Assembly: GCA_945861155.1 (NCBI GenBank)
Contig: CAMATN010000044.1
Location: 1-34,849 of the forward strand
Source: Rhizobium sp. Q54
Lineage (GTDB): Bacteria; Pseudomonadota; Alphaproteobacteria; ATCC43930; CGMCC-115725
Direction of reading: 5' to 3'
DNA length: 34,849 nt
In this document: positions 1 to 34,849 of the stretch, one piece after another
Position numbering within the stretch: the stretch's first letter is position 1
How the letters are laid out: each line of letters begins with the position of its first letter
Notes under the pieces: model-generated
What the model was told of the DNA's origin: nothing
The model's input: the letters and a program-made list of their open reading frames with translations, nothing else
Database searches by the model: none
Position numbers and translations under genes: made by a program

Positions 1-98
1 ACGACGATGCCGCCCTCGCGCGCGATGATGTCGGCGCTGGCGCGGCCGATACCGCTCGCCGCCGCGGTGATCAGCGCCACCTTGTCTTGAAAGCGCAT
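1..98 (-). CDS. SDR family oxidoreductase, N-terminal fragment cut by window edge
   Basis: The reverse strand reads MRFQDKVALITAAASGIG from an ATG at 98, preceded by a purine-rich AAGGGGGAAGG that serves as ribosome binding site. This is the first beta strand and the dinucleotide-binding loop (a TGxxxGIG variant, here TAAASGIG) of a classical short-chain dehydrogenase/reductase. Only about 32 residues lie inside the window, so the catalytic Ser-Tyr-Lys and the substrate cannot be judged. It is divergent from the luciferase-like gene at 167, with 68 bp between the two starts, so they may share a control region. Confidence 0.8.
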   Translation of the reverse strand, partial: MRFQDKVALITAAASGIGRASADIIAREGGIV

Positions 99-166
99 CC
101 TTCCCCCTTTCACGCCCGGTGCTGGCGTTGCATCCTGCGTCAGAGACGAACACGGGAGGACGCGCG

Positions 167-988
167 ATGCAACTCGGGATTCACCTGCCGCATGCCGGCA
201 GCCAGGCGACGCCGGAACTGATCCGCGGCCATGCGCGGCGCGCCGAGGACATGGGTCTCAGCGATGTCTGGGTCAGCGAGCACATCATCGTGCCGCGCGC
301 GCAGTTTCCGCGCTCGCCCTTGTTTTACGATCCGGTCCTGACCCTGACCTGGGTCGCCGCCGTGACCGAGCGGGTGCGGCTCGGCACCAGCGTCCTCGTT
401 TTGCCGATGCGCCACCCGCTGCCGCTCGCGAAGGAGCTGGCGACGTTGCACAATCTGTCGAACGGCCGGCTGATCCTCGGGGTCGGCGTGGGCTGGCTCG
501 AACCCGAATTCGCCGCGCTCGGCGTGCCGTTCAACGAGCGCGGCCGGCGCATGGACGAGGGCATCGCGATGATGCGCGCGGTGTGGTCAGAGGACCCGGT
601 GACCTTCGACGCGAAAACCATCGCCGCCGAGATCCGCGACATGACGATGCTGCCGCAACCGATCAGCCCGATTCCGATGTGGCACGGCAGCCGGTCCGAG
701 GCCGCGCACCGCCGCACCGTGCGGATCGGCGACGGCTGGCACGGCAGCCAGGTCAGCCCCGAACAGGCGGTCCCGGTCGTCGCCCGGCTGCGCCGCGACC
801 GCCCCGAGCCCGAATTCACGATCTCGATCCGCTCCCACTGGGACGGCAAGGATGTCGGCATGATGAAGGAGCGCGTCGCCGCCTACGAAGCGGCCGGGGT
901 CCAGCACATCATGGTCCACCCGCAGGACCGCGAAATCGACGACTGGAACACCGTCATCGAGGGCGTCGGCAAGGTGGCGGCGGGGTAG
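167..988 (+). CDS. LLM class flavin-dependent oxidoreductase (TIGR03619-like)
   Basis: This 273-residue protein is a luciferase-like (bacterial luciferase/F420-dependent) TIM-barrel oxidoreductase. Seen: the N-terminal strand MQLGIHLPHAG, the WVSEHI segment near residue 35, the RVRLGTSVLVLP block, the SNGRLILGVGVGW block near residue 105, and a RGRRMDEGI segment. These match the TIGR03619 type of F420-dependent oxidoreductase as known for the family; whether it uses F420 or FMN cannot be told. The ATG at 167 is preferred over the upstream one at 119 because GGGAGGA lies 6 bases upstream and homology begins there. No substrate can be assigned. The next 200 bp hold a palindromic repeat and no gene. 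Confidence 0.9.
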   Translation: MQLGIHLPHAGSQATPELIRGHARRAEDMGLSDVWVSEHIIVPRAQFPRSPLFYDPVLTLTWVAAVTERVRLGTSVLVLPMRHPLPLAKELATLHNLSNGRLILGVGVGWLEPEFAALGVPFNERGRRMDEGIAMMRAVWSEDPVTFDAKTIAAEIRDMTMLPQPISPIPMWHGSRSEAAHRRTVRIGDGWHGSQVSPEQAVPVVARLRRDRPEPEFTISIRSHWDGKDVGMMKERVAAYEAAGVQHIMVHPQDREIDDWNTVIEGVGKVAAG

Positions 989-1009
989 GGCATCACGCAG
1001 CAAGCGGGT

Positions 1010-1092
1010 GTAGGGCGGAAGAGCGCAGCGTATTCCGCCGTTGCTTCAACTGGCCAGAAGATGGCGGATTGCGCTTCGCTTATCCGCCCTAC
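1010..1092. repeat. Imperfect palindromic repeat element (about 83 bp)
   Basis: The left arm (1010-1039, beginning GTAGGGCGGA) and the right arm (1063-1092, ending TCCGCCCTAC) are near-perfect reverse complements of about 30 bases around a 23-base centre. This layout and the GTAGGGCGGATAAGCG-type sequence are typical of dispersed palindromic units in intergenic DNA of proteobacteria. It lies just beyond the stop of the oxidoreductase ending at 988 and could act as a transcriptional boundary. Confidence 0.75.
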
Positions 1093-1126
1093 CCACCGAA
1101 CTGTGCTCGAAGGCGCTACTTGAGAC

Positions 1127-1154
1127 GATTGCGTCGATCAAGATCGACGCAATC
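1127..1154. repeat. Perfect 13-bp inverted repeat with 2-base loop
   Basis: GATTGCGTCGATC (1127-1139) and GATCGACGCAATC (1142-1154) are exact reverse complements separated by AA. It sits 37 bp beyond the stop of the VOC gene on the minus strand. It has no T-run on either side, so it may be a hairpin without a classical intrinsic terminator tail, or a protein-binding palindrome. Confidence 0.7.
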
Positions 1155-1191
1155 TTCGGCATCGAGCAATCTGCGGGCCTCGGCGGCTTCC

Positions 1192-1584
1192 CTACGCCAC
1201 GTCGCGGTCGAGGAGCTCGATCAGGACGTTCTGCGGGCCGCGGACGAAGGCGATGCGGACGCCCGGGCGGATGGTCTTGGGCTCGACCGTGAACTCGGCG
1301 CCCTTGGCCTTCAATTCGTCGCACACCGCGTCGATGTTGCGGACCCTGAGGCCGAGATGGTCGAGCCCGACATAGCTGCCCTCGGGCTTGTCCGAAAGCT
1401 CGGAATCGGGGGGCGTCTGGGCGAGGAAGATCATCACCCCGCCCAGATTCATATCGGTGCGCCCGATGCCGTTCGACATCACCGATTTGATGATCTTGGC
1501 GCCGAACATGCGCTCATAATAGGCGGCGGTCGCGTCCGGGTCGGGGCTGCGCAGGTGGACGTGGTCATAGGAAAATTCGGCCAT
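1192..1584 (-). CDS. VOC family protein (glyoxalase/dioxygenase fold)
   Basis: This is a 130-residue vicinal-oxygen-chelate protein. Visible are the opening FSYDHVHLRSPDP with His8, the AAYYERMFGAK helix, a second half beginning GLDHLGLRV, and the closing LIELLDR with the usual metal-ligand Glu position. The His/His/Glu set suggests a metal-binding member, but the substrate is unknown. I start at ATG 1584 and not at 1611 because GAGGGAG lies a few bases upstream and the domain begins at once. It is divergent from the luciferase-like gene at 1653; the pair may act in one degradation route, which is inference. Confidence 0.88.
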   Translation of the reverse strand: MAEFSYDHVHLRSPDPDATAAYYERMFGAKIIKSVMSNGIGRTDMNLGGVMIFLAQTPPDSELSDKPEGSYVGLDHLGLRVRNIDAVCDELKAKGAEFTVEPKTIRPGVRIAFVRGPQNVLIELLDRDVA

Positions 1585-1652
1585 GGCAGTCTCCCTCGTT
1601 GGCGATTGCACCGACTGTAGACCGCCACGTCGAGTTTGGGGAGGGTCTGATC

Positions 1653-2645
1653 GTGCGTTTCGGGCTTGCCTTGCCGAGTTATTCCTTCGCCGATCTCGAT
1701 TACGCCAAGGCGGCGCGGCTGCGCGATTTCGCGACGGAGGCCGAGGCGCGCGGCTATCAATCGCTGTGGGCGATCGAGCACCTGCTGACCGCGCGGGGCC
1801 TCTACGGCACGGCCTGGCTGTCGCCGCTCGAAACCTTGAGCTTCGCCGCCGGCGCTACAAGCCATATCACCCTCGCCACCGGCATCCTGATCGCGGCTTT
1901 GCGCAACCCTGTCTTCGTCGCGAAGGAGATCGCCAGCCTGCAATTCCTGTCGGGCGGCCGCTTCGAGCTCGGTATCGGGGTCGGCTGGGACGCGCATGAA
2001 TACGACGTCGCCGGCGTGCCCTTGCGGGAGCGCGGTCGGCGCACCGACGAGATCCTCGGCATCTTGGAGCGGCTATGGACCGGCAAGCCGGTCACCCATC
2101 GCGGTCGCTATTATCAGTTCGACGATGTCGTGATCGATCCGCCATTGCCGGCGAAGCCGCCGCTGTGGCTCGCCGGCGGGTCGAAGATGGTGACCGATTT
2201 GTCGCCCGACCCCGAGAATATGGCGCCGAGCGTGCTCGAACGCATCTGCCGACACGGCGACGGCTGGCTGGCGCGCGCCGCCGGGTCGACCGACAGCGTC
2301 ATCGCCGATTGGGCGCAAATCCAAGGGCGTCTCGCCGAACTCGGCCGGCCGCCGGGCAGCGTCGTCTTCGGCCACCTCAACTTCATGCACATCGTGCCGA
2401 CCGACGACGACGACACGGCGCTACGGGTACAGCGCCCGCTGATCGAACGGATCATGGGCACGCACCGCTCGTTCGATCATTTGCAGAGCTGCTACCTGCT
2501 CGGCAGCCCGCGCCGCATCCGGGAGCGCATTGCTGCGCTCGCCGATGCCGGGCTCGAATACCTCGTGCTCTCGCCGCTCGACTACGATTTCGGCCAGCTC
2601 GATCTGTGGGAGGAAGAGATCCTCCGCCACTTCCGCACGGCTTGA
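1653..2645 (+). CDS. LLM class flavin-dependent oxidoreductase
   Basis: This is a 330-residue luciferase-like monooxygenase/reductase. Features: the first strand VRFGLALPSYSF, AIEHLL near residue 40, the SGGRFELGIGVGWDAHEY block near residue 105, RGRRTDEILGI, and the C-terminal GSPRRIRERIAAL block that closes the barrel in this family. The GTG at 1653 is preferred over the ATG at 1599 because a GGGGAGGG ribosome site ends about 8 bases upstream. The gene converges on the substrate-binding protein gene, with 44 bp between stops. The cofactor may be F420 or FMN; the substrate is not assignable. Confidence 0.9.
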   Translation: MRFGLALPSYSFADLDYAKAARLRDFATEAEARGYQSLWAIEHLLTARGLYGTAWLSPLETLSFAAGATSHITLATGILIAALRNPVFVAKEIASLQFLSGGRFELGIGVGWDAHEYDVAGVPLRERGRRTDEILGILERLWTGKPVTHRGRYYQFDDVVIDPPLPAKPPLWLAGGSKMVTDLSPDPENMAPSVLERICRHGDGWLARAAGSTDSVIADWAQIQGRLAELGRPPGSVVFGHLNFMHIVPTDDDDTALRVQRPLIERIMGTHRSFDHLQSCYLLGSPRRIRERIAALADAGLEYLVLSPLDYDFGQLDLWEEEILRHFRTA

Positions 2646-2689
2646 CGCCCGGAAGTGGCGGGTAAACTCGGCTCAGCGGCGCGCCGACG

Positions 2690-4282
2690 CTATTTGTCGA
2701 GCCATACGTCCTCGAAGCGCCAGCCGTTGTAGATGCTGTTGACCATCAAGGTCACGCCCTTGACATGCGGATGCATGCAGGTCGCGTTGCGGGTGTGGAA
2801 GATGATCGGCCGCGCCCCGTCCTCCTGCAGCTTTTTGTCGATCTCCCAGACCAGTTTCTTGCGCTGTTCCTGATCGCTCATCACCGACTGCTCGGCAAAT
2901 TTCTGGTCGAGCTCGGGGTTGCAGTACGCGCTGTAGTTGCGGGCCGAACCGCAGGCGTAGTTCTCGAAGAACTGCTGGTCCGGATCGTCGACTCCGCTGC
3001 CGGTAGCGTTCATCGCAACGGTGTAATCCTTACGGGTTATCTTGGAGTGCCAGTTCGCGCTCTCGATGGTTTCGAGCACGGCCTCGACGTAAGCCTCCTT
3101 CAATTGGTCGATCAGGATGACCGCCGGATCGCGGAACGAGGCGACGTTGCGCGTCGAAACCGTCACTTGAAGTTTTTTGTCGGGCCCGTAGCCGAGCTTC
3201 TGCATGATGGCGCGCGCCGCGGTCCGGTTCTTCGCCACGTCTGGATCGAAGCCGGGAATGGCGCGCAGCATTTCCTCGGGCATGCCCCATTGCCCTTCGG
3301 GCGGCGGCAGCATCGCGGCGCCGATCTTGCCCTGTCCTTCGGTCATGATGTCGACGAAGGCCTTGCGGTCGATCGTCAGCGCCAGGGCCTTGCGCAGTTC
3401 GGGATTGTCGAACGGCGGCTTGTCGCGGTTGAGCAGCAGGTTGTTGGTGCCGTTTTGGGTTCGCATTTCGCAGATCGCGTTCGGCGCCTGGCTCTTGACA
3501 TCGCGCATCAACGGCGCGGTGGTCTGGTAGGGCCAGGTCATATCGAAATTTCCGGCGACAAACCCGAGGATCGCCGTCGAACGGTTCGGCACGATCTTGT
3601 ATTCGATCGCGTCGAGATAGGGGCGACCCTTCTTCCAGTAATCCGGGTTCTTGACGATTTTGATGTGTTCGTTCGGCTTGTATTCGACGAACTTGAACGG
3701 GCCGGTGCCGACCGGGTGCAGCCGCATCTGCGCCGGCGTCACATGGCAGGGGTAGATCGGCGAGTAGCCGGAGGCCAGCAGCGTCACCAGGGCCGGCTGC
3801 GGCCGCTTCAGGTGCAGGACCGCCTCGGAATCGCCTTTGGTCGTGACCTCGACCAAATTGTTGTACCACTCCTTGCGCGGGTTGCCGCGCAACCGATCCT
3901 TGGCCTTGCCTTGCAGGATCTCGAACGTGCACTTGACGTCGGCCGCGGTGAAGGGCTTCCCGTCATGCCACTTGACGCCCTGGCGCAGCTTGAAGGTGAG
4001 CTCCTTGCCGTCCTCGCTCCACGACCAGCTCTCGGCGAGATCCGGCACAATCCCGTCGAGGGTGTTCTGCTCCTTGTCCTGCCGGAAGAGGACCAGGTTG
4101 TTCATCACCCCCATGATCGGCACGACCGTCGAATAGGTCGCCTCCTCATGGATCGACATGCTGGCCGGGCTGTCCCAGTGTTGGATGGTAAGCGTCCCAC
4201 CGGACTTTTGCGCCCAGGCCGGACCGCCGACCGCGGCCGCGACGGCCGCGGCAGCAAGAAATAGGCGCACAGGTCTGATCAT
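2690..4282 (-). CDS. ABC transporter substrate-binding protein, dipeptide/oligopeptide type (SBP_bac_5)
   Basis: This 530-residue periplasmic binding protein belongs to the DppA/OppA cluster. It starts with a Sec signal peptide (MIRPVRLF, an Ala/Val-rich core, cleavage after AWA near residue 23). It then shows the family blocks: GTLTIQHWDSPAS, DLAESWSWSEDGKELTFKLR with VKWHDGKPFTAADV near residue 115, and HPVGTGPFKF in the middle. The ATG at 4282 has GGAGGA upstream. No permease or ATPase gene for it lies in the window, so it is an orphan binding protein here. It is divergent from eutB with a 281-bp gap. A role in delivering an amine, a peptide or a modified amino acid to that module is only a guess. 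Confidence 0.92.
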   Translation of the reverse strand: MIRPVRLFLAAAAVAAAVGGPAWAQKSGGTLTIQHWDSPASMSIHEEATYSTVVPIMGVMNNLVLFRQDKEQNTLDGIVPDLAESWSWSEDGKELTFKLRQGVKWHDGKPFTAADVKCTFEILQGKAKDRLRGNPRKEWYNNLVEVTTKGDSEAVLHLKRPQPALVTLLASGYSPIYPCHVTPAQMRLHPVGTGPFKFVEYKPNEHIKIVKNPDYWKKGRPYLDAIEYKIVPNRSTAILGFVAGNFDMTWPYQTTAPLMRDVKSQAPNAICEMRTQNGTNNLLLNRDKPPFDNPELRKALALTIDRKAFVDIMTEGQGKIGAAMLPPPEGQWGMPEEMLRAIPGFDPDVAKNRTAARAIMQKLGYGPDKKLQVTVSTRNVASFRDPAVILIDQLKEAYVEAVLETIESANWHSKITRKDYTVAMNATGSGVDDPDQQFFENYACGSARNYSAYCNPELDQKFAEQSVMSDQEQRKKLVWEIDKKLQEDGARPIIFHTRNATCMHPHVKGVTLMVNSIYNGWRFEDVWLDK

Positions 4283-4563
4283 ATGGAATTTCCTCCACGC
4301 TGTCGGACGTCGCTGTCGGGCGACGCGGCATACCGGGAACCGGGGCCTCTCGCCCGAGCGAGAGGAAAACGCCGCCCGCTTGCCGGCTTCCGCTCCGGCG
4401 CATCCCTTCGACAGGTCACGATAGCGCGTATCGTCGGTCCGGTGTGAGCATCTTGGTTGTGATATTGCAACGCCAGGAGCAGCGCGCCGACGCCCTTCCC
4501 CGCGACCGGATCGGGGCGGAAAGGGGCGCATCAAGCGGCCCTTTGATTCGGGAGACGATATCA
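4283..4563. promoter_or_regulatory. Divergent control region between SBP gene and eutB
   Basis: These 281 bp hold no convincing gene. They contain an 8-bp stem (CCTCTCGC at 4346-4353, GCGAGAGG at 4358-4365) in the leader of the SBP gene. For eutB there is a GGGAG ribosome site about 10 bases before the ATG. I looked for a cobalamin riboswitch, which would make sense for an adenosylcobalamin enzyme, and could not recognise a B12 box. No strong -35/-10 pair is evident. Confidence 0.4.
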
Positions 4564-5961
4564 ATGGCCCATACCGCGACGGTTGGCGGTACCCGCTATG
4601 TCTTTGCCGATCTTAAGGTTCTGCTTGCGAAAGCGACGCCGCACCGTGCCGGAGATGCGCTGGCCAACATTGCCGCGGCGGATGCAACCGAGCGAGTGGC
4701 GGCGCAGATGGCGCTGGCGGACCTGCCGCTGAGCCATTTTTTGAACGAGACCGTAATCCCCTTTGAGGACGACGAGGTAACCAGGCTCATTATCGATACG
4801 CACGACCGCGCGGCCTTCGCGGATGTTGCCTCGCTCGCGGTCGGCGAGTTCCGCGACTGGCTGCTTTCCGATCGCGTAAACGCGGACACGCTGACCCGGC
4901 TTGCGGCCGGGATTATCCCGGAAATGGCGGCGGCGACCTCAAAGCTGATGCGGTTGCAGGACCTTATTGCCGTTGCCGCGAAGTGCCGCGTGGTGACCCG
5001 GTTCCGCAACACGATCGGACTGCCCGGTCGATTGTCGACACGACTCCAGCCCAATCATCCGACCGATGACCTGCACGGCATCGCCGCGTCGATTCTTGAC
5101 GGTTTGATGCTTGGATCGGGCGATGCCGTGATCGGCATAAACCCGGCTACCGACAGCATGGAAAAATATATCGAGCTTACGCGGTTTCTCGACCTCATCA
5201 GGGAACAGCTGGATTTTCCGGGTCAATCCTGTGTCCTCGCGCATGTCACCACAGCGCTTGCGGCGATCGAGCGAGGCGCGCCAGTCGATCTTGTTTTCCA
5301 ATCGATCGCCGGCAGCGAGGCGGCAAACCGAAATTTCGGGATCGGTCTCAGCCTGCTTCGGGAAGCGCATCAGGCGGCGGTTGCGCTCGGTCGCGGGACC
5401 CTCGGGCGCAACGTTATGTATTTCGAGACTGGCCAGGGCAGCGCGCTTTCCGCCGACGCCCATCATGGCGTCGATCAGCAAACGCTCGAGGCGCGCGCCT
5501 ATGCGGTTGCCCGCGCCTTTGACCCCCTATTGGTCAATAGCGTGGTCGGATTCATCGGTCCCGAATATTTGTATAATGGCAAAGAAATAACGCGCGCCGG
5601 TCTGGAAGATCATTTTTGCGGAAAGCTGCTCGGTCTGCCGATGGGGGTTGATGTCTGTTACACCAACCACGCCGAGGCGGATCAGGATGACATGGACGGG
5701 CTGTTGACCTTGCTCGGGGTGGCCGGTTGTAACTACATCATGGGCGTGCCCGGCGCCGATGACGTGATGCTGAGCTACCAAAGCAGCTCCTTTCATGATG
5801 CCCTCTATCTTCGTTCGATTCTCAACAAGCGCCCGGCGCCTGAATTCGAGGCCTGGCTCGAACGGATGGGTTTGTCCGACGGCAACGGCACGATGCTCGG
5901 ATCCGACCACTCTCTTGAACTGCCCGCACTGATGCGCCCGGTTCTCGACGTGCTCGGATAG
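4564..5961 (+). CDS. eutB: Ethanolamine ammonia-lyase large (alpha) subunit EutB
   Basis: This 465-residue protein is the catalytic TIM-barrel subunit of the adenosylcobalamin-dependent lyase that turns ethanolamine into acetaldehyde and ammonia. The active-site block RLQPNHPTDD gives Arg160 and Gln162, and GINP gives Asn193, at the same numbers as in the E. coli enzyme. MYFETGQGSALSADAHHG supplies the Glu (288 here), and GVDVCYTNHAEADQDD supplies the Asp (363 here). Length and all key residues are intact. The ATG at 4564 follows a GGGAG site, and upstream in-frame codons have no homology. eutC starts 5 bp after the stop. No eutA reactivase and no microcompartment shell genes are nearby, pointing to the simple non-compartment type. 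Confidence 0.96.
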   Translation: MAHTATVGGTRYVFADLKVLLAKATPHRAGDALANIAAADATERVAAQMALADLPLSHFLNETVIPFEDDEVTRLIIDTHDRAAFADVASLAVGEFRDWLLSDRVNADTLTRLAAGIIPEMAAATSKLMRLQDLIAVAAKCRVVTRFRNTIGLPGRLSTRLQPNHPTDDLHGIAASILDGLMLGSGDAVIGINPATDSMEKYIELTRFLDLIREQLDFPGQSCVLAHVTTALAAIERGAPVDLVFQSIAGSEAANRNFGIGLSLLREAHQAAVALGRGTLGRNVMYFETGQGSALSADAHHGVDQQTLEARAYAVARAFDPLLVNSVVGFIGPEYLYNGKEITRAGLEDHFCGKLLGLPMGVDVCYTNHAEADQDDMDGLLTLLGVAGCNYIMGVPGADDVMLSYQSSSFHDALYLRSILNKRPAPEFEAWLERMGLSDGNGTMLGSDHSLELPALMRPVLDVLG

Positions 5962-5966
5962 AGGCG

Positions 5967-7814
5967 ATGAGCGATTCGGGGCCGCTCTCCTGGTCGAATT
6001 TGCCCTGGTCGAATTTGCGCCGGGCGACGCCGGCGCGGATTGGGCTCGGACGCACCGGATCGGCGCTCACGACGGCGGCCCACCTCGATTTTCAGCGGGC
6101 CCATGCCCGCGCGCGGGACGCTGTCCACGCTGCGCTCGATGTTCAACGCATCCTCGGCGATCTTGGCGAGATCGGCGTCGATGCCGTTCACCTGCGTTCG
6201 GCCGCGGGAGACCGCCCGACCTATCTGCGGCGCCCCGATCTGGGTCGGCGCCTCGATGGCGCGTCGCGGCGGTTGCTTCAGGAACGGCCCGCCGCTTTGC
6301 CGCAAATCGTGTTTGTCGTTGCGGACGGGCTTTCCGCCACCGCCGCCAATGCCCATGCCGTTGCATTGCTCAAAGCGATGTTGCCGGGTTTGGCTGAAGC
6401 ATCGTTGCGCGTCGGACCCGTCGCAATCGTCGAGGGCGGCCGTGTCGCGATCGGCGATGAAATAGGCGGTATGCTGGGGGCCGAGCTCGTCGCCGTGTTG
6501 ATCGGCGAGCGGCCGGGCCTCAGCGCCGCCGACTCGTTGGGGATCTATGTGACGTGGCAGCCTGCTCTGGGCGTCGTGGATGCCGCGCGCAACTGCTTAT
6601 CGAACATTCGCCCGAATGGAATGCCCATTCCCGAAGCGGCCGAGGCCCTGCGTCAACTGATCGCCGGCGCCCGTTATTACCGGATGACGGGGGTCGCGTT
6701 GAGCCAGCTTCTCGCGGACGATTCCGACGGTCGTTTTGCCGCGAGGTTGGGAATCGGGTTACCCTCCATGCCCGTATACTCGCAATCATCGCCGCTTGTC
6801 GCGGTGGGGCACCGGCCGCTAGACCGGGACGGGAAGGAGCCAGGCGTGCGCGTACGACGGATGGTCGACGGACCCATCATTTCGCCTGATCTGCATCCCA
6901 GCATCGGGGTCAACATCCAGGGCCCGTCGCTGATCAGGGTCCCCGACTGGATCGAGGGACGGCTTGGCGACTACTACCTTTATTTCGCCGATCATAAGGG
7001 ACGCTACATCAGGCTCGCCTACGCCGATCGCCTGACGGGACCCTGGACGATCCATCCGCCCGGCAGCTTGCAGCTCGAACAATCGGGTTTCCTGACCGAG
7101 CCGCCCGACGTCACGCCGGAGCAATTCGCGGAGCTTGAAGCTCGGTACAGGCAACGCGGCGCCGCGATGTCGCACGATCTGCTCCTGGAGGTCACGACGC
7201 CGCACATCGCCTCGCCCGATGTACATGTCGATCCGCAGGGGCGGCAGATCGTCATGTATTTCCACGGCCTCGACGATGTCGGGACACAGGTCACGCGCGT
7301 TGCCGCCTCACGCGACGGCATCGACTTCACCGCACATCAGGAAGTGCTGGGGCGCTCCTACATGCGCATCTTCGAGCACGGCGGAATGACCTACGCGCTG
7401 GCCATGCCTGGGGAGCTCTATCGGTCAACGGACGGTTTCCACGCGTTCGAGGCGGGACCAAGTTTATTCAACCCGAACATGCGCCATTCGGCCCTGTTGA
7501 AGCGTGGCAGCGTACTCTGGGTTTTCTGGACGCAAGTCGGTGAAACGCCCGAACGAATCCTGGCGAGCCGCATCGACCTGTCCGGCGACTGGCGGAGCTG
7601 GCAGGAAGACGCCGCAATCGAGGTCCTCCGCCCGGAACATGCATGGGAAGGGGCGGACGCACCGCTTGTACCATCGGTGCGCAGCACTGCCTACGGGCTG
7701 GTGAACCAGTTGCGCGACCCCGCCATCTTCGAAGAGAACGGCCGGACCTATTTGCTCTACGCGGTGGCCGGAGAAAGCGGGATCGCGATAGCCGATATCG
7801 TTTTCGACGATTAG
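5967..7814 (+). CDS. eutC: EutC light chain in one open frame with a GH43/32-like beta-propeller
   Basis: The ORF encodes 615 residues. Residues 1-250 are a complete ethanolamine ammonia-lyase small subunit: ARIGLGRTGSALTT near 23-36, HLDFQRAHARARDAVH near 39-54, IGERPGLSAADSLGIYVTW near 179-197 and RNCLSNIRPNG near 208-218. EutC normally ends shortly after this (250-295 residues). Here the frame continues without a stop through a low-similarity linker (about 251-293) into about 320 residues with beta-propeller features: GPIISPDLHPSIG, YYLYFADHKGRYIRLAYAD, HIASPDVHVD, and a DPAIFEENGRTYLLYAVAGE blade at the end. The second half resembles GH43/GH32-type five-bladed propellers; its substrate is unknown. 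Linker codons (TTA, AGG, CTA, TCA, GTA) differ from the neighbours, and a good ribosome site precedes an in-frame GTG at 6846. Two alternatives are therefore a true fusion, or separate translation of the propeller after loss of the eutC stop. Confidence 0.85.
   Translation: MSDSGPLSWSNLPWSNLRRATPARIGLGRTGSALTTAAHLDFQRAHARARDAVHAALDVQRILGDLGEIGVDAVHLRSAAGDRPTYLRRPDLGRRLDGASRRLLQERPAALPQIVFVVADGLSATAANAHAVALLKAMLPGLAEASLRVGPVAIVEGGRVAIGDEIGGMLGAELVAVLIGERPGLSAADSLGIYVTWQPALGVVDAARNCLSNIRPNGMPIPEAAEALRQLIAGARYYRMTGVALSQLLADDSDGRFAARLGIGLPSMPVYSQSSPLVAVGHRPLDRDGKEPGVRVRRMVDGPIISPDLHPSIGVNIQGPSLIRVPDWIEGRLGDYYLYFADHKGRYIRLAYADRLTGPWTIHPPGSLQLEQSGFLTEPPDVTPEQFAELEARYRQRGAAMSHDLLLEVTTPHIASPDVHVDPQGRQIVMYFHGLDDVGTQVTRVAASRDGIDFTAHQEVLGRSYMRIFEHGGMTYALAMPGELYRSTDGFHAFEAGPSLFNPNMRHSALLKRGSVLWVFWTQVGETPERILASRIDLSGDWRSWQEDAAIEVLRPEHAWEGADAPLVPSVRSTAYGLVNQLRDPAIFEENGRTYLLYAVAGESGIAIADIVFDD
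6831..6848 (+). promoter_or_regulatory. Internal ribosome binding site and GTG start for the beta-propeller half
   Basis: GGGAAGGAG (6831-6839) lies 6 bases before a GTG at 6846 that is in frame with the long ORF. Translation from there gives VRVRRMVDGPII, which is where the propeller homology begins (residue 294 of the long product). This would make a 322-residue stand-alone protein. Confidence 0.5.
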
Positions 7815-7827
7815 CCCCGGCAAAGGC

Positions 7828-8199
7828 TCAGTAGCTGGAAATCTCGATCGAGTTCTGATCCGGGTCGTCGATATAGACCGATTGGATCGTGCCAATCGCG
7901 CCAGCGCGCGGACCCGGCCCCATCCTGACCGGCACGCCGCAGTGTTCGAGATGGGCCATGACCTCGCCGACCGGCGCCTCGGTGATAAAGCAGATATGCG
8001 CCGGCATCCGTTTGTCGCCGCTCATCGCCATCGCGCCGCCGGCGGCATCGAGATGGATCTTCTGCTGGCCGAAATGCAGCGCGGCGCGGCCTTCGCCGAC
8101 GCTCTCGGCCTCCATGCCGAGCACCCGCTTGTAGAACTCCAGACTGCGGTCGATATCGGCGACGGTCAGGTTCAGATGGTCAATGCGCTCGATCTTCAT
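7828..8199 (-). CDS. VOC family protein (glyoxalase/bleomycin-resistance-like)
   Basis: This is a 123-residue single-module vicinal-oxygen-chelate protein. It opens with KIERIDHLNLTVADIDRSL (His8), has LEFYKRVLGMEAE, an AHICFI strand near residue 67 and the closing DDPDQNSIEIS, in which the Glu is the usual third ligand. The layout resembles small glyoxalase-like members that bind a divalent metal. The start is ATG 8199 with GAGG about 6 bases upstream; longer frames upstream overlap the intergenic region and show no homology. It lies 77 bp downstream of the carboxyltransferase gene on the same strand and is likely co-transcribed with it. Only 13 bp separate its end from the end of the eutC ORF, which converges on it. 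Confidence 0.88.
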   Translation of the reverse strand: MKIERIDHLNLTVADIDRSLEFYKRVLGMEAESVGEGRAALHFGQQKIHLDAAGGAMAMSGDKRMPAHICFITEAPVGEVMAHLEHCGVPVRMGPGPRAGAIGTIQSVYIDDPDQNSIEISSY

Positions 8200-8276
8200 G
8201 GCCGGCCTCGTCGGTTTTGAGGAGGCCCCGAGCTTGACACGATGCCGCGGCGCCGACCAGCCCTTGAGCAAACAGA

Positions 8277-9839
8277 TTACGGCCGCATGCAGAAGCGGCG
8301 CTCGCCGGGTTCGCGCAGCTTGTCGGCCAGGCGGGAAAATTCGACCGCGAGCTTGCGGGTGTCGCGCGGGTCGATGATCTCCTCGACCCAGAACGTTTCG
8401 GCGGTGCGGAACGGCGAGCGCAATTTGCCGAGCCGCTCCTCGATCTCGGCGCGCTTGGCGGCGGGGTCGGGCGCGGCGTCGATCTCGGCGCGGTAGGCGG
8501 CCTCGATGCCGCCTTCCAATGGCAGCGATCCCCAGCGCGCCGACAGCCAGGCATAGCGGATCGAGAACCGCCCCGAAGGCTGGTTGACCGCGCCGGCGAC
8601 GCCGAACACGTTGCGCACCAGAAAGGTGCACCACGGCACGCTCGACTGGTTGACCGCGGCCATCGCCCGCACGCCCTTGCGAATCGTCGCGTGCTTCTCG
8701 GCCTCAAGCCCGATATCGAACCCAGGGCAATCGCACAGATAGACGATCGGCAGGTGGAAGGTCTCGGCGAGGTCGACGAACCGGATGATTTTGTCGCAAG
8801 CATCGGCGGTCCACGAGCCGCCGTAAAAGAACGGATCGCTCGCCATCACCGCCACCGGCAGCCCGTCGAGGCGGGCGAACCCGGTGATGATGCCGCGCCC
8901 GAACATGCGGCCCATCTCGAAAAAACTCCCCCGGTCGACGACGGCCTCGACGATCGGGCGCATCTTGTAGACCTTGCGGCGGTCGCGCGGGATCGCCTCG
9001 AACAGGAATTCGTCGCGCCGGTCGGGGTCGTCGGTCGGTTCGGCCCGCGGCGCGACCTCGTAGACCGACGAGGGCAGGTACGACAGAAAGCGGCGGGTGC
9101 AGGCGAATGCCTCAGCTTCGCTGTCGACCGCGTGATCGACCGCGCCGCAGCGCGTCTGGATCTCCCAACCGCCGAGCTCGAACCGGTCGAGCTGCTGCCG
9201 CCCAAGCGCGTTGACGACCGGTGGCCCGGCGACGAAAAGGGCCGAGGTTTCCATGGTCATCACCGAATAATGGCTCGCCGCGACCCGCGCCGCGCCGAGC
9301 CCGGCGACCGAGCCGAGCCCGAGCGCCACCACCGGCACCAGCCCCAGATTGGTCGTCGTGAAGTAATAGGGTAGGTTCGAGCCGACCCGTCCGGGCAGGT
9401 TGGCGCGCCCGGTCGTCTCGATCGTCTTGACCGAGCCGCCGCCGCCCGAGCCCTCGATGATGCGGATGATCGGGAGGCGCAGATCATGCGCCATCTGCTC
9501 GGCCATCAGCGGCTTTTCGCGGATCGTCGCGTCGGCCGAGCCGCCGCGAACCGTGAAATCGTCGCCGACCACGACGACCGGCCGGCCCTCGATCAAGGCG
9601 CGGCCCATCACGCAATTCGACGGCATCAGCTCGACGAGGCGGCCCTCGTCGTCATATTGCGCGCGGCCGGCGATCGCGCCGATTTCGTGAAAGCTGCCGG
9701 GATCGGCGAGCCCGTCGATCCGCTCGCGCACGGTGAGCCGGTTGCCCGCGTGCTGGCGCGCCACCTTGTCGGCGCCGCCGAGTTCCGCCGCGAAGCGCTC
9801 GCGCTCGCGCAGCTCATCCAGTTCCGGCTGCCATCCCAT
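8277..9839 (-). CDS. Acyl-CoA carboxylase carboxyltransferase (beta) subunit
   Basis: This 520-residue protein is of the propionyl-/methylcrotonyl-CoA carboxylase beta family, which moves the carboxyl group from carboxybiotin to an acyl-CoA. Both crotonase-like halves are present. The N-terminal half has LTVRERIDGLADPGSFHEIG, VVVGDDFTVRGGS and the GSGGGGSVKT oxyanion loop. The C-terminal half has GFARLDGLPVAVMASDP, YLCDCPGFDIG and NVFGVAGA. ATG 9839 follows GGAG by 7 bases; an ATG at 9872 has no ribosome site. No biotin carboxylase/BCCP alpha subunit is adjacent, so the partner must be encoded elsewhere, and the acyl-CoA specificity is open. Confidence 0.92.
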   Translation of the reverse strand: MGWQPELDELRERERFAAELGGADKVARQHAGNRLTVRERIDGLADPGSFHEIGAIAGRAQYDDEGRLVELMPSNCVMGRALIEGRPVVVVGDDFTVRGGSADATIREKPLMAEQMAHDLRLPIIRIIEGSGGGGSVKTIETTGRANLPGRVGSNLPYYFTTTNLGLVPVVALGLGSVAGLGAARVAASHYSVMTMETSALFVAGPPVVNALGRQQLDRFELGGWEIQTRCGAVDHAVDSEAEAFACTRRFLSYLPSSVYEVAPRAEPTDDPDRRDEFLFEAIPRDRRKVYKMRPIVEAVVDRGSFFEMGRMFGRGIITGFARLDGLPVAVMASDPFFYGGSWTADACDKIIRFVDLAETFHLPIVYLCDCPGFDIGLEAEKHATIRKGVRAMAAVNQSSVPWCTFLVRNVFGVAGAVNQPSGRFSIRYAWLSARWGSLPLEGGIEAAYRAEIDAAPDPAAKRAEIEERLGKLRSPFRTAETFWVEEIIDPRDTRKLAVEFSRLADKLREPGERRFCMRP

Positions 9840-9974
9840 CACGCTCTCCAGCCCCGCATCTGTTGACGCCATTCTATCGGGGGATGAGGGCGGGACAAAC
9901 AGCGCTCGTCTCGACGGATTCGACGGACGCATCTTGCTGCCGCTTGCCGCCGGACGGCAGAGCCCGCACCCGGT

Positions 9975-11057
9975 CTACAGATCGAGCACGCTGGCGAAAT
10001 CCTCCGATTCGGCGAGCGCGTCGGGCCGGCGCATCGCATGGCGCTGCAGAACGACGCGCCCGAAGGCCAGCTTTCCCCGTGCGTCGTCGTTCGCTACCGT
10101 GACGCGGACCTCCACCCCCTTGCCGCTTGGCTCAGCCAACGAGAAGGCCAAATCCGCGCTGTACACGCCCGAGGCCTCGGGTTGGAGCGTCGTGCAGGCG
10201 AGCTGGGTATCCGAGTACACGTCGACGAGAAACCTGGAATGCACCGTTTCCGGCGAAAATCCGAGAACAACCCTAGCGGACCATGACCCGGGAGGCAGGT
10301 GGATATAGGGACCGTAAATCAGGATCCGGCTGCCCCCGGCCACATCGATCGGTTCGGTCGGGCTTCTTGCGGCATCAACGGCGAGGTGGAAGAGGTCGCG
10401 CGTCCAGACGATTTGACCAAGCCGGCCATTGGCGAAAAAATGGCGATAGCCGAGGAGCGCGCCCTCGATCATCTTGCGAGTTTCAGCGGGAAGATGTTCC
10501 GCCGGTTCGGCCGCTCCGGAAGATTCCGACCCGGCACCGAGCGTGGTTAAGTCGTCCGCGATCGCCGCGGCCGCCTCCGGCTCGACGGCAATTCCAAAAT
10601 GCCGGGCGATCGCCGATACTGCCGCGGCCGGATCCAGGCGGGCGTGGTCCGCGTGAATGGCGAGCGTTCCCGGCAACCCGTCGAACTGCATCACCATTGG
10701 GCAGCTGTTGGCGACAGCGCGCACCACCGCCTTAGGGTCGACGCCCGTCTCGGCGAGAAGCTCGGAAACGGCGTTGTGTGGATCGTCAAGCGCCAGCAAG
10801 AACGGCGTATTTCGCTCGGCCAGCGCACCGCGCAGCCGCGCATCGGGCTGTCTCGCGCCGATCACGAGGTGCTCGCCACGATTGCCGATCAGCGCGCGTC
10901 CCAGTTCATCGAAGGTCGATGGGATACCGTCATAGCCGAACATGTCCGTCAGGGACGGCCAGGTTTCGGAGGCAACCCCCCGACCGGCAAGCCGTACCAA
11001 CGCGGCCTCGCACCACTGCGCGAAGCGGCCGGGAAGGCCCACGACAAACAGGATCAC
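9975..11057 (-). CDS. Uncharacterised protein, possibly cell-surface glycan related
   Basis: This is a 360-residue soluble-looking protein starting at GTG 11057. I do not recognise the family with certainty. The N-terminus (LFVVGLPGRFAQWCEAAL) looks like a Rossmann or P-loop opening of the sort seen in sulfotransferase-like or polysaccharide proteins, but without a clean Walker A. The C-terminal 150 residues contain GGSRILIYGPYIHLPPGSW followed by alternating beta strands (ARVVLGFS, RFLVDVYSD). This suggests a beta-sandwich module of the kind appended to glycan-modifying enzymes. The motif PIDVAGGSR is close to PIDVAAGSR in the 646-residue neighbour at 12420-14360. It is divergent from the methyltransferase gene at 11254. 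The function is not assigned. Confidence 0.7.
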   Translation of the reverse strand: MILFVVGLPGRFAQWCEAALVRLAGRGVASETWPSLTDMFGYDGIPSTFDELGRALIGNRGEHLVIGARQPDARLRGALAERNTPFLLALDDPHNAVSELLAETGVDPKAVVRAVANSCPMVMQFDGLPGTLAIHADHARLDPAAAVSAIARHFGIAVEPEAAAAIADDLTTLGAGSESSGAAEPAEHLPAETRKMIEGALLGYRHFFANGRLGQIVWTRDLFHLAVDAARSPTEPIDVAGGSRILIYGPYIHLPPGSWSARVVLGFSPETVHSRFLVDVYSDTQLACTTLQPEASGVYSADLAFSLAEPSGKGVEVRVTVANDDARGKLAFGRVVLQRHAMRRPDALAESEDFASVLDL

Positions 11058-11253
11058 GTCAGCCCCGCGACGATTTCGGCCGCGTCAGGTCTAGCGCCGC
11101 GCGCCAAGGTTGTCGAGGACGAGCCCGGATGGCGCCCGGGTGGCACTCGGGTGGCGGGTGACCGACGGCGCACAGTTTCCGGTTGCCTCACGGGCGTTTC
11201 TGGGCGGAAATCCGCCTCGCCCGCTGTCGCCGTTACCGTTAGGAGTTCGCGAT

Positions 11254-12435
11254 TTGAACTGGTCGACCGTCGCCCACCGGATCATCGGTCGCGTCGGAAA
11301 GCGATTGATCCGGCCGGACGGGCTCTCCCCCGAACGCGTCGCCTCGGCACTCTATCGCGGCATCCTGGGGCGGGAACCCGATCCGACGGGTCTCGCGGGC
11401 AAGGCCGACATGCTCCGATCCGGCGACGTGCTGGAACAGGTCATCGGGACATTCGTCGACTCGCCCGAGTTCCGCTCGCGTTTCTTGCAGTCGCTGGTTC
11501 CGGCGGTCTCGCTTCCCGACCTTACCGCCGCGATGCCCGATCGTTACGATATCCAGCAGGTAAATGGCGGACCGATGAGGGTGTATGTCGCCCGCGACGA
11601 GTCCGACATGATGCTGATGGCGTCGTTGATCGAGACCCATCGGTTTTACGACCGGTTCGGCGTGTGGTCTCCGGTCATCGATCTGGACAAGCTGATCACC
11701 GCCGCGATCGTCCGCGGTTTAGGGGCGCGCAGCTGCTTCGAGTTGGGCTGCTTTACCGGACCGGTGATCAGCCTGTTGGCCGATGCGGGCATCACGGTCG
11801 TCGGAGCGGAGGTCAGCCATGTCGCCTTTGCCTTCGCCTATCCCAACATCCGCGACGCGATGATCTATGGCGATCTCCTCGGCATAGCCGGGGAAGGGGG
11901 GAAACTCCATCGCGTGTTCGATGTCGTCCTGTGCATGGACGTACTCGAGCATTTGAACCCTCTGCTATTGGACCGATATATCGAAAAACTCGTGTCGCTT
12001 CTCGATGCGGACGGGTTTCTTTACCTGAATGCCCCGATGTGGGGGGAGGATCGGATCTTTGGAGAATTCGAGGCCCCTTATCTCGACGAGTGGCACGCAG
12101 TCGGCGATGCCTCGTATTGGCGGCATTGGCCGTGCGATCACCAGGGCTGGCCAATCCATGGCCATTTGATCTGGGCAAGCTCACCGTGGTGGGAGCGAAA
12201 ATTCACCGAGCACGGGCTGATCCGAGACATTGTGGTGGAGCGGGCGATCCACCGGGTTCTCGCTCCGGTGTTTGACGGCGCTCCGGGGCGGCGCTGCCTA
12301 TTCGTGCTCCGCCGGACCAGCAGTCGTCGCTCGTCCGACGCGGATGCGGACGCGATGGCGCGCACCCTGTCGCAAGTACCGGACCTGCCGGTTAGAGGCG
12401 CTCAATCGGCCGGGCCGGCTCAATCGAACGGGTGA
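11254..12435 (+). CDS. DUF4214 domain-containing class I SAM-dependent methyltransferase
   Basis: This is a 393-residue protein. The first 75 residues form a DUF4214 module (SPERVASALYRGILGREPDPTG, then VIGTFVDSPEFRSRFL). The centre is a Rossmann methyltransferase: SCFELGCFTGPVISLLADAG as the SAM-binding motif I, VVGAEVS for the acidic loop, and FDVVLCMDVLEHLNP for motif IV. The TTG at 11254 is chosen because AGGAG lies 8 bases upstream; an ATG at 11110 would add 48 residues without homology. DUF4214 is known from surface-glycan and S-layer-like loci, so a glycan acceptor is a reasonable inference. The last 16 bases overlap the end of the convergent gene. Confidence 0.85.
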   Translation: MNWSTVAHRIIGRVGKRLIRPDGLSPERVASALYRGILGREPDPTGLAGKADMLRSGDVLEQVIGTFVDSPEFRSRFLQSLVPAVSLPDLTAAMPDRYDIQQVNGGPMRVYVARDESDMMLMASLIETHRFYDRFGVWSPVIDLDKLITAAIVRGLGARSCFELGCFTGPVISLLADAGITVVGAEVSHVAFAFAYPNIRDAMIYGDLLGIAGEGGKLHRVFDVVLCMDVLEHLNPLLLDRYIEKLVSLLDADGFLYLNAPMWGEDRIFGEFEAPYLDEWHAVGDASYWRHWPCDHQGWPIHGHLIWASSPWWERKFTEHGLIRDIVVERAIHRVLAPVFDGAPGRRCLFVLRRTSSRRSSDADADAMARTLSQVPDLPVRGAQSAGPAQSNG

Positions 12436-14360
12436 CCGACAAGCCCCATCATCGACCAGGGCTGCGACTCCGAATTGGTTTCCGCCGACAGCACCGAGCA
12501 GCGGATCTCGACACCGTCATCATGCTCGGTCACCGATTTCAGGAGCTGGCGCCGGATCACCGTCTCAAGCAGTGCCATCCGATCGCGGTGCCGTTCGGCA
12601 ACTTCCCGCAGCGCCGGATCCTCGGCGCCGCGCAGTGCCGCGAAGAAACGCAGGGTCAGCCCGGCCTTGAAGTTCCAGAAGGCGTTTTCCGTCCGCCGGA
12701 CGCCATGCTCATCGATCATCAGGGTCGAGATCGTATCGACCAGCCCGCCGGGGAAGCGGCAGGTCTCCAGGCCATAGCTGCGCAGGCCGCGATCGATGGC
12801 CGCCGCCAGCCGCGGATCGGGAATGTCCCTGGCGGCTTGGGTCAGCGCCAACAGCACCCCGCTATGGCAATCGACATACGCCGCCCGAGGGCTGTCCTTT
12901 CTCATCAAGAAGGCCGACGCCGGCGTGCCTGTGCCGTCGTCGAAGCGCATCTCGAAATCGAGCAGCACCTCGCACATCCGCCCCAGCCGGAGGCGATAAT
13001 CATCGCACCCGGTCGTCCGATACATCGTCGACAAGCCGAGAATCGCAAAGGCAAGCTCCCGGGAAAAAATCGAGTCCGGCTGCCGCTCGTGCCGATCCAC
13101 ATAGAGATCGAAGTAATGGTTCACGGTCTCGTCCAGCAGCGCGCGCAATTCAAGCGGCAATGTCGTCGGCTCTGGTACGACCGAGCCGGCGGCGCAGACG
13201 GCAAGACACTTGGCAAAGGCGTTTATCGTCGCGCCATAATCGTACGAAATGCTGAAATCGTAGGCGGCTCCCTCTCCGGGGGTCGCGGCCGCCGCGTCGC
13301 GCATGAACGCCGCGTAATCGTCGATGCGATCGTAGAAACCGCCGGTCGTGATCAGCTTGTGCTCGGCGGCCACCAGACGCGCTCCGCAATGCGGCCCCGC
13401 AAAGGCGTAGCGGGCGCCGACGTAACGCAGCTTGCCGCTGTCCATGACAACCGTCGCGAACCCGGCCAACAATCCGGGTTCGCGCGGGGCCGAGTGGATG
13501 GCGAGCGCGTCGCCCGAGATGAAGCCTTGGCGGATGGCGTAGTATGACGCGCCCGGCGCCCCCACTGTCGCGGCACCGGCTTCGCGCGGCGTAACGACGA
13601 GGCTTTCTGGCGAACCCGTCTTGGCGGCGATGGTCGCGTAAAACGGGATGTCCAAATTCGGATGCCCGATGGTCAGAACGACGTCCGACACCGTCAGGCC
13701 CGGCTCGATGTCGAGCGCCGCCTCGACCTCGATCAGCATCGAACGAGCGTCGATCCCGAAGCTGTAGGTGATCCGTCCCAGACGCCGCTCTCGCCACCGA
13801 AAGGCAAAGCGCAATTCGCTCGAATGTCGCAATGTCAGTCGATACCCGTCCTGTTCGGCGCTCGTCGACTCGACCTTGTTGCCGACCGCCAGCTTGAAGC
13901 GACTGCCCCGATGGGTAAACTCGACAAAATTCTCCGCCAGCAGCAAATGCTCGGAGGGTCTGTCGTCGTGAAAGCGCACGCCCGCCAGCACCGTGCCCCG
14001 CCGCAGGTCGCATTTCACCTGCATCAACGAATGGATATAGCGCGAGACATTGTCCTGTTCCGCTTCCATCTCGATCCGGGGACTGGCCACGCGCCGGAAG
14101 ATAAACGGCCCCCGGCACATCGAGCGCACGAAGCGAATTATCTCGGAGGTTTCTCGCGGAAAACGGCGCCAAACCTCCGGCCGTGACATGAATTCGAGGA
14201 CTTTCGCGTTGTCATCGTTCCAAAACCAGTTGTCATCGCCAGGGTTTTGCGTTTCCGCAACCGCGAAATACCGGGAGCCCGCCGCGACATCAATCGGGCG
14301 ATACAGATGGCGCACGAGGAATTCGGCCGCCGGAATGGCATCGGTCGGCAGTTGAGGCAT
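12420..14360 (-). CDS. Large uncharacterised protein, probable beta-sandwich plus helical toroid
   Basis: This is a 646-residue protein without a signal peptide or membrane segments. The N-terminal half is rich in strands (RGSRFKLAVGNKVES, AFRWRERRLGRITYSFG). The C-terminal half (about 400-646) is helical, with repeating pieces such as FSRELAFAILGLSTMYRTTG and AFWNFKAGLTLRFFAALRG. These resemble the alpha/alpha toroids of glycan lyases and of glycosidase or epimerase families. This likeness is structural impression, not a family match. Its PIDVAAGSR near residue 25 recalls a motif in the neighbour at 9975-11057. Together with the DUF4214-methyltransferase it looks like a three-gene surface-polysaccharide module. 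The catalytic residues and the substrate are unknown. Confidence 0.75.
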   Translation of the reverse strand: MPQLPTDAIPAAEFLVRHLYRPIDVAAGSRYFAVAETQNPGDDNWFWNDDNAKVLEFMSRPEVWRRFPRETSEIIRFVRSMCRGPFIFRRVASPRIEMEAEQDNVSRYIHSLMQVKCDLRRGTVLAGVRFHDDRPSEHLLLAENFVEFTHRGSRFKLAVGNKVESTSAEQDGYRLTLRHSSELRFAFRWRERRLGRITYSFGIDARSMLIEVEAALDIEPGLTVSDVVLTIGHPNLDIPFYATIAAKTGSPESLVVTPREAGAATVGAPGASYYAIRQGFISGDALAIHSAPREPGLLAGFATVVMDSGKLRYVGARYAFAGPHCGARLVAAEHKLITTGGFYDRIDDYAAFMRDAAAATPGEGAAYDFSISYDYGATINAFAKCLAVCAAGSVVPEPTTLPLELRALLDETVNHYFDLYVDRHERQPDSIFSRELAFAILGLSTMYRTTGCDDYRLRLGRMCEVLLDFEMRFDDGTGTPASAFLMRKDSPRAAYVDCHSGVLLALTQAARDIPDPRLAAAIDRGLRSYGLETCRFPGGLVDTISTLMIDEHGVRRTENAFWNFKAGLTLRFFAALRGAEDPALREVAERHRDRMALLETVIRRQLLKSVTEHDDGVEIRCSVLSAETNSESQPWSMMGLVGHPFD

Positions 14361-14438
14361 TTTCGGTGAAGTTCAGTTGAAATGGGGTGCGGACTATACA
14401 CGCGACCCCTTCCCGGGCAAGCGCGATAACCCGAGCTA

Positions 14439-14870
14439 ATGGCGGCGTCCGGCGCGCTGACCGTCACGACGGGCGACCTCGTCAAGCCGAACGGCCTCGC
14501 CTTTTCGCCCGACGAGCATTTGCTCTACATCGCCGATAGCGGCGCCTCGCACGACCCGAGCGGGCCGCACCACATCGTCGCCTACACGGTGGGCTCCAAC
14601 GGCAGGCTCGGCGACCACCACGTCGTCGCGGAGGTCGAGCCGGGCATTCCCGACGGGTTTCGCATCGATGTCGAGGGCAATATCTGGACGAGCGCGCGCG
14701 ACGGCGTCCATTGCTACAGCGCCGAAGGGGAATTGCTCGGCCGCATCCGGGTGCCCGAGATCGTCGCGAATGTGTGTTTCGGCGGGCCCCACAAGAGCCG
14801 CCTGTTCATCGCCGCGACAACTTCGCTCTACGCGATCTTCCTCGGGGTGCGCGGCGAGGGCTCGCCGTAG
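14439..14870 (+). pseudogene. 5'-truncated SMP-30/gluconolactonase-family gene
   Basis: The 143 residues match only the C-terminal half of SMP-30/gluconolactonase six-bladed propellers. They run from the blade containing LVKPNGLAFSPDEHLLYIAD through PDGFRIDVEGNIWTSARDGV to the normal end block VCFGGPHKSRLFIAATTSLY. A full protein is about 290-300 residues and carries earlier metal-binding residues that are missing here. No upstream frame supplies them; just 78 bp separate it from the start of the divergent gene. The ATG at 14439 may simply be an internal codon. I read it as a deletion remnant. A short, functional derivative is less likely. Confidence 0.65.
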
Positions 14871-14881
14871 AAACTGGACTC

Positions 14882-14920
14882 TCATTCCGGGATGCCGCAA
14901 CGCGGAGAACCAGGAATGAC
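14882..14920. repeat. Short palindromic repeat, copy 1
   Basis: This 39-base imperfect palindrome begins TCATTCCGGG and ends AGGAATGAC. Its reverse complement closely matches the copy at 32368-32406, so it is a dispersed intergenic unit present at least twice in this window. Confidence 0.65.
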
Positions 14921-14992
14921 AAGCGTGGCCGTTGCCCCTATATCGCTGGTTGACTACGCTCGTGGGGTGGTCACCAGCCGGGAACGCCGATC

Positions 14993-15259
14993 ATGCGCGC
15001 ATTAATTGCCGTGAGCCTGTTCGCCCTGCTCTGTCCCGCGGCGGGGCTGGCGCAAGCCCCGGCAACGGCCGGGCCGGGCGCCGCGCGCGCCAGAAGCGAC
15101 GGTGTCCCGCGCGACCTGTATATCGAGCGCGCGGTGGAGCGTGCTAAAAAACGCGCCCGCACCCGCTTTGAAAAGCTCGATACCAACCATGACGGGGTCC
15201 TCAGCGCCGACGAGCGTCGCGCCGGGCGCCCGCCAAAGCGACGTTCGGCCTCGGAGTAA
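14993..15259 (+). CDS. Small secreted protein with one EF-hand
   Basis: This is an 88-residue protein with a signal peptide (MRALIAVSLFALLCPAAGLAQ, cleavage near residue 21). It has a basic helical stretch and then a single canonical 12-residue EF-hand loop DTNHDGVLSADE at residues 63-74, with Asp1, Asn3, Asp5, Gly6 and Glu12 all present. It is probably a periplasmic calcium-binding protein; with a single loop it may dimerise. The ribosome site is weak. It stands first in a same-strand run (VOC protein 16 bp later, then a hydrolase and an FAD enzyme), although its role in that run is unclear. Confidence 0.75.
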   Translation: MRALIAVSLFALLCPAAGLAQAPATAGPGAARARSDGVPRDLYIERAVERAKKRARTRFEKLDTNHDGVLSADERRAGRPPKRRSASE

Positions 15260-15275
15260 GCCAAAGGAGCGCACC

Positions 15276-15737
15276 ATGCCCGATGACGCCAATCTCGCCA
15301 ACCGCACCGCCTCGCCCGGGAGTTTGTCCGCGAGTTTGTCCGCCGGCTCGCCGCTGCGGGTCGCGGGTCTCGACCACGTCGTGCTGCGCGTCGCCGATAT
15401 CGATCGCGCGATCGCGTTTTACGAGCAGGTGCTGGGCCTTCATGTCGAGCGCCGCCTCGCCGAGATCGGGCTGGTGCAATTGCGCGCCGGGACGGCGATG
15501 ATCGACCTGGTGCCGAAATCCGAAGACGAAGATGCCGGCCGCAACATGGATCATTTCGCGGTCCGCATCGAGCAGATGGACGTGGCGGCCCTGACCGCGC
15601 ATTTGCAGGCTCACGGCATCGATGCGGGCGAGGTCAGGCGGCGCTACGGCGCAGAAGGCTACGGCTCGTCGATCTACATCACCGACCCGGACGGCAATAC
15701 GGTCGAGCTGAAGGGCCCGCCCGAGACCGCCGCCTGA
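15276..15737 (+). CDS. VOC family protein
   Basis: This is a 153-residue glyoxalase-fold protein. After a 30-residue polar Ser/Ala-rich leader come VAGLDHVVLRVADIDRAI, FYEQVLGLHVERR, NMDHFAVRIEQMD and the C-terminal DPDGNTVELKGP. The His/His/Glu positions fit metal-binding members of the family. ATG 15276 has AAAGGAG about 6 bases upstream, which rules out the longer frame beginning inside the EF-hand gene. It is followed 11 bp later by the alpha/beta hydrolase gene, so the two are almost certainly co-transcribed. Confidence 0.9.
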   Translation: MPDDANLANRTASPGSLSASLSAGSPLRVAGLDHVVLRVADIDRAIAFYEQVLGLHVERRLAEIGLVQLRAGTAMIDLVPKSEDEDAGRNMDHFAVRIEQMDVAALTAHLQAHGIDAGEVRRRYGAEGYGSSIYITDPDGNTVELKGPPETAA

Positions 15738-15748
15738 AGCGCCCGCCG

Positions 15749-16627
15749 ATGGCCGATTTCTTTCCTGGTTTCGAGCGCCGCCGGGTCGCGACCGCCGGCA
15801 CCGAGATCAATCTGGTCACCGGCGGCAATGGCCCGCCGCTGTTGCTGCTGCACGGCTATCCGCAAACCCACGCGATGTGGCGCAAGATCGCGCCGCGCCT
15901 CGCCCAGGATTTTACCCTCGTGATCCCCGATCTGCGCGGCTATGGCGACAGCGCCAAGCCGCCGGGCGGGCCGGATTTCGCCGCCTATTCGAAACGCGCG
16001 CTGGCCCAGGACCAGGTCGAGACGATGGCGGCGCTTGGGCACGAGCGGTTTCGCGTCGCCGGCCATGATCGGGGCGCCCGGGTCACCCACCGCCTGTTGC
16101 GCGACCATCCCGACCGGATCGAGCGCGCGGCGCTCCTCGACATCGTGCCGACGCTCTATCGCTTCGAAACGATCGACCAGAAATCGGCGACCGGCAGCTT
16201 CCACTGGTTCTTCCTGATCCAGCCGAGCCCGTTCCCGGAGCGGCTGATCGGCGCCGAGTGCGAATTGTTCCTGCGCAAGATGCTCGGGCTGTCCGGCACG
16301 CCGGGCGCCCACGAGCCGGAGGCATTCGCCGAATATCTGCGCTGCTTCAGCAACCCCGAGACGATCCGCGCAACCTGCGACGAGTACCGCGCCGGCGCCG
16401 GGATCGACCTCGAGCATGACCGCGCCGACCGCGGCAAGAAGCTCGCGATGCCGCTCCTGGTCCTGTGGGGACAGCGCAGCGGCCAGGGCAGCGGCTACGA
16501 TCTGCTGTCGGTATGGCGCGACCACGCCGAGCACGTCACCGGCCATGCCATCGACAGCGGCCATTTCATCCCCGAGGAAAAGCCCGACGACACGTATCGG
16601 GCGCTGCGGGATTTTTTCGTCTCGTAA
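15749..16627 (+). CDS. Alpha/beta hydrolase, haloacetate (fluoroacetate) dehalogenase-like
   Basis: This 292-residue hydrolase matches the fluoroacetate dehalogenase group at nearly every active-site position: HGYPQTHAMW (oxyanion region), nucleophile Asp107 in GHDRGARVTH with Arg108 and Arg111, Asp131, His152-Trp153 in SFHWFFLIQP, Tyr213 in CDEYRAG, and His272 in DSGHFIPEE. In the known enzymes these residues bind the carboxylate and hold the leaving halide. The likely reaction is hydrolytic dehalogenation of a 2-haloacid, or hydrolysis of a related short carboxylate ester. It sits between a VOC gene and an FAD-dependent oxidoreductase, which could handle the resulting hydroxyacid; this is inference. 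Confidence 0.9.
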   Translation: MADFFPGFERRRVATAGTEINLVTGGNGPPLLLLHGYPQTHAMWRKIAPRLAQDFTLVIPDLRGYGDSAKPPGGPDFAAYSKRALAQDQVETMAALGHERFRVAGHDRGARVTHRLLRDHPDRIERAALLDIVPTLYRFETIDQKSATGSFHWFFLIQPSPFPERLIGAECELFLRKMLGLSGTPGAHEPEAFAEYLRCFSNPETIRATCDEYRAGAGIDLEHDRADRGKKLAMPLLVLWGQRSGQGSGYDLLSVWRDHAEHVTGHAIDSGHFIPEEKPDDTYRALRDFFVS

Positions 16628-16651
16628 CGGCGTCGGCATCAAGGAGACGCG

Positions 16652-17755
16652 GTGGACGAGGTTGAGGCGGTCGTTATCGGGGCCGGGGTCATCGGCCTGG
16701 CGGCGGCGCGGGCTTTGGCGCTGGCCGGGCATGAGGTCGTTGTCCTCGAACGCGCCTACACGATCGGGTTCGAGACCTCGTCGCGCAACAGCGAAGTCAT
16801 CCATGGCGGGCTCTATTACCCCGCTGGCAGCCTCAAGGCGACGAGTTGCGTCGAGGGGCGCGAGCGGCTCTATGCCTATTGTCGCGACCACGGTGTGCCG
16901 CATGCGCGGCTCGGCAAACTGATCGTCGCCACCGGCGAGGATGAGATGCCGGGCGTCGAAAAGATCGAGGCGGCGGCGCGCGCCAACGGGGTCGACAACC
17001 TCGAATGGCTGAGCGCGTCCGAGGCGCGGCGGCTCGAACCCGAACTCAACTGCATCGCGGCGCTGCTGTCGCCCTCCACCGGCATCATCGACAGCCACGC
17101 GCTGATGCTCGCCTATCAGGGCGAGGCGGAAGATGCCGGCGCCGCCGTGGCGTTCCGCTCGCCGGTATTGGGCGGGCGGGTGCGTGGCGACGCATTTGAG
17201 ATCGATGTGGGCGGCGACGAGCCGACGACGATACGCTGCCGGATCCTGGTCAACGCCGCCGGGCTCCATGCGCCGGCGCTGGCCCGCACGATCGAGGGCG
17301 TACCCTCGGCAAGCATCCCGCCGGCCTATTTCTGCCGCGGCGTCTATTTCACGCTGGCCGGCCGGACCCCGTTCCGCCGGCTGATCTACCCGGTCCCGGT
17401 GCCGGGCGGGCTCGGCGTCCACATCACACTGGACCTCGCCGGGCAGGCAAGGTTCGGCCCCGATGTCGAATGGATCGACGGCGTCGACTACGCGGTCGAC
17501 CCGCGCCGCGGCGATGCGTTCTATGCCGCGGTGCGGCGTTATTGGCCGGGCTTGCCGAACGACGCGCTGCAGCCGGGCTATGCCGGGATTCGTCCGAAGA
17601 TCAGCGGGCCCAGCGAGCCCGCCGCCGATTTTATCGTGCAGGGTCCCGAGGCGCACGGCGTCGCGGGCCTGGTCAATCTTTACGGGATCGAATCGCCGGG
17701 CCTGACCGCGTCGCTGCCGCTCGCCGACGAGGTCCTCAAAAAGCTCGGCGGCTGA
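16652..17755 (+). CDS. FAD-dependent oxidoreductase, LhgO/DAO family
   Basis: This is a 367-residue flavoprotein with the N-terminal dinucleotide motif [17 protein letters not shown] (residues 7-23), [25 protein letters not shown] typical of L-2-hydroxyglutarate oxidase-like enzymes, [14 protein letters not shown] in the middle, and a C-terminal [17 protein letters not shown] flavin-binding block. Relatives oxidise L-2-hydroxyglutarate or similar 2-hydroxyacids. The start is GTG 16652 behind AAGGAG. It lies 24 bp after a haloacetate dehalogenase-like gene whose product would be a 2-hydroxyacid, which suits this enzyme. The exact substrate is not proven. Confidence 0.9.
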
Positions 17756-17778
17756 TCCGGGTGCTTGATAGGGGCAGC

Positions 17779-17976
17779 CTAATCCTGGCCGCGGCAGGTT
17801 TGGCCGAAGCGCCACAAGGTCAGCGGCCAGCCGAGCACCGCCGGCAGGCTTGCACGGAACACGCCGATCTGGCTACGCCAATGGAAATCATCCGGCAGCG
17901 CCGGACTAGCCGGATGCGCGAAGAAGGCAGCGCCAATCGCGACATAAATCAGAACTGACAGGGCAAGCATTTCCAT
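17779..17976 (-). CDS. Small hypothetical membrane protein
   Basis: This is a 65-residue protein with a strongly hydrophobic N-terminal helix (MLALSVLIYVAIGAAFFA) and a second weaker hydrophobic stretch (ASLPAVLGWPLTLW). It resembles the one- or two-pass small proteins often annotated as hypothetical in alphaproteobacteria. GAAGG lies before the ATG at 17976. It stands alone between the converging FAD-oxidoreductase gene and the tRNA. Confidence 0.6.
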   Translation of the reverse strand: MEMLALSVLIYVAIGAAFFAHPASPALPDDFHWRSQIGVFRASLPAVLGWPLTLWRFGQTCRGQD

Positions 17977-18269
17977 CGGTGCGCCTTCAAGTGCTTCGGT
18001 ACGGAACGAAACGGTCGTTACTTTGTTTCACTCGGGTTAGCAATTCCCTAAACCAGCTCTTCCCGGCGAAAAGCGGGTCGCGTTGCGGCCACGGGCGGCT
18101 TGCGGCCGGTCGATGCGGCATCATGCCGCGAGCGGCAGCCGCGACCCGCCAGGGCATCGCGGGGTAACCGGCGCGATCGGGGACGGACACAGGTTGCATC
18201 CCCACGCCACCTCGGGGCAGAGTCCCCTCGGGTGTCCGAGGGAGATCAGAACAGGACCGATCGATCGGC
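17977..18269. other. Intergenic stretch without a supported gene
   Basis: These 293 bp lie between the small membrane protein gene and tRNA-Leu. Several short frames cross them but none resembles a protein. A GC-rich fold around 18215-18240 could shape the tRNA leader; no promoter is clear. Confidence 0.4.
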
Positions 18270-18355
18270 GCGGGTGTGGCGGAATGGCAGACGCGGCAGA
18301 CTCAAAATCTGTTTCCGGCAACGGAGTGGGGGTTCAAGTCCCTTCACCCGCACCA
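18270..18355 (+). tRNA. tRNA-Leu, anticodon CAA
   Basis: The acceptor arms GCGGGTG (18270-18276) and CACCCGC (18345-18351) pair fully, followed by the discriminator A and an encoded CCA. The anticodon arm GCAGA / TCTGT encloses the loop CTCAAAA, giving anticodon CAA, which reads UUG. The long variable arm around TTCCGGCAACGGA is the class II form expected for leucine. The GGTTCAAGTCC T-arm is present. Confidence 0.95.
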
Positions 18356-18385
18356 ATTGGATCAATAGCTTATAGGAGGGCTCGA

Positions 18386-18862
18386 TCAGCGATGTAGCAA
18401 CGCGAGCAAGCCTTGGAGCAGCGCCGTTGGCGTCGGCGGGCAGCCACTGATATGCAGATCAACCGGGACGACCGCCGACACGCCGCCGGTTACCGCATAC
18501 GATTCCTTGAAGATGCCGCCGTCGAGCGCGCAATCGCCGGCCGCGACGACCCATTTCGGGTCTGGTGTCGCGGCCCAGGTCCGGTAGAGGGCCTCGCGCA
18601 TGTTGGCGGTCACCGGGCCGGTGACGAGCAGCACGTCGGCATGGCGCGGCGATGCGACAAAGCGCAGGCCGAACCGCTCGATGTCGTAAAACGCGTTGTT
18701 GAGCGCCTGAATTTCGAGTTCGCAGCCGTTGCACGAGCCGGCATCGACCTGGCGGATCGACAGGCTGCGCCCGAGCCGACGCCGCGCGGCCTTATTCACC
18801 TGCGTCGCCAGTTCGGCGAGCGCGGCGGCATCGGCCGACGGAGCCGGCTCGGTCAGCGGCAT
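18386..18862 (-). CDS. NuoB/HyfI-like Fe-S small subunit of an Ehr-type complex
   Basis: This 158-residue protein belongs to the family of complex I NuoB and group 4 hydrogenase small subunits. The four cluster ligands are present: Cys44 and Cys47 in SCNGCELE, Cys111 in AAGDCALDGG and Cys141 in ISGCPPTP. It should bind one N2-type [4Fe-4S] cluster next to the large subunit encoded upstream. It is the last gene of the hyf-like operon. The frame continues upstream of the ATG as IYKLLLRGLAR, which looks like the true N-terminus. That extension begins at an ATC codon (18895-18893) placed 8 bases after AGGAG, so the real start may be non-standard. Confidence 0.88.
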   Translation of the reverse strand: MPLTEPAPSADAAALAELATQVNKAARRRLGRSLSIRQVDAGSCNGCELEIQALNNAFYDIERFGLRFVASPRHADVLLVTGPVTANMREALYRTWAATPDPKWVVAAGDCALDGGIFKESYAVTGGVSAVVPVDLHISGCPPTPTALLQGLLALLHR

Positions 18863-18906
18863 TCGCGCCAGGCCGCGCAGCAGAAGCTTATAGATGGTCG
18901 GCGCTC

Positions 18907-20358
18907 CTACAGGTCATGCCCCGAATAGGAGCAGTTGAAGGATTTGTTGCACAGCGGAAAATCGGCGACGATGTTGCCCTCGATCACCGCTTCGAGCAGC
19001 GGCCACTGAAACCAGGACGGATCGCGCAGCCGACAATGTTCGATGCGGCCATCGGCATTGACCCTTACCCAGCAGAACACATCGCCGCGGAAGCCTTCGA
19101 CGAGCGCGAAGCCCTCGCCCACCGTGTTGGGCTCCAGCAATGTCCGCGTCGCGCCGGATGGGAGCCGATCGAACAGCTGTGCGAGAAGCGCGAGGCTCTG
19201 TTCGACCTCGCGAATGCGGATCCATATTCGGGCGTTGACGTCGCCCTCCGGCAATGACGGGATTGCGAAGGACAGCGTGTCGTAAGGCGGGTAGCCCGGA
19301 ATCTTGCGTGCGTCGAAATCGCGGCCCGAGGCGCGCCCGACATAGCCGCCGGCGGCGAACCGGCGCGCCAGTTCGGCCGTCAGGATGCCGGTACCGACCG
19401 TGCGGTCCTGCAATGTGCTGGTGTCCTCGAACAGGCTCACCAACGGCGCGAACTCGCGGCCGGTCGCGCCGGCCAGGGCGCGCAGCCCGGCCTCTCCGGC
19501 CGCGTCGAGATCGCCTGCGACACCGCCCGGCACGACGCGGTCCATCATCAGCCGGTGGCCGAACGCGGCCGCCGCCGCGCGCAACACCCGTTCGCGCAGC
19601 ACGCCGCAATGCGCGTGCATCAACGCGAAGGCGGCGTCGTTGCAGACCGCGCCGATATCGCCGAGATGGTTGGCGATGCGCTCCAGTTCGGCCATCACCG
19701 CGCGCAGCCATACCGCGCGTTCCGGGACCCTGACGCCGAGCGCCGCCTCGACCGCGCGGGCGAAGGCGATCGCGTAGGCGACCGTGCTGTCGCCGGAGGT
19801 GCGGCCGGCAAGCCGTGCCGCGGTGTCGATCGGAGCGCCGCGCATCAGGCCTTCGATGCCCTTGTGGACATAGTCGAGCCGTTCTTCGAGGCGGACGACG
19901 GTCTCGCCGCTGCAGGTGAAGCGGAAATGCCCCGGCTCGATGATGCCGGCATGGACCGGCCCGACCGGGATTTGATGCAGGCTCTCGCCCTCGACCGGCA
20001 GAAAGCGGTAGGCGCCGCCGGTTGCGTCATGCGGCCGGGGAGCACCGAGCGGCTGCCGTACCGGCCAGCGCCCGTGGTCAAGCCAGCTTCGGTCATCCGG
20101 CGCGCCGAGCGGTTCGAGGCCATAAAGCTCGCCAATCGCGCGTTCGAGGCGGATCGCCGGCGCATGGTGCCGGCCCAAGGAGGGAAATTTGCCGTCCGGG
20201 CAGGCCAGCGCGGCGATCTCGATCCGGCCCCGATCGGCGTCGAGGACGGCCATCCGAACGGACCCGGCATCGCCCCACAGATCGACCAGGCTCCGCCGGC
20301 CGGCCACAAGATCCTGCGCGAGACGCTCCCACCCGGCGGCGTCAACGAAATCAGCCAT
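18907..20358 (-). CDS. NuoCD/HyfG-like large subunit lacking Ni-Fe ligands
   Basis: This 483-residue protein joins a NuoC-like N-terminal part (about 1-105) to a NuoD/NiFe-hydrogenase-like large subunit (about 115-483). Family landmarks are IPVGPVHAGIIEPGHFRF, RLDYVHKGIEGLM, VPERAVWLRAVMAELERIANHL and DFPLCNKSFNCSYSGHDL at the end. Where hydrogenases carry CGIC there is AGRT (residues 184-187), and the C-terminal CxxC becomes SYSG (residues 477-480). All four Ni-Fe ligands are therefore gone. The protein cannot be a hydrogenase and probably serves as a quinone- or ferredoxin-linked coupling subunit. The start lies 2 bp after the stop of hyfF. Confidence 0.9.
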   Translation of the reverse strand: MADFVDAAGWERLAQDLVAGRRSLVDLWGDAGSVRMAVLDADRGRIEIAALACPDGKFPSLGRHHAPAIRLERAIGELYGLEPLGAPDDRSWLDHGRWPVRQPLGAPRPHDATGGAYRFLPVEGESLHQIPVGPVHAGIIEPGHFRFTCSGETVVRLEERLDYVHKGIEGLMRGAPIDTAARLAGRTSGDSTVAYAIAFARAVEAALGVRVPERAVWLRAVMAELERIANHLGDIGAVCNDAAFALMHAHCGVLRERVLRAAAAAFGHRLMMDRVVPGGVAGDLDAAGEAGLRALAGATGREFAPLVSLFEDTSTLQDRTVGTGILTAELARRFAAGGYVGRASGRDFDARKIPGYPPYDTLSFAIPSLPEGDVNARIWIRIREVEQSLALLAQLFDRLPSGATRTLLEPNTVGEGFALVEGFRGDVFCWVRVNADGRIEHCRLRDPSWFQWPLLEAVIEGNIVADFPLCNKSFNCSYSGHDL

Positions 20359-20360
20359 GA

Positions 20361-21809
20361 CTATCCGAGCAGCCCGGCGACATGCTCGAACCAGGCGACC
20401 ATCGGTCGCGGCAGATAGATGCCCGCGACCAGCACCAGCGCCATGTGCGCGAACAACGGGACATAGGACGCATGAACCGGGACGGACGGGCCCTCCGGCT
20501 CGCCGAACGCGATCTCGCCGAGGCGCAGGATCAACGCGCCGAGCGCGATCAAGAGGCCGCCGACCAGCGGCACGGCAAGCCAGGGCTCACGCGCGAACGT
20601 CGTGCTGATGATCAGGAACTCGCTCATGAACAGGCCGAGCGGCGGCAAGCCGGCAATCGCCACGACGCCAAGCACCAGCCCCCAGCCGAGCACCGGATGC
20701 GTCACCGTGAGGCCGCGGATTTCGGCGATGCGCTGGGTGCCCTTGGCCTGCGCGACGTGTCCGACCGCGAAGAAGATCGCCGACTTCGTCAGGCTGTGCA
20801 TCGTCATGTGCAAGAGGCCGCCGAAATTCGCGAGCGGGCCGCCGAGGCCGAACGCGAACGTCGCAATGCCCATGTGCTCGATCGAGGAATAGGCGAACAG
20901 GCGTTTGATGTCGCGCCGGCGGTACAGCATGAAGGCGGCGAACACCAGCGACGACAACCCCATCGTGATCATCAGGGTGCCGGGCGCCCAGGCGTTCTGG
21001 TTGGCGGCGACCAGCATCTTGAAGCGCAGGATCGCGTACAGCGCCACATTGAGCAGGAGGCCGGACAGCACCGCCGAGATCGGGGTCGGGCCTTCGGCAT
21101 GCGCGTCGGGCAGCCAGGCGTGCACCGGGGTCAAGCCCGCCTTGGTGCCGTAGCCGAGCAGCAGGAACACGAAGGCGAGGTTGAGCAGTCTCGGATCGAA
21201 ATTTTGGGCTCGCGTGATCAGGACGGTCCACGCCATCGCGTCGAGCCCCTCGCCGATCACCGGCCGCGCCGCCACGTAGATCAGGATCGTGCCGAACAGC
21301 GCCAGCGCGATGCCGACGCTGCCGAGAATGAAGTATTTCCAGGCGGCTTCGAGGGCCTGCTCGGTCGCGTAGATCCCGACCAGCATGATCGTCGTCAGGG
21401 TCGCAAGCTCGACCGCCACCCACATCAGCCCGATATTGTTGGCGACCAGCGCCAGGTTCATCGTGCACAGCAGCGCCTGGAACATCGCGTGATAGAAGCG
21501 CAGCAGGCGCGGCGTCAGGCGGTCGGTCTCGACCTCGTGGGCGATATAGCTCGCGCTGAACACCGCCGTCGTGAAGCCGATGAAATTGTTGAGCGCGATG
21601 AAGACGATGTTCAGCTCATCGACGAGCAGCAGTTGGCCGGTGCTCGGGCCGGTCGCAAACAGCGACAATGCCGCGAGCAGCGCCAGCAACGATGCCGCGA
21701 TGTTGATGCGCGCCCCGAGCCGGTAGCTCGGCACCAGCATCAGTACGCCGGCCGCGACGAGCGGGATCAGCAGCACCGGCGCGATCGGATCGAGCAGCGA
21801 CGCGATCAT
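20361..21809 (-). CDS. hyfF: HyfF-like antiporter-type membrane subunit
   Basis: This is a 482-residue, about 14-helix membrane protein of the NuoN/NuoM/MrpD family. The proton-channel residues are visible: Glu in MWVAVELATLTTIM, Lys in GYGTKAGLTPVHAWLPDAH, and the SHxT-like segment MTMHSLTKSAIFF. It should carry protons or sodium ions across the inner membrane as part of the complex. The ATG at 21809 overlaps the TGA of hyfE (ATGA), which indicates translational coupling. Assignment to HyfF rather than NuoN rests on operon order and the neighbouring HyfE. Confidence 0.9.
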   Translation of the reverse strand: MIASLLDPIAPVLLIPLVAAGVLMLVPSYRLGARINIAASLLALLAALSLFATGPSTGQLLLVDELNIVFIALNNFIGFTTAVFSASYIAHEVETDRLTPRLLRFYHAMFQALLCTMNLALVANNIGLMWVAVELATLTTIMLVGIYATEQALEAAWKYFILGSVGIALALFGTILIYVAARPVIGEGLDAMAWTVLITRAQNFDPRLLNLAFVFLLLGYGTKAGLTPVHAWLPDAHAEGPTPISAVLSGLLLNVALYAILRFKMLVAANQNAWAPGTLMITMGLSSLVFAAFMLYRRRDIKRLFAYSSIEHMGIATFAFGLGGPLANFGGLLHMTMHSLTKSAIFFAVGHVAQAKGTQRIAEIRGLTVTHPVLGWGLVLGVVAIAGLPPLGLFMSEFLIISTTFAREPWLAVPLVGGLLIALGALILRLGEIAFGEPEGPSVPVHASYVPLFAHMALVLVAGIYLPRPMVAWFEHVAGLLG

Positions 21810-22474
21810 GTGCGCTCTCCGCTGAACCGGTCGAGCGCCTGCATGTCGACCGTGTCGAAGCGCTCGCGGATGCGGAACAGGAAGATGCCGATCACGATCA
21901 GCGCCACCAGCACCGAGAACGCGACGCTGATCTCGACGACGAGCGGCATCCCCCGTGCCCCGGTCGCCGCCAGGATCAGCCCGTTCTCGATCGACATGAA
22001 GGCGATGACCTGGCTGATCGCGTTGCGCCGCGTCACCATCGTCAAAAGGCCCAGCAGGATCACGGCGAGCGCAAAGGCGAGGTCCTCGCGCGCCAGCGTG
22101 TCGGCGGTTTCGGTCACCCGCAGCATCAGCACGATCGACAGCGCGACCAGACCCATCCCGGCCAGCATCGTCGGCCCGATCCCGACCACGGTCTCGACTT
22201 CGCGGTGGATCCCCAGCCGCTTGACCATCTGGTAGAGCGCCCCCGGGATGATGAGGACCTTCAGCACCACGGCGATCCCGGCAGTGATGTAGAGGTGCGG
22301 CGCTCCCTGGATGTCGGCCTGCCAGGCAACCGCGACCGAGAGGAGCAGCGAATGCAGCGCGAATACTTTAAGCAAAGCGAAAATGCGGTTCTGGTAGAGC
22401 AACAGGAAGCTCGCCAGCACCAGCCCGCCGGCCAGCATGTGCGCGATATCGAGCTGCAGGTTGGGAGCGGCCAT
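21806..22474 (-). CDS. hyfE: HyfE-like membrane subunit
   Basis: This is a 222-residue hydrophobic protein with about seven helices, matching hydrogenase-4 component E. That family combines a NuoK-like core (the SIENGLILAATGARGMPL motif with its buried Glu) with extra N-terminal helices. The ATG at 22474 shares a base with the TGA of hyfC (TGATG), and its own stop overlaps hyfF. A longer frame to 23236 exists, but its first 250 residues are the antisense-like shadow of hyfC. It is a likely ion-path subunit linking the HyfC-like and antiporter-like proteins. Confidence 0.9.
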   Translation of the reverse strand: MAAPNLQLDIAHMLAGGLVLASFLLLYQNRIFALLKVFALHSLLLSVAVAWQADIQGAPHLYITAGIAVVLKVLIIPGALYQMVKRLGIHREVETVVGIGPTMLAGMGLVALSIVLMLRVTETADTLAREDLAFALAVILLGLLTMVTRRNAISQVIAFMSIENGLILAATGARGMPLVVEISVAFSVLVALIVIGIFLFRIRERFDTVDMQALDRFSGERT

Positions 22475-23436
22475 CACCGGACCCGGGTCACGAACATCAG
22501 CAACGTGCCGAGCAGCGCCAGCATCAGCGCCGCCCCGAGGAAGACCGGGACGCGAAAGACGCGCATCTTGGCAATGCTGGTCTCGAACAATGCGAGCAGA
22601 AAGCCGGCGACCGCGAGTTTGCCGACATAGGCGCCGAGACCGATGCCGAGCGCCGCCGGCGCGGCGTCGGGGCGGGCCAGCCCCCACGGCGCGAAGACGC
22701 AGGCGATGACCGACACGTAAAGCAGCAGCTTCAGGAATGCGGCGAGTTCGATCAGCGCCAAATGGCGTCCCGAATATTCGAGCACCATCGCCTCGTGCAC
22801 CATCGTCAGCTCGAGATGCGTCGCCGGGTTGTCGACCGGGATGCGGCCGTTCTCGGCGATCGCGACGATGATCAGCGCGACCAGCGCGAGGAGGAGCGAC
22901 ACCCTGAGCCCGACCGCTCCGCTCTCCATCACGCCGGCAATGGTCGACAATTGCGTCGAGCCGGCGATCAACGCCAAGGTGAACACGACGATGATCAGCG
23001 CCGGCTCGGCGAGCGAGGCGATCATCACTTCGCGGCTCGACCCGATCCCGCCAAAGCTGGTCCCGACGTCGAGCCCCGCCAAAGCGAGAAAGAAGCGGGC
23101 GCTGCCGAGCAGGCCCGCGATCACGATCAGGTCGGCCGACCAGCTGAAGGTCAGGCCGAGGCCGAAGGTCGGCACCAGGGCCGCCGCCACCCAGGTCGCC
23201 GCGAAGATCAGATACGGTGCGACGCGGAATACCCACGAGGCGCTGTCGGCCAGCACGACCTCCTTGCGCAGCAGGCGCAGGAGGTCGCGGTAAGGCTGCA
23301 ACACCGGCGGCCCCTGCCGGCGCAGCAGCCGCGCCTTGACCTTGCGGACGAAGCCGGTCAACAGCGGCGCGAGCAGCAGCACGACCAGCATCTGGCCGCC
23401 CTGGATGGCGAGGTTGACGGCGACATCCCAGGTCAC
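22474..23436 (-). CDS. hyfC: HyfC/NuoH-like membrane subunit
   Basis: This 320-residue protein with about eight helices belongs to the NuoH/HycD/HyfC family, which anchors the hydrophilic arm to the membrane. The conserved blocks are seen: RRQGPPVLQPYRDLLRLLRK near residue 35, and ENGRIPVDNPATHLELTMVHE near residue 195 with the charged residues of the quinone/ion entry region. The start is GTG 23436, whose GTGA overlaps the stop of hyfB. Upstream frame to 23583 lies inside hyfB and has no homology. Confidence 0.92.
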   Translation of the reverse strand: MTWDVAVNLAIQGGQMLVVLLLAPLLTGFVRKVKARLLRRQGPPVLQPYRDLLRLLRKEVVLADSASWVFRVAPYLIFAATWVAAALVPTFGLGLTFSWSADLIVIAGLLGSARFFLALAGLDVGTSFGGIGSSREVMIASLAEPALIIVVFTLALIAGSTQLSTIAGVMESGAVGLRVSLLLALVALIIVAIAENGRIPVDNPATHLELTMVHEAMVLEYSGRHLALIELAAFLKLLLYVSVIACVFAPWGLARPDAAPAALGIGLGAYVGKLAVAGFLLALFETSIAKMRVFRVPVFLGAALMLALLGTLLMFVTRVR

Positions 23437-25442
23437 GGCGCCACCGCCAGCGCCACGAGCAGCCCGACCAAGCTGACGAATACCAGCGCGAGATACCGCT
23501 GGATCGTCAGGAACTGCACGAAATTGAGCCGGGTCGCGATGGCACCGACCGCATCCGAGATAGGCACGTACACCAATTCCCAAATCAGATCGCGCAGCTG
23601 GACCTCAAACCGCGCCGGCCGCATGTCGCCGGGCGCCGGCATGTCGACGCTCTCGCGCGCCCGAAACACCAGCGTGCCGAATACGCGACGGATCGGCTGG
23701 GCGAAGCTGCCGGCGGTGTACTCGGTCGCCGGGCTCGCATCGGGAAAGCCGCAATCCCACGCCGGGCCGCGGCGCACCGCGCGCGAGGCCCAGCGATGCA
23801 CGGCGACTGCCGACAGCCAGGCCGCAACCGCGATGAACAGGAACACGAGCAGCCCGTTATAGGAGCTGCGCGACTCCTCGACCGGCACGATCGACAGCCA
23901 TTGAATGCCGGCCTGCGCCGGCATATGGCCGCCGACCAGCGGCTGCGCGACCGGAGCCAGGGCGTCGATCACGAAACCCGGCAGGATGCCGCACAGCACG
24001 CAGAGCCCGACAAGGGCCAGCATCGCGGCGAGCGAGAAGCGATCTGCTTCGCGCGCCCTTCCGGCCGCGCCGGAACGTCCGCGGCCGAGGAAGGTGACCC
24101 CGAACGCCTTGACGAAACACGCCGCGGCGAGCGCTGCCGACAACGCCAGCATCGCGCCGATCGCCGGCACCATCAGCTTCAGCCCCCATTGCGGCAATGC
24201 CGGGCTCAACAGGATCGCCTGGAAGATCAGCCACTCCGAGACGAAGCCGTTGAGCGGCGGCAGGGCCGAGATCGCCAGCGAGCCGGCGAGGAATGCGAAA
24301 GCGGTCAGCGGCATCGCGCCGATCAGGCCGCCGAGGCGCTCCATGTCGCGCTCGCCGGTCGCGCTCAGCACCGCGCCGGAGCCGAAGAACAGCAGGCTCT
24401 TGAACAGCATGTGGTTCAGCACGTGAAACAGCGCGCCGGTCAGGGCCAAGGCGGCGGCGGCCGGCATCGCATTGGCCTTGAAGGCGAGCGCGAGCCCGAG
24501 CCCGGCGAAGATGATCCCGATATTCTCGACCGTGTGGTAGGCAAGCAGCCGCTTCAGATCGTGCTGCATCAGCGCGTACAGCACGCCCAGCACGGCGGTG
24601 ATGCCGCCGAGCGCCAGCACGACCATGCTCCACCACCAGTCCGGCGGCCCGAGCAGGTCGAACACGATGCGCACAAAACCGTACACCGCGACCTTGGTCA
24701 TGACGCCGCTCATCAGCGCCGAGACATGGCTCGGCGCCGCCGGATGGGCGAGCGGCAGCCAGACGTGGAGCGGCACCAAGCCGGCCTTCGACCCGGCCCC
24801 GAGCAGCGCAAGCCCGAGTACCGCGCCCGCAACCAGCGCTCCCGGCGCGCTGACGCGCATCATCCCGAACTCGTAGGTGCCGGCATGGCCGGCCAGCAGC
24901 CCGAACGCCAGCACCAGCATCAGCGTGCCGAAGCCCGCCATCATCAGATACACGTAGCCGGCGCGGACATTGCCGGCGGCCCGATGGTGCGCCAGGACGA
25001 GCGCCCAGGAGGCGAGCGACATCAACTCCCAGGCGAACAGGAACGTGAACGCGTCGGCCGCCAGCACGACCAGGTTCATGCCGGCGAGAAACAGCGGATA
25101 GAACGGCAGGACCCGTTCCGGCGCTTCCTCGTGACGGCCATCGCCGAGCCCGAACAGGCTCGCCGCGCCAGCGCCGAGGTTGACCACGACCAGAAACGCG
25201 GCGGACAAAGCGTCGATCCGGAAATGCGCGCCGATCCACGGCAGGCCGAGCGGCAGCACCAACTCGTGCGACGGCCCGACCGCCGCTATCAGGTCGTAAG
25301 CGGCGACCAGGCAAAGGATCGCGCTCAAGGCAGCGCTCGCGCCGTACACCACCGGTCGGCCACCGGCATGCCGCGCCAACGCCAGACCCAGGATACCGAG
25401 CACCAGAAAACCGGCGACGCCCGCCAGGAACAGCGCCGGCAT
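23433..25442 (-). CDS. hyfB: HyfB-like antiporter-type membrane subunit
   Basis: This is a roughly 669-residue membrane protein of the NuoL/HyfB family. Signature segments: FLFAWELMSLASWALV with the channel Glu, AGSKAGLVPLHVWLPLAHPAAPSHVS with the Lys and HP-rich loop, HTVENIGIIFAG, LNHMLFKSLLFFGSG, and the C-terminal HyfB-specific WDCGFPDASPATEYTAGSF region before the last helix. I start at ATG 25442. A GTG at 25502 would add 20 basic residues and is possible, since neither start has a strong ribosome site. It is the first structural gene of the operon and would form an ion-translocating half-channel. Confidence 0.9.
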   Translation of the reverse strand: MPALFLAGVAGFLVLGILGLALARHAGGRPVVYGASAALSAILCLVAAYDLIAAVGPSHELVLPLGLPWIGAHFRIDALSAAFLVVVNLGAGAASLFGLGDGRHEEAPERVLPFYPLFLAGMNLVVLAADAFTFLFAWELMSLASWALVLAHHRAAGNVRAGYVYLMMAGFGTLMLVLAFGLLAGHAGTYEFGMMRVSAPGALVAGAVLGLALLGAGSKAGLVPLHVWLPLAHPAAPSHVSALMSGVMTKVAVYGFVRIVFDLLGPPDWWWSMVVLALGGITAVLGVLYALMQHDLKRLLAYHTVENIGIIFAGLGLALAFKANAMPAAAALALTGALFHVLNHMLFKSLLFFGSGAVLSATGERDMERLGGLIGAMPLTAFAFLAGSLAISALPPLNGFVSEWLIFQAILLSPALPQWGLKLMVPAIGAMLALSAALAAACFVKAFGVTFLGRGRSGAAGRAREADRFSLAAMLALVGLCVLCGILPGFVIDALAPVAQPLVGGHMPAQAGIQWLSIVPVEESRSSYNGLLVFLFIAVAAWLSAVAVHRWASRAVRRGPAWDCGFPDASPATEYTAGSFAQPIRRVFGTLVFRARESVDMPAPGDMRPARFEVQLRDLIWELVYVPISDAVGAIATRLNFVQFLTIQRYLALVFVSLVGLLVALAVAP

Positions 25443-25517
25443 CGCTACCCGCACGAGCGCCAGGCTGCGGGCGGACGGGCTCGTCCGGCCGGCGCGGCGC
25501 ACTCCGCCACTGTCACG

Positions 25518-25766
25518 TCAATCCCCCTTGAGCCGAACCCCGCGACCGCCCTTCCGGCTGACGGCCCCCGCGCCAATCAGTTCGATGCCGGCGGCGTCGA
25601 GCGCGCCGACCAGCTTCATCAGCGAATCGACATTGCCGCGGATCACCCCCTCGCTCGCCTCCATGCGCTGGATCGTCGGCACCGAAAGCCCGGCCAACTC
25701 GGCCAGCTTGCGCTGATCGAGGCCGGCCAGTGCCCGAGCAGCACGAAGCTGAGCGGCAGTTATCAT
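25518..25766 (-). CDS. Small XRE/Cro-C1 family transcriptional regulator
   Basis: This 82-residue protein is almost entirely one helix-turn-helix domain: ITAAQLRAARALAGLDQRKLAELAGLSVPTIQRME, followed by a dimer-type helix VDSLMKLVGALDAAGIELIG. It resembles short DNA-binding regulators without a sensor domain. It lies on the same strand directly before hyfB (15-75 bp, depending on the hyfB start), with no terminator between. It is therefore probably the first gene of the hyf-like operon and may control it and itself. Only a weak AAGTGATG-like ribosome site precedes its ATG. Confidence 0.85.
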   Translation of the reverse strand: MITAAQLRAARALAGLDQRKLAELAGLSVPTIQRMEASEGVIRGNVDSLMKLVGALDAAGIELIGAGAVSRKGGRGVRLKGD

Positions 25767-26298
25767 ATATTAAACATCACTTGCGGCGCTTATACGAGCA
25801 ACAACGATGGTTCGCAATTAACAAATCTCAGGCCGGGTATGTGCCATTTCGCCGCTGCACGATCTGGATTGCGGGCGGCTCCCGCCTGAGGTGCTCTTCT
25901 AATAAACCGACGCCGAGGTCCGCGCCGTTCGTCGACGATATATCCAAGCTTTATGCCGATGTGCGGGTGTGCCTGCGCTGGCTTCGACGGGAGCGACGCC
26001 GCCCGCCTCGCCGCTCATGTGGCCGGATATTCGCGGCCCATTGCAGCGACGGCGTTCAGAATGTCGCGGCAGGAATGAGATTCGTGCGACGTGTCGGCGT
26101 GCTGGAATGACGGCTAGGGGTCGATCTAAACCGTTAACCCACGTCAACCCGAACGGCCGGCAACCGGCGCATCCTCGCCGGCGGGGCACGCCCGAGTGTT
26201 GCCGTACAAGTGTACGCATGCACAACGGACCGAGATCGCCGCCGCGATCTAGTCGAGGCGGCGTCTCACTCGCCCGCATCGCGGTGCGACAGTCCGAC
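25767..26298. other. 532-bp stretch without a supported gene
   Basis: After the promoter of the XRE gene no frame shows a recognisable domain. Two overlapping frames, one on each strand, have Arg/Cys-rich compositions typical of chance ORFs. A small palindrome CGTAC-AAGT-GTACG lies at 26203-26216. The stretch looks like decayed or recombined DNA at an island boundary. Confidence 0.4.
25789..25817 (-). promoter_or_regulatory. Candidate sigma70 promoter for the XRE regulator and hyf-like operon
   Basis: On the minus strand TTGCGA (25817-25812) and TATAAG (25794-25789) are separated by exactly 17 bases and end 22 bases before the regulator's ATG. The region is the most AT-rich in the window. 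The match to consensus is 4/6 and 5/6; activity is inferred. Confidence 0.5.
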
Positions 26299-26709
26299 TC
26301 ACTCTCGGGCGTGAACAGGTCGTGGCTCTGCAGCCAAACCGGGCGCCAGAGACACGCCCGCCCGAGGTGATCGCGGCGTCCAGAACTCTGGGGGAGTCTT
26401 AGCACTGTGTCCCTGCACCAGGCTGAGCACGGCGCCCTTGCCCCGCACTTCCGCCTCCTCGAACTCGGCGGCGGTAATCGCGCGGTCGAGAGCGGCGCGC
26501 AGCTCCTTGGCCGTGTCCAGCGTCAGCTCGATCCCGGCCCGCGCCCCTGGGTCGAGGTCCGCGTTGATGAAGTCGAGGGTGATGACGTCGCCCAGCGGCG
26601 CGTGGCGCGCGTGATCATAGGCAACCACCGCCTGGGATAGCGGAAACCAGTCGTCCCCGCGCTTTGCCATGCCCTCCGCGCGGGCGATCTCGATGATGGA
26701 TGTGCACAT
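26299..26709 (-). CDS. DUF6295-like small protein with an atypical C-terminal tail
   Basis: This is a 136-residue protein. The first 90 or so residues (MCTSIIEIARAEGMAKRGDD, WFPLSQAVVAYDHARHAPL, DVITLDFINADLDPGARAGIEL, ELRAALDRAITAAE) resemble a compact conserved bacterial family of unknown function that I recall as DUF6295. The remaining 45 residues are Pro/Arg-rich and look like read-through into non-coding DNA. The original stop has therefore probably been lost by a nearby rearrangement. ATG 26709 is fixed by GGAGG 7 bases upstream. It lies 11 bp after the dienelactone hydrolase gene, in the same operon. Confidence 0.75.
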   Translation of the reverse strand: MCTSIIEIARAEGMAKRGDDWFPLSQAVVAYDHARHAPLGDVITLDFINADLDPGARAGIELTLDTAKELRAALDRAITAAEFEEAEVRGKGAVLSLVQGHSAKTPPEFWTPRSPRAGVSLAPGLAAEPRPVHARE

Positions 26710-26720
26710 ATCCAGGCCTC

Positions 26721-27479
26721 CTACTTCGCCAGATATTTGCCGAAGAAGGCCCATATCTTGTTCCAGCCATCCATCGCCTGCTCGGGCCGATAGAGCGGCC
26801 GGTGCCAATAGAAGAAGCCGTGGCCGGCACCGTCGTAGCGGTGGAACTCATAATTCTTGCCGTGCTTCTTGAGTTCGGCCTCGTGCTGGTTCACCTGCTC
26901 GGGGCTCGGCGCGCGATCATCGTTGCCGAACAGGCCGAGCAGAGGGCAGCTGAGGTCCTTCGTCAGGTCGATCGGCGCGACGGGCGTCTTCGCGTTCAAC
27001 TCCTCCTTGCCCATCACCACGCGACCACCCCACTGCTCGACGCAGGCATCGACATCCTTGCGCTGGCAGGCATAGATGAACGCGTGCCGGCCGCCGGAAC
27101 AGGAACCGATCAGGCCGACCTTGCCGTTGTGATCAGGCTGCGCGCGCATCCACTTCACGGCGGCCTCGGTATCGCCGACCATCTGGGCGTCGGAAATGCC
27201 GCCCTCGCCGCGCACCTTGGCGGCGACGTCGTCTGGGTTGCCGTCGCTGCCGCCACCCTCGCGCTCATAGAGGTTGGCGCAGATCGCGAGATCCCCGTGA
27301 TGCGCGAACCGACGCGTCGTCTCGATGTAGAGCTCGCTCCAGCCCGGGAGATGGTGGATAAGCACGACGCCAGGAAAGGGCCCGGGACCGGATGGCCTGG
27401 CCACGTAAGCCGTTATCGGTGTTCCCTTGTCGCCTGTAATGGTCACGTTCTCGCAGGTCATGCCTCGGTAAAATGACAT
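26721..27479 (-). CDS. Dienelactone hydrolase family protein
   Basis: This is a 252-residue alpha/beta hydrolase. The cysteine nucleophile is Cys127 in IGSCSGGRHA, and the acid is about Asp188 in FGNDDRAPSPEQ. The catalytic His is His220 in YDGAGHGFFYWHRPLYRPEQA, whose surroundings are typical of the family. IHHLPGW supplies the oxyanion loop. Relatives hydrolyse dienelactone in chlorocatechol breakdown, but many have other lactone or ester substrates, and none is assignable here. ATG 27479 follows GGAGGAGG. It forms a two-gene operon with the DUF6295-like gene. Confidence 0.9.
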   Translation of the reverse strand: MSFYRGMTCENVTITGDKGTPITAYVARPSGPGPFPGVVLIHHLPGWSELYIETTRRFAHHGDLAICANLYEREGGGSDGNPDDVAAKVRGEGGISDAQMVGDTEAAVKWMRAQPDHNGKVGLIGSCSGGRHAFIYACQRKDVDACVEQWGGRVVMGKEELNAKTPVAPIDLTKDLSCPLLGLFGNDDRAPSPEQVNQHEAELKKHGKNYEFHRYDGAGHGFFYWHRPLYRPEQAMDGWNKIWAFFGKYLAK

Positions 27480-27960
27480 CGATCCTCCTCCATGGGCCCG
27501 GGTCTTGGGCCTCCATTGGGTCATGCCGTTATCGACAAGCCAAGTGAACGCGCTTTGCGGCCCGAGCGCGTCGCACCGCCAGTATTCAACGATCGTCCAC
27601 TGGGTGCAACAAGAGCCAGGTGTCGGACGTGATCGGCGACCCAGAAGGCAGTCGCCACCGGGCAGATACGGTCGAAAGTCACATCGTCTCGCTCAAACGC
27701 GTGGCTCGAAATGGGGGCGGATGCGATTGATCATATCGCGGGAGGCCGTTTCCGCTTTCCATCTATTGCAGGTCGGGGGTCGGCGGATGGAATGTCCGCC
27801 TTGGAGGAGCTGCGCCGTTGATTCCGGGTCCCGCTTCCGCGCTGTTTGACACGTTCCATGCATCGCCCCGCGTCTGGCAACCCTTGCGCCAGGTTCCCTC
27901 AGAGAGAACAATGAGCCAGGCAACAAAATCGCTATCACTCCGACAAGGGGAGAGAATGCC
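27480..27960. other. 481-bp intergenic region between divergent genes
   Basis: No convincing gene is present. A perfect -35 hexamer TTGACA occurs at 27846-27851 toward the SDR gene, but the sequence 17 bases on (CGCGTC) is a poor -10. A GGGGAGAG ribosome site stands just before the SDR start at 27961. Short frames in the first half have no recognisable homology. Confidence 0.4.
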
Positions 27961-28779
27961 ATGGACCTCGGATTAGAAGGCAAGCATGCAATCGTGACTG
28001 GCGGAAGTCGGGGCATCGGCAAAGCCATCGCGCGGGAATTGGCTCGCGAAGGGGTCGATGTGGCGATCGTGGCGCGGAACAAGGTGGATCTGGAGGCGAC
28101 GGCGCGGGAATTGGCCGCCGAGACGAACCGGCGCATCGTTCCCCTCGCGGCCGATGTCACCAGCAAGGAGCAGGTGGACCGCATGGTCGCCGAGGCGGCA
28201 CAGCAGCTGGGCGGCCTGCATATCCTGGTCAACAGCGGGTCCTCGCCAGGGGGCTCGACCACCGCGACCGGCCCGATCGAAACCGTCATCGACGAGGATT
28301 TGATCGAGGATTTCAACGTCAAGTATGTGGGCGCGCTGCGCTGTTCCCGCGCGGCCATCCCTTTCATGAAGACGGCAGGCTGGGGCCGCATCATCAACAT
28401 CAGCGGCGGCAACGCCCGCAACGCCGGCAATCTTAGCGGCGGCGCCCGCAATGCCGGCCTGGTGCACATGACAAAGACGCTGGCAGTCCAACTGGGCCGT
28501 CATGGGATCACGGTCAATTGCATCCATCCCGGCACGACCCGCACCGAGCGCACGCCGAGCCTGCTCGCCGCCCGCGCCACCCAGCTGGGCGTATCCCCGG
28601 AAGAGGCGGAACGCCAGGACTTCGCTCCGGATTCGCCGCGGGGCAATGCCATCTGCCGCATGGTGGACGCCTCGGAGGTCGCGTTCGTCGCGGTATACTT
28701 GGCCTCGGATAAGGCCTGGGCGGTCTCCGGCGAGCTGGTCGCGGCAGGCGGCGGGGCCGGACGGTCGGTATATTACTGA
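27961..28779 (+). CDS. SDR family protein with degenerate YxxxK active site
   Basis: This is a 272-residue Rossmann-fold protein. The cofactor site is good: GGSRGIGKAIA (residues 14-24), an ADVT motif near 64-67, and ILVNSGSS in place of the usual NNAG. Ser148 in INISGG stands at the catalytic Ser position. Where classical members have Tyr-xxx-Lys, the sequence is GGARNAGLVHMTK, so Tyr becomes Gly (about 160) and Lys becomes Asn (about 164). The rest, ITVNCIHPGTTRTERTP and the C-terminal GELVAAGGGAG, is intact, so this is not simple decay. It may bind nucleotide without acting as a normal dehydrogenase, or use other residues. The start has GGGGAGAG upstream. Confidence 0.88.
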   Translation: MDLGLEGKHAIVTGGSRGIGKAIARELAREGVDVAIVARNKVDLEATARELAAETNRRIVPLAADVTSKEQVDRMVAEAAQQLGGLHILVNSGSSPGGSTTATGPIETVIDEDLIEDFNVKYVGALRCSRAAIPFMKTAGWGRIINISGGNARNAGNLSGGARNAGLVHMTKTLAVQLGRHGITVNCIHPGTTRTERTPSLLAARATQLGVSPEEAERQDFAPDSPRGNAICRMVDASEVAFVAVYLASDKAWAVSGELVAAGGGAGRSVYY

Positions 28780-28876
28780 GCAGCGATATCGTCAGGAACC
28801 GGTTCGGCCATAATCAGCTGCGCTACCGCGGCCGGGTCAGGAACACCGCGCCGCAGCGCATTGTAGCGGGGGCGAC

Positions 28877-29872
28877 GTGGCAAGACTCGGCATCGCTTTT
28901 TCCGGCGGCCCCAGCCCGGCCGAGATCGTGGATTGCGTGCAGCTGGCCGAGAGCCTCGGTTACGAATCGGCCTGGGTGGCCGAAGGGCATGGCGGCGACC
29001 AGTTCGCGGTGCTTGCCGCCTGCGCGATGCGCACCTCCAAGATCCTGCTCGGCACCAGCGTGACCAGCATCTTTGTCCGCACGATACCGACGATCGCGAT
29101 GGCGGCGGCCTCGGTCGACGATCTGTCGGGCGGGCGCTTCGTTCTCGGAATCGGGTCGAGCCACAAGGTCCAGGTCGAACCGGAACACGGCGTGCCCTAC
29201 GGCAAGCCGCTGACCCGGGTCAAGGAGAGCGTCGCGATCATTCGCGAATTGCTGCGCGCCGGCCGCGTCCAGTACCAAGGCGAGACCGTGCGGATCGAGA
29301 ATTTCGACCTGTGGTTCACACCGCACCGGCCGGACATCCCGGTCTACCTGTCGGCCGTGTTCCCAAAGATGATCGCCCTGTGCGGCGAGATCGCCGACGG
29401 GATCATGCTGACGCGCGGCACGCTCGCCACCGCCGCGCGGGTCCGCGCGCAACTTGGCGAGAGCGCCGTACGCGCCGGCCGCGACCCGGAGCGGATCGTC
29501 GTGTCGTCGCTGTTCCCGACCGTGGTCGGCGAGACGCGCGAGGCGGCGCTCGCGGCGCTGCGGCCGGGCCTTGCCTTCTATGCCGGATTTTTCCCGCGGT
29601 ACAACCGCATGATGGCCGAAGAAGGGTTCGCCCACGAGACGGCGGCGATCGCCGAGGCGTGGTCGCGCGGCGACAAGGAGGCGGCCGAGCTTGCGGTCAC
29701 CGACGCGCTGATCGATGCGACCAGCATCGCCGGCACGGCGGAGCAATGCCGCGAGCGGATCGAGGCATATCGGCGCTCGGGGATCGACCTGCCGATCCTC
29801 AGCCCGTTCGCCCGCGGCCCCGGCGCCAAGGCCCGCTTCGAAGCAGTGATCCGCGCCTGCGCCCCGGGGTAG
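28877..29872 (+). CDS. LLM class flavin/F420-dependent oxidoreductase
   Basis: This is a 331-residue luciferase-like TIM-barrel protein. It has RLGIAFSGGPSPAEIVDCVQ, AWVAEGHGGDQF near residue 35, KILLGTSVTSIF, the SGGRFVLGIGSSHKVQVE block near 95, and the PVYLSAVFPKMIALCGEIADGIML segment typical of methylene-H4MPT-reductase-like members. The C-terminal GTAEQCRERIEAYRRSGID closes the fold. The start is GTG 28877 behind GGGGG. It lies 97 bp downstream of the atypical SDR on the same strand and may be co-transcribed. Cofactor and substrate are unknown. Confidence 0.9.
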   Translation: MARLGIAFSGGPSPAEIVDCVQLAESLGYESAWVAEGHGGDQFAVLAACAMRTSKILLGTSVTSIFVRTIPTIAMAAASVDDLSGGRFVLGIGSSHKVQVEPEHGVPYGKPLTRVKESVAIIRELLRAGRVQYQGETVRIENFDLWFTPHRPDIPVYLSAVFPKMIALCGEIADGIMLTRGTLATAARVRAQLGESAVRAGRDPERIVVSSLFPTVVGETREAALAALRPGLAFYAGFFPRYNRMMAEEGFAHETAAIAEAWSRGDKEAAELAVTDALIDATSIAGTAEQCRERIEAYRRSGIDLPILSPFARGPGAKARFEAVIRACAPG

Positions 29873-29881
29873 ACGAATAGC

Positions 29882-29984
29882 AACCCCCACCCAACCCTCC
29901 CCCGCTTGCGGGGGAGGGCTCTTAGTCGATACGCACAGCCGCTTCTCCCTCCCCCGCAAGCGGGGGAGGGTTGGGGTGGGGGTT
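29882..29984. terminator. Nested inverted repeat between convergent genes, probable bidirectional terminator
   Basis: The arm 29882-29918 (starting AACCCCCACCC) and the arm 29947-29984 (ending GGGGTGGGGGTT) are near-perfect reverse complements of about 37 bases. Each arm also contains its own palindrome, CCCTCCCCCGC-TT/AA-GCGGGGGAGGG. The structure can thus fold as one long stem or two short ones. It fills the whole gap between the oxidoreductase (+) and the SDR (-), and the right arm runs into TTTT. Confidence 0.7.
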
Positions 29985-29987
29985 TTG

Positions 29988-30731
29988 CTACTGCGCGATA
30001 AAGCCGCCGTCGATGACCAGCTCGGCGCCGGTCACGAACGAGGCTTCGTCCGAGGCCAGGAACAGCACGCCGTACGCCACCTCGATCGGCTTGCCGAGGC
30101 GGCGCAGCGGGGTCAGCGCGATCTTGTCGTCGCGTTCGCCGGCATTGGTGGCGTTGAGCATCGGCGGCAGGTATCCGGGATGCACCGTGTTGACCCGCAC
30201 GCCCTGGGGTCCGTAGCGCACTGCCGCCGCCTTTGAATAGATCCGCACCGCCCCCTTCGAGGCATGATAGGCGGGGTGCCCGCCGGCGCCGCCGACAAAC
30301 CCCATGATCGAGCTGATGTTGACGATCGAGCCGCCGCCGGTCCTGGCCATCTGCGCGGCGGCCAGCTTGGTGCCGAGAAAGACGCTGGTCTGGTTGACCG
30401 CGATCACGCGCTGCCAGCCGTCGAGCCCGTCGGGGTCGCCGACCGAGCTGCCGGAAATCCCGGCATTGTTGACCAGGATGTCGAGCCTTCCATAGGCCGA
30501 CAGCGTGCGCTCGATCAGCGCCTGCCATTCGGCTTCGCTGGTCACGTCGATCCTGGCCGAGATCGCATCGCCGCCGCCGGCCCGGATATCGGCGGCGACC
30601 GCCTCGGCCGCGTCCGCCAAGACATCGGCGACGACGACCCTGGCGCCCTCGGCCGCGAACAGGCGCGCCTCGGCCTCGCCCATGCCGTGCGCGGCGCCGG
30701 TGACGATTGCAACCTTGCCCTTCAAACGCAT
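29988..30731 (-). CDS. SDR family NAD(P)-dependent oxidoreductase
   Basis: This is a 247-residue classical short-chain dehydrogenase/reductase with every landmark: TGAAHGMGEAEA (residues 11-22) for the cofactor, Asp36 in VVVADVL suggesting NAD preference, NNAG at 88-91, Ser141 in NISSIMG, Tyr155-xxx-Lys159 in AYHASKGA, NTVHPGY, and the C-terminal VTGAELVIDGGF. It resembles 3-oxoacyl- or secondary-alcohol dehydrogenases, and the substrate is open. It contrasts with the active-site-less SDR at 27961. It converges on the luciferase-like gene across the nested inverted repeat. Confidence 0.93.
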   Translation of the reverse strand: MRLKGKVAIVTGAAHGMGEAEARLFAAEGARVVVADVLADAAEAVAADIRAGGGDAISARIDVTSEAEWQALIERTLSAYGRLDILVNNAGISGSSVGDPDGLDGWQRVIAVNQTSVFLGTKLAAAQMARTGGGSIVNISSIMGFVGGAGGHPAYHASKGAVRIYSKAAAVRYGPQGVRVNTVHPGYLPPMLNATNAGERDDKIALTPLRRLGKPIEVAYGVLFLASDEASFVTGAELVIDGGFIAQ

Positions 30732-30808
30732 GGGGTTCTCGTCTCATAGCTCTTGCCATGGAACGATACTACGGCGCGGCCCCAAATTAAATGCACAGGA
30801 GATCCCCG

Positions 30809-31618
30809 ATGCGCCCGCTGCCATCCGCCGCGTTGATCCTTGCCGTTCTATTCGCCGGCGCCGCGGCTGCCGCGGAGCGCGATGCCGGGGCACCGGCCGA
30901 GGCGTTGCGCCAGGTCGAGGTCGCCGGCGCCCAATTCCGGGTCACGACGGTTGGCGGCCGAACCCTGCCCCAGCATGAGCTGGTCGGCGCTGTATTGGCG
31001 TATCGCGACGGCGCGCAGGTCATCTCGGTGCGGATCGACAGCGTCTTTGCCGACCCCAAGGACCCGACCGGCGGCCTCCTGCTCTACGGCCTTTCGACTC
31101 GCGATCCGGCCGGCGGCGACTGGAACGACATGTGCCAGCCCGACGCCGACGGGGTGCGCGCGGGTTTTCCGCTTCAGCTCGGCTCCGCCGCGGGCTACGT
31201 CCTGACCTGCACCAGCGGCGCGCAAGGCAAATGCGTGCGCTTCGGCTACAAGCCGTGGGCGCGCGGCCCGGACGGCACGGCGCTGCTGGCGCATTGGCAG
31301 GCGTGCATCCGCATGGTGCGCGCCGATTATTGCGGCGATGGCGAGCCGCATACGCGCGACGGCACGCTGATCGATATGTACGACAAACTCGGCATCCAGA
31401 AGGATGAGGCGTCCGAAAGCATGGAGTTCGAGGCGGGCTGGGGGCTGGAAGGCGCGGTCTGCGTGCGCCGAACCCGCATCGGGGAAATCTTCTCGCTGGA
31501 GGCGCTGCGGCAAACCTGCCCGCGCCTCAAGCCCGAGGATGTCGGCGAGCCCTGTACCGAGGCGCGCATGATGCGCGATCCGGCCGCGCTGCTGATGAAC
31601 AAATCCTTCGTCAAATAG
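30809..31618 (+). CDS. ADYC domain-containing secreted protein
   Basis: This is a 269-residue exported protein. After a signal peptide (MRPLPSAALILAVLFAGAAAA) comes VAGAQFRVTTVGGRTLPQHELVGAVL, then a Cys-rich region with WNDMCQPDADG, YVLTCTSGAQGKCVRFGYKPW, QACIRMVRADYCGDGEPHTRDGTLIDMYD and GLEGAVCVRRTR. The RADYCG segment is the hallmark of the ADYC domain, which has no known biochemical role. The eight or so cysteines should form disulfides in the periplasm or outside the cell. ATG 30809 has AGGAG upstream. It is followed by the Asn-Gly repeat protein, also exported, which may be a functional partner. Confidence 0.88.
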   Translation: MRPLPSAALILAVLFAGAAAAAERDAGAPAEALRQVEVAGAQFRVTTVGGRTLPQHELVGAVLAYRDGAQVISVRIDSVFADPKDPTGGLLLYGLSTRDPAGGDWNDMCQPDADGVRAGFPLQLGSAAGYVLTCTSGAQGKCVRFGYKPWARGPDGTALLAHWQACIRMVRADYCGDGEPHTRDGTLIDMYDKLGIQKDEASESMEFEAGWGLEGAVCVRRTRIGEIFSLEALRQTCPRLKPEDVGEPCTEARMMRDPAALLMNKSFVK

Positions 31619-31631
31619 CGTGCCCGGCCGC

Positions 31632-31700
31632 GCGATACAGACGATACGATCGCAACATCAGCGATACAAAAACCCGGTTTGGCGACATCGCGGCGATACA
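31632..31700 (+). promoter_or_regulatory. Three direct copies of GCGATACA upstream of the repeat-protein gene
   Basis: GCGATACA occurs at 31632-31639, 31661-31668 and 31693-31700, that is 29 and 32 bases apart, or about three helical turns each. A related ACGATACG is at 31641-31648. They lie in the 155-bp gap before the gene at 31774. The regular spacing suggests a cis-regulatory array, though its binding protein is unknown. Confidence 0.4.
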
Positions 31701-31773
31701 CAGCCCCGCTACCCTCTCCTCATTGGACAGCGGCAATCGCGCCGATGCCGGAAACGAAACCGAGGAGACGACC

Positions 31774-32103
31774 ATGCTGAAGACCCTGATCATCGCCGCC
31801 GTCGCCGCCACGATCGCCCTCGCCAGCGCGCCCGCCCATGCCTTTGTCGTCATGAACGGCCTCAGCATCAACGGCGGCACCGAAAACGGCCTCAGCATCA
31901 ACGGCGGCGGCCTCAACGGCGGCGGCTTAAACGGCGGCGGTGAGAACGGCACCAAAATTAACGGCGGCGGCGAAAACGGCGGCGGCATCAACGGCCAAGG
32001 CTCGCAAGGCCAGGGCCTGAACGGCGGTGCAAAGCAGGCCGGCGGAATACAATTGCAAGGCATTACCCTGCAGGACGGTCGCACCGCGGACGCCGCGCGA
32101 TAA
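31774..32103 (+). CDS. Small secreted Asn-Gly repeat protein
   Basis: This is a 109-residue protein with a clear signal peptide (LKTLIIAAVAATIALASAPAHA, cleavage near residue 23). It continues with eleven NG dipeptides in about 60 residues, many in five-residue units of the form LNGGG, INGGG or ENGGG, and ends in GIQLQGITLQDG. There are no cysteines and few charges. Such regular short repeats can stack as a thin beta solenoid or remain a flexible linker. I do not recognise the family; a structural, surface or matrix role is a guess. ATG 31774 follows GAGGAG. It lies just downstream of the ADYC-domain gene, and a strong terminator follows. Confidence 0.75.
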   Translation: MLKTLIIAAVAATIALASAPAHAFVVMNGLSINGGTENGLSINGGGLNGGGLNGGGENGTKINGGGENGGGINGQGSQGQGLNGGAKQAGGIQLQGITLQDGRTADAAR

Positions 32104-32125
32104 CCCCACCGCCTGCCGAAACCCA

Positions 32126-32152
32126 AGAAGCCCCGCCAATGGCGGGGCTTCT
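32126..32152 (+). terminator. Intrinsic-type terminator hairpin
   Basis: AGAAGCCCCGCC (32126-32137) and GGCGGGGCTTCT (32141-32152) form a perfect 12-bp stem with an AAT loop, followed by GCCGTTTC. It lies 23 bp after the stop of the repeat-protein gene and should end its transcript. Confidence 0.75.
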
Positions 32153-32179
32153 GCCGTTTCTAGGACCGTCAACTACCTT

Positions 32180-32240
32180 GTCATACCGGCGAAGGCCGGT
32201 ATCCACGGCAGACATGGATCCCGGCCTTCGCCGGGATGAC
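32180..32240. repeat. 26-bp-arm inverted repeat, with a degraded second copy downstream
   Basis: Arms 32180-32205 (GTCATACCGGCGAAGGCCGG...) and 32215-32240 (...CGGCCTTCGCCGGGATGAC) are near-perfect reverse complements around a 9-base loop. A worn copy of the same element spans roughly 32293-32351. Such CCGGCGAAGGCCGG units are common dispersed palindromes in alphaproteobacterial intergenic DNA. Confidence 0.75.
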
Positions 32241-32367
32241 GAGGTGGGTGTGCAGCGTCTAGGCAACACCTAACGTAACACACCCATCTCCTGTCGCATG
32301 GGCGAAGGCCGGCATCCACAGCGGACGTGGGTCCCGGCGGAAAGCCCATAGGCGCCAAAATTGATTA

Positions 32368-32406
32368 TCATTCCGGGTTCGCCGCAGCGCGGCGCCCCGG
32401 AATGAC
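32368..32406. repeat. Short palindromic repeat, copy 2
   Basis: This 39-base palindrome, TCATTCCGGG...CCCGGAATGAC, closely matches the reverse complement of 14882-14920. It sits 37 bp before the end of the amidohydrolase gene. Confidence 0.65.
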
Positions 32407-32442
32407 AGCCGCGCCGGCGCGCGGCCTGCCGGTTGCCCTATT

Positions 32443-34203
32443 TCAGGCGCGGGCGCCCTGGTAGAGCGGGCCGCGCACGATCTGGCCGGGCAGCGCGTCG
32501 GTCAGTTCGCCCTTGTCGAGCAGCACGGCGCCGTTGACGACGACATAGTCGATGCCGATCGCGTCGCGCTTGACCTCGATCCCGCCGGTCGGGAGCGTCG
32601 CCGCCGTCTCGCGCGGCTTGGAGGCGATCGTGTCGGGATCGAAGATCGTGATGTCGGCGGCCTTGCCGGGCGCGATAAAGCCGCGATCGGCGAGGTCGTG
32701 CATCAGCGCGGTCTTGCCGGTCATGCGGTAGACCGCATCCTCCAGGGTCAACGCCTGCTGCTCGCGCACCCAATGGGCCAGGAGATGCGTGCTGTATTCG
32801 TGGCGGTCTTGCGAATGCGGCCGGGCGCCGCCGTCGCTGGTGCCGATCACGGTGTAGGGCGAGCCGAGGATGTGCTTCTGCGCCACCGGATCGGTGTTGC
32901 GGTCGATCGCGATGAAGTAGGTCTCCAGGTCCTCGTCGAGCGACAAATCGAGGAAGGCGTCCATTACGCCCTTGCCTTGAAGCTGCGCGATCTGCGCGAT
33001 GCTCTTGCCCTGGAGACCGCGGTTGCGCTCGTGCTTGGTCATGAACACCTGCACGAGGTCCCAGCGCCTGTTGAAAAAGCCGCGCGACACGCCGCGCCGG
33101 TTGGTGCCCGGCAGCGTCTGTTCCACCGTGCCCTCGACCGCCTCGGCGCTCAGCGCCTTGCGGATGTCGGGGTCGCGGAAAGCCGTCATGCGATCCTGGT
33201 AGGGCAGCGCCATGATCCTGTCCCAGGTCGGCATGCCGCGGAACAAGCCGTTCGGGTTGGTGATGTCCTCGTCCTGCGGGACATCGAGGCCGTTCTGCAG
33301 ATTGAAGATCGCCCCGGCGACGACCGACACGCAGGAACCATAGCAACGCGCCCCGGATTTGAACGTGTCCTCGAGCCATTGGAGGTGCTGCTGCCACTCC
33401 TCGGGATGCTCGATCGGCTGCGAGACGAGGTTGTACATCGACGGCCGGCCGGTCCGCGCCGCCAGCTCGCGGGCGACCTCGCGCGTCGCCTTGGTGCCGC
33501 CCGGCGCGCCGCCGGCGACCTGGAAGACGCCGGTGCCGAGTTCGCCGAGCACGCTCGCCAGCGCCCAGCGCTCGTCGTCATTGCACAGCCCGGCCGGGTC
33601 GCCGCGGTCCTTGGGCGCCGTCGAAAAGCCGAGCGCGCCGTCGATCATCGCCTCGCGGATCAGCCGCTGCATCGCAGCCAGTTCTTCCGGCGTCGCGGTG
33701 ACCCGCTCTGAAGCCGCCTCGCCCATCACATAGCGGCGGATGCCGGAATGGCCGATCAGCGCGCCAACATTGATGCCGCGACGACGGCCGAGCGCGTCGA
33801 GATACTGGCCGACCGATTCCCAGGTCACGTCGACGCCGGCTTTCAGCACCGGCAGCGGAATCTGTTCCGCGTCGGAGAAGAATTCGAGATACCAGTCGGC
33901 GTCGCCCGGCCGCACCGGAGCGATGACCTGGCCGCATTGCCCAACGACGATCGTGGTATGGCCGTTTTGCACCGAGGAGCCGCAATACGGGTCCCACACG
34001 GCCTGCGGATCGAAATGGGTGTGGTGGTCGATAAAGCCCGGCGCGACGACGCGGCCGGCGGCGTCAATCGTGCGTGTCGCCGCCCCGAGGGACTTGCCGA
34101 CGCCGACGATTTTGCCCTGGTGCACCGCCACATCGGCCTGGAATGCCGGCTCGCCCGACCCGTCGACGACGCGTCCGTTCTTGATCAGAATATCGTAGGC
34201 CAT
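32443..34203 (-). CDS. N-acyl-D-amino-acid deacylase-type amidohydrolase
   Basis: This is a 586-residue member of the amidohydrolase superfamily, D-aminoacylase branch. It begins with the small beta-sandwich (AYDILIKNGRVVDGSGEP) and has the metal site GFIDHHTHFDPQ (His61-x-His63). It continues with VGALIGHSGIRRYVMG, GALGFSTAPKDRG, and IGTSDGGARPHSQDRHE, which supplies the catalytic Asp. It ends with IAPGKAADITIFDPDTI, which returns to the sandwich domain. Related enzymes remove acyl groups from N-acyl-D-amino acids or cleave hydantoin-like rings. Here the substrate is unproven. ATG 34203 has GGGAGGACG upstream. It stands as a single gene. Confidence 0.92.
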   Translation of the reverse strand: MAYDILIKNGRVVDGSGEPAFQADVAVHQGKIVGVGKSLGAATRTIDAAGRVVAPGFIDHHTHFDPQAVWDPYCGSSVQNGHTTIVVGQCGQVIAPVRPGDADWYLEFFSDAEQIPLPVLKAGVDVTWESVGQYLDALGRRRGINVGALIGHSGIRRYVMGEAASERVTATPEELAAMQRLIREAMIDGALGFSTAPKDRGDPAGLCNDDERWALASVLGELGTGVFQVAGGAPGGTKATREVARELAARTGRPSMYNLVSQPIEHPEEWQQHLQWLEDTFKSGARCYGSCVSVVAGAIFNLQNGLDVPQDEDITNPNGLFRGMPTWDRIMALPYQDRMTAFRDPDIRKALSAEAVEGTVEQTLPGTNRRGVSRGFFNRRWDLVQVFMTKHERNRGLQGKSIAQIAQLQGKGVMDAFLDLSLDEDLETYFIAIDRNTDPVAQKHILGSPYTVIGTSDGGARPHSQDRHEYSTHLLAHWVREQQALTLEDAVYRMTGKTALMHDLADRGFIAPGKAADITIFDPDTIASKPRETAATLPTGGIEVKRDAIGIDYVVVNGAVLLDKGELTDALPGQIVRGPLYQGARA

Positions 34204-34357
34204 GGCTTCGTCCTCCCGTTGCGCCCGCTCCATCCGGCTTAAGCCGTCACGGCGGTTCGTTGCTCAATCGAAGGTTATGTCATCGCGCGGGGGTGCGGCA
34301 ATATGTTCCTCGGCGGGACCAGGCGATCACACGACGGCGATCAGCATGGCCGCGCCA

Positions 34358-34560
34358 TCAGTGACGCAGCTGCATCAGGATCAGACCGACGGTCGCGGCC
34401 AGGTTGAACCCGCCCATCCATTTAAGGATGCCGAGATCGGCCTCGATCTTGGCAAACCTGTTCTCGTAGGCCGCTACCGTTTCCGCCGCCCTGCGCGCTT
34501 TTCCTCGCCGGCGCCGGCCTCTTTCAGCGCGTCGTACAGCTCGGTGATCATTGTCGTCAT
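34358..34560 (-). pseudogene. Small coiled-coil/one-helix membrane protein gene broken by a 1-base frameshift
   Basis: Reading from ATG 34560 gives MTTMITELYDALKEAGAGEEK and then a premature stop. Shifting one base in the A-run near 34499-34502 (TTTT on the plus strand) restores ARRAAETVAAYENRFAKIE and GILKWMGGFNLAATVGLILM. The combined 67-residue product has an N-terminal helix, a coiled-coil-like middle and one C-terminal membrane helix. This resembles short relatives of the DUF1640-type coiled-coil membrane proteins. One missing A explains everything, so it is either a real inactivating deletion or a homopolymer sequencing error. A longer in-frame reading from 34636 starts in unrelated Arg-rich sequence and is not the natural protein. 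Confidence 0.65.
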
Positions 34561-34741
34561 CGACGGAAACCCCTGGGCGCCTCTGGGGCGCCCTTGCGGC
34601 GATCATCCTGACCGATGGCAAAACCGTCCATGACAAACATATGGGGCTGCCACTGGTAGGATGTCATTCGCCGATTCCCGGCCACGAGGGTTGGCTGACA
34701 GCATGTGAATGAATGGGCGTTCGGCTGGATCAGCGCCGTGC

Positions 34742-34849
34742 GTCCTTCGAGACGCCCGCGTTGCGGGCTCCTCAGGATGAGGTTCTTTCTTAATGCCATC
34801 AAAGACATATCCTCATCCTGAGGAGGCGCGGAGCGCCGTCTCGAAGGAC
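34742..34849. repeat. Large inverted repeat at the window end
   Basis: Left arm 34742-34782 (GTCCTTCGAGACGC...TCAGGATGAGG) and right arm 34811-34849 (CCTCATCCTGAGG...TCTCGAAGGAC) are reverse complements with minor differences, separated by 28 bases. This CCTCATCCTGAGGAG/GTCTCGAAGGAC palindrome is a familiar dispersed intergenic repeat in rhizobial-type genomes. It may continue past the window. Confidence 0.75.

Follow-up and report, generated by a model that had tools for sequence, protein, structure and literature searches.

The 34,849-nucleotide stretch analyzed here (the window) carries a single open reading frame of 615 codons on the forward strand (5967–7814; ATG start, TAG stop), which a sequence-only reading had described as a EutC light chain continuing through a linker into a β-propeller. 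The ORF call, Pfam and NCBIfam searches, and an AlphaFold model confirmed both the frame and its 2 domains. The preceding gene on the same strand, eutB (4444–5961), encodes the large subunit of ethanolamine ammonia-lyase and is intact, as had been claimed (PF06751 over residues 52–484, E = 4.3e-211; NCBIfam PRK15067 over its cut-off), although its true start may lie inside the ORF. Residues 1–250 of the long frame (5967–6716) form a complete EutC light-chain domain with coding-like codon usage, in which PF05985 spans residues 13–245 (E = 2.6e-85; 285.9 bits against a cut-off of 25.8) and NCBIfam PRK05465 scores 292 bits (cut-off, 230); solved light chains, when compared with it, likewise indicate a complete domain. 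The frame then reads through a 43-codon linker (6717–6845) into a propeller gene encoding 322 amino acids (6846–7814), which has its own GTG start and a TAG stop and is preceded by a ribosome-binding site. Elsewhere in the window, the reverse strand encodes a family 5 solute-binding protein (2690–4564) that has an exceptionally large set of paralogs, with 43 matches in its own genome and 44 in genome G003, and a run of genes (18907–25502) for a 49-kDa NADH dehydrogenase/hydrogenase-like subunit and Mrp/NADH-quinone antiporter-like subunits, putatively a complex I-like or hydrogenase-4-like cluster.

The propeller (residues 294–615) is a self-contained unit. The AlphaFold model of positions 6846–7811, with 26 relatives in the alignment, reached a pLDDT of 95 and a pTM of 0.93 and is complete from the residue encoded by GTG 6846 onward. 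Among solved structures, GH130 mannoside phosphorylases and enzymes of the GH43 type have the most similar folds (Foldseek E about 1e-9), the best match being to GH130 (VIA Z 26.0, 259 residues at 2.8 Å), with GH43 folds at Z 22–24. The earlier description of the propeller as glycosidase-like is thus right for the fold, and for the fold only. No Pfam family scored over its cut-off across the 322 residues (GH43 gave 15.7 bits, below the cut-off of 32.2), and GH130 sequence matches were obtained for only 3 of 27 members of the propeller family (best E = 0.01). The alignment of the window propeller with 26 other loci delineates a family that is spread over many phyla, retains highly conserved His, Arg, and Glu residues, and is not covered by any dedicated Pfam model above cut-off. 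A scan of genome contigs recovered 38 propeller loci across many phyla, and a plasmid search added one distant propeller, 40% identical, from Natrononativus. The nearest relative (G035), from the same family as the window genome, is 77% identical and encoded by a standalone gene located behind a thiolase gene.

Standalone relatives also indicate where the propeller gene begins. Three of them (L014, L016, and L017) have an ATG precisely where the window has GTG 6846 and an in-frame stop 5 to 22 codons upstream, so that these genes must begin at or near the equivalent position; 2 others (L033 and L045) likewise have an ATG there. Several other propellers carry a putative signal peptide, judged by eye, before this position, and those of the window and of G035 lack one. 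The ribosome site of GTG 6846, which had been called excellent, is indeed strong: GGAAGGAG (6832–6839), 6 nt upstream of the GTG, pairs with the anti-Shine–Dalgarno sequence at −8.0 kcal/mol, and an equally good site is found at about 3% of 125 ATG/GTG positions inside 5 genes of the window. The corresponding GTG of G035 also has a strong ribosome site. Neither eutB nor eutC was found at any of 40 propeller loci, and no neighboring gene recurred at these loci outside Mesorhizobium, with the flanks of some loci being short. Taken together, the homologous starts, the ribosome sites, and the absence of eut genes from the 40 loci argue that the propeller is encoded by an independent gene, placed behind eutC and equipped with its own start, from which a free propeller could be translated at GTG 6846.

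The ends of EutC could be placed for 71 other copies (33 distinct and 38 further ones) from family, class, and phylum samples, and all 71 stop 5 to 37 residues after the equivalent of residue 250, compared with 365 residues in the window. A eutC gene was found in 2 congeners (G005 and G006), and in both its stop falls at the equivalent of residue 262, which corresponds to a GGA codon in the window (6750–6752); the EutC tails there end 11 residues past residue 250. The observation that the sequence-only reading had named as refuting its proposal, a eutC stop between the 2 parts in related genomes, was thus made only halfway: the congeners have the stop, but no propeller lies behind it. Instead, in G006 the eutC stop and the ATG that opens an acyl-CoA ligase gene overlap (TAATG), and in G005 the match to this ligase starts directly after the eutC stop. 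The ligase has orthologs of 88% identity in G005 and 83% in G002, whereas nothing in the genome of the window matches it at more than 34% identity, and no ortholog was found in this 226-contig draft, in which a gap is possible; the gene was thus either lost from the genome or is absent from the draft. When an empty site was sought from the downstream side, a carboxyltransferase gene proved to be conserved in the congeners, but the match stops at its end, at window positions 8276–8303, short of showing the exact breakpoint. A second case of the EutC–propeller join was found neither in the samples drawn from family, class, and phylum nor at the 40 propeller loci, and an established or recurrent architecture was accordingly rejected. 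Titles and abstracts of publications on fusions of EutC or on fusions by stop loss contained nothing relevant.

The linker differs in character from the domains that it connects. With codon scores derived from the other genes of the window, the EutC part and the propeller score +0.28 and +0.27 bits per codon, respectively, whereas the linker scores −0.28 bits per codon in frame and is negative in all 6 frames, in line with the earlier remark that its codons are unusual. Searches of 39 genomes of the family returned short, weak matches only, so that an origin of the linker from other DNA of the family was also rejected. Because of its noncoding scores in 6 frames and these weak matches, the linker looks like former spacer DNA, although its opening codons may stem from the former end of EutC. 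Scanning the junction for a promoter, a terminator, or a repeat revealed nothing above expectation. An open frame through such a sequence is not improbable: for a linker of this composition, the computed probability of a stop-free stretch is about 0.35–0.41 for all 43 codons and 0.45–0.51 for the last 32 or 33, and with the one-in-three chance of the right frame, an open linker would follow roughly 0.12–0.17 of stop losses, or about 1 case in 7. The continuous frame is therefore in itself no evidence of selection. Ten of the 43 linker codons, including those at 6747, 6750, and 6759 near the position of the congener stop, are a single substitution away from a stop codon, which is compatible with a point mutation without being specific to it.

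We consider it probable that the long frame arose in this genome alone through the chance fusion of 2 ordinary genes, by a rearrangement downstream of eutC combined with loss of the eutC stop. The ancestral state would have comprised 2 unrelated genes, eutC and a standalone form of the GH43/GH130-fold propeller without a signal peptide. A rearrangement may then have removed the acyl-CoA ligase gene and brought the propeller, together with its upstream spacer, behind eutC, with the eutC stop disappearing either at the breakpoint itself or through a point mutation. With no in-frame stop in the spacer, translation from the eutC ATG would yield a 66.7-kDa EutC–linker–propeller chain, and initiation at GTG 6846, with the ribosome site that the propeller gene retains, could still produce a free 36.0-kDa propeller; we infer that both products are synthesized and that the extension of EutC has no selected function. 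This history largely coincides with the second of 2 alternatives offered by the sequence-only reading, namely, that the eutC stop was lost and the propeller start was kept at GTG 6846, and the congener stops, the ATGs of the standalone relatives, and the ribosome site all speak for it. The accompanying suggestion that only a fraction of EutC is extended does not hold: since no stop lies between the parts, every ribosome starting at the eutC ATG reads on, and starts at 6846 contribute nothing but additional free propeller. Provided that the sequence is correct, the propeller would be present on every EutC chain.

The sequence itself could be at fault, in that a eutC stop separates the parts in the real genome or that the contig is misjoined, with 2 separate proteins being made. 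The join is present in one assembly only, a draft of 226 contigs, and with 10 linker codons one substitution from a stop, a local sequence error could conceal one. Both flanks nevertheless belong to the right lineage (eutC is 66% identical to that of a congener, the carboxyltransferase 81% to 83% to those of congeners, and the propeller 77% to one from the same family), which makes a join between organisms unlikely. Moreover, after a single indel before 6820 the frame would either hit the TAG at 6820 or enter the propeller, and a stop near residue 262 would therefore not be restored. Overall, we regard an artefact as unlikely, yet deserving of serious consideration.

A far slighter chance is given to the first alternative of the sequence-only reading, a new architecture that ties the lyase to another activity or a scaffold, the propeller having been selected for sugar binding, hydrolysis, or scaffolding. 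Both domains are complete and coding-like, and the frame is open across the junction; however, the join is found in no other genome examined, among relatives of either EutC or the propeller, the linker is spacer-like and without coding character, the propeller retains its own start signals, and chance could plausibly leave the linker open and in frame. A full-length structure model was uninformative on the placement of the propeller, its EutC half, with no relatives in the alignment, reaching a pLDDT of about 25–50. The fusion protein may be made and tolerated, and could even be useful, but a recently formed, functional fusion, with the propeller carried by the ethanolamine ammonia-lyase complex and extra free propeller supplied from the internal GTG, strikes us as very improbable. 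The accidental fusion remains our preferred reading, and the frame looks like a commonplace gene fusion private to this lineage, or like an artefact of the sequence, rather than a new kind of protein. If real, it offers a snapshot of the first step of a gene fusion, in which loss of a stop joins neighbors through a noncoding spacer and the second gene retains its own start after joining. More generally, a "new domain architecture" seen in a single genome needs both relatives and reads before it is believed; about ethanolamine catabolism, nothing new is learned.

Compared with known systems, the EutC part is conventional: residues 13–245 match the whole model of the family represented by PDB entries 3any, 5ysn, and 3abo (chain B), the light chain of ethanolamine ammonia-lyase, and eutB lies directly upstream. 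What sets it apart from the 71 other copies is the length of sequence beyond residue 250. The propeller shares its fold with GH130 mannoside phosphorylases (e.g., PDB 9fj8) and GH43 glycosidases over about 240–260 residues (Z 22–26), at a sequence identity of 10% to 17%. A partial parallel is provided by locus L167 (G585:C6) from the same class, in which a EutB match (1732–3012) and a EutC match (3082–3819) occupy one frame without a stop between them, a natural EutB–EutC fusion; its EutC is divergent, with 30% identity to that of the window. As in the window, a eut gene is joined to its neighbor through a missing stop, whereas in L167 the joined partners are 2 subunits of the same enzyme and the junction is on the N-terminal side of EutC.
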